From Buxus sempervirens (Eukaryota > Streptophyta > Magnoliopsida > Buxales > Buxaceae), in the NCBI GenBank assembly GCA_947561395.2, contig OX387190.1:27832858-27896857 (forward strand): 64,000 bases of DNA, read 5' to 3'. A program made the translations under genes and the position numbers. The notes under the pieces were generated by a model, which saw only the letters and a program-made list of their open reading frames with translations, did not search any database and had not been told where the DNA came from. Of the stretch, positions 1 through 64,000 are shown one piece after another (positions within the stretch are counted from its first letter, which is position 1; every line of letters begins with the position of its first letter).

Positions 1-29
1 TCACCGCGTGAGCTATCCCCTTCCCATGT

Positions 30-177
30 GAGCATTTTTTCTAGAGCTAAAATCCGGTGGTTCAGTGAAACCACCGGCTGAGTTGCATTTTGTGGTGTGG
101 ACCCCACTATTGAAAAATGCCATCCATTTGCAAGTTTCATGTTAGAACCATTGAGTGGCTCCAGATGAAACGGTCTC
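30..177. mobile_element. MULE-like MITE, family M1 (copy 1)
   Basis: A 148-bp element with imperfect terminal inverted repeats of about 22 bp built on GAGCRTTTCWTCTRGAGCCA. Related copies lie at 1088-1235 (opposite orientation) and 33132-33278. No coding content. Assignment to Mutator-like MITEs rests on the imperfect 9-bp flanks of the 33-kb copy, so the superfamily is inferred. Confidence 0.6.
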
Positions 178-412
178 GTTTCCCATAAGAGAGGAGTCCC
201 AATCTGTTTCAGAGGTTTTTGTATAATCTACTTTAGGGTGGTCAAAAGTTACACGGTAAGATAACGTATGGTAGCTGTCCCACGAAAACGACGAGTGAAT
301 GGTCATGCAAAAGCGTCACGTGACAGCATTTCCAGCACAAACAGCCATCAAATGGACATGGACGGTTCTGGAAAAAATTTCTATGGGAAACGTGATTCAT
401 GTAAAATTAAAG

Positions 413-932
413 GGGAAAATTGGTTTTTAGTGGTATTTTTAAAACATAATTCAGATTTAATCATTCAATTCTTCACAATTAAAAATTAATGATACTTTTT
501 CAAATAATATAGAGCGATTGTTATGTTACTATTCATGATCTTGTAAAAATGCCGTTGTATATAAATTCTTTTGAAAGAATGTGTTTGTTGCTGGTGTTTA
601 AAGAAGTATATAATTCTTTAAGGATACTTTTGAAAGAATGTGTTTGTGAAAAGTAAAATTACATTTATTGTATATTATTTTAAAAAAGTGTCACTAATTT
701 TTCAGTTAAGAAAGATTTGATGACTGAATCTGAATCATTTTTTAAAAACAAACGGATTCACATCATCTACTGGGTGCATCCAGCAGCCAATGTGAATGTG
801 GCACGTCAGGGCCACATCAGCGGCAGCCCTGACACAAGCCACATTATTTTTAATGTAGCCCTGATGTGCCACATTCACATTGGCTGCTGGATGACCAGTA
901 GATGATGTGAATCCAAAACAAACACCTATTTC
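413..932. mobile_element. MULE-like foldback MITE, family M2 (copy 1, nested)
   Basis: The ends form long inverted arms: 413-470 reads GGGAAAATTGGTTTTTAGTG and 720-750 plus 924-932 is the complementary arm. The same arms occur at 5692-6740, 9796-10185 and 34864-35225. The last copy has near-perfect 9-bp target duplications, which suggests a Mutator-type origin. The right arm here is split by the foldback at 754-914. Confidence 0.6.
754..914. mobile_element. 161-bp foldback MITE with perfect 9-bp TSD
   Basis: The element is almost entirely a palindrome: the left arm from 754 (GGATTCACATCATCTACTGG) is complementary to the right arm ending at 914, with a short loop near 825-860. It is flanked by perfect 9-bp duplications AAAACAAAC at 745-753 and 915-923, typical of Mutator-superfamily insertion. 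It sits inside the right arm of the older MITE at 413-932. Confidence 0.85.
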
Positions 933-1087
933 CCCAATTTGAACCCCATCTAGCATTTTAGTACATGCAAACATCAAATTGCATCCGGAATCCTCTCGTT
1001 GACCAACAAGAAAAGAGAAAATAATTCTCTCACGTGTCACTTCAAGTGGGATTCTAAACTTCACGTGATAAGCAAACCATAGGCTCT

Positions 1088-1235
1088 GGGACCATTTCAT
1101 CTGGAGCCACTCAATAGTTTTAGCGTGAAACATAGAGATGGATGGCCCTTTCCAATAATGGGGCCCACCCCCCAAAATGCATCCCAACTGGTGATTTCAC
1201 TGAAATACTGGATTTTGGCTCTAGAAGAAATGCTC
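1088..1235. mobile_element. MULE-like MITE, family M1 (copy 2)
   Basis: Reverse-orientation copy of the element at 30-177. The duplicated flanks at 5375-5395 and 7190-7212 run straight from ATAGGCTYCACACG into the next host sequence without this insert, so two empty sites show it entered unit A after the duplication. Confidence 0.7.
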
Positions 1236-1548
1236 TCCACGCACCAAACGATCCCATTCCAAGTTCCCGTGACATGGCAGTGCGCTGGGGTATATGTCAC
1301 CGGAAGAAGGCGCTCGAGTGAGGTCATGCTATCGACGTCACGCAACGATAATCTGGTCCGTGGGTCAGAAGAAAATAAAGAAAAAACAAAGGATACCGTG
1401 CCTCACGATATCCTACTTTTCTAATCCAAACCGGTCATGCAATGTCAGTGAACGTGGACTGTTCCGACCTAAATATCCCAAAGACGTGTTTGAGCTGAAC
1501 TCTCTAAACTCACATGAAATCGTCTATGATGCTTACCTGCATTGCATT

Positions 1549-1667
1549 GCTGTGGATCCTTTATCTAAGACTTTTTATATGGATCATCTATAAGATTGTG
1601 TTATGTGCCCCTTAAAGCATTTAAAAAAAATTACATTTACACCATTCAAGGGACACATGGCACAATC
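1549..1667. mobile_element. Partial MITE, family M3
   Basis: Resembles the left and middle part of the complete MITE at 28787-28941 (shared blocks GTGGATCCTTTATCTA and ATTACATTTACACCATTCAA). The right inverted arm is absent, so this is a truncated copy. Confidence 0.55.
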
Positions 1668-1713
1668 TTGATGTTATTCCAGGTTCATGTCACGTGTATT
1701 TGAGTTGGAAGGT

Positions 1714-1803
1714 GACATTCTTGTATTTGTTCGAATAACTCTATAGACTATGGACCACGACATTCTTGTATTTGTTCGAAAAACTCTATAGACTATGGAC
1801 CAC
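1714..1803 (+). repeat. 45-bp tandem duplication in the TPS promoter
   Basis: Two head-to-tail 45-bp units (1714-1758 and 1759-1803), each starting GACATTCTTGTATTTGTTCG and differing at very few positions. They lie 80-170 bp before the TPS start codon. The second unit copy of this promoter near 9600-9645 has only one. Confidence 0.85.
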
Positions 1804-1866
1804 ACCACGGAACCATAAATGGGCCACTCCGCCTGAGTTCGAAAACACAAAATAACGCAACATTAA

Positions 1867-4227
<2,361 letters not shown>

Positions 4228-4864
4228 AAAAAGTCCATTCTATTCTGGTGTGATGCGTGTGGCGTTTTATGTTGGAGTTAACCATGTAAAGCATATGCTC
4301 TCAGGATTTATAAATCATATTAATTGGGTAGATTCTAATTCATTCGAATGAGAGTATTCATGATCATGTGAATGTGTAATAACCTAGAATTTTCATAAGG
4401 ATAGTTTCGTCCTTTTTTAATTATTTTGAGTGACCAAAATAAACATGGAGAGAGTACTTGATCTCTTTTTTCTTTCTTTTTTTTTTTTTCCATCTTAATT
4501 TCATTTGTTTTTTGATGTCGAGATTAGTGGACTTATTAAGAAATAATGATATGATAGGATGGCAAACAACTAAGTGTATTAGGTAGCTTAATTAATGATA
4601 CGCGTGGGGACAATTGATGTGGTGGCACGGGCTGATTAAGCTAAACATATCTCTCTTGGGAATGGAAGTGTTTCGTTTTATATGGTTCAATTACGATGTG
4701 AAACTTTATACATTTACTTATAATAGAAATCATCCACAATGCCATATATAGCTCAACGTACTCTTCTGTACCTTACTTCATCCCGTGACATGACACTAGG
4801 GTACCTGGGTTCAACCCTCCTTCATCCTACTCTTTGAACATAATTAAATTCGGTCAGTATTGAT

Positions 4865-5190
4865 CTGGGTTGCAACTTTTAGAAAACCTTTATCAAAATA
4901 ATTAAATTTTAATGACTGTTGTGAACCCAATTCTTTCAAGAATGACCTTATAGAATATTGTACAAGTCAATTGGTAGAATGTACAAGTTACCCTATAATT
5001 ATTCATGTTAGTGCATTGTATCGTACACGTAGGGTGACTTGTACCTCTCTCTTGTACATGCAATACAATGTCCAAGCCATTTCATAGGGTGACTGGTACA
5101 CTTGTATAATACTTTATGAGGATATTACCATTAAAATGTCACTAAAATTTAATTATGTTGATAAAGGTTTCATAAACTTTGCAACTCAAA
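4865..5190. mobile_element. Degenerate foldback MITE related to family M2
   Basis: Inverted arms: TTGCAACTTTTAGAAAACCT near 4869 pairs with the complement near 5165-5187, and CAAAATAATTAAATTTTAAT pairs near 5143-5160. The arms also resemble the element at 9796-10185. The ends are eroded and no target duplication was seen. Confidence 0.5.
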
Positions 5191-5879
5191 ACAACAATGC
5201 TCTGTTTGATATTCAGTCCTATCTATGATTTTGTATCCGGGATTCTTATTAAGAGAACAAAAATTCTAATTAGGGTTTCTTAACTATTGTCATATAAAAT
5301 TTCAGAATAACTTCTTTGTTCTTAAATCATACGCCTTATGAGTGGGCCAAATTTCACGCGGTGAGCAAACCATAGGCTTCACACGCCAAACTGTCCCATA
5401 CCGAGTTCCCGTGGGCCCGTGGCATGACAGTACGGTAGACGACGTCACACGACGTAGGGGTATATGTCCCCGGATCACGACCCTCGAGTGAGATCATGCT
5501 ATTAACGTCACGCAACGTAGGGTGGTCAAAAGTTACACGGTAGATAACGTATGGCAGCTGTCCCACGAAAACGAAAACGACGAGTGAATGGTCATGCAAA
5601 CAGCGTCACGTGACAGCATTTCCAGGACAACCAGCCATCAAATGGACATGGACGGTTCTGGAAAAAATTTCTCTGTATTCATGTAAAATTAAACAGGATA
5701 ATTGGTTTTTAGTGGTATTTTTAAAAAATAATTCAGATTTAGTCATTCAAATCTTTACAATTAAAAATTAATGATACTTTTTCCAATAACATAGAACGAT
5801 TGTTATGTTACTATTCATGATCTTGTAAAAGTGCCGTTGTAAATATTTTGTAATCATGGTTTGTTGTTGGAATTTAAAG

Positions 5880-6614
5880 TAGGACTGCAATTCGATGCGG
5901 TTTGGTTCAGGTTGGCCTCAACCCAAGAACAAACCAAGGTTACTGATGGTCGGCCCAAAACCAAACCGAACTGACCTCAGAACCGAAATACAAAAAACCG
6001 AAAACTGAACCGATTATTTAAAGAAAACTCGTAACCCAACCCAAACCGAACCAAATTTTGCCATACTTAAAACTTGTTATCAAGAGAGAGATTCCCACTT
6101 TTGCCAAAAAAAAAAAAATTTAAAGAAGACACAAAAAATTTAAAGGATCATCACTTACATACATTTCAATCCCTTAAGTAGTTCACATGTGTCCTGCATA
6201 CATAAGATGGAGCAAATAACTTAGAATCCCAAGTCATATGTTAATTGTTTTGGATTGCACTTTTGAACTCATAAATCAATTTAATAATTAACCACAAAGA
6301 TTTATAAAATAATAATCTTATTTATTATTTTATAACTTATAATTTATAAGTTATATTTTATTATTACAACTTTATCTATTGTATATTTTATATATATTAT
6401 TATATTTAGATTCGGTTTTACATTTAGGAAATTCAGTTTGGTTTTCGGTTCGGTTTGATTAACCCGAACCTTCAACCCAAAACCAAACCAAACAAATTTG
6501 GTTCTCTATTTTTAAACAAAACCTACCCAAAAACTATATAACCCAAACCAAACCAACCCAAAGTCAAGTTGGACCAGTTTGGTTTCAGTTTTAACCGACC
6601 CAAATTGCAGGCTA
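5880..6614. mobile_element. hAT-type MITE
   Basis: 735 bp with inverted ends (TAGGACTGCAATT at the left; the right end reads AATTGCAGGCTA). Internal sequence is rich in CCAAACCGAA/TTCGGTTTGG. Flanks ATTTAAAG and GTTTAAAA are a decayed 8-bp duplication of GTTTAAAG, which is still intact at the empty site in unit A near 597. The related copy at 49598-50209 has a perfect 8-bp duplication. Confidence 0.8.
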
Positions 6615-6734
6615 GTTTAAAAAGGTATATAATTCTTTAAGGATACTTCTGTAAGAATGTTTTGGTGAAAAGTAAAATTACACTTATTGTATATTATTTT
6701 AAAAAAGTGTCACCTATTTATGTAAAAGACCGAT

Positions 6735-6735
<1 letters not shown>

Positions 6736-6765
<30 letters not shown>
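6736..6765 (+). repeat. 30-base poly-C tract
   Basis: An uninterrupted run of C, with G on the other strand. In unit A the matching place has only CCCC near 930-935, so the run expanded in unit B. It could be a sequencing or assembly length error. Confidence 0.9.
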
Positions 6766-6768
<3 letters not shown>

Positions 6769-6831
6769 CCGAATCCTCTGGTTGACCAATAAGAAAAGAG
6801 AAAATAATTCTTCAAGCGGGATTCCCCTCTC

Positions 6832-7098
6832 GGGATGATATCGTCTGCCGCAGTGATCCTGCGGCAGACGATGCAGCATCCATGAGTAGCAGCATCCTAC
6901 GAATACTACATTTTTTACATTAAAAAAAATGAAAAGACATTTCACTTTTTTTTTTTTTTGATATTCATAGCATCCGTGGGATGCTACACATGGCAGCATC
7001 CCACGGATGCTGCACCGTCTGGGATGCTACACATGGCAGCATCCCACGGATGCTGCACCGTCTGCCCGCAGGAGCACTGCGGCAGACGATTTCATCCC
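6832..7098. mobile_element. 267-bp foldback MITE with 9-bp TSD
   Basis: Outer arms starting GGGATGATATCGTCTGCCGC at 6832 are complementary to the right arm ending at 7098. Flanks TCCCCTCTC (6823-6831) and TCCACTCTC (7099-7107) match at 8 of 9 positions. The right arm holds a 45-bp tandem duplication (about 6974-7063) of a segment that is itself palindromic. Mutator-type insertion is inferred from the flank length. Confidence 0.8.
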
Positions 7099-7286
7099 TC
7101 CACTCTCGTAGGGACGGGGATCACGTAACTTTCTTGTTCTTAAATCATACACCTTACGAGTGGGCCAAACTTCACGCGGTAAGCAAACCATAGGCTCCAC
7201 ACGCCAAACGATCCCATTCCAAGTTCCCGTCGCATGACAATGCGTATGTCCTCGAAAGAAGACGCCCGGGTGAGTCCATGCTATCA

Positions 7287-8890
7287 TAATTCACTTCTTG
7301 TGATGGCTCTATTTGTAGTCCTTAAGTAAAGCCTTCACAAGATGTAAACACGTGTCATATAGATACAAACACGCAACTAACCATTTTTACATGACACGTG
7401 TTTGCATCCTGTGGAGGTGTTTACACCCTATATGACCAACGAATAAGAAAAGGACACGTGGTGCCTATGTGGCTTATGTAGGTGTTTACACCCGCTGTAG
7501 CCCGACGGTAGTGTTTTACGGTCACGTATATCTTTTGACCGATCTGTGTCCTACCACATACGGGTCAAGTGAAACCCATGTTTACACCCGCCGTAACCCG
7601 GTGAAATCGGAGTAAACAAGGCTCTAAGTATAATATATATATGTTTATTGGGTAAATGATGGTGACTGATTTTGCCATTAAAGCCATTAAAGGAGTTATC
7701 ATGGCATGTGCTACTTTATTGGGTTTGAGGAAATTTGCTGGACGCTTGATCAACCCCATGATACTTTTATTTAATAAAAGGTATGTTTAGTTGCCTTTTA
7801 TTTATGAAAAGGTGCATTTAACCAATTATGCCTTTTGGCCGATTACGGCTCATTGAACGTGGAGTGGTTATTCTCTAAAGATGTGAAGAGTGGGGTCCCC
7901 CACTTTCTAAAAACGTGGAGTGGTTATATAAGGTGGGTTCAACTTCCTAAAAGTGGGTTGTTGAGAGAATTTATGGCAAAGTAAATCGGACCTGCAGACA
8001 TGGGAAAGAGGTTCCTCAAAGATCGTGCAGGAATGGGACGTTGAGCAACCGTCAAGGAGCGGCTATAAAAGGCACCAATTCGAAGAACTCAGGGACACAA
8101 TCCACACAACCGCAACCGGTTATTATATTATTTTGATCATCCGTGATCCTTTATCCCCTCTAACACAGACGGATAAACTAGGACTTCTCTCACTGCTTCC
8201 AGTCGCAGTGACATCTTCGACCCCTCTTTACTCTGATTAACACCAGAATCCTGCCACCGGAGAGTAAGTTGAGGCCGCCCCTGACTCGCAGTTCTGTATT
8301 TACGGAATCCCGAGCAGCCGGTCCCGAGACTCGCTCTGTTCACGCCAGGTGACTTGTGTATTTTCGGGTAAGCAGCAATCCAAGGTGAACCCCCTGAATC
8401 GATTTTGTAAGCAGCCGCCCCCTTCCTCCTGCGCTTATACCCGATTACGGCTATAAGACCAGGACAGGCCGGTCCTGCGAGCCCTGTCGGTTTTCTTTTG
8501 TACTTTTTGTTTCCATTTTGAGGATTATCTGTTGTCGCTTTCGGCTATTCGGCCGATTTTATAATAAAGGGATTTGTGTGCCGTTAGTTGCTTTTGCTTT
8601 CAAACACTTACAAGAACCCGAAACGAAGACCGAACCCCTAGTCTTCATACCATCGCCTGACCGACTTTATTACAGGTGACTTGCAGTACGACTGAACCGA
8701 TCCCGGTTCAGATTCGGAACAGGTGCCCGGGGTCAGGAATCGACTCGAAAATCATTGTATCAAACGATACTGGCACGCCCGCGTAGAGACACATCATCAC
8801 CACAGACACGTGTCCACACCGGCCCATTTTTGGAGCAACAGGAGGCTTCACTTAAAGGTTGCGGATAAAACCACCACAGAAAGTGATCTG
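7287..8890. mobile_element. Foldback MITE, family M4, split by a solo LTR
   Basis: Left arm 7287-7417 and right arm 8846-8890 form one element related to 34221-34400. It is flanked by perfect 9-bp ATGCTATCA duplications (7278-7286 and 8891-8899). The sister site in unit A (near 1328-1337) has a single ATGCTATC, an empty site. A 1.4-kb LTR lies inside it. Confidence 0.85.
7418..8840 (+). mobile_element. Solo LTR fossil inside the MITE
   Basis: A 1,423-bp segment starts TGTTTACACC, ends GGAGCAACA and is flanked by perfect 5-bp duplications GGAGG (7413-7417 and 8841-8845), the signature of LTR-element insertion. A TATA box (CTATAAAAGG near 8063) marks the promoter region. No internal coding region is left, so it most likely arose by recombination between two LTRs. 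The family is not recognised from the LTR alone. It is younger than the MITE it interrupts and younger than the TPS duplication. Confidence 0.85.
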
Positions 8891-9079
8891 ATGCTATCAA
8901 CGTCGGAAGAAAATAAAGAAAAAAAAACAAAGGATTCTGTGCCTCACGATATCCTATTTTTCTAATCCAAACCGGCCATGCAATGTTGGTGAACCTGCAA
9001 AGTTCTGACCTAAATATCCCCAAGACGTGTTTCAGTTGAACTCTCTAAACTCACATGAAATCATCTGTCATGCATTGTT

Positions 9080-9240
9080 TCCTTACATGACCGTGAGATG
9101 CTGCCATATGGAGTATCTCACGGTCACTGTTTTTTTATGTGGGGCCCACTTGATACATTTATAACACATAAACAAAATAGTAACTGTGAGATGTTCCACA
9201 TGGCAGCATCTCACAGCCACATCAAGGAGCAGTTGTGAGA
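9080..9240. mobile_element. Foldback remnant with paired hairpins
   Basis: Two hairpins, GACCGTGAGATGCTGCCAT near 9090 and GTGAGATGTTCCACATGGCA near 9187, are each internally palindromic and also complementary to each other. The hairpin motif resembles 6980-7060 and 33905-34060. Ends and target duplication are not clear. Confidence 0.5.
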
Positions 9241-9654
9241 GGCATGGAAGACAATTTCATTCCCTCTAAACTATACCCAACAAGCAGTTGCTTGCCATGT
9301 AAGTAAGTGAGTGAGTTACGAGGAGAGAGAAAAGTAAAATATTTCTTTCAACTTCTTTTTTATGGGAATATTTCTTTCAACTGTTGCACGCAACTGTAGA
9401 CGATGTTATTTCTATGGAAATTAAATAGATTACCAAAAAAAAAAAAAAGGACGATGTTATTTCAGGTTCAACTCACGTGGGTTGCAGTTTTTTTTTTATT
9501 TGGTAACGTACGTGTATTTCAACTCACGTGTGTTTCAGTTTTTTTTTTTTTTGGTAGTCCACGTGTGTTTCACGTGTGTTTCAGTTGGAAACTTAGAACT
9601 CGACATCCTTGTATTTGCCCGAATAACCGTACAGACTATGGACCACACCACAGA

Positions 9655-9664
9655 CCTATAAAAG
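9655..9664 (+). promoter_or_regulatory. TATA box of the broken TPS copy
   Basis: CCTATAAAAG in the unit-B promoter, at the place matching CCATAAATGG in unit A. It lies about 70 bp before the decayed start codon at 9731. Confidence 0.5.
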
Positions 9665-9730
9665 CAGATGGGATGTTACAGAGGCTCTATCTACAGCCCT
9701 AAATAGAGCCTCTACGAGATCCGAACACGT

Positions 9731-9787
9731 ATGGCTTTAATTTCTTCGCTAACGGAAACGTCGCTGACATTGAAAATTTGAATCCCT
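9731..9787 (+). pseudogene. TPS pseudogene, remains of exon 1
   Basis: ATGGCTTTAATTTCTTCGCT matches the start of the intact gene (ATGGCTTTTCTTCCGTCGCT) at 16 of 20 bases, in the expected place downstream of the duplicated promoter. The frame stops after 16 residues (MALISSLTETSLTLKI), and the following sequence is a MITE. It goes with the exon-5 relic at 13115-13330. Exons 2-4 were not found between them. Confidence 0.5.
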
Positions 9788-9795
9788 TATTTCGA

Positions 9796-10185
9796 GGGAA
9801 ATTTAATTTTTAGTGGTACTTTATCAAACTATTTAAGATTTAGTCTACAAAGTTTTGAGTTTTAACTTTTAGTACACCTTTATCAAAATAATTAATTTTT
9901 AGTGCCATTTCACTATTACAAATCAACTATTCAAAAAATGTCCTTACGTCACCTATCCAAATGACTTGTACAAGTCACTTTATTGACTTGTACAAGTCAA
10001 TTTATTGCTTGTACAAGTCTCGGAAGTAAATTGTATAAGGGTATTTTTGGAAGAATTTATCTGTAACAGTGAAATGACACTAAAAATTAATTATGTTGAT
10101 AAAGGTGTATTAAAAATTAAAACTTAAAACTTTGCCGACTAAATCTTAAATAATTTGATAAAATACCACTAAAAATTAAATTTCC
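9796..10185. mobile_element. MULE-like foldback MITE, family M2 (copy)
   Basis: Arms of about 90 bp: GGGAAATTTAATTTTTAGTG at the left and its near complement ending TTTCC at 10185. The centre holds repeated ACTTGTACAAGTC-like palindromes. It has invaded the broken TPS copy. No clear target duplication was seen. Confidence 0.75.
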
Positions 10186-10316
10186 AAGCAGCTATGGACG
10201 GCGAATTATAGTCTACTTTTCCCTTCTCCCTTCATTTCTTCTTCCCTCATCTTCTTCTTCCATCCTCCCTCCGTTTCCTCTATCCATTTCCTTTTCCAAA
10301 ATCTGAGAATCGATTT

Positions 10317-10673
10317 GGACCACGAGCTACACCAACTCAGCCTCCTTCGAGGCACTGCCATCAAAGGCCTCTCCTCCGCTGGCTTCTGCACCTTCTCTGG
10401 TTTCAATGCCCCCGGCCTTGGCTCCTGCCCCGACGATGATTCCACAAGCCCCGTCTCCTTCACCGACCTCAGCCGTGTCTTCGATCTCCGGCTCTTCCTA
10501 TGGTTGCTCCTTCTCTGACGACATCAGGAGCTCCATTTCCCTCGGTAATCAGCAATGCTTCGACAGGAGGTCCCTCCGGCTCTCCATCAGACAATGGTGT
10601 TGCTTTTATGAGCAGATAGTAGTTCACAGGATCTGCCTTCGTTGGTCTATTTGCTTATGCGTTACTTCTTTAG
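10317..10673 (+). pseudogene. Classical arabinogalactan-protein relic
   Basis: One frame reads a Pro/Ala/Ser-rich stretch (EALPSKASPPLASAP, then PPALAPAPTMIPQAPSPSP) as in AGP backbones. Another frame downstream gives GGPSGSPSDNGVAF and then GSAFVGLFAYALLL followed by a stop at 10671-10673, like the hydrophobic C-terminal GPI-anchor signal of classical AGPs. The parts lie in two frames, and two adjacent TAG codons come before the tail, so the gene is dead. The signal peptide is missing or unrecognisable. The family assignment rests on composition plus the tail. Confidence 0.6.
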
Positions 10674-11165
10674 ATTTGATCGGAGCTTTCTCCCCATAGA
10701 TTCCATTTCTGTGTCTCTCTTGTTTTTATTTTTTTTTATTTTCACTTTTTGTTTAGCATTTTTTTTAATGTGAGTATGATCATACAAGCAATAACGGAAG
10801 TCATTAAACATTGGAAGAGGTAGTTGATTAGCTTTAGCATCACAGCTTATAATTGAATCTTTTCGTCATTCATCCTGTGCACTTGGGTTTTATCTTGTCT
10901 CACTTTGATTATGATATTGTTCTATTGTCCAGTGAACAATGATTCTGACGAGAACATAATTTTGTGTAGTTTTTACAGATATTCTGTAGGACATGGTCTT
11001 TAAAAATATGGTATAACACTTCTTTTAAGTCAGAAATTTCCTACCATTCCTCAAAACCAAATTTTGCCACTCCAATATTTACTCCTTTGTTCATTTAACA
11101 TTACTGTTCAGGTAATAATATAGTAGGCATTGGGCAATTGTGTAGAGATGGAGTAAATTTACTCT
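10674..11165. other. Non-coding stretch
   Basis: AT-rich sequence between the AGP relic and an LTR remnant. No supported ORF, RNA gene or repeat end was seen. Confidence 0.6.
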
Positions 11166-11450
11166 TTTTAACATGAATAATACCTGGCAACTACCTTGGG
11201 TGGATGAATAAAGGTGCCTAACACCTTCCCCTGTTCATAACCTAATCTCCTTACCCATCTCTGATTGTTTTGTTTTGGTTTTGTATTTTAAAATAGAGTT
11301 ATTTTTACCCTAATTTCTGTCTCCTTTATTTGATTTGATGGTTTTGGTGTCCATTCACACCTAAAAAGAATAGTGGCGACTCCTTGTTTTAATGAATCCC
11401 GTGTGATGATTAGGAAGTCATCAAATTGATTTTCCATGTCTCACACCAGT
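11166..11450 (+). mobile_element. LTR remnant, same family as the LTR at 59577-61395
   Basis: Similar along its length to 61130-61395, including AATACCTGGCAACYACCTTG and the terminal CATGTCTCACA. Only the 3' part of the LTR is present. It abuts copia sequence on its right. An old, truncated Tat/Ogre-like fossil. Confidence 0.75.
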
Positions 11451-13105
11451 GCATACTTTGCTTAGCATAAAAATAGACCCTTGTCATTGGATTGAACTTC
11501 AACTCCAATAAAATAATGTAAACATGCAACCAAGATCCATCATAGAGAATTCCTGAGATAACCGATGAATAAGATTCTGAATCATAGAAGGATTATTTAA
11601 TTGTAACAACCATATCATCCACATATAAAAGCAGGTAGATTATGCCAGTGTTCGAGTGAAAAACAAACAAAGAAGAATCAGCCTTGCTAGAATGAAAACC
11701 AATTTGTAAGAGAAATTGGCTAAAACGTTGAAACCAAGCTCGTGGAGCTTGTTTCAAGCCATACAAAGCATGTTTCAAGCGACAAACGTGTGTGGGGAAA
11801 ACGGCATCAGTATAGCCAGACGGTTCCTCCATATAAACCTCCTCCGTCAAATTACCATGTAAGAATGCGTTTTTAACATCAAGTTGATGCAAGAACCATC
11901 CTGAAGTAGTAGCCAATGAAAGGATGAGGCGAACTGTAGCTGGGCGAACCACTGGACTAAAAGTGTCCTTAAAATTCAAACCATGAACTTGGGAAAAACC
12001 TTGAGCAACAAGACGTGCCTTGTGATGCTCAATAGAACCATCTGATTGTAGTTTGGTTTTGAAAATCCATTTGCAACCAACAACATTTTGATTCTTTGGA
12101 CGAGGTACAAGACTCCATGTATTGTTAAGCACTAATTTCTTCATCCATTGCGGATAACCACTCGGGGTGTTTAGCAGCTGACTTAAAACCCGTGGTTCTT
12201 TAATTGCAACTAGAGACTAAAAAATGGTGGAAGGTGTAAAATCAAATAACACATGATACGTTTTTGGTTTGAATATACCTGCTTTCCTTCTAGTAATCAT
12301 TGGATGAGTAGATGTTTACTGTACAAGGCTCAAGTGGAGGGACATCTGATTGAGGCAAATGAGAGACGTCCGATTCAAGGCATGAGATGTCATGATTAGT
12401 AATGTCACGCCCCAGAACCAGGTTTGCCTGTCCAAGGCATCCCCTATCCCATACGCATGAGATGCCTTGGAGAGGAAAACCTGGTTCTGGGGCGTGACAA
12501 GTAACTTCTGGAGACAAGTTGATTTCATGGGAAGAGATGTTAGGTTGAAGTCTCTCATAGGAAATGACATCAGGTGGAGTGACACTTGGAGGCAAGTTTG
12601 TTTCTTGAGAAGTAATGCATGGAATGCATAAACCAGGAGCACGTGAAGAAGTTGGAGAAGACTTGTTGGACTGATTTGGAACAATATCAAAGAAATCTAT
12701 AAATTGTACAAAATCATCAGTAGATGGTTCATTATTGATAGAAGTATCAACAAAGGGAAAATTTGTCTCATGAAATTGAACATGTCGTGAAATATAAACA
12801 TGATTTGTCTTACGATCTAAGCATAAAAAACCTTTGTGAATATGACTATATCCAATGAAAACACATGCAGCAGATCAGGGAGACAATTTGTGAGGAGTGT
12901 AATCACGCAAATGGAAAACAAAGACACCCAAAAGTACGAAGAGTAGTGTAAGAAGGTCACTTACCATAAAGAAGCTGATACAGGGTTCTACCATCAAGAG
13001 CTTGTGATGGGAGCTGGTTAATGAGATAACAGGCAGTGAAAAAAGCATCAACCCAATATTTAAGAGGGACAGAAGAATGAAACAAAAGAATTAATCCCAT
13101 TTCCG
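11451..13105 (-). mobile_element. Ty1/copia retrotransposon fragment (reverse transcriptase and integrase end)
   Basis: Reads on the minus strand. 12144 down to about 11455 shows a copia reverse transcriptase: WSLVPRPKNQNVVGCKWIFK, LDVKNAFLHG, the GLKQAPRAW region and the catalytic YVDD. 13100 down to about 12850 gives the integrase C-terminal part with similarity to YWVDAFFTACYLINQLPS. It is broken, with no LTRs recognised at either side. It lies within the remains of the second TPS copy and so postdates that duplication. A small palindromic element sits in it at 12403-12499. Confidence 0.85.
12403..12499. mobile_element. 97-bp palindromic element with 5-bp TSD
   Basis: Arms of about 40 bp: TGTCACGCCCCAGAACCAGG at the left and its complement at the right, loop near 12440-12458. 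Perfect 5-bp duplications AGTAA at 12398-12402 and 12500-12504. Ends are TG...CA. It is inside the copia fossil. The superfamily is uncertain. Confidence 0.75.
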
Positions 13106-13114
13106 TCACAAGAC

Positions 13115-13330
13115 GGGATATTGATATAGTGGCAGATCTTCCTGACTACATGCATGAAGAAGTGTTTCTTAGCTCTATTCAACACCGGAAGAGAAAAAAA
13201 ATGGCTCTTATTAAATTTTAATGGAGCAGGGCTGGGTTATCCTTCCATACTTGAAGAAAGTGGTACTACACTTATTCAATTCTTGTTCTTTGTCTACTTT
13301 TTAATAATAAAGTCATTTGTCCTGAATCTT
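13115..13330 (+). pseudogene. TPS pseudogene, exon 5 and start of intron 5
   Basis: Clear nucleotide similarity to exon 5 of the intact gene (3301-3439) and about 60 bp of the following intron. Shared blocks include TACATG(CATG)AAGAAGTGTTT, CTCTATTCAACACC and TATCCTTCCATACTTGAAGA. Small indels break the frame. It marks the far end of the second TPS unit; exons 6 and 7 are not seen. Confidence 0.85.
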
Positions 13331-14715
13331 CTTTAAATTACCACTAAAAAGAAAAGGAAAAAATTTTGACAAACCCTAAAATGACTTTTAACGATTGCCT
13401 TTAAAAGACTTCCACTAAAGTCTCCTCTCTTCTTCAATGAAATCATAATCTACTTCTATCTACACTTCAGCCTCCCCTTCCCTTTTCTTTTGTAATTTTC
13501 CATAAAATACATTGTGAAACTGTTTTAAAGATTTCCGGCCATCACACAATCCCACTGTGTGGTCTCCACTCACCATGTACTACAAATTCCACCTATAGCA
13601 TTTTACATTGTGAATCGCAGTTCTGTGAACCCTCAACCGATCGAAACACTATACCGAGCCAATGTGCTTGAAAAGCATAATGCAATCACAGATGCCCATA
13701 GCATCCCTGTGATAGTCCGGATCTAAAACAAGATCCAAGTTTCACATATTATCATATGTCTGATTGAAATTTCAATTGTAGGCTTACAAGTCCACTTCTT
13801 ACAAGCTAGGCCTTGGGTGCTGTAGAAACCTTCACTTCACCACAACATGTAAGGATAACCAAAATATTTCAGGCTATTGATGACTATTGGGATCAAAGAC
13901 CCTTACACCTCAACAATAAATTGTTGTTATCGACTGTTTGGTGCTAACCCTCACATCTTACACTCTAGCGGATATAATAATGCAACACGAATAAGGCACA
14001 TGCCATATTATCAAGGCACTAGATAAAGTTTATGATTGATGATTTGGTACATAGCTTAAAATCGAAAGATAAATCGATCCTAAAAAAAACTCTAATAATG
14101 AATTACCAATTCCATTTAACCATTCTTGAAAGTTATGACTAATTTTTTAATTATTTTAAAAACCATCACTTAAAATAATTAATTAATTACAAAAATGACT
14201 AAATTTTATTTTTTATATATTATAAATATAATATATGGTTAATTAAACAAGAAAATCCCACCCTTGCTTGCGGCTTACACTTGGGCTTTTTTAGGAGACT
14301 AAGCATTGTGACTGGGGCCCTTTTATGGGTTCAAGGGAATCCAGAAGTCGTATGGACCCGATCCATATCGATGTATTTTAAATTTCCCTGCTTAGACCCA
14401 AGTGATGAGGCCTACTGGATATATCCAGTCCAGACGGGAAACTCTAGTTAGATGTTATTTTTAAAAGGGCTCCACGACGAACAAGTCCTCTAATTAAATG
14501 TTAATGAACTTGCAAAAGAAAAAGAAAGTGAAGAAAAAGCAAGGAAGATCTGAAGAACATACTTCACAGAGGAGCTAAGCTAGACCTTCGAACCTCCAAA
14601 ATACAGTCCAGGTTCTAAATTAGGGTTTTCCCAGTTATCCTTCTCTTTCTTAAGTTGAAGCTCTGCAATTACAGGAATTTCTGTTCATTCTCGTTCTGTT
14701 TCTCTCTCCGCAGCC
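13331..14715. other. Intergenic region and promoter of the NSR gene
   Basis: No coding signal. Close to the gene there is a telo-box (TTAGGGTTT at 14620-14628), common in promoters of plant RNA-metabolism and translation genes. The stretch 14141-14240 is very AT-rich. Confidence 0.5.
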
Positions 14716-17700
14716 ATGGCGGACGGCTTCTGGAATCGGCAGCAGCAGGTTTATCCTTCTGCGGGCATCTCCAAACGCCCTCGCTCGGAGTACGGTAGGC
14801 TTTTGCCTTTCCCTGCCCTTTACAATCTGAACCAAAGCTAATTCTGTACAGAACACTCTTGCTGTTGCCCCTTCTTCTCATTATTTTTCTTAATGATGTT
14901 TTGAGTTTTGATGAATAGTTCTTAATTTGTTGTTTTTATGCTGTTCCTTGTTTTCTTCGTCTTTTAAAATGTAGATTTTTCCTTTTTCGTGTATTTAATT
15001 TTTGAAATGAGTTCACATATTTGAGTTTAGTTAGGCTTTTATTATTTATTTATGTTTTTCTGCTGCACCCCAGAAAGCTTGAACACTTAGTTGGAATCTA
15101 ACATAATTTCTGGAAGTGGAAGAATGTTGCTAAAGGTTTACTTTGGAAGTTAGAGTTCGGGCAAATTTAATATAATTCAGTGCTTTGATTACAACATTCT
15201 TCTGAACGGAGCATTATATTGCAGCAACATTCATTTTCTTTTTCTCTTTTTAACAAGTGACAATGACGATAACAATAACGATGAAATGCCACTTACACTT
15301 ATTCGCTACATACATAGACACATACATGTTTTTTTTTTTTGGGTAAGAGAAAGAAGCATATATTCAAGATCATAAACTTTTTACATGACAACCTATTCGA
15401 TGCTTCTCAACCAACTGGAGTACCTCCCTATGCAATGAAAGTCCCTCAAAAAACCATCTACCATCTCTATGAGCTCTATTAGCTAATGCATCAGCAACCC
15501 TATTCCCTTCCTTAAATACATGTGTTGTTATCACTCTCTCAAAATTTTCCTTCAAAATGATATCTATTTCCTGGATCAACATTTTAACCTTCCACAGAAT
15601 ACTACACTCTTTGTTGATACCATTAAGAATAAGCAATGAATCTCCTTCTATCCAGATTGCCTCCCAACCAATTTCCTTCAAGAAATGTATACCTTCCCGA
15701 ACTGCTAACACCTCTACTATTGAAACGTTTTCTGCCTGCACTGGACTCATATAAGACAGTAAAGGTTTACCAGCAAAATCTCTAATAATTCCTCCAATAG
15801 TTGCATGATTATCCTTCATCAATACATTGAAGTTTAGTTTAATCCATCCAATTGGTGGTGCGGACCAACGAATGTCTCCTCTGTAGCTAACGTATTACTC
15901 TTTTTATGACCTGCAACAAACCATTTGTTCTCGTTGGTAGTATTATAATATTATTTAAAAGGCCTAGATGCTACACCAATTACACTTTTAGGAGATGCGG
16001 TAATTTTTTTTGAAGTGATGATTATTCTGAACTTTCCAAATGCTTCAAAAAATGAAAGCAATTTGTGGTGCTCTTCTCTTATCTGTTTCCAACACCTGCA
16101 AACCCACTCTTTAAGAATCAGAGTGACATACAGATATGCTACTGGGAGATATCCTAGATGGTGCTTGTCATCTTTGTGAGGCTGAGAAACATAGTTGTCT
16201 ACTTGTGTATTCCAAGTCTATTCATCCCAAGGAGATTTAAGGTCCTGCTGTGGTATGTTCTGTAAATGAACCTTTTTGGGTGTATTGTCAAAATGTGCAG
16301 TGAGGAAGGTGTATTTGATATGGTTTTACTAAGGGTACATGCCATCCAAATATGGGATTGGGCAGGATTAGTTAATTATGATATTACTAGTGCTGGAACT
16401 GTAAGTCTCATCCTTCATGGATCCTGCTTGTCAGTGAGGATGAGGAGTGGTGCTTTGATGCTGTGGTACTGTGTTTGTGTATAGGATTTACTTTGGTTCT
16501 TGGTGCTCAGGTTATGTGTACAGGGAGTTCTTCCACCTTTGGAGCAGAAAAACGAGCATGTGAAGTTAAAATGTCTTAAGCTCGATGCTAGAAGTGAGAG
16601 AGGGTAGTTTTGGTTCACTTCTTGCATCATCATGTGGGTGCTACTATATTTGAAAGTCAATATTCTACTTATGCAATAATGAACCAATCTGATTCATTTT
16701 TTTGTTATGGGCATGAAATAATTATATCATAAGAGAGAAAAGAATGCACAAACTATGTTTCTAATCATAAGATCAGCCACACCTAACAAAATAGCCACAT
16801 ACATCAAAACTAGAATCATCTCTTAAGACTATTGGAACCTTGCTTTAAGTAGGGAACTAAAAATGGCTGACTGGATGAGCTGGCCTCCTTACTTGGATGT
16901 CTCCATGATGTTTTCATTGATTCTGGTTCTTTGGATGGGTGCATTTTGTGCCCTTCCCTGTTTGGCCTTTTCTCTTGTAAATCCTTTTTATCTTGTTCTA
17001 GTGCAACTGTGGTGCTCCTCCTGCCCCTTCTGCTTTAATAGTCTGTGGAAATCTTGTTTCACCTACAATTAAAGCCTTTGTCTGGACAATCTTGTTATAA
17101 AAGATTGACACTGTTGATGGATTCATATGAGATAGAGGTCGTGCACTTTATTGTCCAATATGTGCTTTCTTTGTAAGTTTCATGGGGAATCCATTGATTA
17201 TTGTTCTTGCACTGCAAGGGAGCGAAGAGTCTATGGCTACACTTATTATCTGAAATTGGATTGGTTTGGTTCATGCTAGGGATTCCTGCTTCTTTGTTGG
17301 TACATATCCATGTGAATGGCCTAGGCAGTTGTGGTCAGATTTTATAGATCTCTCTTTCAAGAAATAATTTGGCAGATGTGGAGGGAGCAGAATAAGAGGA
17401 TCTTTGAGGGGCGAATTTCATCTGATATTATTGAGGCTATCAGGTCCTTAGTTGCATCTTGGGCCGGATGTCATTCAGCATTCCTAGGGATTAATTCCTT
17501 GGATGTCATCAGGGAATGGGGAAGTATTTGCTCTTCCTCTCCTAATTGGTGCTTGAAAATCCGGGAGCATCAAGAGTTGGGAAGTGTCTTCAGGGATTCC
17601 CTTGTAAACTTTATTTATGGCCTTCAATCTTTAAGTGAGTTAATTTTACCTTTACTTTTCTGGTAAAGAAAAAATTTCATTGTGAAGTACTGCAATTGTC

Positions 17701-19517
17701 TGCAACCCACCGAGGTTGGATTATAATCAAATAGAATGCTGGGCATTATGATGTTCTATATATACTGTAATGGTTTGACAGAAGTTATAGGTAAGATCAA
17801 AACCTCGGATTTTTCTTTTGGTGGTGGTTCCATTCGCCTTATTCCTTGTCAGCATTTAGTACATTTAATTATCTCCAAGACATAAGGAGTAGTTTGTTTT
17901 ATTATTGTATTATTTTCCTTTAGAATACCCTTTCCTTATATTCTTATTTGAATTGCCTTGCTACCTTTTCTGTGAGTTAAATTTCCTTTTTAGTTTTACT
18001 GATCTTGGAGAGTCAAAGAAAAATTTTGCATGGTATATAAGAGGCATATACATCTTTTCACAAATATTTGTTTGCATGTACTGCCTCTCTGTTGGAAAAT
18101 TTTAGAAGGGAAAAGAAATCAAATAAAACAGCAAAACCACCTGTTGGCTTTAAACCACTGATTCCCCTGATGGTTTCCTTTTGTTTGCTATGAGATGGTA
18201 AATTGGCATTGTTAATTGGAACGGAAGTTCATTCACTGCACCTTTTAAATGCACAGATCTTCCACCTCTAGGGGCAGCTTATGGTCATGAGATGCTTGGC
18301 TATTTACCAAGAAATGATGATCATGGAGGATCTCGGGTTTTAAAAGACACAAAAGCAATAGGATCGGCATATGACCGTTATCTCCAGAGCTCGGTATAAT
18401 AATCAACCATGCGTTGGTCTTATGGTTTTTAATAAACATAAACTGCTTCTGTTTGCTAACATTTTTATGCTTTGATTTTACAGCAAATATCTTCTTTCAG
18501 CTCTGGAGAGGCTAGTAATTTTAGCGGGGGACCGGGGCATGGAAGGGGGTTTGGTGGGGGGATGCCTAGCCTTCCGATTGGGGACCCTGCTCTTATGGGC
18601 GGCCCTGGAGCAGTTGCTTCAGATCTAGCACCAAATGGTCGAGGCAGGGGATTTAGTGATCAGCTCCCAGTTGACCTAATGGCTAGGCCAGGCCGTGAAA
18701 CTGCACCTCTCCCTCCAGATGCTTCCAGTACTTTATTTGTTGAGGGGCTTCCTCCTGACAGTACTCAGAGGGAAGTAGCTCGTATCCTTAAAAATGTTTT
18801 AATTCTGATTTTGGATTTAATACCACAATATTGTCATGTTGATCTGATTTAGATACTTGTTTCTCTTTACTGCATTTTAAGATATATTTCGTCCTTTTGT
18901 GGGGTATAAAGAAGTGAGACTTGTGAATAAGGAACCTAAACATGTAAGTGGCTTCTTTAGACACTTCAAATATGACAGATTTGGCTCAATTTTGTCATGC
19001 ATGTGCATGCGTGCTTAGGTTGACCATTTTGTTATTCGTGTTGGCTCATTTTATCTGACTGCAACTTTTCCTAAGGCTCTCAATTTCTATTTTACAGCGT
19101 GGTGGTGATCCTCTTGTCCTTTGTTTTGTGGATTTTATGAATCCGGCCTGTGCAGCAACTGCTTTGAGTGCCTTGCAAGGTAATTTGATGCTCCTATCAT
19201 CCATTTTTTTAAAATTTTGGTAGTTTTGTCAATATTTGGATAAGTGTAATTGCAGTCTGGCAGTTAGCAGGGTAAAATTTTTATGGTTATGGCTGCGTGT
19301 GAGCAGAGTCCATTTGACCTGGTCTGAGATGTGATTAGAGGCTCATAATCTGTGTCTGAGCTTTAAAGTGATCCACCTGAGATGACCTAGGGGAAGACCA
19401 AACTCCTTAAATAATTCTAGATACTTTGATCTCAACCTGTACAATCTGCTTCTCCATAAGATCATCTTTTCTTTTTTCATTGACTCCCAGAATCTAGATT
19501 CTTTACACACAACACAT

Positions 19518-19599
<82 letters not shown>

Positions 19600-22292
19600 A
19601 GATACTAAATCTCTCTTCACCATACAGCTGAAATGCAAATTGGCTTAAAAGTTAACATCTTAGGCTGTCATGAGCCCAAGCCTGCAGCACAGTTTTCTTG
19701 CCTGAAAAAAGCTTATCTCACTTCATGCTGGCTTTATTATGCATAATCACAATCTCTTTCTAATTTTTGTTTGTGTTTCTGGTTGGCTGGTGCTAAGGAG
19801 AGTGATGGAGATAATTGGGACTTGGGAGCACTCTTATAAAATATTAAAATTATAAGAAGGGAAAAAGATTCTCGTAAGGCCAATCCCTAATTTGGCGTAT
19901 TTTAGGTGATGTGAAACTTACTCAGGAGCTTGCATAATTTGATCGAAGTTTCGTTGGGTGTTATTTGTGTTTGTTGAAGGGTGCTTCTCCTTACTCAGAT
20001 CATGCAGCACTTAAACATATTAATGCCGAAATGAAATTCAATCATTGACATGGAAAGTGGGTTTTTGTCTTGCAAGAGTATGCTGTGGTATGAAACATAA
20101 AGCCAGTGTTGAGAACAAGGAAATTGATGCATTGAGTCAAAGGGTGCTTCTCCTTTCTGCGATGTCTAGTAAGGTTGTGGGCTCTGATTTGCTTAAGAGA
20201 GATTTCCTTTCGTGCAATAATTTTAGCACTATATATGCTGATTTACTGGTTGAACAGCATGCTATATGTGCTGATTTTTTTATTGCATGACAGGTATCTC
20301 TTTAAGGAAACTTCCTAATACATCCTTACTTGAGTGTGTAGTTTGAGGATTGTATTCCAGAGGTGCAGCAAGTCATTTTGAAAGAGATAAAACCATTACA
20401 ATGGTTGACAATCGTTATTTTTTGTCAAGGTTGAAGAAAGATGTAGCAAGAATCCTCTCAATATCATATTTGTCAGATTTCGAAGGGAAGGAAGAAATAT
20501 ATAGGGCTTTAGATGCCATTACAAGTCCCTCATGAACCATGGCAACACCTTAGTATGGACTTTGTCTTAGGATTGCCTAGAACACTTCAGCATCATGACT
20601 CCATCTTTGTGGTGGTGGATAAATATTTAAAGATGGCTCACTTTATTTTTTTGTAATGTGGAACCTACCCTAGGCAGGGTCCATTTGTATCCTGAGTAAA
20701 CCCCGGAAACATGAACTTACCTGCAAGGCCTATGTGTCAATTGAAGTTAGAGAATACCAGTATGAGGTTTGAACCCAGAACCTCCAAGTTTATTGCTCAC
20801 CTTATTCCTTGTGCAAAGACATCCGATGCTGTTAGTCTTGCTAAATTCTTCTTTTAAGAAGTTGTTCAAATCCATGGGCTACCTAAAACCATTGTCTTGG
20901 ATGATGATGTGAAGTTTATGAGTTATTTTGGAGAACTTTGTGGAAATTACTGAATGCAAGGTTGGACTTTTCTTCTTTTCATCCACAAATGTATGGGCAA
21001 ACAAAATTCACTAGTCGAATTTTGGGTAATCTTTTTTGATGCCTCGTTGGAGACCATGTTTCTAACTGGGATCAAGTGCTTCCTATGGCAGAATTTGCTT
21101 ACAATGGGGTTACTTCCTGGGAAGCCAATTGATTTGGTTCCTCTTCCCAATACAAGCCCATCCCAGTGCTGAAGCTGATACCTTTGCCAAACATGTTCAT
21201 GAGATACATGATGATGTGCAACAAAAGATTGCTATAAGCAATGAGAATTACAAGGCACATGCTGACTTGCAAAAGATCTTTGCTAAATTTAAAGAAAGAG
21301 ACATGGTAATGGTGCGAATTGGGCCTGAAAGATTCTGCAAAGGTGTGTATAGGAAGCTTCATTAGAAGAGTGCAGGCCCTTACAAAATTTTGAAAAACAT
21401 TAGCTCAAATGATTATATTCTTGACTTACCAGAGCTTATGGCTATAAATAACGTCTTCAATTTTGAATATCTCAATTTTATACTAAGGGCATGATGAAGA
21501 GGAGCCTGTTCATGCTATTGTTGCTAAACGTTCTAATTGTATCTGGATTACAAATTACGAGTTTCAAGCAGGGGGAGAGCCGATGGAGACAAGTGGCAGC
21601 ACCCTTATAAAGTTTATGAGAGGCAAGGAAAATTTTCTTCTAAGGCCCAAGCCCTAATTTGGTGTATTATAGATGATACATGACCTACTTGTGAGCTTGC
21701 ATAATTTAATTTAAGTGTAGTGTAGTTTTATGTGTTTTGGCTTATTATTTGTGTTAGTTTTTATTTTTTTGTTTTCTCTAGTTATGGAAGTTTAGGTTTA
21801 TTAGTTAAAAGCCTAAGGTGTGCAATCATATTAGGGTTAGGCATTATATGCCTAACACAAATAATAACCCAAAACACATAAAACTAAACTTTCTGATTGT
21901 TTTTATTTGTGTGTTTTCTATTGTTAGTTTTTATTTATGTGGTATCATGAGAATTTCTGGAAGGGTGGTTTGGAGGAGGCAGTGGTTCCATGGACAAAAG
22001 AGCTCATAATCAAATTCTTCATGCTTTGCCCAATATTGACTTTTCAAGATAATCTTTGTTCACTAGCAATTTGAATTTGGACATTAACCTGTTAAAAGGT
22101 TATGATTTATCTACTTGGCAAGACTTCTTCTGAGTTTGATTTGGAGTTTTTTAACCAATACTGACATTGTAATGGATGCATTATGTAGGTTATAAAATGG
22201 ATGATCATGATCCCGACTCTCCGTACTTACGATTGCAGTTTGCTCGGTTCCCAGGTCCAAGGTCTGGCTCTGGACCTCGCAGCAAGCGATAA
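14716..22292 (+). CDS. NSRA/NSRB: Nuclear speckle RNA-binding protein (NSRA/NSRB family), six exons
   Basis: Exons: 14716-14794, 18257-18393, 18484-18781, 18882-18943, 19098-19179, 22189-22292; the phases join to 253 residues. The N-terminus [11 protein letters not shown] with KRPRSEY, and the segment [13 protein letters not shown], match the plant NSR family. A Gly-rich linker follows, then one RRM from about residue 156, with RNP2 LFVEGL and RNP1-like LVLCFVDF, ending near SALQGYKM. The tail is Arg/Ser/Gly-rich ([13 protein letters not shown]). Arabidopsis NSRs act in the nucleus on alternative splicing and bind long non-coding RNA in auxin-dependent root growth; that role is known from the family, not shown here. 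Length is close to the Arabidopsis proteins. Introns 1 (3.5 kb) and 5 (3 kb) carry transposon debris while the exons are clean. Confidence 0.92.
15331..15890 (-). mobile_element. 5'-truncated LINE, RNase H domain
   Basis: A 150-codon minus-strand frame (15822-15370), extendable upstream to about 15890, encodes an RNase H-like domain: [14 protein letters not shown], ...[12 protein letters not shown]..., ...[14 protein letters not shown]. This is the usual C-terminal domain of plant L1-type LINEs. A poly-T run at 15330-15341 is the poly-A tail on the minus strand. It lies in intron 1 of the NSR gene. A domesticated host RNase H gene is less likely because of the tail and position. Confidence 0.75.
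16790..17690 (+). mobile_element. LINE fragment, zinc-binding (zf-RVT) region
   Basis: Plus-strand pieces in shifting frames resemble the zf-RVT region of plant LINEs: KAFVWTILL near 17070, [18 protein letters not shown] near 17215, and [16 protein letters not shown] near 17365. It is degenerate and has no reverse transcriptase part. It lies in intron 1 of the NSR gene, in the opposite orientation to the LINE at 15331-15890. Confidence 0.7.
19519..19594 (+). repeat. (CT)38 microsatellite
   Basis: An uninterrupted CT dinucleotide run in intron 5 of the NSR gene. Confidence 0.98.
19795..21770 (+). mobile_element. Ty3/gypsy fossil in NSR intron 5
   Basis: Broken gypsy sequence, same strand as the gene. 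Recognisable pieces are the RNase H end ([16 protein letters not shown] near 20095), integrase ([12 protein letters not shown] near 20365; [16 protein letters not shown] near 20600; [17 protein letters not shown] near 20885) and the segment downstream of integrase ([16 protein letters not shown] near 21235). Similar segments at about 19798-19970 and 21572-21750 may be LTR pieces. It is truncated and carries many breaks, so it looks old. A SINE-like element interrupts it at 20648-20795. Confidence 0.8.
20648..20795 (-). mobile_element. SINE-like insertion in the gypsy integrase
   Basis: A 148-bp insert bounded by 11-bp duplications CTCACTTTATT (20637-20647) and CTCACCTTATT (20796-20806), matching at 10 of 11 positions. 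A short T run at the left fits a minus-strand tail. On the minus strand the insert carries a Pol III B-box-like GGGTTCAAACC. No A box was seen, so it is probably 5'-truncated. Assignment to SINEs is inferred. Confidence 0.65.
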
Positions 22293-23135
22293 AACAAGAT
22301 TCTTGTAAGGATTGATACTTGCAATCTCACATTAGAGGGTATGTTTTTACAATCTCACATTAGGTTCTGGTGTTCTTTTGGGAGTGGGGGTAAGGAGAGA
22401 GTGGGGACGGGGGTTGTTGTAGGTTAGTCTTTGCAGTTTGAACCATTTTTTTTTTTTTTAATGTACTGGAAATGTGGTTAGGTTGCCAATTGCGGCTACT
22501 GATAATTTTTGAAGTGAAAAGTTGGGCCCAGGTGGAGACAGATTGCATGATTCTAAGTACAGAATTTAACAAATATCGTTGATCAGTAGTCATGGATTTT
22601 AGTTTCTTAGTATCAGGAAGCAAGTGTTCTTTGTATGAGAAAAAACTGAAATCAGAGGTTACATTTAGTATAATATTTTTACCAATTTTTGAGCATGCAT
22701 TCGGACCTTATGTTCATTGTGTGACCGTGATAGCTTGAAACCTCAAAACTAACAACTTTTTCCTGAGCAATTGCCATCTTGAGCTTCTTTACACTTCGAT
22801 TCAATAAAGTTCCATTGTTGGCACTGTTATCGACTCTCCCAAATGACTTTGAGTCGAACCTCCACTGCTGATACTGCAAATCTGTAGCATGTGCTACTCC
22901 AATTATGATACTGCAAATCTGGTCAAACTCATTAACGGGTCATGATAAATTGGCTAGCAAACAATGGGTGGGTATTTGTCAGGAGATGATGCCAGAATAC
23001 CTTGAACATTAAATTGAATGCTTTGCTTGACTCTTTGACATTTTGCCTTTGATTTCATTGGCAGTGGAAGCATAGAAAATGCAGCTGTCAAGAAATGGTC
23101 TAGTTATTCAGTTTGTGCAATTTAATGCAACCCTA
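22293..23135. other. 3' flanks of two convergent genes
   Basis: Holds the 3' untranslated region of the NSR gene (plus) and of the DYW gene (minus), which converge here. No other gene is visible. Confidence 0.6.
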
Positions 23136-25196
23136 TCACCAATAATCACCACAAGAACAGGCCCCATCCTCAAACCTGTGAAACCTATTGGCATCTCTCA
23201 CCACAAACACCTTCATCAATACTTTTGACAAACCCTTGATGAACTCATGGCAATCCCCACAAACCCTTAAATTCTTAAATACTCGAATTACACCCCCTTT
23301 ATCCAGCCCACCACAGACTAATGCCAAACCTATTGCCAACTTCTCACTGTGAACTCTCAAGCTCTCTTCCTTTGACTCTTCTTCCACATCATGCAATGCA
23401 AATCTTACCCCATAAGCATAGCCCATCTCTTCTTTCACCTTCCTCTCCATTTTCTTTAGTACTTCATGTATTTTCTCTGTAAGAGGGTGTGTATCATCTC
23501 CCCCATGGAAGAAGTGAATCTCCTTGTCGATTTCAATCCAGCTACAACCTCCCTCTTTCTTCAAGCCCTTCACCTTCATCTCCTCTCTCACTCTCTCACA
23601 CTCACTCCACTCACCAGCGTCTGCATAGATATTTGACATCATTACATAGTTCACTGGATCTTCTCCATCCAATCTTAGTATAATCTCTCCTACCTCTCTG
23701 CCCATTTCCAAGTTTCTATGTACTCTGCAAGCTCCTAGCAACGTCTGCCATATCCCAACATTTGGTTCAACTGGCATTTTTTCTATGATATCCTTGGCTG
23801 CTTCCAAATCTCCAGCTCGGCCAAGTAGATCAACCATGCAAGCATAATGCTCTACTTTTGGTTTGATCCTATGGTCATTTTTCATTCTTGAGAAATATTC
23901 ATGGCATTCCTCAACAAGGCCAGTGTGGCTACAGGCTGAGAGCACTGCCAAGTAGGTCACCTCATCCGGGTCTATATTCTCTGACTGCATTTCATTGAAC
24001 AAACGAACTGCATCCTTGCCATGACCATGCTTTCCATACCCAGTAATCATCACTGTCCAAGAAACTACGTTCCTTTCTGGCATTTCGCTGAAACGCCTTT
24101 CTGCTTCATCAGTTAGTCCACACTTGAGATACATATCCACAACTGAATTGGCCACCGATACATCCAATCCAGATGGGACTTTGACGGTGTATGAATGTAT
24201 TTGCCTCCCTTGCTCTACAAGAGCAAAATCAGCAAAGATACCCATCATACTAGAGAGAACAAACCCGTCAACCTGAATACCAGTGCCCCTGAATTTCCTA
24301 AACAATTCCATGGCCTCATCCAGGCTTCCTTCTTGAGCATAACCCACAATAATCGCATTCCATGAGATGGCATTCCTCTGTTCGATTTGATCGAACACCT
24401 TTCGTGCTTCAGCTAAGCGTCTACATTTAATATAAAGGTCAACTAGAGCACTTGCAATTATTGTCTGATTCTGATTCGGAATCATAAACCCTCTTGTGAT
24501 CAAGGAAGTATGGATTTGGATTGCTTGTCGAATTGCTCCAAGACCGGTACAAGCTTTAATTGTGCTTGCAAATGTGAACTCATCAGGAACTTCTCCGTAT
24601 TGCTGCATGCTCTGGAACATAAGCAGAGATTTAGAACCATTCCCTTCAAAGGTATATCCAGCAATCATTGCATTCCAAGTTATGAGATTCCTAATAGACA
24701 TTGCGTCAAACATCTGGGTTGCGTCCCCAATTCTCTTGCATTTTGAATACATATCGATGATTGAATTGCTAACAACTGGAACATATTCAAATCCTGTTTT
24801 CTTACAGAGACCATGGATCTGCATGCCATTCTCAGGGATTCCTAGAAAGCTGCAAGCTTTTAAGTTAATTGAGAATGTAAACTCGTTTGGCTTAACCTCC
24901 GAAGACCCCATTTGACAGAATAGCGATAGGGATGCCTCGGCGTTGCACTGCTGTAAGTTGGCACACATGAGAGCAGTCCACGAGACTACATTTCTTTCCG
25001 GCATTTTGTTGAACACCACAGAAGCCAGGTCTACTCTCCTGCATTTCCCATACATATCTATAAGATCATTGTTCATGATCAGATCAAATCCAAATCCCAT
25101 CTTTACTGAAGCTGCATGGACCTGCAATCCCTGATCCAGTAACAAATATTTCGAACAGTTCCTCAGGATTTTCCCAAATCTTTGCCGCTCAATCAT
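23136..25196 (-). CDS. PPR protein, PLS class with E and DYW domains (At3g15130-like)
   Basis: Intronless, 686 residues. PLS-type pentatricopeptide repeats run from about residue 20 to 510 (for example [37 protein letters not shown]). E motifs follow (about 510-590, [15 protein letters not shown]), then a full DYW deaminase with HSE at 616-618, CGDC at 646-649 and the terminal CSCGDYW. The zinc and catalytic residues of a cytidine deaminase are present, so it should edit C to U in organelle transcripts; the RNA site is unknown. The whole protein, including the first residues [12 protein letters not shown], aligns with my recollection of Arabidopsis At3g15130, which supports this start. No clear targeting peptide precedes the repeats. 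Its start codon is 8 bp from that of the divergent neighbour. Confidence 0.95.
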
Positions 25197-25204
25197 CCGG
25201 GGTA

Positions 25205-26839
25205 ATGAAGTTCACCACCTTGATTATCAGAGAATTGGAAGATCAATTCGTACCCACATTGCAAAACTGCGTCAATATAGCAGAATTGAGGAAGATCCAT
25301 TCCCATATCGTCAAATACTCCTTATCACAAAGCAATTTCCTCACGACAAAGATGATCGACATTTGTAATATCAATGGAGCCACAGATTATGCATATCTAC
25401 TCTTCCACCAGATAATTGAGCCAAATATCTTTTTGTACAACGCAATGATCAGAGCTTATACACATAACCACCTCTACAAACAGGCCCTATCTATTTACAA
25501 GCAAATATTAACATACCCACAAGCTAGAGATCCCATTTTTCCTGACAAATTCACTTTCCACTTTGTGGTTAAAGCCAGTGCAGGGCTCCTGTGTCTCAAT
25601 CTTGGCAAGCAGATTCATGGTCATGTATGCAAATGTGGGCCAAGTTCAAATTCTGGGATAGAAAACTCTCTTATAGATATGTACACAAAGTGTAATAATA
25701 TAAGTGATGCACTCAAAGTACTTGAAGCAATGACTGAGAAAGATGCAGTTTCATGGAACACTGTCATTTGTGGATATGCCAAACTGGGACAAATGAGAAG
25801 GGCAAGAGCTGTCTTTGATGCAATGCCTCACAAGACAATTGTCTCTTGGACTGCTTTGATTTCTGGTTATAATCGAATTGGCTGCTATGCTGATGCATTA
25901 AGCATTTTTCATCAGATGCATGGAATGGGAGTTAAACCTGACAAGATCAGCATTGTTTCCATCTTGCCAGCCTGCGCACAGATGGGAGCTCTGGAGCTGG
26001 GGAAATGGATCCACATTTTCTCTGAGAGAAATGGGCTTTTGCAGAAGACTTGTGTCTGCAATGCTATGATGGATATGTACTTGAAATGTGGAAGCATCGA
26101 TCAGGCATGGCAGTTGTTCAATCAAATGTCGAACAGAGATGTTATCTCTTGGAGTACAATGATTGGAGGACTTGCAAATCATGGTAAGGCTCATGAAGCT
26201 ATTGAACTGTTCTTGGAAATGCAGAGAACACATGTTAAACCAAATAGTGTCACCTTTCTTGGTCTATTATCTTCCTGCGCCCATGCTGGTTTTGTTGATG
26301 AGGGACTACGATATTTTGAATCCATGTGGAAGGAGTATCATATCAATCCAGGTGTTGAACATTATGGGTGTGTGGTTGATCTTCTGGGTCGCTCCGGATG
26401 CCTTGACCAGGCTGTTGAGTTCATTAAGAAGATGCCAATGGAGCCAGATTCTGCTATATGGGGATCCCTACTAAGTTCTAGCAGTACTTATGGTAATCTT
26501 GAGGTTGCTGTGATTGCAATGGAGCATCTTCTGGAGCTTGAACCAGATGTCTCAGGGAATTATGTCCTACTTTCCAATATTTATGCGAAGCTAGGAAAGT
26601 GGGAAGGTGTTTCAAGGATGAGGAAGCTCATGAAAAGTAAGAAAATGAAGAGAACCCCAGGATCTAGCTTGATTGAGGTTAACAATATGGTTCAAGAATT
26701 TGTATCTGGTGACGATTCAAAACCATTTTCACATGAGATCTATTTGATGCTAGAGCTGCTGGCTTTGCAGCAGAGCAGATCCAACATTGTAACTGCTGTA
26801 GGAACAGAAGAACTTGCACCTACTGAGTTTGACAACTGA
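25205..26839 (+). CDS. MEF21: PPR protein, PLS-E class, homologue of mitochondrial editing factor 21
   Basis: Intronless, 544 residues. PLS repeats cover about residues 40-430 ([64 protein letters not shown]), then E/E+ motifs ([39 protein letters not shown]). There is no DYW domain, as in Arabidopsis MEF21 (At2g20540), which supports C-to-U editing of a mitochondrial transcript and must recruit a deaminase in trans. The N-terminus [20 protein letters not shown] fits the family start. The match to MEF21 is from memory of that protein, particularly [18 protein letters not shown] and the C-terminal part. Confidence 0.93.
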
Positions 26840-28163
26840 TTCTGATTATGATATAGCTACTTTTTACATGTCTAACAGTGGAAGCAGTCGTCTCTGGTAG
26901 TAATTAGGATGCACTTGCTTCTACATCCCATTCATTATCTTCTTGAAAACACATGCTGAATGAAGTTATGGAAGGGGAGACAACTAACTTCAGAGATGAA
27001 ACAGATTCATGAGCTACAAAATGGGAGATACTTCAAGATAAATTGGGAAGCTGAACTTAGTAGTCCTGCACACCGTCAAAGCACAAAAATAATCCAGAAT
27101 AGATAAGTTGGAAAAAATGGCAGATGGATAACTTTTTCAATTCTCCCTGGCCTCTGCATTCATCAATGGATTGAAGATATCAAGATTACCATTTGTGTGC
27201 TAAAGGAAGCAGCATGGCCTGAACACTGTTCCTGACTTGAGAATATTGGTCAATTATTTAGAGGCTCAGGAAGAATCACCCATGAGTGTTACAATGTATG
27301 CAAATCCTGCGGTTCAGTATGTCCTAATTTGAACAAGCCTTAATGTTTCATGCTTGTTGATTACATCTTTGAAGTTGCAAACTTTTATAGCAATGTATAA
27401 TGGGTATAGAAGGTCTAGCAACAGTCCTGAAACAATTTCCTCTAATTCTGCTTTCAGCTATATGTAATCCTTCCTCTTGTTAAACCCCAACATTTGATTA
27501 ATCATCGGAATCTCATTGCATCATCGACTTAGGACAGTTTCTTTGTTTTTTGTTCTTTTTTCCTAACAGATCTTCTCGAGCAGTTCTCTTTTGCATCATT
27601 CTTCACTGAGCGAAAACTCATTCTAAGGTCTGGAGGCTTGGATCAGGTCCAAGTGCAGCAGCATTTGTTTGTGTTCTCGTTTAACATGAGCCCATCCATC
27701 TCAAATCGAATTCAGTATGAGTTGTTTCATTCCATGTCAGAATTGAACTTCATTTGGGCATTTTACAGAAAGGGATTGGGCTAACTTTGTTTATGTGTAA
27801 AGGGGTTGAAGTTTATAATTTTAGGTTCATATCATACGTGATACTATAGTGAGATCAAGGCCATGTCTTGCACGCCGGGGCTCACAAAATGAGAAAATTT
27901 ATTGTTTAAGAGAAAACCCTCAAGGGTAGGAAAGGTACCAGAGATAGAACACTAATCCTACCAAAAAATTAAGCTAATAATAGGGTGTGAACTTTTATAT
28001 ATTTGATTATATTCCTAACACTCCACTCACGTCTGGGCCAGACTCAAATTCATTTTAGGGAGGTCTTACACGTGGAATATTTTTCAACGGGTAGAGTGGA
28101 GGTTTGAACCCAAGACTCGGCGTTAGCTTAATGCTTTGATCTATACCATACTTTAACGCGAGA
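26840..28163. other. 3' flank of MEF21 gene and dispersed repeat
   Basis: 26840-27500 is the likely 3' untranslated region and flank. 27840-28140 is a dispersed repeat: CCTACCAAAAAATTAAGCTA near 27957 recurs as CCTACTAAAAGCTTAAGCTA near 28607, on either side of the Helitron-like block, so that block may have inserted into it. No coding signal. Confidence 0.5.
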
Positions 28164-28592
28164 AGTTTCATTGGGAAGCATGCCAAACGTAATGTGAAAC
28201 TTTCCAAAAAAAACCCTTCCCCACGTGGCTAGGATTCATTAGTAAAAAGGGTATAATTGTCATAACAGCTCAGTTCCATTGGGAAGCATTGGGAAGCATG
28301 CCAAACGTAATGCAAAACTTTCCCAAAAAACTTCCTCACATGATTAGGATTCATGAGTAAAAAGGGTATAATTGTCATAACAGCTCAGTTCCATTGGGAA
28401 GCGTGCCAAACGTAATGCAAAACTTTCCAAAAAAAAAAAGCCCTTCCTCACATGGTTAGGATTCATTAGTAAAAAGGGTATAATTGTCATAACAGCTCAA
28501 TTCCCTTCGTTTAAAAGTTAAGCGGTTTTGTAATTATTCCCTCTACATCTCTTCTCATGTGCAGTACTGCACGTGCACCCTGCCAATATCAT
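28164..28592 (+). mobile_element. Helitron-like element with a triplicated body
   Basis: Three head-to-tail units of about 105-120 bp begin near 28169, 28274 and 28392 (GGGAAGCATGCCAAACGTAA ... AAGGGTATAATTGTCATAAC). A terminal hairpin GTGCAGTACTGCACGTGCAC follows at 28559-28578. The same body and hairpin occur in the better-defined Helitron at 51831-52037. The CTAG end has changed here. Confidence 0.65.
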
Positions 28593-28786
28593 ATAGAATA
28601 CCAATCCTACTAAAAGCTTAAGCTAATAATAGGGGTTAGCTGTTATATAATTAATTATATTCATATCAGCAATAATGCAAACATAAAAAATAAAAATAAA
28701 AATTTCCCCCCGTTTTTTTTTTTTTTTTTTTTGGCTAAAGGTTAGATAGTGTGTTAGAATTCATTTTCATGAAGAGCGGCTTTTAG

Positions 28787-28941
28787 GAGTTGAAATCCTG
28801 TGGATCCTTTATCTAAACCCCTTATGTGGATCCTCCACAAGATTGTACCATGTGCCCCTTAAAGCAATTAAGAAAATTACATTTACACCATTCAAGGGAC
28901 ACATAAGGAGTCTAGATAAAGGATCAACAGGATTTCAATTG
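28787..28941. mobile_element. 155-bp MITE, family M3, with perfect 9-bp TSD
   Basis: Inverted ends GAGTTGAAATCCTG and CAGGATTTCAATTG; arms continue with GGATCCTTTATCTA. Flanked by perfect GGCTTTTAG duplications at 28778-28786 and 28942-28950, which points to the Mutator superfamily. A truncated copy lies at 1549-1667. Confidence 0.88.
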
Positions 28942-28950
28942 GGCTTTTAG

Positions 28951-31900
28951 TCATTGTTGGGTCAGACACGACAGTGTGATGCAGATGGGCCTAACTGCAT
29001 CACAGTGGATAGTCATTTGGACTACCAGTTTAAAGATATAATATTTTTTTGGTTATCTAAGTCTTGTATCAATTATCTTCATTACTGTCGTGCATGGTGC
29101 ATGGACATATCTTGATCTCACAAAATTTCAAAAGAAATGGACCTATGCCAAACTCCTGACTTAAAAGCCGACCATAGAAACGCTCCTAAATCTGCAGAAA
29201 ATTGAATCTGTCAAATGTGGTTGTGAGTTCAAAGTGTCTTGTAGAATTTTCTGGCCATGATTTGACCAAATCGAACTCCAGTGCGTTTGGTCAATTTCCC
29301 TGGCTGCTCCACTTGGTAACCACTGCACATATGATAATTGCAAGGGTTGTCTTATTAAGAAGAACTAGGAGGTGCCTCTTGTCTGGTTAAAAAACAAAGT
29401 CTTAATTCTCAATTTTTCATCTATATTATCAACACTGAACTTGGCCGTGGTTTCAGCATGTGTTCAGTGGGTCCTCGCTCAAGCATAAGAGACAGAAAAG
29501 ATTTGCGTTCAGGTCAATCTGGTTGGTACTTACTTTGTTGTGGTTGCCGACGGCCATTGTGTCCTTCTTCAAGCTCAAGGGGCAGCAGATAAAGCTTGCA
29601 ACTGGGTCAATCTGATTGGTTGGTCCTTTTGAAGCTTTCATGGCATATTTCAAGCATATACCATACTATTATTATTTTGGCTTTTAGAGAGAGTGAAAGA
29701 GCAAGATGCTCCTATAAGAGTAGAGAGAGAGAGAGAAGCTTGGACTGTATCTCAGTCAATCATGGAGGTGTGTAGCTGTCTCCGCATTCAGCGGTAGAAT
29801 TAAGGTAGACAAGATGGAATGACGGGCTTTGCTTTGTGCTCTATGGTAGACCCATGTTTAATACTGTGGATATGACTTAAAGTAAACTTTTTTTTTTTTT
29901 TTTTTGGGTAGAAAGACTTAAAAGTAAACTAAACGAGAAAATTTCAAAAATTAAAACATGTCTATGGCCCATGGCTAGCTTTTCCAACTTTAATGGCTTT
30001 TAAGTTGTAGAATAATACAATTTAATTAATTAGGGCAGTATTGAGTATTTTTTTTTTAACAACTGTATTTAACTGTTTTTCAAATAATTAAATGTTTATT
30101 ATATAGCCAACTTAATGCTTTTTTATAGGTTTTTGAATCCAACTACAGATAATATATACTTCTACTAGCAATTTTTGAGGCTGTTCCAGTATATTATGTT
30201 TACTCTTTTTAATAAGTTCCACTGATTTAGTTGTTTCTTCTATGTTGCTCTGCTACTAATCCTATGACTATTTTCATAGTGGATTCTGTTAATAATTGGT
30301 TTATTTTACTTAAGAAAATTATTTATTTTTTTGATATTATTTTAGTGATAATCGTCGAAACTATTGCAAGAATGACTCTCGGATTTTAGTGCAGCCATGT
30401 CCACTCAATATTTGTGGATCCATCCTTTTCATTGGTTGCCTGTAAGGGATTTAGTTTTCCTAGCTAGCTCTAAAGTGTGAAAATGTCGTTTCAGATACTA
30501 GTGTTCAATCAAGCCTTCACCCTGTCATTGATGCCCTTACAGCAGTATGTTATTCCATCGACCATGTACTCAACATACTTGAAAAAGAAAAACCAAGAAC
30601 AAAAACAAAACTATAAAAGAAAAAAAAAATTCCCCCTCTTTTTTTTTTTTTACTTTTCTTTAGAATTTTGATTTGTACAAGGTAAAGGCACCTTAACTAC
30701 AAATTCAACCTGATGAGGCCAAGTAATTTGTATGTGAAAGCTTATTTGAAGAACTAAAGTTTTAAATGTCTAATATTAATCAATTTTGAGTCACAAATAA
30801 ATTAAGTTCGAAACTCGAATATATTTTCCATAAATCCATAGAAAAACATTACATGATTTTTAAAAAATCTAATAAGATATATAATATTTACATGTATCAC
30901 TGGTTTTGATCGGTTGCAAAATTGTCTACGTAGTTATTCAGGCATGTAAAGCGAAGACCTAAAAATAATAATTTTAATAATGTGTGAAAGGGTACTCATG
31001 GAAAGATCTAAAAAGGTAGAAAGATTAAATAAAAAAAAAAAAAGAACATGATGAATTGAATAAGAGAAGGATTTAATTAATAAATACTCAAAGAAGGTGA
31101 CTAAAGTATTTGTTCATTTATATATGCACATGCACTCGCTCATCTGTTTGGTCTATAAATAGCGTGTCGGTGATTTCATTTATGTTAACCCACACTAATT
31201 AAGCTCAGACAAATACTAAATTAATGACTATTAATTAAGATTAATAAATATAACTCAATTAAATTTAACATATAAAAAAATTACGCCTTCTTGATGCAGC
31301 AGGCTACCATGCATGCATGGTCAAACATGGCCGTCATATGGTCCATGCATCACGTGACATGCACATGACGTTGGTATTAAAATGGAATCTCATCACGACT
31401 TGGAGAGAGCAAATTTATATACTTCACGCAAATAAGAAGTTGACAGATTTAATCGTACGTGTCGGTGATTTATTTTCAACTATCAACCAAAGTACGTAGA
31501 CTCTGTTGAGACCGACCGCGCATGAAATCTTCGTTTGTCGTATGTGTTGTCCTTTACGTGCATGCATGGGATCCAAAGTTTCTAGCAACTGTACTTCTCT
31601 ACTTCTCTTCTCTGTACATGATCTCTATTATTAGAATACATTATCTTTCCTTTAATGATTCAACCCAGAGTTTTGTGTCACTCAACCAAAAGCAAGCCAC
31701 TTTGTTTTACTTTTGTAACTCTCTTTTTCTCTCTCTCTCTCCCTTTTTCTTTGTTTGTGGTCTTTTTCTGCTTTTCTTTTTATCTTTCTGTCTCTTACTT
31801 TCCCTGGTTGGGGCTGCACGGGCATAGAAAACGTGGGCCTACTTAGATAAATAGCCCAAGATAGTTACAACATGTTTAAAATAATGAGAGATTATTTTAT

Positions 31901-33131
31901 TTGGAGATAATAATGTTTGAAAAAAAAAAGGGGGGTCAAAATCTAGAAGCTCCTTTTCTCTTTATTAATAGTATAGATGTATCAATTAATGTTCACATTT
32001 TTCTTCTTTATTTATTTTTTTAGCAAAAACTTTGATTAACCACCCTAAAAATATATATGACAACTTAATTAACATTTTCTAGAATCTACAAATTTGTGCA
32101 GACACATATACAGGGAGGACAAACGCAAGGCATAAATACCCTGGATACGAATAAACAAATAAATGTCAAGGCAAACTCGTCCCCAAGAATTTGAACACCA
32201 GACCTCCCACTCTAATACCATTTTAACTAATAGGTGAAGTTGTAACTATGTATATCATAACTCAAATACCTTTTTACCTTATTGCTTACTATTATAATGC
32301 AATAACTTGTCCTATATAATACACATACATAGACCAAACCACACTTTTAAGGAGAAAATTGAAACGAAAATGAAAGAAATCACAATAAGAGAGTGGAATA
32401 ATAACAAGTCTTTTCATTAATCAATGACAATATTTCAATTTTCTTTCATGATTGATATTATTTTATTTGTTAATTCTAGCTGTTGCCGATCGAAAACAAA
32501 TTGGGCCTCATAATTTATTTGACAATTTATCAAATCCAAAAAGGCTTTTAATAAATTAGTTTCTGGTACGTGTAAGAAACTGATTCGTGGAATAAGATTT
32601 TTGATAAGAGATTGATTTGCAAATCAATGAGCCCCACACAATGGGTCTTGGTAGCTACATTAATTATTCTAACATATTAATTAATATCTTTCCTGACGCG
32701 GTGTCTTGGGGTTCAAGGTCATCAAAATCGGCAATTAATTACGCACAAGTTGTGACAAAGTCGTTATTGGTGTTTTATAATGTTATTATCGTTACTTTGA
32801 CATTACAGAATACTTCTGAAATAACATGGGACCCAAGAGAAGGAAATGAACATTGCTGACTAGCATAATTGCTTATTTTGATTCATGCGATGTATCATTA
32901 ACTATAGCTGATAGAAACACTCCAATAATATTTATAAAGATTTCCTTTGCCTTCCTTTATGATCTGGTGATCTAATCTAATCAAGCATTGTAACATATGT
33001 ATACCTTTAGTATCATTTTTTGATGCTTTATTCGCTTTTTCCGTACCAATAATTTATGATCTTGTTTTAATGACAGACAGTTCAGATCCCACTATGTTAT
33101 TTATCCTTTCGTAAGCAACAAACCTACTAAT
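28951..33131. other. Gene-poor AT-rich intergenic region
   Basis: About 4 kb of AT-rich sequence with T runs (28707-28732, 29888-29905) and short frames that do not resemble any protein. A TA-rich promoter-like TCTATAAATAG near 31151 has no supported gene downstream. A B-box-like TTTGAACACCAGACCTCC near 32190 could be SINE debris. Confidence 0.5.
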
Positions 33132-33278
33132 GAAAGCGTTTCTTCTAGAGCCAAAATACATGGTTCCGTGAAACCATTGGCTGGGATAGAGTTTGGATGT
33201 GCGAATCCTCTCTGACATGGGAATCCATCCGTACGTTTCACGCTAACACAACTGAATGGCACCAGATGAAACGCTCTC
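33132..33278. mobile_element. MULE-like MITE, family M1 (copy 3)
   Basis: 147 bp, inverted ends GAAAGCGTTTCTTCTAGAGC and the complement ending GAAACGCTCTC. Flanks CCTACTAAT and ACCACTAAC match at 6 of 9 positions, an eroded 9-bp duplication. Confidence 0.7.
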
Positions 33279-33834
33279 ACCACTAACGCATCCACCAATA
33301 GTATATATTTGAAAACAAAATAGTAAGGGTAATAGTAATAGTAATAATAATAATGGAGGATAGGTTAGCTCATGATTACAAACTAGGTAAAGAATAAGGA
33401 TGGAAATGAAAGGAAGAAAAGGTAAAAAAACACACACACGCACAAAAAGGAGAAATTAAGATCGTTGTATGATGTAATTAAGAAGACATGATCACAACCC
33501 ATGATGCGCAAGGATATGCCATTGCTAATTAAGATTTTGAAATTAAGCTACTCATAAAATCTCCCGAGTGAAGAATGAACTACTAAAAAATAAATGTTGT
33601 AAAGAAGTGTGGTCCAATTGGTGGTTCCACCGCTCAGTAGAACATGAGCTGTCTATCTCATCGTTTGGTCCCGCGAGGTAAAACACTAGTACACGTCGGT
33701 TTCATAAATAGCTGTATTTACCTATTTCACCGTTCGTAATCAATTGGATTCAGCGATGACATTTACTGCAATGCTATATTGATTCGGGATGAAATCTTCA
33801 ACAACGTTTTACTGCATTGTTTATTGTTGTGGTC

Positions 33835-34065
33835 GTGAGGTGCTATAATGTGTAGCTTATTGTAAATGTTTCATGTAGGAACTACTTTAAAAAATAAAAA
33901 AATAAAAACATGCACTGATCGTGTGGCAGCATCTCACATCCACAGCAATAAGCAAAATCGCATTCTAGTGCCACATGTAGCATCTGATGTTTTTCCTTGT
34001 TGTAAATGTTTAGGTAGGTCTCATTTGTGAAAAGATATTAACTGTCAGATGTTATATGTGGCAGA
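33835..34065. mobile_element. Degenerate foldback related to the element at 9080-9240
   Basis: Contains diverged versions of the hairpin motif TGGCAGCATCTCACA (33925-33940) and its complements near 33835 and 33970-34060. Ends not resolved. Confidence 0.4.
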
Positions 34066-34220
34066 ATCTGACTTTAACAATAGGGACCAATGTCAAATTT
34101 GCAATATATGTTATTCTGGAATGGGCATCTCAAAGTCACATACCACATGCTCCACCTTTAGCACTAGACAATTCTTTTACTCCCCAATAGCAAAACATCT
34201 CCCATGGAGATCGTTTATGA

Positions 34221-34400
34221 CAGATCATTTCCTGTCGTGGCTCTATCTGCAGCTCTTAAGTGAAGCTTCTACAAGATGCAGAAACGTGTTTTGTGGCTGA
34301 AAACTGTTAGTTGCGTGTTTACATCCATAGAACACGTGTTTGCATTCTATGGAGGTTTCACTTAAGGACTGCAGATAGAGCCATCACAGGAAGTGAATTG
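34221..34400. mobile_element. Foldback MITE, family M4 (complete copy)
   Basis: 180 bp with arms of about 65 bp (CAGATCATTTCCTGTCGTGG at the left; right arm ends ACAGGAAGTGAATTG). Flanks CGTTTATGA and CGTTTACCT share 6 of 9 positions. It shows what the split copy at 7287-8890 looked like before the LTR entered. Confidence 0.75.
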
Positions 34401-34863
34401 CGTTTACCTATGACATCAAGTGGTTTTACCTACGACATCAAGTGGGAACGAACCATGTTCGTGGAAAAGAGTTGCCCGACTTACATCCTTATCTCATTGA
34501 ATCACTAAGCGCACGTGTTGGGCAGTTGATATACGCTGTCGGACTACCAAAAAAAGTGATATACGCTGTCGATCACATTTTTCCTCATTGAAAATTTTAC
34601 ATTGCCGTCTACCACTTTGCCTTATTGTATTTAATGTAATAATTTGTCTTATACCGGACACAGATACAAATCAAACTATTTAAGGAGAAATTTTAAATGA
34701 AAACGAAGAAACCAGAGCAAGAGAAGAAGATAGATCTAACTTGGGCAGGCCACTAGAAATCGATGCATGATGTGGATCTAATAAAACACACACATGCAAG
34801 AGGGAGGGGAAAGAGGTGCTGCTTAATTTCAAGAAGGTTAGGTATGACGACCCATTTTCAAAT

Positions 34864-35225
34864 GGGAAAATTGGTTTTTAATAATACTTTTTTAAAATAA
34901 TTCTGATTCAATCGGCCAATTCTTGTAAATTAGGAATTAGTAATACTTTTTTTTAATAGAATTAGGATTTAGTGTCATTTTAGTATTGTGAAAAATTTCT
35001 TCCAAAAAATTCCCTCAAAAAGACTTGCAAACCTTACCTGTACATAAATGAGTGAAAAGGTTTTCAAAGTCTTTTGAGGGCATTTTCAGAAGAAAGGTTG
35101 TAGGAACATTAAAATAATACTAAATTCCAATTATTTAAAAAAAGTTTCACTAATTCTTAATTTTCAAGAATTAGCAGACTGAATCTGAATTATTTTAAAA
35201 AATATCACTAAAAACCTAATTTCCC
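34864..35225. mobile_element. MULE-like foldback MITE, family M2 (best copy)
   Basis: 362 bp with arms of about 80 bp beginning GGGAAAATTGGTTTTTAATA and ending CCTAATTTCCC. Flanks TTTTCAAAT (34855-34863) and TTTTCGAAT (35226-35234) match at 8 of 9 positions. Confidence 0.82.
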
Positions 35226-35549
35226 TTTTCGAATGCCCTAATTTCAAATTCAGTTGTCCTGGGAGTCATAGCTAGATAGGACTTTTCTTCTTGAATCATT
35301 GCATCTCAATTGTTAGATTTATAATTATTCTATTCTTGCTTAGCTTGCATCCTCTCTGAGATGAAATAAAATAAAAGGGAGGTCAAACTCATCCTAGACA
35401 TTTGGTGTAGAGCTCATTCAAATTACTTTTTAATTTTTTTGTGAAAAAAAAAAAGAAAAGTTTTATTTGTACAAGGTGTCGGTTGTTTTTAAATCTCCTT
35501 TACTAAGACGAGTGGGGCGCCGCTAGCTGTTAAAAGGTAAATGCAAACG

Positions 35550-35558
35550 TTATATAAA
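35550..35558 (+). promoter_or_regulatory. TATA box of the extensin gene
   Basis: TTATATAAAG about 55 bp before the ATG at 35610. Transcription would begin near 35580, so the upstream ATG at 35541 lies before the message and is not the start. Confidence 0.7.
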
Positions 35559-35609
35559 GGCCTGATAAGGTTGCTTAAGAGCATAAGCAAAACCCATTCG
35601 GTAGTGAAG

Positions 35610-37223
35610 ATGGGAAAGCAAGGAGCAAGGGGGGTCTCAATGGCCTCACTTCTGAGCACTCTTGTAGTGGCTATGGTTTCTCTAAGCTTGCCATTAGAGT
35701 CTGCAGCAAACTACCCTTACCCATCACCACCACCTCCACTGACATATCCTCCTCCACATTACCTTTACTCATCACCACCCCCTCCTCCAGTTTACTCACC
35801 ACCACCACCTGAGAAACCATACCATCCTCCTACAACACCCCACTACAAGTCTCCACCACCACCTGAGAAACCATACCATCCTCCTACAACACCACACTAC
35901 AAGTCTCCACCACCACCGACACCCAAGGGGCCATACTATCCCCCTCCAACACCCTATAAGTACATGTCTCCACCACCACCACCACACCACGAGAAGCCAC
36001 ATCATCCTCATCACCCACCCTACAAGCACAAGTACCCACCACCACCCGTGAAGCCATACCATCCTCCTCCCACGCCCCACTACAACTACAAGTCTCCACC
36101 ACCACCACCCGTGAAGCCATACCATCCTCCTCCCACACCCCACTACCCACCACACGTGAAGCCATACCATCCTCCTCCCACACCCCACTACCCACCACCC
36201 GTGGTACCATACCATCCTCCTCCCACACCCCACTACCCACCACCCGTGGTGCCATACCATCCTCCTCCCACACCCCACTACCCACCACCCGTGAAGCCAT
36301 ACCATCCTCCTCCCACACCCCACTACAACTACAAGTCTCCACCACCACCACCCGTGAAGCCATACCATCCTCCTCCCACACCCCACTACCCACCACACGT
36401 GAAGCCATACCATCCTCCTCCCACACCCCACTACCCACCACCCGTGGTACCATACCATCCTCCTCCCACACCCCACTACCCACCACCCGTGAAGCCATAC
36501 CATCCTCCTCCCACACCCCACTACAACTACAAGTCTCCACCACCACCACCCGTGAAGCCATACCATCCTCCTCCCACACCCCACTACCCACCACACGTGA
36601 AGCCATACCATCCTCCTCCCACACCCCACTACCCACCACCCGTGGTGCCATACCATCCTCCTCCCACACCCCACTACCCACCACCCGTGAAGCCATACCA
36701 TCCTCCTCCCACACCCCACTACAACTACAAGTCTCCGCCACCACCACCCGTGAAGCCATACCATCCTCCTCCCACACCCCACTACCCACCACACGTGAAG
36801 CCATACCATCCTCCTCCCACACCCCACTACCCACCACCCGTGAAGCCATACCATCCTCCTCCCACACCCCACTACAACTACAAGTCTCCACCACCACCAC
36901 CCGTGAAGCCATACCATCCTCCTCCCACACCCCACTACCCACCACCCGTGGTGCCATACCATCCTCCTCCCACACCCCACTACCCACCACCCGTGAAGCC
37001 ATACCATCCTCCTCCCACACCCCACTACAACTACAAGTCTCCACCACCACCACCCGTGAAGCCATACCATCCTCCTCCCACACCCCACTACCCACCACCC
37101 GTGAAGCCATACCATCCTCCTCCCACACCCCACTACATCTACAAGTCTCCACCACCACCACCGGTGCACAAACCACCACCTGTCTACATCTATGCTTCAC
37201 CTCCTCCTCCTTATCATTACTAG
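35610..37223 (+). CDS. Extensin-like hydroxyproline-rich cell-wall glycoprotein
   Basis: 537 residues from the ATG at 35610. The N-terminus (MGKQGARG, then a hydrophobic SLLSTLVVAMVSLSLPL and ESAA) is a secretory signal peptide. The mature protein is Pro/His/Tyr/Lys-rich: SPPPP blocks, two YHPPTTPHYKSPPPPEKP units, then 22 copies of V(K/V)PYHPPPTPHY spaced by PPP, PPH or NYKSPPPPP, ending VYIYASPPPPYHY. SPPPP is the arabinosylated Ser-Hyp motif, and YNY, YIY and YHY can form isodityrosine cross-links, so it is expected in the cell-wall network. The DNA repeat is 36-63 bp and nearly identical between units, which suggests recent expansion. Repeat number may be misassembled. A plausible intron lies in the 3' UTR. 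Confidence 0.93.
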   Translation: MGKQGARGVSMASLLSTLVVAMVSLSLPLESAANYPYPSPPPPLTYPPPHYLYSSPPPPPVYSPPPPEKPYHPPTTPHYKSPPPPEKPYHPPTTPHYKSPPPPTPKGPYYPPPTPYKYMSPPPPPHHEKPHHPHHPPYKHKYPPPPVKPYHPPPTPHYNYKSPPPPPVKPYHPPPTPHYPPHVKPYHPPPTPHYPPPVVPYHPPPTPHYPPPVVPYHPPPTPHYPPPVKPYHPPPTPHYNYKSPPPPPVKPYHPPPTPHYPPHVKPYHPPPTPHYPPPVVPYHPPPTPHYPPPVKPYHPPPTPHYNYKSPPPPPVKPYHPPPTPHYPPHVKPYHPPPTPHYPPPVVPYHPPPTPHYPPPVKPYHPPPTPHYNYKSPPPPPVKPYHPPPTPHYPPHVKPYHPPPTPHYPPPVKPYHPPPTPHYNYKSPPPPPVKPYHPPPTPHYPPPVVPYHPPPTPHYPPPVKPYHPPPTPHYNYKSPPPPPVKPYHPPPTPHYPPPVKPYHPPPTPHYIYKSPPPPPVHKPPPVYIYASPPPPYHY

Positions 37224-37245
37224 GAGCATTTCTGAGACGAAGAAA

Positions 37246-37426
37246 GGTAAACATAATGACATATTGTCCTTTAAACTACTTACAAGTAAACAATTTGTTG
37301 TCTTATCAAAAAAAAAAAAAGTAAACAATTTGTTGACAACTTTATAGTTAGCAGTTGAGCCAATGACAACAGTCTTTATAGATTACTACTAATCAGTAAA
37401 ACTTGATTTTCGTTATCATTACTGCA
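37246..37426 (+). other. Probable intron in the extensin 3' UTR
   Basis: A donor AAG|GTAAAC 22 bp after the stop codon and a pyrimidine-poor but good acceptor TTACTGCAG|GAAAT near 37426. 3'-UTR introns are known in plant HRGP genes. A poly-A signal AATAAA occurs near 37718. Confidence 0.5.
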
Positions 37427-40221
37427 GGAAATAGAAGCGAATACCTAAATAAAAAGGAGAACGACAGACTGCAGATCTTTTTTGCTTCTAGTGACAGAAG
37501 GAAAGCAAGTCCTACTGTGTGGCAGTTATGGTGAGACTTGAGAGAGAGAGAGAAAGAGAGAGAGTGAGAGAGAGCAATTACAATAAATCATCAGAAAGAA
37601 ATCTTGATAGCTATGTAATATTTGTGCATTGCTCTTGGTCGACTTTGTACCTTGAGTGATTTCTGTATATGTTTGTATGTTTGCAGTTTCCAACCTTTCG
37701 GCAACTGAAATGGTTGAATAAAATAGAGCAATTCATAATCCATGTGTGTGAGTGAATCCACTTTCAAAGTGATCTGCCTGAAAGCAATAAGAAGGTTTAG
37801 TAATTATCATCAATTCTAATTATCCAACAGTTTGCTAGGTATTTTAGTTACAGTTTTGAATAAGAAATATTAATGTTAGAAAAGGGGCAGAATGAGGTGG
37901 TTTCTTACAAGGTTGTGTTGATGAATTATGACATTAACTGTGCTCAGTACTGTATAGTCCCTTTTATATTTATGTCACGATCAACTCAATTCATAGCTAT
38001 TTATACAGTGATATCTAAAGCAATGATGTATTGAGAATCAAACTTTGCTAGACAGCACTGAGCAAGTTGGTTCCCTTTAGAGGATTAATCAAATCAAATC
38101 TTTTGGAATTGTTAAAGGGTCATATTGATTAAAGAGAAAGAACGTACGTAGGTGCAGATTTTGATTATAGTAAGCAAACTTCGAGGACATAAACAAATCC
38201 AATTGGGGTTCTCAATGGAGTCTTGAATATATATAAATCAAGTAGTCCATGTGAATGCTCTTATTACAAAGCGTAAATCCGAATAGTCTGTACGAAGAAA
38301 ATGCGACATCCTTCGACCTGCTCAATCATGAAATACGACAATCGGATCTTCCCGAAGGGCCCAAAGGCACAAAAAAAAAAAGGATTATTTATCATTTTGT
38401 TAGGAAAAATCTCTCTCCCTATATGTGAACTTTAGTGATGGCTTTTTGCATTTGTTTTCATCAATACAGGAACATGAGGACATTTGTGTCATGGTGGGAA
38501 AAGGATTCTCTAGGCATTGTGGAGAAGAAAGGATGTTTCCATTTCACCTAGTAGCCAAAAGGTGAAAACATTAACTAGAGGACCCAGTGAAGGTTAAAGA
38601 GGAAGAGAGAGAGAGAGAGAGAGAAAGGGGGAGAGAGTGAGAGGTTACCATAAGGCCTTGAATGAGTCCACATGCAAACAAAAACAAAGAGTTATGAGTC
38701 TCACATTTATCTTATAGTTTCTCCCATTGCAATGACACATCTATAATTAACTCCAAAGAATAAAAACCTAAAACTGCAGGTGATATTCTCTCTCTTTTGC
38801 ATTGATCAACAACCAGCAATTCATGTAAGCATAAATTAAAATATATATATATAAATCACTATTTTGCTCTCTTGATAATCTTTGAAGTACTCTTTTTCTC
38901 TGTGTAATTAGTTTTTTAATATCTTTTAGGAAATGTGCATATTTTTGGCTTCATAATTAACCCTTGGCAACCTTTCATGGTACATCATGGGATTCCTAAA
39001 TTTATATTGATTTGTTATTGCCAATTGTGCTTTAAATATGGATTAGGTGGCTCCTGATCCTTTAACTTTTGGTTCCTATAAAACTAAGCGTGACGTTGTC
39101 GTCAAATTACATTTAATTTACAAGACAGCACATGACTTTGCCGGCTAAATATTAACTTAAACATGAAAATTCAATGGCTTTAAATACAAAAATTTTAAAT
39201 TAAGATTTAGCCAATTAAACCAAAGCCTGTCCGGTTTCACATTGGCTGAGTTTATTTTTTTAATGAGATTAATCACGTGGAAAACCACGTTAGAAAATGC
39301 ATCAAATATTTGGTTAGGTCAAATAAACTTGAATGAGGAATTGACATCTTGTCATGATGTGCTTGTTATTCACAATGCAAAGGACTGAAATGACCCTTAG
39401 ATCTGCACTGATTCATCCACTTTCGAAGAGATTGCAACCACAACAATAAATACAGAGACCGCTGCTTCCAGAAAGTCTTTGAATGTTAGGCTTTCAAGAT
39501 ATATTTTCTAATTATAGCTCACTTCCCAAGCTACTATAGCTACATCCAACAAAATTTAAGTAAGACCGATGGGTTCCCATCCCTGTTTTGGATCCTGTAG
39601 ATCTGAGTTAGAAAACAGCACATAAATCATACGTCACAAATCTAAAGAAGACAAATAAGTGGGGCCAACGTCCATCATCTATAATTAGTATTAGGGAGAC
39701 CACGTAGACAGTAGAGTAAACCTAACCATCAAATTTAGGTAGAAAACTGTCGTAAGAAAGGAATCAGATCAAATCCTCAGAGTGGTACATGTTTTATATA
39801 GAATTGAGTGATTGGTATAACTTGAGTCTGAATCATATATCCTGGTCTCCATCAGTCATATTCGACATTTGCTACGCGGGGTCATGGTTTCAAAGTCATC
39901 GAGTCCACATTTATTTATGAAGTCGTTGTTTGTGTCAATACTCGTATTGATTTCGTTATGGATCATTATGTTGACATTGTGAACTTAATACGATAACCTG
40001 ATAACGTGGGACCTGAGACAGGAAAGATGAGCCATTCCTCCAAAAATTTACACGATCATACCATAATCTGTAGCAATATCCAAGTCCCTATAGTAACTAT
40101 ATGGGAAAAACAAAATATAATGAAATGATTACGATGAGGGAGCTAAATTTTACGTTCCATTAGATCTCCCTGGAAAACTCTTTCAAATCCTCCCAGTGAC
40201 ACGATTACAAATTATTTTCCA
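37427..40221. other. Extensin 3' end and intergenic region
   Basis: The extensin transcript probably ends near 37740-37760. The rest is AT-rich with short GA runs (37540-37575, 38605-38640). No gene, RNA or clear element was seen. Confidence 0.5.
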
Positions 40222-40575
40222 ACCGGATGGCAACGGGGCCCGTTTAACCCGCCCTGCCCTACAGCCTCTAATAATTAGGGTTTGGTATGCCTAAAATCGG
40301 GTTAGGCGCGTATTCGGTTTTAACTTAACCTGTTCGACCTGCCCTGAACTCGACTTTAATATATTATAATATTATTTCTTATATTTTATATGTTAAAAAT
40401 ACATATATTTTTAATAAATATGTTATTAATGTATATATTCTACTTTTAAAAAACATTTTTATTTTATTTTATACACCAAACAGTGCAGACCCGCCCCACC
40501 CTATTACCAACCCGATAGAAGCGGGGTAGGATTTGGTATTTGCTAAAACCCGAACCCGCCCCATTGCCATCCCTA
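40222..40575. mobile_element. hAT-type MITE (GGGATGGCAA family), eroded
   Basis: Inverted ends GGATGGCAACGGGG and CCCCATTGCCATCCCTA; internal TTTAACCCGCCC and its complement. The left terminal bases are lost and no target duplication is visible. Similar to 41479-41827. Confidence 0.72.
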
Positions 40576-40643
40576 AACCCACCATCACTATTAACAGAAC
40601 ACTTATCAGCATACTTCATATCTCTTAAACATCTCATCACCTC

Positions 40644-40716
40644 TCCGAATCTCCTGCAACAGAATGCGACTGCCAAACTTCCGAATCTCCTGCAACAGAA
40701 CGTGACTGCCAAACTT
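40644..40716 (+). repeat. 36-bp tandem duplication
   Basis: CCGAATCTCCTGCAACAGAA ... TGCCAAACTT occurs twice in a row with two differences. No associated gene. Confidence 0.8.
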
Positions 40717-41478
40717 CAGCTCACCAGCTAAAGATAATTAATGGTCCCGCTGCTCATATCATGGGTACAACCACAAAATATCTGAACAAAAAAAATAAAA
40801 AAACCACAAAATATTCGATTTACAGTACTAGCAGAGATATTCAACTTAATCTGGATCACAAATTTCCTCCACCATTGCCAGTCCGCAAACAAAAATCTTT
40901 ACATTCATCTGTGCACAAGCACAGATTACCCCTCTTGCTACGGTTACCAGGGCATCATGAGAAACCAAGAATGAAAGTTCAAAACTGGAAATCAACTTCT
41001 AGCATGACAAATCAATATTAATAATAATTCTCCAAATCACTGAGTCAGATTTTAGCAAAAACTGTAACAAATCATTCCCAAATAGCCCTTCTTCCCCACC
41101 AAGCTATTGAATATGCAATTCCAGGAATCAACATTGGAAATTTTAAAGCTGTTCCTGATATGATGAATACTGAATGATAAAAAATCTACCAAACATTGAA
41201 GACATCAAGTAAAATATGTATGATCTGTCAACAAATCGATCAGTCAGCAAGATACATCCTATTCCCCCAAAAAGACAATTAGTGTTTCTTGAGAGCCTAA
41301 TTTCGCTTCACAAACAAAAATTGCACACATCTAAGTGCTCCTATGAGCGCATAATAAACCAATGAAATAGTCAAAAGGTCCAATCTTGTATGCAATCATA
41401 ACCCTATAGTCATAGAAATAAGAATTTACCGCAACCGCTTTGTAAAGATCCCAAAAATGCAACTATTTTCACCTTGAC

Positions 41479-41827
41479 TAGGGATGGCAATGGGGAGGAT
41501 TAAATGGGTAACCCACCCCGCCCCTAATGGTTAGGGTTTGGTAATCTGCCCCTAACTTGATCTTCATATGTTAAAATATCCTTTTTATGTGTTTTAAATT
41601 AATTTCATATATATCACATATAAAAAATACATATTTTATTATTAATATACATATTCTATTTTAAAAACTCGTTTTTTTTGCATTTAAAATCCCAATAGGT
41701 TCAACCCTGACCCGACCTATTACCAACTCGATAAGGGCGGTTTAGGGTTTGGTATTGGCTAAACTCCTACGGTGGTGGATTCGGGTTCACCAAAACCCGC
41801 CCCATACCCGCCGCGTTGCCATCCCTA
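41479..41827. mobile_element. hAT-type MITE (GGGATGGCAA family)
   Basis: 349 bp with inverted ends TAGGGATGGCAATGGGG and CGCGTTGCCATCCCTA. Flanks ACCTTGAC and AACTTAAC share 6 of 8 positions, an eroded 8-bp hAT duplication. Interior is AT-rich with CCCGCCCC blocks. Confidence 0.8.
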
Positions 41828-42092
41828 AACTTAACAATAATTGCTGATGAGGGAAACATAGATTTGCTAATAATAACTGAACTAATTCTGCCAGGAATCC
41901 CAACTTTAGCTTGTGTACTATCCCGCTGCAGCCCATACATTAAATTGACAAGAAAAATTAAGAAAAAAAAAGGGCAAAAAAAATTCTTGAAGATTTTATA
42001 GAACTCAGTTTTCTTTTGCACCAAGTCACTGAACTATTTAATTCCTACTATTATTTAAAAATTTTTGTTAGCCAACTTATATATGGATATCA

Positions 42093-42271
42093 CGAGGGCG
42101 AGCCTTGGCACAAGAGTAAGGTTGCTCCATTGCAGCCTAAAGGTCATAGGTTCATGTCACAGCAAAGAGGCTCCCTGCTTGCAGGGGTAAGGCTTCGTAC
42201 ATTAGACACTCCCCAAACCCCGCACAGTGGCGAGAGCCTCGTGCACTTGGGCTAGCCTTTTTTTTTTTTTT
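42093..42271 (+). mobile_element. Au-type SINE
   Basis: tRNA-derived head GAGGGCGAGCCTTGGCACAA with an A box (TTGGCACAAGAGTAAGG) and a B box (GGTTCATGTC), then the Au-SINE body CAGGGGTAAGGCTTCGTACA ... CCCCGCACAGTGGCGAGAGC and GTGCACTTGGGCTAGCC followed by a T-rich tail. About 180 bp, close to full length. Target duplications were not recognised. Confidence 0.85.
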
Positions 42272-42863
42272 CTTCTATTACATGAATCTTGTGATATTAT
42301 CTGTATGCTCTATTTATTTACATCAAATATACAGTGCTATTATGGCTTTGTATATGATTCATTCTTATTTTTCAATATTTATTCTTTATAGTATATTGGC
42401 ACTCTAACTTCTGCCTTCATGATGTCTCACCTGTAGACCCACTGCCTCAATATTTGGTATGAACTTAAGCAGATTTCAAGCCATTCAAAAACATCTAATC
42501 CCTAAATTTAGCAAGTCTTCAAGAACTTGTAATCCTTTTCAATTAATAAATGAAAGAAATCTTATACTTTCTGTACATTGAAGAGAGAAGAAAATAAAAG
42601 ACAATCTGGCCAAACATACAAAAATATCAAGGTGTTTCGCTGATTCTGTATAATGAACAAGGTGCCTTGCTGCAACCAATTGGGTTTAAAACCTAAATGC
42701 CACTCTACAATCCCAATGCGTATTTGAAAAAAAAAATCTTCAAGTAGACTATATATATTAAATCAATTTTCACTCACTCTATCTAGATTCCTTTTTCATT
42801 TGTCTTCATTGCCTTTTTATCCTCCAATCTGCAGTCCCTCACACCCTCTCACAAGTACTCCTT

Positions 42864-43062
42864 AAGTATTATTTAACTTCCTAAACCTATCATATCCTAG
42901 TTTCCTTTATTTAATCACCTATGAAAATTGCTCCTATACACTCTCAGATATGCTCATCCCACTCTAAGTATTATTTAACTTCCTAAACCCATCATAACCT
43001 AGTTTCCTTTATTTAGTCACCTATGAAAATTGCTCCTACACACTCTCATATATGCTCATCCC
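42864..43062 (+). repeat. About 97-bp tandem duplication
   Basis: Two adjacent units containing AAGTATTATTTAACTTCCTA ... CACCTATGAAAATTGCTCCT and ending ATATGCTCATCCCA, differing at few positions. It lies within the RTE LINE remnant. Confidence 0.75.
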
Positions 43063-44560
43063 ACACTTACCTTTCCTACTATTTCCATACATCCCATCTT
43101 GACATCTTGCATTTTTGTAGCCTAATATTCTTCACCATTTATCATAACAATCCTACTTTGTCTTGCTAAGTTTTCTTTTGAATAGGTGTAGCACAATAGA
43201 ATTTAAATTTACTAATAATTAAAAACAAGTTCTTAATTAATAGGCATGCACAAGTCCTCAAGCAATAAAAAATACAGCAATTAATAACCAACCAAATTGC
43301 AAGTAAACTAAAGTAAGTAAACAATAAAGAAGACAAGCAATTGATGACAAAGGGAAAACTCAAAGAGAACTCTCTATCAAAAAAAACCCTTTGGGCAATG
43401 CAAGAGCCACCTAAAGATCCACTATAAGAAGAAGGCTTACAATGTGGTTCAGACAACTCAACAAACCTTGCTAGACTCTAAAACTCACTAACTTGTCAAG
43501 TTCCTGAAGAACTCTTCAAATCTGCAACCCGCAACACTCTCGAACTCCGAAGATCTCCTCACATGATCACGCCAAACAACCATGTCCGGTACTGTGGGAA
43601 CTCCCACGTTCAATTCTTCCCAACCCGGAACTCCAAGGTTTTGAGCAAGGAAGAAAAGAAAAAAAGAGATGGCTCAAAGAGAGAAAATAAGAATGGAGAT
43701 TTTCTCTGGAAGAATAGGACGTCTAAGGTTTCTAAAATATTTCCAATATGTTTTAGAAACGTCCCCTAGTCCCATTTATAGGCTCCCAAAAAGATAAAGG
43801 TAGAATAGGAATCAAATTGGTTAAGAAAAAATGGGTTTTTGAATTTTTGGAACTTTCAAGCTCAAGCCTAGGTCAAGCGCGGGACTAACCTGAAGGCTTA
43901 TTTCACAAATTTCTCTTCGGGCTAATGCCAAGCTAGCGCCTGGGTCAAGCGCAACTCTCTTGTTGAACTTAATGGCTCGAACGACAAATCAAACCTTCTC
44001 TCATGCTACTCTCAGGTTTCTAAAAGTCTAAGTTTTATTTTGTCCTTGTGCTAGTGCAGAGCTGGAGCTGGGGTCAGGCTCGACTCTAAAAATCAATTTA
44101 TTTTTCAGGCTAGAGCCAAGTCTTGCCACACTCTAGCCCGAAATAGAAAGTTACTTATTTGAACTTCTTTTTCAACCCGATTTGAACCGCAACTCCTAGA
44201 ACCTATCCTAAACACTCTAAACCACCTTTTGGTATAGAATTAAGCCAACTTAAGACTCTAAACCTAACAACTTTTTAACCCAAGTGTGATATGTTTAATA
44301 TGTCAACCTTCTCTACTTATACCATCAAACTCTAGCTCTATGTATAATATCCTTGTCAATATTCCCTCTTTACAAATAACTGATCTCAAATAACCATAAA
44401 CGATTACTTTTGAGATCTCTTCACTCTTAATAATTTCGATAACTTCACTCCATTTGTCGTTTGTCCTAAAATCATATTGCATATGGTCTATATTAAACCT
44501 TCTTTATTCCAAGGTATTTCAAGGTGATCCTTCTGAGGATAATTAAATAATTTTGAAGCT
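43040..44560 (-). mobile_element. RTE-clade LINE remnant, split by an LTR-like insert
   Basis: Minus-strand translation of 44420-44290 gives FRYLRSVICKEGILTRI, like the FKYLGSxI.K.GE segment after the reverse transcriptase of plant RTE LINEs. 43165-43040 gives fragments like EYWATK...MRCMEIVGK that follow in the same family. Highly degenerate with many stops. The two parts are separated by about 1.1 kb (43186-44282). Confidence 0.65.
43186..44282 (-). mobile_element. Solo-LTR-like insert in the RTE LINE
   Basis: About 1.1 kb without coding sequence, with possible TG...CA ends on the minus strand and a TATA box on that strand (GCCTATAAATGGG near 43771-43783). It splits the RTE remnant. I could not find a matching 5-bp duplication, so ends and class are uncertain. 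Confidence 0.45.
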
Positions 44561-47500
44561 AAAAATTGCCTTGAATACATGACATCTGACACAAAGTGAT
44601 CACCTTTTCCCCACGAAACGGGAACGACCACAAAAGTTTGATCACTTACATAATGAGTTTAACAATACTTGACCAGGAAGTAGTGATATTGTGTTTATTA
44701 TGATGGAATTTTGAAGCTTATGAAATATTTCTCCCATCTCTCCAAGACACGTGGTTTTAAATTCCAATTTCAAGAGATACAAATGAATTTTTACAAAATT
44801 TAGGAAATCCTAAAATCGCGAGGGCATCACATGGAGTTCCCTTAGAAACCAAGGAGGAACAGATGGATCAAGTGTGTTCATATTTGCGCTTGGGAGGAGA
44901 AGAAAACTGATTGCTTCATTAAGAAAACCAAATGTGTAAGAATTCCCTTCTGTAGTACTTCAAAGGTTCTGAGTCATTCAAGACAAATAAAATCAGTCAG
45001 GGATCATTGAACAAAACAACAACAAAAAACAAAACAAAACGAGAGAGAGAGATTCCCTTATAGTGATTTTGGATGAGTACGGATAAATTTCATAAATCAA
45101 GCCAAAAAAAATGAGCTTTTCTTGCATTCTTGGTTAAGTTCTTTATGAGTCCCAACATAGTCCAGTGCGGGTGGCACAATGTGTTTAGAGCCATTTTATT
45201 CAATTTTCTAAGCATGCATAAAACTTATAAGAAGTACATACTGAAGGAAAGAAGTAGTCCTCTCATTGAATCAAAATGTTAGGAACCTAACATGAAACAG
45301 ATACAGTGACATTAATACAAAACACACAACAATTTTAATGCACAAACATCAGCTATTATGAGATAGCAGGCCCTAAAGCATGCACTTAAGCTGTATATAG
45401 CAGTAATGAACATCAAATCCTAAATATACTTCCAAAAGAAAAGAATCAAGTTTCTATCTTTCCCTAATTTTGACAATAGAGACCCCAATTTAATATGTAG
45501 AGAATACAAAATGTTAGGAACCTAACATACTGAAGCTAACATGAAAGATATAGTGACATTAATACGCAACAAACAACACTTTTTGATGCACAAACATCAG
45601 CTCTCTATGAGATATCAGGCCCTCAAGCAACTTATGCTGTATATAGCATTAATGACAATCAAATCCTTCATATACTTCCAAAAGAAAAGAATCGAGTTTC
45701 TTTCACTGATTTTGACACTACAGACTCCAGTTTAATCTTGGAGAGTATATTATGGGTGAGCATTCATCCTAGTTTCACAATGGAGTGGAACATAAAACAA
45801 TAAATTCTTCCAGTCCCAAATTACTCCACTTATCTTTAGTTGGGAGATGTACTGGGAAAGCTAGATATCCTCTGCAAAGAAAATCACCACGGTCTGTTAA
45901 ATGTCAGTTTTTAACATGGGAATATATATATATAAGAAAACAAAAACCAAGCATATCTCAAAAGAAAGATCTTTGATCAATAGGACTTCAGGGCATGTAA
46001 ATTGGAACTTCTTGTATCAAAGTTTAGGCAGTCATTTTCCACCATTATCCCTATCATAACTACTCAACAACCATTTATAATTATGATGTCTAACCTAGTA
46101 GCAACCTACAACTGGATTCATTGGTATCTTGCATCCATTGTACAAGGCTAGCAGGACAAGGCATTTATTTCAAACACAAGGACATTTATGAGGGGAAAAT
46201 TTAAAGGAGTTGAAGATTCAGACTTGAATTCCAACAAACCAAGAGGGTACAAGGGGGAAAAGAGTGTACAAACCAAGGTCCCAAAAAAAACGACAAGTAC
46301 AAAGCAACAGCCTGCAAACACCAAACTAACAACTAGTCTATGAAGTTATCCATCTTATAGTTATGGTAATGATATTGAAAAAATATACAGAATAATATTA
46401 GCACCTGACATGATGTGCAGTATATATTAACCACAGAAAGATACAAAGTAAACCTGTATAAAATTTCTTCCCCCAAAAAGTAAACCTGTATTAAAGTCCT
46501 TTCCCTCTATAATTTTCACTGGGGTGTTGTCATGCAGTTCTGTAGACTGCTCCCAGTGACCTGGGAAATGGAATCTGAGACTCGCCATGAGAAGTTTTAA
46601 GCCACTAAAAAAGAGGCCATTGGTACATGATTCTCAAAATATCAATAGCTACTCTCTTTGTGAGACTAGGGTGGTGTATACCATTTTGTTCACATTTTCA
46701 GCTTTCATTTAAAATAAAAACTAAAAAAAAAAAAAAGAAAACATAGGAATAAAAAAGAAGGAAGTAAAGAAAGCCAAAAAAAAAGGAAACGGAAAAACAA
46801 GACTTCTAATCATCCCATGTTACCATTTTCCCACCCCATTCCCTCTGTCATGACCTTTTCATTGCAGCTCTTCACAATAAAGAACAAATATATCCATTAC
46901 CAAAGCAACCAGTACCAAATATTACTTCATCGTTCTCTGTAAAATAAAAACATTATCTTCCACCTCTCAACTGCACAAGCCTTGAATAGATGTTATTTGG
47001 AAATCAAATTTCTAGTCCATCAAGACTCAACCTCTTGAAAACAGTGAAATGAATCAGACTATCAAGTTTTAAGGCCTAGACAAAATGGGGCAAATCTATC
47101 CGATGCACTCCACTCTCTTCATGCCAAGACCTGTTGATGGATGAGGTAGTACTGGACCATCAGAGCAGTAATAGATAAAACAAGATCTTATGAGCCGCAA
47201 TGCTTCTGCTTCTTAATTGGGAATAGAACTCCAGCGACGTAAGGTGCTCTGACAAAATTATTTCTTATCAGACCCTACAGGAGCATGGACCATCTAATTG
47301 ACCAATCTGATGCATCAGTAAGAGGCTCTCCAATCTCTCACCATGTACCCAACAAAACACTTTTGAATTCCCAAGAACAGAACCCAATGAGAATCCATCG
47401 AAAATATCTGAGCCCTGAGGTGGTTGAGGATTTCTTCTCAATAAGTCAACCCTTTATAATCCCCAAATAGCCACAAATCTGCATCAATTTAACACCCACA

Positions 47501-49397
47501 ATACACCTTATCCCAACTAATAGGGTTCAGCAACATAAGGTCCACCATCCCAATCTGTAAAAACCACATCTTCAGTCAGATTTATGAGAACTCAAAATCA
47601 TTTCCGACAGTCTTTTTAATCTACTTGTGGCTCTTCCATATCCTTCAACAACAACCCCACTCAAACCTTCTCACAGTCACCTCCATATGTTATAAAGCCC
47701 ATAGAACAGCAAACAATAACTATACATGAACATGTCCCTCACTATAACTGCCAGAACACTCAGAGGAAAGTGGTGGCTAATAGGTTTCTCACTCGTGCAA
47801 ATCACATGCACTGACACTAAAAAGCTTTGAACTTCCTTTTCCTCAGAAAGAATCACTATATCAATGTATGACTTTCCAGACAGGAATATTTGTGACCAAG
47901 ACCAAAAAGACTTTCTCAAAACAAAGAATTTCTTTAATCAAAGGACCACATCTCTATCATTCCCAACCCAAAAATCAACAAAGAAATCCTTACGATATTC
48001 AAGAATTATATGACCACAATATTTTCCGGATCTATAAAAAAGGAAAGTTCCAAGATGCAGCACCTAAGGTACCAGACAAGATCTCAGCATAAATATTTCT
48101 GATTATGAACTAGATTATAGATACAGAATATTAGCAAGTTTGAAAGTCACCCCACATCTTTCCAAAACATTATTCTGTCCCCATTGTCTAAACAAACCTA
48201 AATACGAAGATAGAAAGGAGAAGCTTAGGCAATGATATGCTTTCAAAGATGGGATGTGGGAACCTTAGCCCAATTGTTTAGGTCCTAGCAATCCATTTCC
48301 ATGCCGAATTTGCTTTTAACCACTGCATTCCATAAACAACCTTTTGGATTCAGAGATCTCAACCAGTAAAGATTTATTCCCAGTTGCTATTTTCATAGTT
48401 TTGACAACTCATTACATTTTTCTCTACTTGCTTCCCAAAAAGGCAAAAACCATATAATCCTTTTTTTTTCCTACCATCACCATCCAACAGAAAATCCTAA
48501 TGTATCTGCTCTAGTCATTTTTGTTTTTGCTATTGCTTTTGTTATGTTTTTGCCTCCATTTTTTTTTTTTTTTTCTAACTTTGACAGGGAATTTAAAGCC
48601 ATTTGCTAATTGGCATCATATCCTGTAAGTGATTTCTTCCATTATAATTAAGCTATCATATTTTGATCTCCTACAGTCCTACTACTCAATACAACTTATC
48701 TTTAGAAGAAGTGCCTTGTGAACAAGTCATGCTTAAACTAAACTTTCTTGCACCTTATTTTGCAGAAAGGGTCAATGACTTCTCACAGACCTGAAGGTGG
48801 AAATGAAAATTTTCTTGCAAACTTTCCAATTGTTGGTTAGTAGTTCAAAAACATATTTTTTCACCGTCACAAATCCCATCCCTGGCCTAGCCCAGACCAA
48901 AAATCAATACAAATTCTTAACCTGGAAAACATGTAGTAGGCATCCTAGAATCATCAAGATTGTAACTTTCAATTCTTAGATTCACACTTGGAAACAGGCA
49001 TGCATTCCAAAATCATGAGGATAAAAACTTTCACTTCAATTCTCAGATTCTAAGATCCTATTTTGCTTCCTATCAATATGGTGTCAACTCTTTTGAAGTA
49101 AGCAATATCCATACAACAAGTTCCATTTTAACAAACTGTTACCATGAAAATTGGATGGAAAATAACATATACTTGACCAAGTTATCACTCAAGAATGACC
49201 TGAAATAAGGTACTCAAGAACAAAAATTATATATCATCTCACTTGATGGAGAAGAAATCATGCTAGCTCAAGAATAATCTATTATTAACAGACTTTCTTT
49301 CTGTTGGTTCCAATGCTAAGGCAGTTTCTGGTCCTCAAGAATTTGCATCAACTATCTTTCATTTTGACAAATTTTATCAGCAACTGTTTGGCAACAT
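44561..49397. other. Gene-poor region
   Basis: No supported gene. A minus-strand frame at 47919-47677 with FLSGKSYIDIVILSEEKEVQ has a faint retroelement flavour that I could not place. The 46.7-46.8 kb stretch is A-rich. A 235-bp tandem duplication lies at 45272-45750. Confidence 0.4.
45272..45750 (+). repeat. 235-bp tandem duplication
   Basis: Unit 1 at 45272-45506 and unit 2 from 45507, both starting CAAAATGTTAGGAACCTAAC and sharing ATGCACAAACATCAGCT and ATACTTCCAAAAGAAAAGAA. Roughly 80-85 percent similar by eye. Non-coding. Confidence 0.8.
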
Positions 49398-49400
49398 TAA

Positions 49401-50408
49401 GGCTCCGTTTATTTTGATGTAAAATATAATGCAGAAAATGTTTTCTGCAGAAAATGGGGTTTTCCACGTGTTTGTTTCCATGTAAAATATAATACAGTGT
49501 AAAATGATTTTCCTAAAAGATAGCTATTTTCCGGAAAATGACTTACCATTGAAAATCCCGCATGTCATTTTCCGGAAAATGACATACCATTTAAATGTAG
49601 GGGTGCAACTCAGGACAATTCGGTTTAATTTGGGTTGAGGCCAACCCAATACCAAACCAAAAATATTTATAGTCGAACCAAACCGAATTGAAAACCGAAC
49701 TGAAAATAAATAAGAAAACCAAAACCAAAACCGAACCGAACCGAATTCCATGAAATCAATTCTGTTCGGTTTGGTTCAGGTTAGTTCCACACATGCTTGT
49801 GCCTGAAAAACCGGATTGAAAACCAAACCGAAAAAAAATAAGAAAACCAAAACCCAAACTGAACTGAACTGAATTCCATGAAATCAATTCTATTTGGTTT
49901 GGTTCAGGTTAAACCTACACATGCTTGTGCTCAAACAAGGGTATTGTTTGTAATATCCTCAAAGTTTAAAGGTAAACTTTCAAATTTAATATATATTCTA
50001 TTATATATAATATATTAGGTTGGTTCGGTTCGGTTTAAGCAAATATATGAATTCGGTTAGATTTGGTTCTATTTAATCGAGCATCCAACCCAAAACCGAA
50101 TCGACTTGGTTCGGTTTAGAATTTTTGGACCGAAATTGAACCAAACAACTATCCATACCAAACCAAAATCAGTTTGGTTCGGTTTGAACCGGACAAAGTT
50201 GCACTCCTATTTAAATGTATATATTTTTTGTTAAGTTTTTCTTTATTATTTTCATTTATTCCAAACATAAGAAAATGAAAACTTCTCATTTTCAGCTCTA
50301 TTTTCCAATGTCCGTACAAACAGTTGAAAAACTTTGATTTTCCTGAAAATATTTTCCGACGTAAATGTTTTCCAAAAGAAAACGTTTTACACCAAAACAA
50401 ACGGAGCC
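49401..50408. mobile_element. PIF/Harbinger (Tourist-like) MITE carrying a nested hAT MITE
   Basis: Inverted ends GGCTCCGTTTATTTTGATGT and the complement ACCAAAACAAACGGAGCC. Flanked by TAA on both sides (49398-49400 and 50409-50411), the 3-bp Harbinger-type duplication. The outer element is about 400 bp once the inner insert is removed. Interior has repeated TTTTCCGGAAAATGAC palindromes. Confidence 0.82.
49598..50209. mobile_element. hAT-type MITE with perfect 8-bp TSD
   Basis: 612 bp, inverted ends TAGGGGTGCAACT and AGTTGCACTCCTA. Perfect duplications TTTAAATG at 49590-49597 and 50210-50217. Interior rich in CCAAACCGAA. Same family as 5880-6614. Confidence 0.9.
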
Positions 50409-50411
50409 TAA

Positions 50412-51141
50412 GTTTCTGCAAATCAAATCTCCACCATGGAATTTCCATCATCTAAAGATGCTGGAAAGAACAAAGCTACCTTACAAGGGAATGAGACTTC
50501 CAAAGCAAAGTAGAAGGACCATAAGATGGGAACTTCTTAAAAAATAAGCAAAAAGAGGACCCGAAAGTGAACTTTCCGTTATTATCTCACATTCATATCC
50601 TTAAATCATTTTCTTCACCTACTATTGTTACTAAAGCACTCCTATGAGATCAGCCTTTGCATCCACTGTGTAGTCAGATATAGACCTTCTCAGTGGGATA
50701 TTTCAAATTATTCAACCATTCTATTTCCTCAATGCATCAATCAACCAACTTCTCCGGTTGCTTGCCACCGAATATATGATCAAGAATCTGTGACAAATGG
50801 GGAAAGGGTACTCACACCAAGAATTCAGACAAAATCTTACCAAGAAAAAGGAGCCTCCTGCAATCAAATAAGCTATATCAGCAGCAGCCCCCTATAAACC
50901 CACTTCATAAATCCATCAACTGGTAACTAACCACTTGAAGAGCTAACCATATTTAGCCACTGCCACCCTCCAAAGGCTTCCTTCCTCCTCCTCGAAGATC
51001 CATCCATACACATTCTCAAATAAATCTTGTCAAACATAACCAAATGCATTAGGCCTACACCTCATACTTCTCCAACTTACCCGGTGAAATTTGTTCCCTC
51101 TTTATATTCCGCTCCACAAGAAATCTCTTTCAAGTTTCTCA
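50412..51141. other. Non-coding, possibly LINE-derived
   Basis: No supported gene. The sequence is continuous with the old LINE region on its right, but I could not recognise a domain here. Confidence 0.35.
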
Positions 51142-51153
51142 AGTCTAGAAACT

Positions 51154-51532
51154 TTTTTTTTTATCAGTAATCAATGGGAAATATAATAAGTAATTAGAAA
51201 AGTTACATAGTACACAAACTGTGTACCAGTAGAAAAACTCATTACTGGCCCAACACTACAGAAACATAACCCTCAACCAAATCTCTACTCCCCTCCCATC
51301 TCAAAAAACCTGTTGCACCCCAGAAATTCTTCAATGGGAATGTTAGCTCCCTTGGGCGGGCTTGACACTCAGCTATGTATTAATCTCAGGACAGCTTGTT
51401 CCAAAGTTGTACCCTTCCTTTCAATATTTTGGAAAGTCCTTCTATTTCTCTCTTTCCAGATCACCCAAGCAACAGCTGGAGGAATAGAGTTCCATACTAA
51501 GTCTCCACAAGATTTAACTTTCCTCCCCCTCG
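51154..51532 (-). mobile_element. Young 5'-truncated LINE with perfect 12-bp TSD
   Basis: Minus-strand translation gives WNSIPPAVAWVIWKERNRRTF, the region downstream of zf-RVT in plant L1-type LINEs. A T run at 51154-51162 is the poly-A tail. Perfect 12-bp duplications AGTCTAGAAACT at 51142-51153 and 51533-51544 bound the 379-bp insert, which lies in or beside an older LINE. Confidence 0.88.
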
Positions 51533-51544
51533 AGTCTAGAAACT

Positions 51545-54060
51545 ATTGACACAAGGATTTTGCAAATGGATAAAGAAATAGGTAGGTTTGCCAAAGAACT
51601 TCTAGACAGTGCCATCTTACCTCAATTTGTGAAATATCTCCCTGTCTACAAAGCCAGATATCTCTTTTTTACGATCTACAGATTGAATTCCATACAGAGG
51701 ACCAACAAGTGAACTCCTAATGGAATACAAATGACTTGTGGGCAACATATCCATTTAAATCCATAATTCTCAGACACCCATGCTAAGTTAATCATCTCTC
51801 CCTCTCCAAACACAATAATCATTAATTATACTAGCAGGGGGTGCACGTGCAATACTGCACGTAGAGCAAGGCAAAGTTTTGCAACTGTCCAGATTTTAAA
51901 CGAATATATAGAGTTTTGACTATTTTAACCCTATATTAATGATGCATTAACAACAAAAGGTAAAGGCTTTTTGGGAAGTCATGCATAGCTGTTGGCACGT
52001 TTCCCAAGGGGCCTATTCTCATTATATATAGTATAGATTTATACAAATAAAATATTTTTGTATTCCCTTGATTGAAAGACTTACCAATGACCCAATTGAG
52101 CTTTCTCATTAGTCTACCAAGTGCCCCATCACTACTAGGTAAAGGAAAAGAAAGAGCATGCCCCCCCATCTCAACCCTCTAGAAGTTATGAAGAATCTGA
52201 ACAAGAACGCATATATCAAAACTGAAACCAAAACATTCAATGTAAGCATACAAATCCAGCTCCTCCATTTAATGCCAAAACCCATTAGTTGTAAGACATA
52301 TAAGAGGAACTCTTAATTTACATGATCATATGCCTTTACCATATCCAATTTACAAAGTAAAACATCTTTCTTGTCCTTCATGTTGGTATCCAAGCATCCA
52401 TTTGCAATTAGTACCGACCACAAAAAGTCCACCACCCACAATTGCACTAAGGTCCGAATAGTTGACAAAATTTTATAAAATCTACGAAGAAGGCCTGCAG
52501 TCCAAGGTCATTAGATTTATTGCCCTGCCCTCTTGGGGAATAGTTGACAACTTTTCTACTTGCAATAATATAAAAGTTATTTTGCAAAGTTACTTTTTAA
52601 AACCTACTTTTTTGACTTTTGAAAAGTTATACCAAACGAGGCCTAATGGATAGTATGTACATGGAGTACTACACATGCCACCCCCAACCTTTTTTTAAAT
52701 ATAATGCTAAAGAATACGTAGGGTTTTGTCTCTATTGTATTCGTTCATCATTCCAAAAGCCTCCAATTTTGGAACCATCTACACCATCTTGTCCCTTCTC
52801 AACTCAATAATCTATCCAAACTTAAGGCCATCCAAAGGGGTCTATAAGTTATAAAGGTCACAATATCTTTCCACAACTTTCTTGTTGTTACAATCCTCCT
52901 CCCCAATCAATCCCTCCACTTCCAATCTACTAATGGGGACCAAATAGATCTAGCTTTGGCTAATTTGTGAAAGAAATGGGCTATGAGCAAAGTATCCTAG
53001 ACTACTATCCCTAGCTACTTCCCGATATGCCAATCTTTGAGTTCCATTTATAAATTTTTTCTATCCACTTATATGAATGTTGCAAAACACCTTGTTCCTC
53101 TTCGTTTTTTGACTAACTTAGCTTAGTAACAACTATGGCCAACTTCAAATCAACCCTACTGAACAATTAGATTTTCAATTCTTTATATTTTGTTCCATCG
53201 CTTTTAGTTTCCTACAGAACATGAGTGGAGCTTCCATTAAAGCCAAGATCAGCCAGCATATCATACACCAAGTCCAAGAGAATGAAGCATTTAGTATCAA
53301 TACATTACCAAAACTTAATGGTGTCGTCTCCTAAGTCCTTTTGAGCATTCCAATTCAATCCAGATATGATCTAATTCTTAGAGGTAAAGAAAAAACCATT
53401 TATCACAGAAAAGTCATCCTCCCAACATCTGAAATCAAGAATCCGTCAAGTCCGGAAATGAAAGTTAATCTTGAGTATCTGTCCAGGTAAACTTTGGCCC
53501 ACTCAAAGGTACCTAAACCAACACATCTACAAAATCTGAGAAACCTTTCATATTGGAATTGCCTCCTAGGGACCAAGAACCTTGCCACCTGCTCTTTACA
53601 TAATTCGTCTCACTTCTCCACTATCTGTCTTCTATTTCTTGGATCATGTAAACACTTGTTGGCAACAAACAAATTCCTCCCCCAACCTCAATCTCTCATT
53701 CTTAACAACAATTGAAGTAGAGAAAATTCCATCTCACACTAAATTTTCTCAAAACTATCCCCCACATAATAAGTAGCCACCCCGCTATTCCCTCTACTAG
53801 AATAGATAAATATTGCACCTTTCTCTCAACCCATTAACTAATAGAATCTATTTACAAGCGATTTCCAGTTTTATTCTCCCGGGGAAACAAAATTTCGGGC
53901 TTTCAAATATCTAAGACTGCTTTAATATAAACCCTTTCATTTCACGCATTTAACCCCCTCGAATTCCATGAATTAACTTTAATCATCACAAAGAGCCCCT
54001 TGTAAGCATGTTAATCTTGCACTCCCATTTTCACCAAAAAAAGTCTGGATTTGGATCAAC
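51545..54060 (-). mobile_element. Old L1-type LINE, degenerate
   Basis: Minus strand. Near 54000-53960 the start of ORF2 reads IKVNSWNSRGLN, the usual endonuclease start. 53600-53400 resembles later endonuclease sequence, 52990-52860 gives YHKLAKARSIWSPLV-like sequence, and 52390-52260 gives [12 protein letters not shown]...LLYVLQLMGFGIKW, the first reverse transcriptase block. The part nearest 51545 is hard to read. A Helitron at 51831-52037 interrupts it. Confidence 0.72.
51831..52037 (-). mobile_element. Non-autonomous Helitron
   Basis: Read on the minus strand it begins TCTATACTATATATAATGAG and ends in a hairpin (GTGCAGTATTGCACGTGCAC) followed by CCCCCTGCTAG. The bases outside are A before TC and T after CTAG, the expected Helitron A|T target. 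207 bp, no coding capacity. Confidence 0.85.
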
Positions 54061-56189
54061 CAAAATTTTTCGTTTACTGCCATTTCCACTTTTCACGTCA
54101 ATCCCAGCCCTTCCAAGCCGACCCACACAGTCAATTGCAAAAGAGAAAAAAAAAGAGGGAGGGGGGACCTTCTAAAACAAGACACCTATTCATAAAGAGA
54201 GAGAAAGATGTAGACTGTGGGTCAAGGTAGAAGAGAAACATGAGGATGAAGAGAGAAAATTGAGGAAAGTAAGAGAACAGATCAGAGAAGGGGGAATCAA
54301 TTCATGAAGATCAAGTGAATGTGCAAAAATTCTCTTGCATATGTAAGACAGTTAAATGCTTTCCATCAAAAGGCTCATGATAAAACCTGCTATTATAAAC
54401 CTACCATCATGAGATTTGCAAATTCCATCATCAATAGCTCCTTGTAATGGGCACCACTTGCTACATCCTACATAGAGTCAGGAGATTCCGTCAAAGGTTT
54501 TGTCAAAACCCAATTATTGGATAACCACTCAAGAATAGCATAGTTTCCCTGACTTCGTGCAAGGGACACTATACTCACAAACAACTCAAGACTCTTTCTC
54601 CATGTATACAAGGCCTGCCCTTAGAATGTAAGATAATTTTAGACAACCCGATGGGCTTGAAATCGTAAGAAGCATACCAACTGGCCCAACATTAATTTGT
54701 CTTCAATAGGCTTCGAAGCCCTTGGTGAATAAGGATCTACAATGGATATATCTTTGGGCCTCAAATGGATCGGGCCACCAATGAAACTCTATTCCAGTTT
54801 TCAGGGACCCACTACACTTCAAATTTAGTCACAGAGTAAGTACGATCCACCTGAATCCGCTAATAACATAAACAAGATTCATTTATAGCGATTTCTGATA
54901 TAAGCTAAAAAGAGTTTGTAAATTCAATACTCCTATCGACTGTATTGAGTCCCTCCTTCTATAGACACTATTCACCTTTGCAACTTGTTTCCTAGACCTG
55001 CCCTCGCTGACTACCAGATCAACCACTTTTGATTCATCCTCTATGACAAGAAGGAATCCCTACTAAACATAACATCTAGCTTCCCTCAAATTTGGTGAAG
55101 ATTTTTATCCACCACCAAACAGAGCAAAATAACTTTTTTTCTATTTTTTTTTCCTACTTTATTGCAATCATTTTGGCAATTTACCATTAAAATGATGCAA
55201 GTACAAATATTTTATGTCAGAGGTAAAACCAAACACATGCACAAAGGCATGAATGCCACTAAAACATTTCAAGCAACAGCGCACGCCATCCAAAATGGTG
55301 AACTAGAGTAATACTAGACCTAGTTCTGCATACTCTAGCTTTCTCACCGACACAAAAATTAAATTGACTACACCAAGAGAAACTAATGTCATGGCAACAG
55401 GGCATTATGCTTGCCATCAAGACTTGTTAAATGTTTCAGTAACCAACATGTTAATTTGTCATTCAAGAAACTTGATCATATTGAACACTCGACCTGAATG
55501 GTATGGAATCAGGATTCTCAGGCGATGTATTGATTTACTCAAATAATGATGACTAATGTCTTTCTGAAAATTTTCAAGGGAGAGCGACATAAAAAGGTAT
55601 ATGATAAGCCAAAAAAGGGGTTAATTGATTGTAAATGTACTTAGGCCCCATCCTTCCTTTCTAAAATGTCATAAGGAGCAGATATTTTCTAGCCCACTGG
55701 CATAGGAAAGAGTCTTATGCATTATCTATTATACAAGAAACTCTTAGGAGGAAAAAATAATATGAATCTCAATATTTTTTTTTCCCTCAGCAACTTGAAG
55801 GATGCTGCTCTCAGAAATCAATGAACAACATACTAAAACAACACTGAGGACAACTTATCTTCTGGCAATTGCGAATGAAATTCTTGTGTCTTAAACTCCA
55901 TATTTAAAATATAAAAAAAAGGTTGTTGGCAGTCACTACTACAGGTACCTGCCACACAAAGATCTATTTATGCAAATGCAAAACAAACACAATGCAATTG
56001 TCTGACTGCAAATGATGAAAGAGATCAGTTAATATGACAGATTGTCTGTCGCATGCAAGAGGGTAAAAAAATCACTTTTCAAGCTATGGCATGACAAGAA
56101 AAGGCATATTAAAATCTGAAAGACGAAATTCAAAACTATTATAGAAGGAAGTGATGAAAAGGTGATATAATTTCTCTTACCGGTGCCCT
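54061..56189. other. Non-coding; 3' flank of the zinc-finger gene
   Basis: 54061-55100 may be the 5' part of the old LINE, not recognisable as protein. 55200-56189 probably holds the 3' end of the minus-strand gene; a donor-like CCG|GTAAGAG (minus, near 56180) just after its stop suggests a 3'-UTR intron. Confidence 0.4.
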
Positions 56190-57866
56190 TCATGACTGAT
56201 GTCTAGATGGGCCACTTGCACATGCAGAGGCCTGCAGTGGAACAGAATGAGATTGAAAAGAAGCATCAGAAAATGTTCTAGATGCCTTAGAACAGTTCAG
56301 GGGTATGCCAGTAGCTGAAGCCTGACTTTCAAGTGGGCAATCTTCAGACAGAAATGTGGATTTACAATTTGAAATTGCTTTCAAGCTTGAGTGCCTCTTG
56401 CTATACTTTCTTGAATACCGGTCAGGCTCATCACTGCATCTTTTACGCTGCAGTGCTCGATAATCTCCATCAGATGGCACTCTACATGATGTTCTGTTGT
56501 TGCTTGATGAAAATTTTTGCCCCAGTTCATCTTGTTTCTCACAAGAATGAGATCCAGAATCCATACTATTGTCATCACCACTTGAAAGAACTAACTTATT
56601 TGAACAGCTTCCCTCTTCTTCCTTCACCGCCAATTCGACTTTATCATCAAAGTTTCCAACATCACAGGCTTCTAAACATCTTCCCACTTTCCTCATTTTA
56701 TTATCCTCCCAGGTTTCCTTAAATTTCTCAACTTGCAGGCACACCCTTCTGTCCAGAACCTCTTTATGCTCCACATCTTTCTTATCAATGGAAGAATCAT
56801 GATCCGACATCCCAATGCGAATTGACGGTTCTGAAATAGTTCTATCGGGGTTTTCAACTAGCTTATTATCAGTACAAATTTCTAGATTCCCACAGACACT
56901 GGGATTCCCAGGATCAGATTCCCTGAACAACAAATTGCCATTACAGTGTCTTGTTTCCATGGCAACCAAATAATCTGAGTTCATTGAACAAGAGTTCCTG
57001 GATATCCTTGGTGAGCTGTTAATAGCACGATGCAATTTAATTGCCAATTTTGCATCATCAACATATGAGTCAGTATTCACTGGACGATCCATCACTCCAG
57101 TCTCCTCTCTTGCAACAACTGCAGCCAAATCCAATGCATTCTTAGCTCGTTCAGCAGCCGTTCTAGCAGCCACAGCTTTTCTCAAGGCCTTCTCTCTAGC
57201 CCTAGCCGCAGCAGCAATTTTCTTCTCCACAACTAAATTTGCATCCTTCACCACATCCTCCAATGACTGGGAGCAGCTCCTGACGCCTGAAACCCTGGAA
57301 TTCCCCATTGAACAAGTTTCTGACCCAACCTTGTCATCCCTGTAATGATTTCTATTCTTACAAAACCCGTTGGAATTCGCTAGTGACTTGGGAACCCAAC
57401 AATCAACACAAGTGAATACACCGGAGCTCGACACCGAATAAGACCAAGGAGCAAACCCCTGATACTTCACAATACAACTTCTGTGAACTCGGCGCTCACA
57501 GTCGCTACAATCAACGCAATTATCCGATACTTCCGCGAAACAGTAGGAGCAAATTTCAGAGGATTTGACACCATTGAAGCATTTCTTACAAAGAAGAACA
57601 ACACGCCACTCGCTATCCAGGGTCTGAAGCTTATCTCTACCTCTGCTGCTCATTCGAGAGCCACATCCGTGGCAATCACAGAAATTCGGTAACTCGCTCG
57701 CTTTCTTACGCAATCGAACCGAAGAAGCAGAAGAAGCCGACTCTGGAGACGCCCATCCGTTATGCTTCAAACCGGCGAGAATTCTCTTTCGTGGAGGGAG
57801 AGAAGAACGAGCAGCAGCAGAGCCTGACCCGCTGGCTCCTTCTCCTTCTTCTCTCTCTTCCGCCAT
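56190..57866 (-). CDS. Cys-rich zinc-finger-like nuclear protein of unknown function
   Basis: A single 558-codon frame. The N-terminus is acidic and Ser-rich, then LPPRKRILAGLKHNGW (23-38) and a basic RLRKK that may help nuclear import. A Cys-rich region covers 63-156: C63, C65, C68, C93, C96, C106, C109, C117, C120, C123, H128, C131, C153 and C156, with spacing like a PHD/FYVE-type treble-clef finger (CSDCERRVHRSC). A charged Ala-rich helix follows (213-252, KKIAAAARAREKALRKAVAA), probably a coiled coil; the rest is polar and disordered. I recognise it as a plant-conserved hypothetical family but know no function. Chromatin or protein binding is a guess. The ATG is followed by a long conserved-looking frame, and telo-boxes lie just upstream. 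The stop comes 12 bp before a splice-donor-like site, so the last exon could be annotated differently. Confidence 0.82.
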   Translation of the reverse strand: MAEEREEGEGASGSGSAAARSSLPPRKRILAGLKHNGWASPESASSASSVRLRKKASELPNFCDCHGCGSRMSSRGRDKLQTLDSEWRVVLLCKKCFNGVKSSEICSYCFAEVSDNCVDCSDCERRVHRSCIVKYQGFAPWSYSVSSSGVFTCVDCWVPKSLANSNGFCKNRNHYRDDKVGSETCSMGNSRVSGVRSCSQSLEDVVKDANLVVEKKIAAAARAREKALRKAVAARTAAERAKNALDLAAVVAREETGVMDRPVNTDSYVDDAKLAIKLHRAINSSPRISRNSCSMNSDYLVAMETRHCNGNLLFRESDPGNPSVCGNLEICTDNKLVENPDRTISEPSIRIGMSDHDSSIDKKDVEHKEVLDRRVCLQVEKFKETWEDNKMRKVGRCLEACDVGNFDDKVELAVKEEEGSCSNKLVLSSGDDNSMDSGSHSCEKQDELGQKFSSSNNRTSCRVPSDGDYRALQRKRCSDEPDRYSRKYSKRHSSLKAISNCKSTFLSEDCPLESQASATGIPLNCSKASRTFSDASFQSHSVPLQASACASGPSRHQS

Positions 57867-57884
57867 GTGGCCTTGCAGAGAGAA

Positions 57885-57960
57885 TTAGGGTTACAAATGG
57901 AGAGAATTGTAAGGCCACCTTAGGGTTTTGACGAGCCGAGGCCGTCGGAACATTAGGGTT
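57885..57960 (-). promoter_or_regulatory. Three telo-boxes upstream of the zinc-finger gene
   Basis: TTAGGGTT (AACCCTAA on the gene strand) at 57885-57892, 57920-57927 and 57953-57960, in the likely 5' UTR or core promoter. Such boxes are common in promoters of growth-related and housekeeping plant genes. Confidence 0.55.
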
Positions 57961-58765
57961 CTCGCCGCAGCCTCCGACCCCACGAGATTTATGTGGGAAA
58001 AAGAGATTGCCAATTTCCCACTCTTCTTCAGCGTCGATCATCGAAAAGTGCGCCACGTGTAATTTGAAAGTAGAGAAAAATCTTCTTGTCCTTTTTCGGA
58101 ATAATAGTTTCTCGTTGTCTGAATCGGAACTGATGCCACCTGTTATATTGCTCTGAAGTTGAGGAGGATTCTTGTCACTCCGTAACTCGGGCTTGGAACA
58201 GTTTTCCGGTATTTAGAAGAAAATTTTATTGGTCAGATTTTATATCATGAACCAATCATAATAACTCCTGCAGGTAAAGTTTACATATGAAATCTAGGCA
58301 AGTAAAACTGTTACGACTTATAGAATGAAAAGTTTTTTTTTTTTTTTGGGGTGAAAATATAGAATGAAAAGTTACTTGTCTAAAAGTGAGGGCAAAGCTG
58401 TTTTTTTCTTTTTTCCCTTCGCCTTTTTGAATGACCTGTTTAAAAGGCTTTCATTTTTTACTAGCCAGAAATTTTTGTGACCCGTATTGTCAATCCTTCC
58501 TAACGTAAACGGGTCCTTTTTTAAAAACAAGATTTTAAAATGACTTTGTTGCTTGTAGTTCGTATTGCTCCTTTTAAGTTGAGCTTAATGATACGTTGAA
58601 TTTATAGACTTTATTTCTATCTATATAATATAACTATACGATATATATATAATGAGAGGGGACCAGGGCAGAGTTAGAAAATTAGTTTAGGAGGGACAAA
58701 CAATAAATTTAAATGTTTTAGAAAATTACTTTTGTAAAAAAAAAAAAAAACTATTTGGGAAGACT
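57961..58765. other. Intergenic
   Basis: Promoter-side flank of the zinc-finger gene, then AT-rich sequence with no supported feature. Confidence 0.5.
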
Positions 58766-59183
58766 GAAAAAGGTTCACTTTTGGCCCTTGTGTATATAAA
58801 AACAGTCTATCAAAGAACTTCATTCCGGAGAAGGGACACTTTTCAAAAAAAAAAAGGAAAAATTGAACTATAAGGTAATTTTACTATAGCTACTGGGATA
58901 CAACCGTAGCCTACTTGGACGCAAGCGCATTATATGTGAGATACAAGCATATGATGCACTCGTATTGCATGTAGGATGCGCTCATGTATCACGTATAATG
59001 TGTTCCCGTCACAAGTAGGCTGCGTTCGTACCCCACACGGTAAAGTGACAATACTTTTTATTTTTTATTTTTTGAAAGGTGACCTTGCAAGTTAATTATT
59101 TTTTAAAAGTAATCCTTTTCTACATATGAGATTTATTCGATGGACTATTTTTATAATACAGTCCAAAAAGTGACCCTTTTTTA
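58766..59183. mobile_element. 418-bp foldback element
   Basis: Long complementary arms: GAAAAAGGTTCACTTTTGGCC near 58766 pairs with the right end near 59183, and GTAGCCTACTTGGACGCAAG near 58907 pairs with its complement near 59020. The loop lies near 58970. No clean target duplication was found, so the superfamily is open; the GGTCACTTTT ends resemble other plant foldback MITEs. Confidence 0.7.
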
Positions 59184-59289
59184 GAGGGCCGGGCAATTGC
59201 TTTAAATTATTGGGATTTTAAATAATATTTAAAAAGTCATAACAAAATTACCTTTTAGAAAAAAAAAATTTTTGAGGGTAGGATCCTCC

Positions 59290-59472
59290 CACGGAGGTGA
59301 CCCCTTGGGAAGCATGCAGCATGCCTTCCCTAAAAAGCCCTTTTCAAACCGTTAAGATTCATTTATAAAAAGAGTATAATAGTTATAACTATCTCAATTT
59401 ATTTAAAACAAAACTGTTCTCTCCCTTTTCTTTTCTTTCTATATGTGTATTACTGCATGGGCACCTTGCTAG
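59290..59472 (+). mobile_element. Helitron 3' part
   Basis: Shares GGGAAGCATGC ... AAGAGTATAATAGTTATAAC and the terminal GCATGGGCACCTTGCTAG|T with the Helitrons at 28164-28592 and 51831-52037. The 5' TC end is not recognisable. Confidence 0.6.
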
Positions 59473-59576
59473 TATATATAATGGTGATCAGTGTCTGGAG
59501 AAAGTGCAAAAAAGTGAATTATTTTTCCCAAAGATAACCTTATGTGTACAATTATAAACTTATAATATATTCGCGT

Positions 59577-61395
59577 TGTAGACACCCCAAATTGCCCTAA
59601 AAATGAGAAAATAATTGAAAATATTAATTGGGATTTAGAACAGGTCAAAAAAGTGTAAAATCTGGCCAAACTGATCATGACCGTATTTTGTTTACGGACT
59701 GGTCATACCTGCAGTTGATATACGGTCACGGCGTGCCCGTATTAATAATACGGGCAGGGCGCGACCGTAATATATATACGGACACGAGGGTTTTTGTGCG
59801 AATTTATCCTTTTTGATTTTTAAGCCTTATCTGCACCTAAATATCTCTATTGGATAAGCGAATTCTCTTATTTATCTGTTCGAATTATCTCATTTATCCT
59901 TGTGGATAAAGGATTGGCATGATCTTGTATTTAACTAAACTGAAACTCTATCTTGCCAAACCTTGGACCAACCATACCCCTGTGTTTGCCTATAAATAGA
60001 GGGCCTTTCCTCAAGCAAAAGGTCACGAAAATTTGAAGTCTAAAAAGCTCCAAGAGAAGAAGAGGAACCCCTACTGCTTTGCTTGCTCAATCCAGGTAAG
60101 TCCCTTTTCCCTTTTATTTTCTGTCTTCAATTCTAGAAGTAATAGGATCTTCTCTATTGCTGTAGAATAAGGCCATCTTTTGTATCTAGTATTCCTAAAC
60201 TTGTCTCTAAGTACCTCAAGAGTCTCTCTAGCCGTAAAACGTGAAGAAAGAGCTAGGGGAAAAGAGAACAGGTAGATCCCTAGAATAGAACCCCATATCT
60301 GTTTTTCTCCTTTTTTCTAGAATAAAGCCTTTGATTGTGTTTGTATAACCAAACCTATCTCTAAGTACCTCAAGAATCCTCTCTAGCCGTAAAACGTGAA
60401 GAGAGAGCTAGGGGAAAAGAGAACAGGTGGATCCGTAGGGTAGACCCCCATGTGCTCAAATTTGTGAGATATGGTTGCTTTGAATATCCTGATCATGTTT
60501 TAATTGTTTTTATGATATATCTGAATGAATACATGAATCCATGATGTCTATAACATGAGATCCTTACTATTTTCCAAAATTTGGATTTTTGCCACTTTTG
60601 CACCTACAACACTGTTTTCGTGATTTTTGTGGTTTTAGGCTAAGATCTTGGATTTATCATGATCAATATGGTAGATCTGAATCCAGAAGCCTGAAAATAA
60701 ATTCTAGGGTTTCATGAAGTTGTTTTTAAATCGTTTTTCATTATTGAGAGAAGACCCTACGGTCTAAGTTCTCCCCTTTTGATGTTCTTCATCAACGTGA
60801 GTATTTTTGGTTTTTATTTTTTGATTTAATGTGAAATATGGGCTTTATCTATGTCCTGGACTATTCAAGTTCAATTTTGAAATATTTTATAAAAACCATA
60901 GTTTTCTAGATTTCTAGAATTTGACTTGAAGCCAGATTTTTGGATTTTTCACTTTAAATTGATTTTATTTGATTTTATCTCAATTTTATTTTGATCATGA
61001 AACCCTAGGAATGGTATGATCATATTTGAAAGTTCTGGATCAATCAGACTATTCATATGAAAAAAAACCATATATTTTTGTTTTTTTGTGATTTTTCGTG
61101 AATTTTATAGCAAGCCTTTTTCCTTTAATTTAACATGAACAATACCTGGCAACCACCTTGTGTGGATGAATAGGGGTGCCTAACACCTTCCCCTGTTCAT
61201 AACCTAATCCCCTTACCCATCTCTGGTTGTTTTTTTTAGGAGGGTTATTTTTACCCTAAAATTGCCTTTTGTGCTTATTTAATATTTTGGTGTCCATTCA
61301 CGCCTAAATTGAATGGTGGCGACTCTTTGTTTTATTTAATCCCGTGTGATGATTGAGGAAGTCATTGGATTTTTTATTTTTTCCCATGTCTCACA
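59577..61395 (+). mobile_element. LTR of a Tat/Ogre-like Ty3/gypsy element
   Basis: 1,819 bp from TGTAGACACCCC to CATGTCTCACA, followed at once by a primer-binding site. A TATA box CCTATAAATAG lies near 59991. The 3' end matches the remnant at 11166-11450. The partner LTR, if present, is beyond the window, so the 5-bp duplication cannot be checked. The LTR contains inverted CCGTAT/ATACGG motifs at 59680-59790 and a direct repeat of about 110 bp (CCTCAAGAGTCTCTCTAGCC near 60213 and again near 60369). Confidence 0.8.
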
Positions 61396-61416
61396 ACTGG
61401 CGACTTTACTGGGGAC
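61396..61416 (+). other. Primer-binding site
   Basis: TGGCGACTTTACTGGGGAC directly after the LTR closely resembles the primer-binding site of plant Ogre/Tat elements (TGGCGACTCTGCTGGGGA), which prime with a tRNA. Confidence 0.8.
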
Positions 61417-62599
61417 TTGAGGATTTGAGCCTTTTGGTGTTTGTTTATGTTTTTGATTTTTTGATGCTTGCTATTTTGTGTTCTTAAGCATGTTGAATAT
61501 GTTTTAAATCTGAATTATTGCTTAAGAATTCATGGGAGTAGAAACATGCTTAATTTTGATTTATAGGATTGTTTCTACAAACATGCGTAGGGGAGGTTCG
61601 TTTTGATGAACTATGCTTATTTCTTGCTATATTTTTATGATAGCATGTTTTAATTTTCAGCATGATCTCCATGATGATTTTTGGTGTATAACATGATCAT
61701 ATGTTTGCATGATTAGATGATTTTTTTTATGAGCATGTTTTAGGTGCTATAGGATTGTTTTGTGTATTTGTTTACTTTAAATATGCCTTGGTTTGTTTAT
61801 GCATGGCTACGAAAAGAGTGGCAAGGGTTTGGGACGTTGTGAATGCACCTTATTTTTACAATGCACTGTGCACCTTTTATTTTTTACACAGCCTACCCTT
61901 AACCTATAGAAAGTTGAACCCGAATGTGTGTAGCTTGGCGCAACGAGGTCGATACTTCGGAAAGCGAAAGTGAAAACATTTACCTTAGAACTTTGGGCTA
62001 ATGATGTAATGATAACGTGGATCTGGGATTCTGGTCATCACTAGGCTTGAGTGCTAAGTTGCCATTAAGCCAAAACCCAAAACCCCTACGCTTGAAGGTG
62101 GAGTTACACGTTTTTGGCTAAAATACACAATTATGTGGGGATATGGGCTTGTAATTGTGGGAAGGCCGTTTGCATGGCTTACAAACCAGGGCATAATGCG
62201 GATGCCATATTGAAGGTAAACAAGGTAATCCTATTCTTCTACATTATTTTCATGTCATAGGAGTGTCATGGTGCCCATTGGTTTGGGATAAAATTGATCC
62301 CAAAATATGCATGTTTGCTAAAATTGGTGCAGCCCATAGAAAGAGTTTCTAACTTTGTTTAGAATCAATCCTACCCAATGTTCATGCAAGAGTCAACAAA
62401 AGGGTACCAAATTCTTGAGTATGGTGTCAATTTGGAGGGTACATGTGCCCTCCCAAACATGTGTTTCTGCAAATAGGTCAAAGTCCACTTTGGGACAGTT
62501 TAGAAGCCCTGCATTGGGTGAACCGTACATTTGGATGAGCAATTAAAGTGATCAAACCATGAAAAAACTGAGAAAACATAAAAGAGCTCCGTAAAACCG

Positions 62600-62735
62600 T
62601 GTTTAATACACGGGCTGGGCTCGTCCGTATTAGTTATACGGGCGGCGCTCGCCCGTGAATTTCATACGGTCACGGCTCGCTCGTAATTGGAATACGGGCA
62701 GGGCTGGACTGTACTGTATATACAGTTTTCGCGGA
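62600..62735 (+). repeat. Array of short inverted motifs in the retroelement leader
   Basis: Four units of about 30-33 bp of the type ATACGGGCGGCGCTCGCCCG, each nearly self-complementary, separated by AT-rich spacers. Similar units are in the LTR at 59680-59790. Confidence 0.8.
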
Positions 62736-62889
62736 AAATTCAATTTTAATCAGCTTTTTTCCACTAAATCTTATTCCTTTAACCTTTAAATAAGGATAAA
62801 GGGAAATAGGTTTGAATAAAATGCTTCAAAAAATAAAATAATAATAATAAATAAATAAAAAAGTGTGAAGAGAAAATCCTTTGGGCCTT

Positions 62890-63640
62890 TGAAAGCCTTT
62901 GAATTTCAGACTTTTTCTCAAAAAACTCCTTGGGCCTCTGAAAGCCTTTGAATTTCAGACTTTTTCTCAAAAACTCCTTGGGCTTCTGAAAGCCTTTGAA
63001 TTTCAGACTTTTTCTCAAAAATCCCCGGGCCTCTGAAAGCCTTTAAATTTCAGATCTTTTGGGCTTCTGAAAGCCTTTGAATTTCAGACCTTTTTCTTTT
63101 TGGGCCTCTGAAAGCCTTTGAATTTCAGATCTTTTGGGCCTCTGAAAGCCTTTGAATTTCAGACTTTTTTCTTTTGGGCCTCTGAAAGCCTTTGAATTTC
63201 AGACCTTTTTCTTTTAGGCCTCTGAAAGCCTTTGAATTTCAGATCTTTTGGGCCTCTGAAAGCCTTTGAATTTCAGACTTTTTTCTTTTGGGCCTCTGAA
63301 AGCCTTTGAATTTCAGATCTTCTGGGCCTCTGAAAGCCTTTGAATTTCAGACATTTTTCTTTTGGGCCTCTGAAAGCCTTTGAATTTCAGATCTTTTGGG
63401 CCTCTGAAAGCCTTTGAATTTCAGACTTTTTTCTTTTGGGCCTCTGAAAGCCTTTGAATTTCAGATCTTCTGGGCCTCTGAAAGCCTTTGAATTTCAGAC
63501 ATTTTTCTTTTGGGCCTCTGAAAGCCTTTGAATTTCAGACATTTTCCAAAAATATCCCTGGGCCTCTGAAAGCCTTTGAATTTCAGACCTTTTTCAAAAT
63601 TCCCCCCTGGGCCTCTGAAAGCCTTTGAATTTCAGATCAT
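62890..63640 (+). repeat. Minisatellite, 19 copies
   Basis: Units of 33-49 bp share GGGCCTCTGAAAGCCTTTGA followed by ATTTCAGA and a T-rich spacer. CTGAAA and TTTCAG in each unit can pair as a small hairpin. A longer period of about 74 bp (alternating short and long spacers) is visible in the middle. Confidence 0.95.
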
Positions 63641-64000
63641 TTTCTCTTTATTGTGGGACCTGTTGGAAGCCCTAGAATATTCCAACAATTCAAAAAGAAA
63701 AAAAGAAAAAAAAAGAAGCAAATAAAGAAACAAAATCCAAACTCGTGTTCACCCAGCTTGCACATAGGCATTCCTAGGCATGTGAATGAGATCAATTGGG
63801 CACTGATTTTATTTATTTTTTCCAGGTACTAATACACTTGCAATCATAGCTCCTCTAACCAGATCAAGAGCTCGCGCCATGAATCCCATTGAAGACGAAG
63901 CTGATGCTCCTCATCCAGATGTTGTCCTGCTCCAAGAACAAGTGGCAGGACTAGCCCGAATGCTAGAGAACATATTGTCCGTACAGGCCCAACAAATGCA

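Follow-up and report, generated by a model that had tools for sequence, protein, structure and literature searches.

Two editing-type PPR genes of Buxus sempervirens lie head to head with 8 bp between their start codons

The window is the whole stretch of DNA that we analysed: 64 kb from contig C12 (C12:27832858-27896857) of a genome of 676.5 Mb in 247 contigs, which we also searched. In the window, two PPR frames lie on opposite strands with their 5' ends facing each other, and 8 bp separate their ATGs (from the listing of open reading frames and from direct reading). The ATG of the minus-strand gene is at 25196-25194 and the ATG of the plus-strand gene is at 25205-25207. The initial annotation had placed the start of the DYW gene at 25196 (minus strand) and the start of the MEF21-like gene at 25205 (plus strand), with a gap of 8 bp, and both frames are listed exactly so. 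The parts of the pair are:

23136-25196, minus strand: DYW-type PPR gene, an intact single frame of 686 amino acids whose C-terminus is GDYW (open reading frame, Pfam, and phmmer)
25197-25204, no strand: the spacer, CCGGGGTA (read directly; found once in the genome)
25205-26839, plus strand: E-type PPR gene, MEF21-like, an intact single frame of 544 amino acids (open reading frame, Pfam, and PPR code)

Bidirectional gene pairs are adjacent, on opposite strands, with 5' ends facing and no more than 1000 bp apart; this pair fits that description if distances are taken between ATGs, while the published definition uses TSSs. Our search of the genome found this junction once and did not find a second copy, as from a genome duplication. 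Among the matches listed from open-licence papers, we did not find a published account of this PPR pair.

The minus-strand protein contains PPR repeats (PF13041/PF01535), an E motif (E_motif, PF20431), and a DYW deaminase domain (DYW_deaminase, PF14432), all above Pfam's cut-offs. The deaminase match covers the entire model (1-93 of 93) and spans residues 592-686. Similarly, phmmer matched this protein to the DYW domains of solved PPR proteins and to a synthetic PPR-DYW protein. PPR repeats, an E motif, and a complete C-terminal deaminase domain that ends in DYW are the hallmarks of the DYW subgroup of PLS-class PPR proteins, to which we assign it; the gene differs from others of that subgroup in having nearly no spacer before its start codon. 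When we scanned parts of cox3 and nad3 for its target, using repeats that were parsed by hand, there was no clear winner.

The plus-strand protein contains PPR repeats (PF01535/PF13041) and an E motif (PF20431) above Pfam's cut-offs, and it has no match to DYW_deaminase (PF14432) up to E = 0.01. This is the composition of the E/E+ subgroup of PLS-class PPR proteins, and the models that we used do not separate E from E+. It is also the composition of MEF21 (AT2G20540), an E-type mitochondrial editing factor with PPR repeats and an E motif but no DYW domain. Beyond the E motif, the plus-strand protein has another 53 residues; MEF21, too, is drawn with an extension past E/E+ (in an excerpt of PMC3982070).

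As far as the genome was searched, both genes are single copy. No close paralogue of either was found: among the matches listed, the next best match in the genome is at 40% for the minus-strand protein and at 43% for the plus-strand protein. We also looked for stray plant relatives of the minus-strand protein among viral contigs and of the plus-strand protein in a collection of genome contigs, and found none in either. The two partners are just 32.7% identical to each other, and among 50 candidates (the 49 other PPR ORFs that we compared, plus the partner) they rank 48th and 39th in one another's lists of matches, which rules out an origin by recent inverted duplication.

To see how unusual this arrangement is, we considered the other PPR genes of this genome. 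Our counts of PPR loci come from merged lists of matches and are lower bounds: at least 216 loci were typed first, and at least 238 after 22 rows were added (21 short or broken matches and one full-length locus, C4:5688340-5689380). With the at least 216 loci, 11 pairs of neighbours were within 20 kb of each other, of which 3 were head to head, 6 were tandem, and 2 were tail to tail. With the at least 238 loci, the corresponding numbers were 3, 11, and 2. The ATG-to-ATG gaps of the three head-to-head pairs are 8 bp, 284 bp (C21), and 479 bp (C4), and in none of the three are the partners mutual best matches. The pair at C4:4601500-4607900 is of the DYW type, with its 479 bp measured between the first ATGs, and so is the pair at C21:6998000-7004900, whose minus-strand gene does not have the usual DYW ending. 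We also noticed that two of the 216 loci, on the small contigs C44 (17083-19098) and C88 (16311-18326), repeat the DYW gene at C22:21647275-21649290 with the same score; these are perhaps assembly duplicates.

We then asked how often a PPR gene has a divergent ORF of at least 150 codons just upstream. Our baseline comprised the best matches of both proteins, 18 loci from a shuffled list, and the two other head-to-head pairs, which were chosen as such. Of the other PPR ORFs, 47 had 250 bp of flank or more, and none of these had such an ORF within 250 bp (neighbours that are split by introns would be missed). Within 1000 bp, 6 of the 40 other PPR ORFs with 1000 bp of flank had one, and 4 of these 6 are the members of the C4 and C21 pairs, which were included because they are head to head. 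Head-to-head PPR pairs thus occur repeatedly in this genome, with 8 bp the most extreme gap that we saw.

Head-to-head genes are also described in Arabidopsis, where 2471 such pairs were counted and the 5' ends overlap in 67 (excerpt of PMC2648788). These pairs are adjacent genes on opposite strands with starts at most 1000 bp apart, and one of them includes a PPR gene, AT3G11460, with a spacer of 773 bp (same source). As in the Buxus pair, overlap of the leaders is expected. The Buxus pair differs in that its 8 bp are counted from start codon to start codon and not just between TSSs, and in that both genes are editing-type PPR genes. A second comparison is with cis-natural antisense pairs, of which 41 of 1057 in Arabidopsis are divergent (excerpt of PMC2262095). 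Complementary 5' ends are expected for those and for the Buxus pair, although here the overlap and any small RNAs are inferred only. Given 67 of 2471 and 41 of 1057 cases in Arabidopsis, overlap between divergent 5' ends is known but rare. The layout that we describe is real, rare, and of a known type: it is an extreme case of a head-to-head pair with expected 5' overlap.

At3g15130 is the putative nearest Arabidopsis match of the minus-strand DYW gene. In an excerpt of one open-licence paper, At3g15130 is a table entry without a function. The initial annotation stated that the Arabidopsis homologues of the two genes are on different chromosomes. For the DYW gene, this relies on the putative match to At3g15130. 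For the other gene it is supported, as MEF21 is AT2G20540, which edits mitochondrial cox3 (PMC4730287, in part). Another paper labels At5g56310 as MEF21 (PMC5136568), which conflicts with this identification; we followed PMC4730287. The site that MEF21 edits is cox3-257, which changes Ser to Phe at residue 86 (excerpt of PMC5877523), and a published prediction from the PPR code places this site first for MEF21 (excerpt of PMC7076377).

The PPR code of the plus-strand protein fits the bases upstream of cox3-257. For this comparison, we parsed the repeats by hand and used a simple PPR code table. The bases at -11 (U), -10 (Y), -9 (G), -7 (U), and -6 (A) fit, and there is a misfit at -13, which is C where the code prefers U. 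Across the parts of cox3 and nad3 that we scored, cox3-257 ranks 2nd of 507 C/T positions. With the full code score, the position above it is a T in nad3 (position 143, counting from 0, of C117:38270-38640). Just 0.19% of the 32991 C/T positions in the window score as high as cox3-257. Judging from its predicted specificity, the plus-strand protein appears to fit MEF21 and is a putative orthologue.

In contrast to Arabidopsis MEF21, the plus-strand gene has a DYW gene as its head-to-head partner, and its expected site is already T. In all 13 copies of cox3 that were matched (with at most 2 mismatches), position 257 is T, and our search of the genome for copies with C at this position gave 0 matches. 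So, there is no editable C at cox3-257 in these copies, which concerns the target and not the plus-strand protein. A 14th COX3 match is a broken fragment on C12 and is not among the 13 copies that were read. The 13 copies are likely mitochondrial; they sit outside of the chromosome-size contigs (for example, C126 has 22,500 bases and C240 has at least 445 kb). In the copy that we read (C126:3630-4230), codon 86 is TTT (Phe), and positions 311 and 314 are also T; both are edited in Arabidopsis (excerpts of PMC7076377 and of another paper). Over the roughly 585 bases that we read from its ATG, cox3 looks pre-edited. By comparison, the nad3 frame (C117:38270-38640) has many Ser and Pro codons. 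Such codons are typical of unedited mitochondrial genes, and editing would presumably convert them to Phe and Leu. Because nad3 keeps these codons, the loss in cox3 is not general; nad3 appears still to require editing, and editing as such is probably still needed. The plus-strand gene may have lost its known Arabidopsis target. That cox3-257 is already T weakens the idea of two editing factors that are needed together.

Whether the 8 bp are also a gap between transcripts depends on the start codons. Upstream of each ATG, the frame is closed as follows:

25212-25214, minus strand: in-frame TGA upstream of the minus-strand ATG; it begins 18 nt upstream, with no AG between
25076-25078, plus strand: in-frame TGA upstream of the plus-strand ATG; it is followed by 126 nt of open frame

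If one or both genes had a missed upstream exon (for a 5' UTR or a transit peptide), then the promoters would be farther away, and the 8 bp would not separate the transcripts. We consider this to be unlikely. In the minus-strand gene, no upstream exon can extend the frame if the ATG is kept, as the TGA is just 18 nt upstream and there is no AG before the ATG. The plus-strand frame, which is open for 126 nt and contains five AGs (at -124, -95, -67, -48, and -40), could accommodate an upstream coding exon. A 5' UTR intron is possible in either gene. A distant exon would need to be placed within or past the partner gene.

The paralogues also bear on this. We compared each protein to the 49 other PPR ORFs and its partner, and for each of the two proteins, 19 of these 50 had matches that begin at residue 15 or earlier. 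The earliest (local) alignments reach back to residue 2 in the DYW protein and to residue 1 in the E protein, so starts that are well inside the present frames are unlikely. The claim of the initial annotation that both starts fit the N-termini of the family is plausible on this evidence. Among the paralogues that align near the start, 18 of 19 (DYW) and 15 of 19 (E) have more than 4 additional residues at their N-termini, so a first exon may have been missed. Short starts do occur, as 1 of 19 (DYW) and 4 of 19 (E) have 4 or fewer additional residues. Part of the additional sequence in the paralogues would be further repeats or targeting sequence.

If the start codons are as given, then what lies just upstream of each gene is its neighbour's coding sequence. 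We looked there for upstream ATGs and for TATA-like elements (coordinates of the uORFs were worked out from the offsets):

25227-25259, minus strand: nearest upstream ATG of the minus-strand gene (offset -63), opening a uORF of 10 codons
25116-25142, plus strand: nearest upstream ATG of the plus-strand gene (offset -89), opening a uORF of 8 codons
25274-25280, minus strand: TATA-like CTATATT for the minus-strand gene, within the coding sequence of the plus-strand gene (a fraction 0.558 of shuffles had as many)
25058-25063, plus strand: TATA-like CTATAA for the plus-strand gene, antisense of the LIDMY codons of the minus-strand gene (a fraction 0.4835 of shuffles had as many)

Given the upstream ATGs at -63 and -89, leaders that are free of upstream ATGs would be at most 60 nt (minus-strand gene) and at most 86 nt (plus-strand gene). 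Each leader would be antisense to the coding sequence of the partner, unless there is an upstream intron. The leaders would overlap if their combined length exceeds 8 nt, and the overlap would be that length minus 8 nt. The initial annotation had proposed that the leader and core promoter of each gene must be within the coding sequence of the other, or else that the mRNAs are nearly leaderless; barring a spliced upstream exon, this follows from the geometry.

The TATA-like elements do not stand out. Each 160-base stretch has one match, as compared to averages of 0.84 and 0.70 in shuffled sequences, so in neither stretch is there a TATA-like signal beyond chance. The CTATAA is the antisense of conserved LIDMY codons in the first S repeat, and such antisense TATA-like boxes may be common near the starts of PLS-type PPR genes. 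As for other promoter-like elements, the 300-base flanks contain a few pyrimidine runs, one CCAAT, and one GGGCC (raw counts). Folding of the junction gave no sign of RNA structure (z = 0.12), and no Rfam families were found in the 64-kb window at gathering scores.

We propose that these are two unrelated, intact, single-frame PPR genes that came to adjoin each other by chance and whose promoters are in one another's 5' coding DNA (with a probability of roughly 0.6). In each gene, the beginning of the coding sequence (tens to hundreds of bases) would serve, on the other strand, as the leader and core promoter of the partner. Both genes would be transcribed, and if upstream ATGs are avoided, their leaders would be short (within the limits given above). 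The messages would have complementary 5' ends. The most likely origin is chance juxtaposition or deletion of a spacer in a mobile gene family, and not selection for joint control. PPR genes are often out of synteny and have been called "nomadic," with examples that are largely restorer-related (excerpt of PMC1892557), so chance juxtaposition or loss of a spacer is the simplest origin. Some points count against our proposal: the TATA-like elements are no more common than in shuffles; the plus-strand frame could accept an upstream coding exon and either gene might have a 5' UTR intron; and most of the alignable paralogues have additional N-terminal residues.

A bidirectional promoter that is under selection is possible but doubtful, to about the same degree as a missed exon. 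In this scenario, a common regulatory stretch at the junction drives both genes, and the gene order is kept by selection. No other PPR gene whose flanks we examined has a gap as small as these 8 bp, and according to an Arabidopsis study, coordinate regulation is more likely for genes that lie head to head (excerpt of PMC2648788). For these two genes, their closeness is the sole positive evidence. The TATA-like signal is not above chance, the junction lacks RNA structure, and because the known target of the plus-strand gene is gone, a joint need for the two factors is doubtful. More broadly, the two wider head-to-head PPR pairs, the chance-level TATA counts, and the T at cox3-257 all argue against a special functional pairing.

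It is somewhat less likely that the plus-strand gene is a leftover. Once cox3-257 was fixed as T in the mitochondrial DNA, selection on the gene would have been relaxed, and it would no longer need a private promoter. This idea is compatible with the chance juxtaposition that we propose, and it addresses why the layout is tolerated. It is consistent with the state of cox3, and in Arabidopsis, MEF21 is not essential for growth (excerpt of PMC5877523). But the plus-strand frame is intact across 544 codons, with its repeats and E motif present, and the code of its protein still fits cox3-257; it may also have other targets.

More speculatively, the 5' coding sequences might double as mutual promoters and leaders, a duplex between the 5' ends of the mRNAs might tie their levels together, and the MEF21-like gene might be kept as its neighbour's promoter or for another target; we think that this combination is improbable.

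This locus offers a clean natural setting for the question of whether coding sequence in plants can provide a divergent neighbour with its core promoter, because there is no spacer where a promoter could hide. The coding DNA of the plus-strand gene may be constrained by the promoter of its neighbour and not only by its own function. The locus is also a test case for the fate of an editing factor once its target C is replaced by T, as the factor is still intact.

The window contains other frames as well. An open frame at 56193-57884 (minus strand) has 564 codons and no match in Pfam up to E = 0.001. Another at 35541-37220 (plus strand) has 560 codons, and its product, with 247 Pro, 72 Tyr, and repeats such as PPPVKPYHPPPTPHY, is extensin-like by its look; Pfam again gave no match up to E = 0.001. 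At 2826-3275 (plus strand) there is part of a terpene synthase frame. There are retrotransposon-type fragments (RVT_2 and SH3-like) at 11596-12874 (minus strand) and a fragment that is similar to reverse transcriptases (RVT_3) at 15373-15894 (minus strand).
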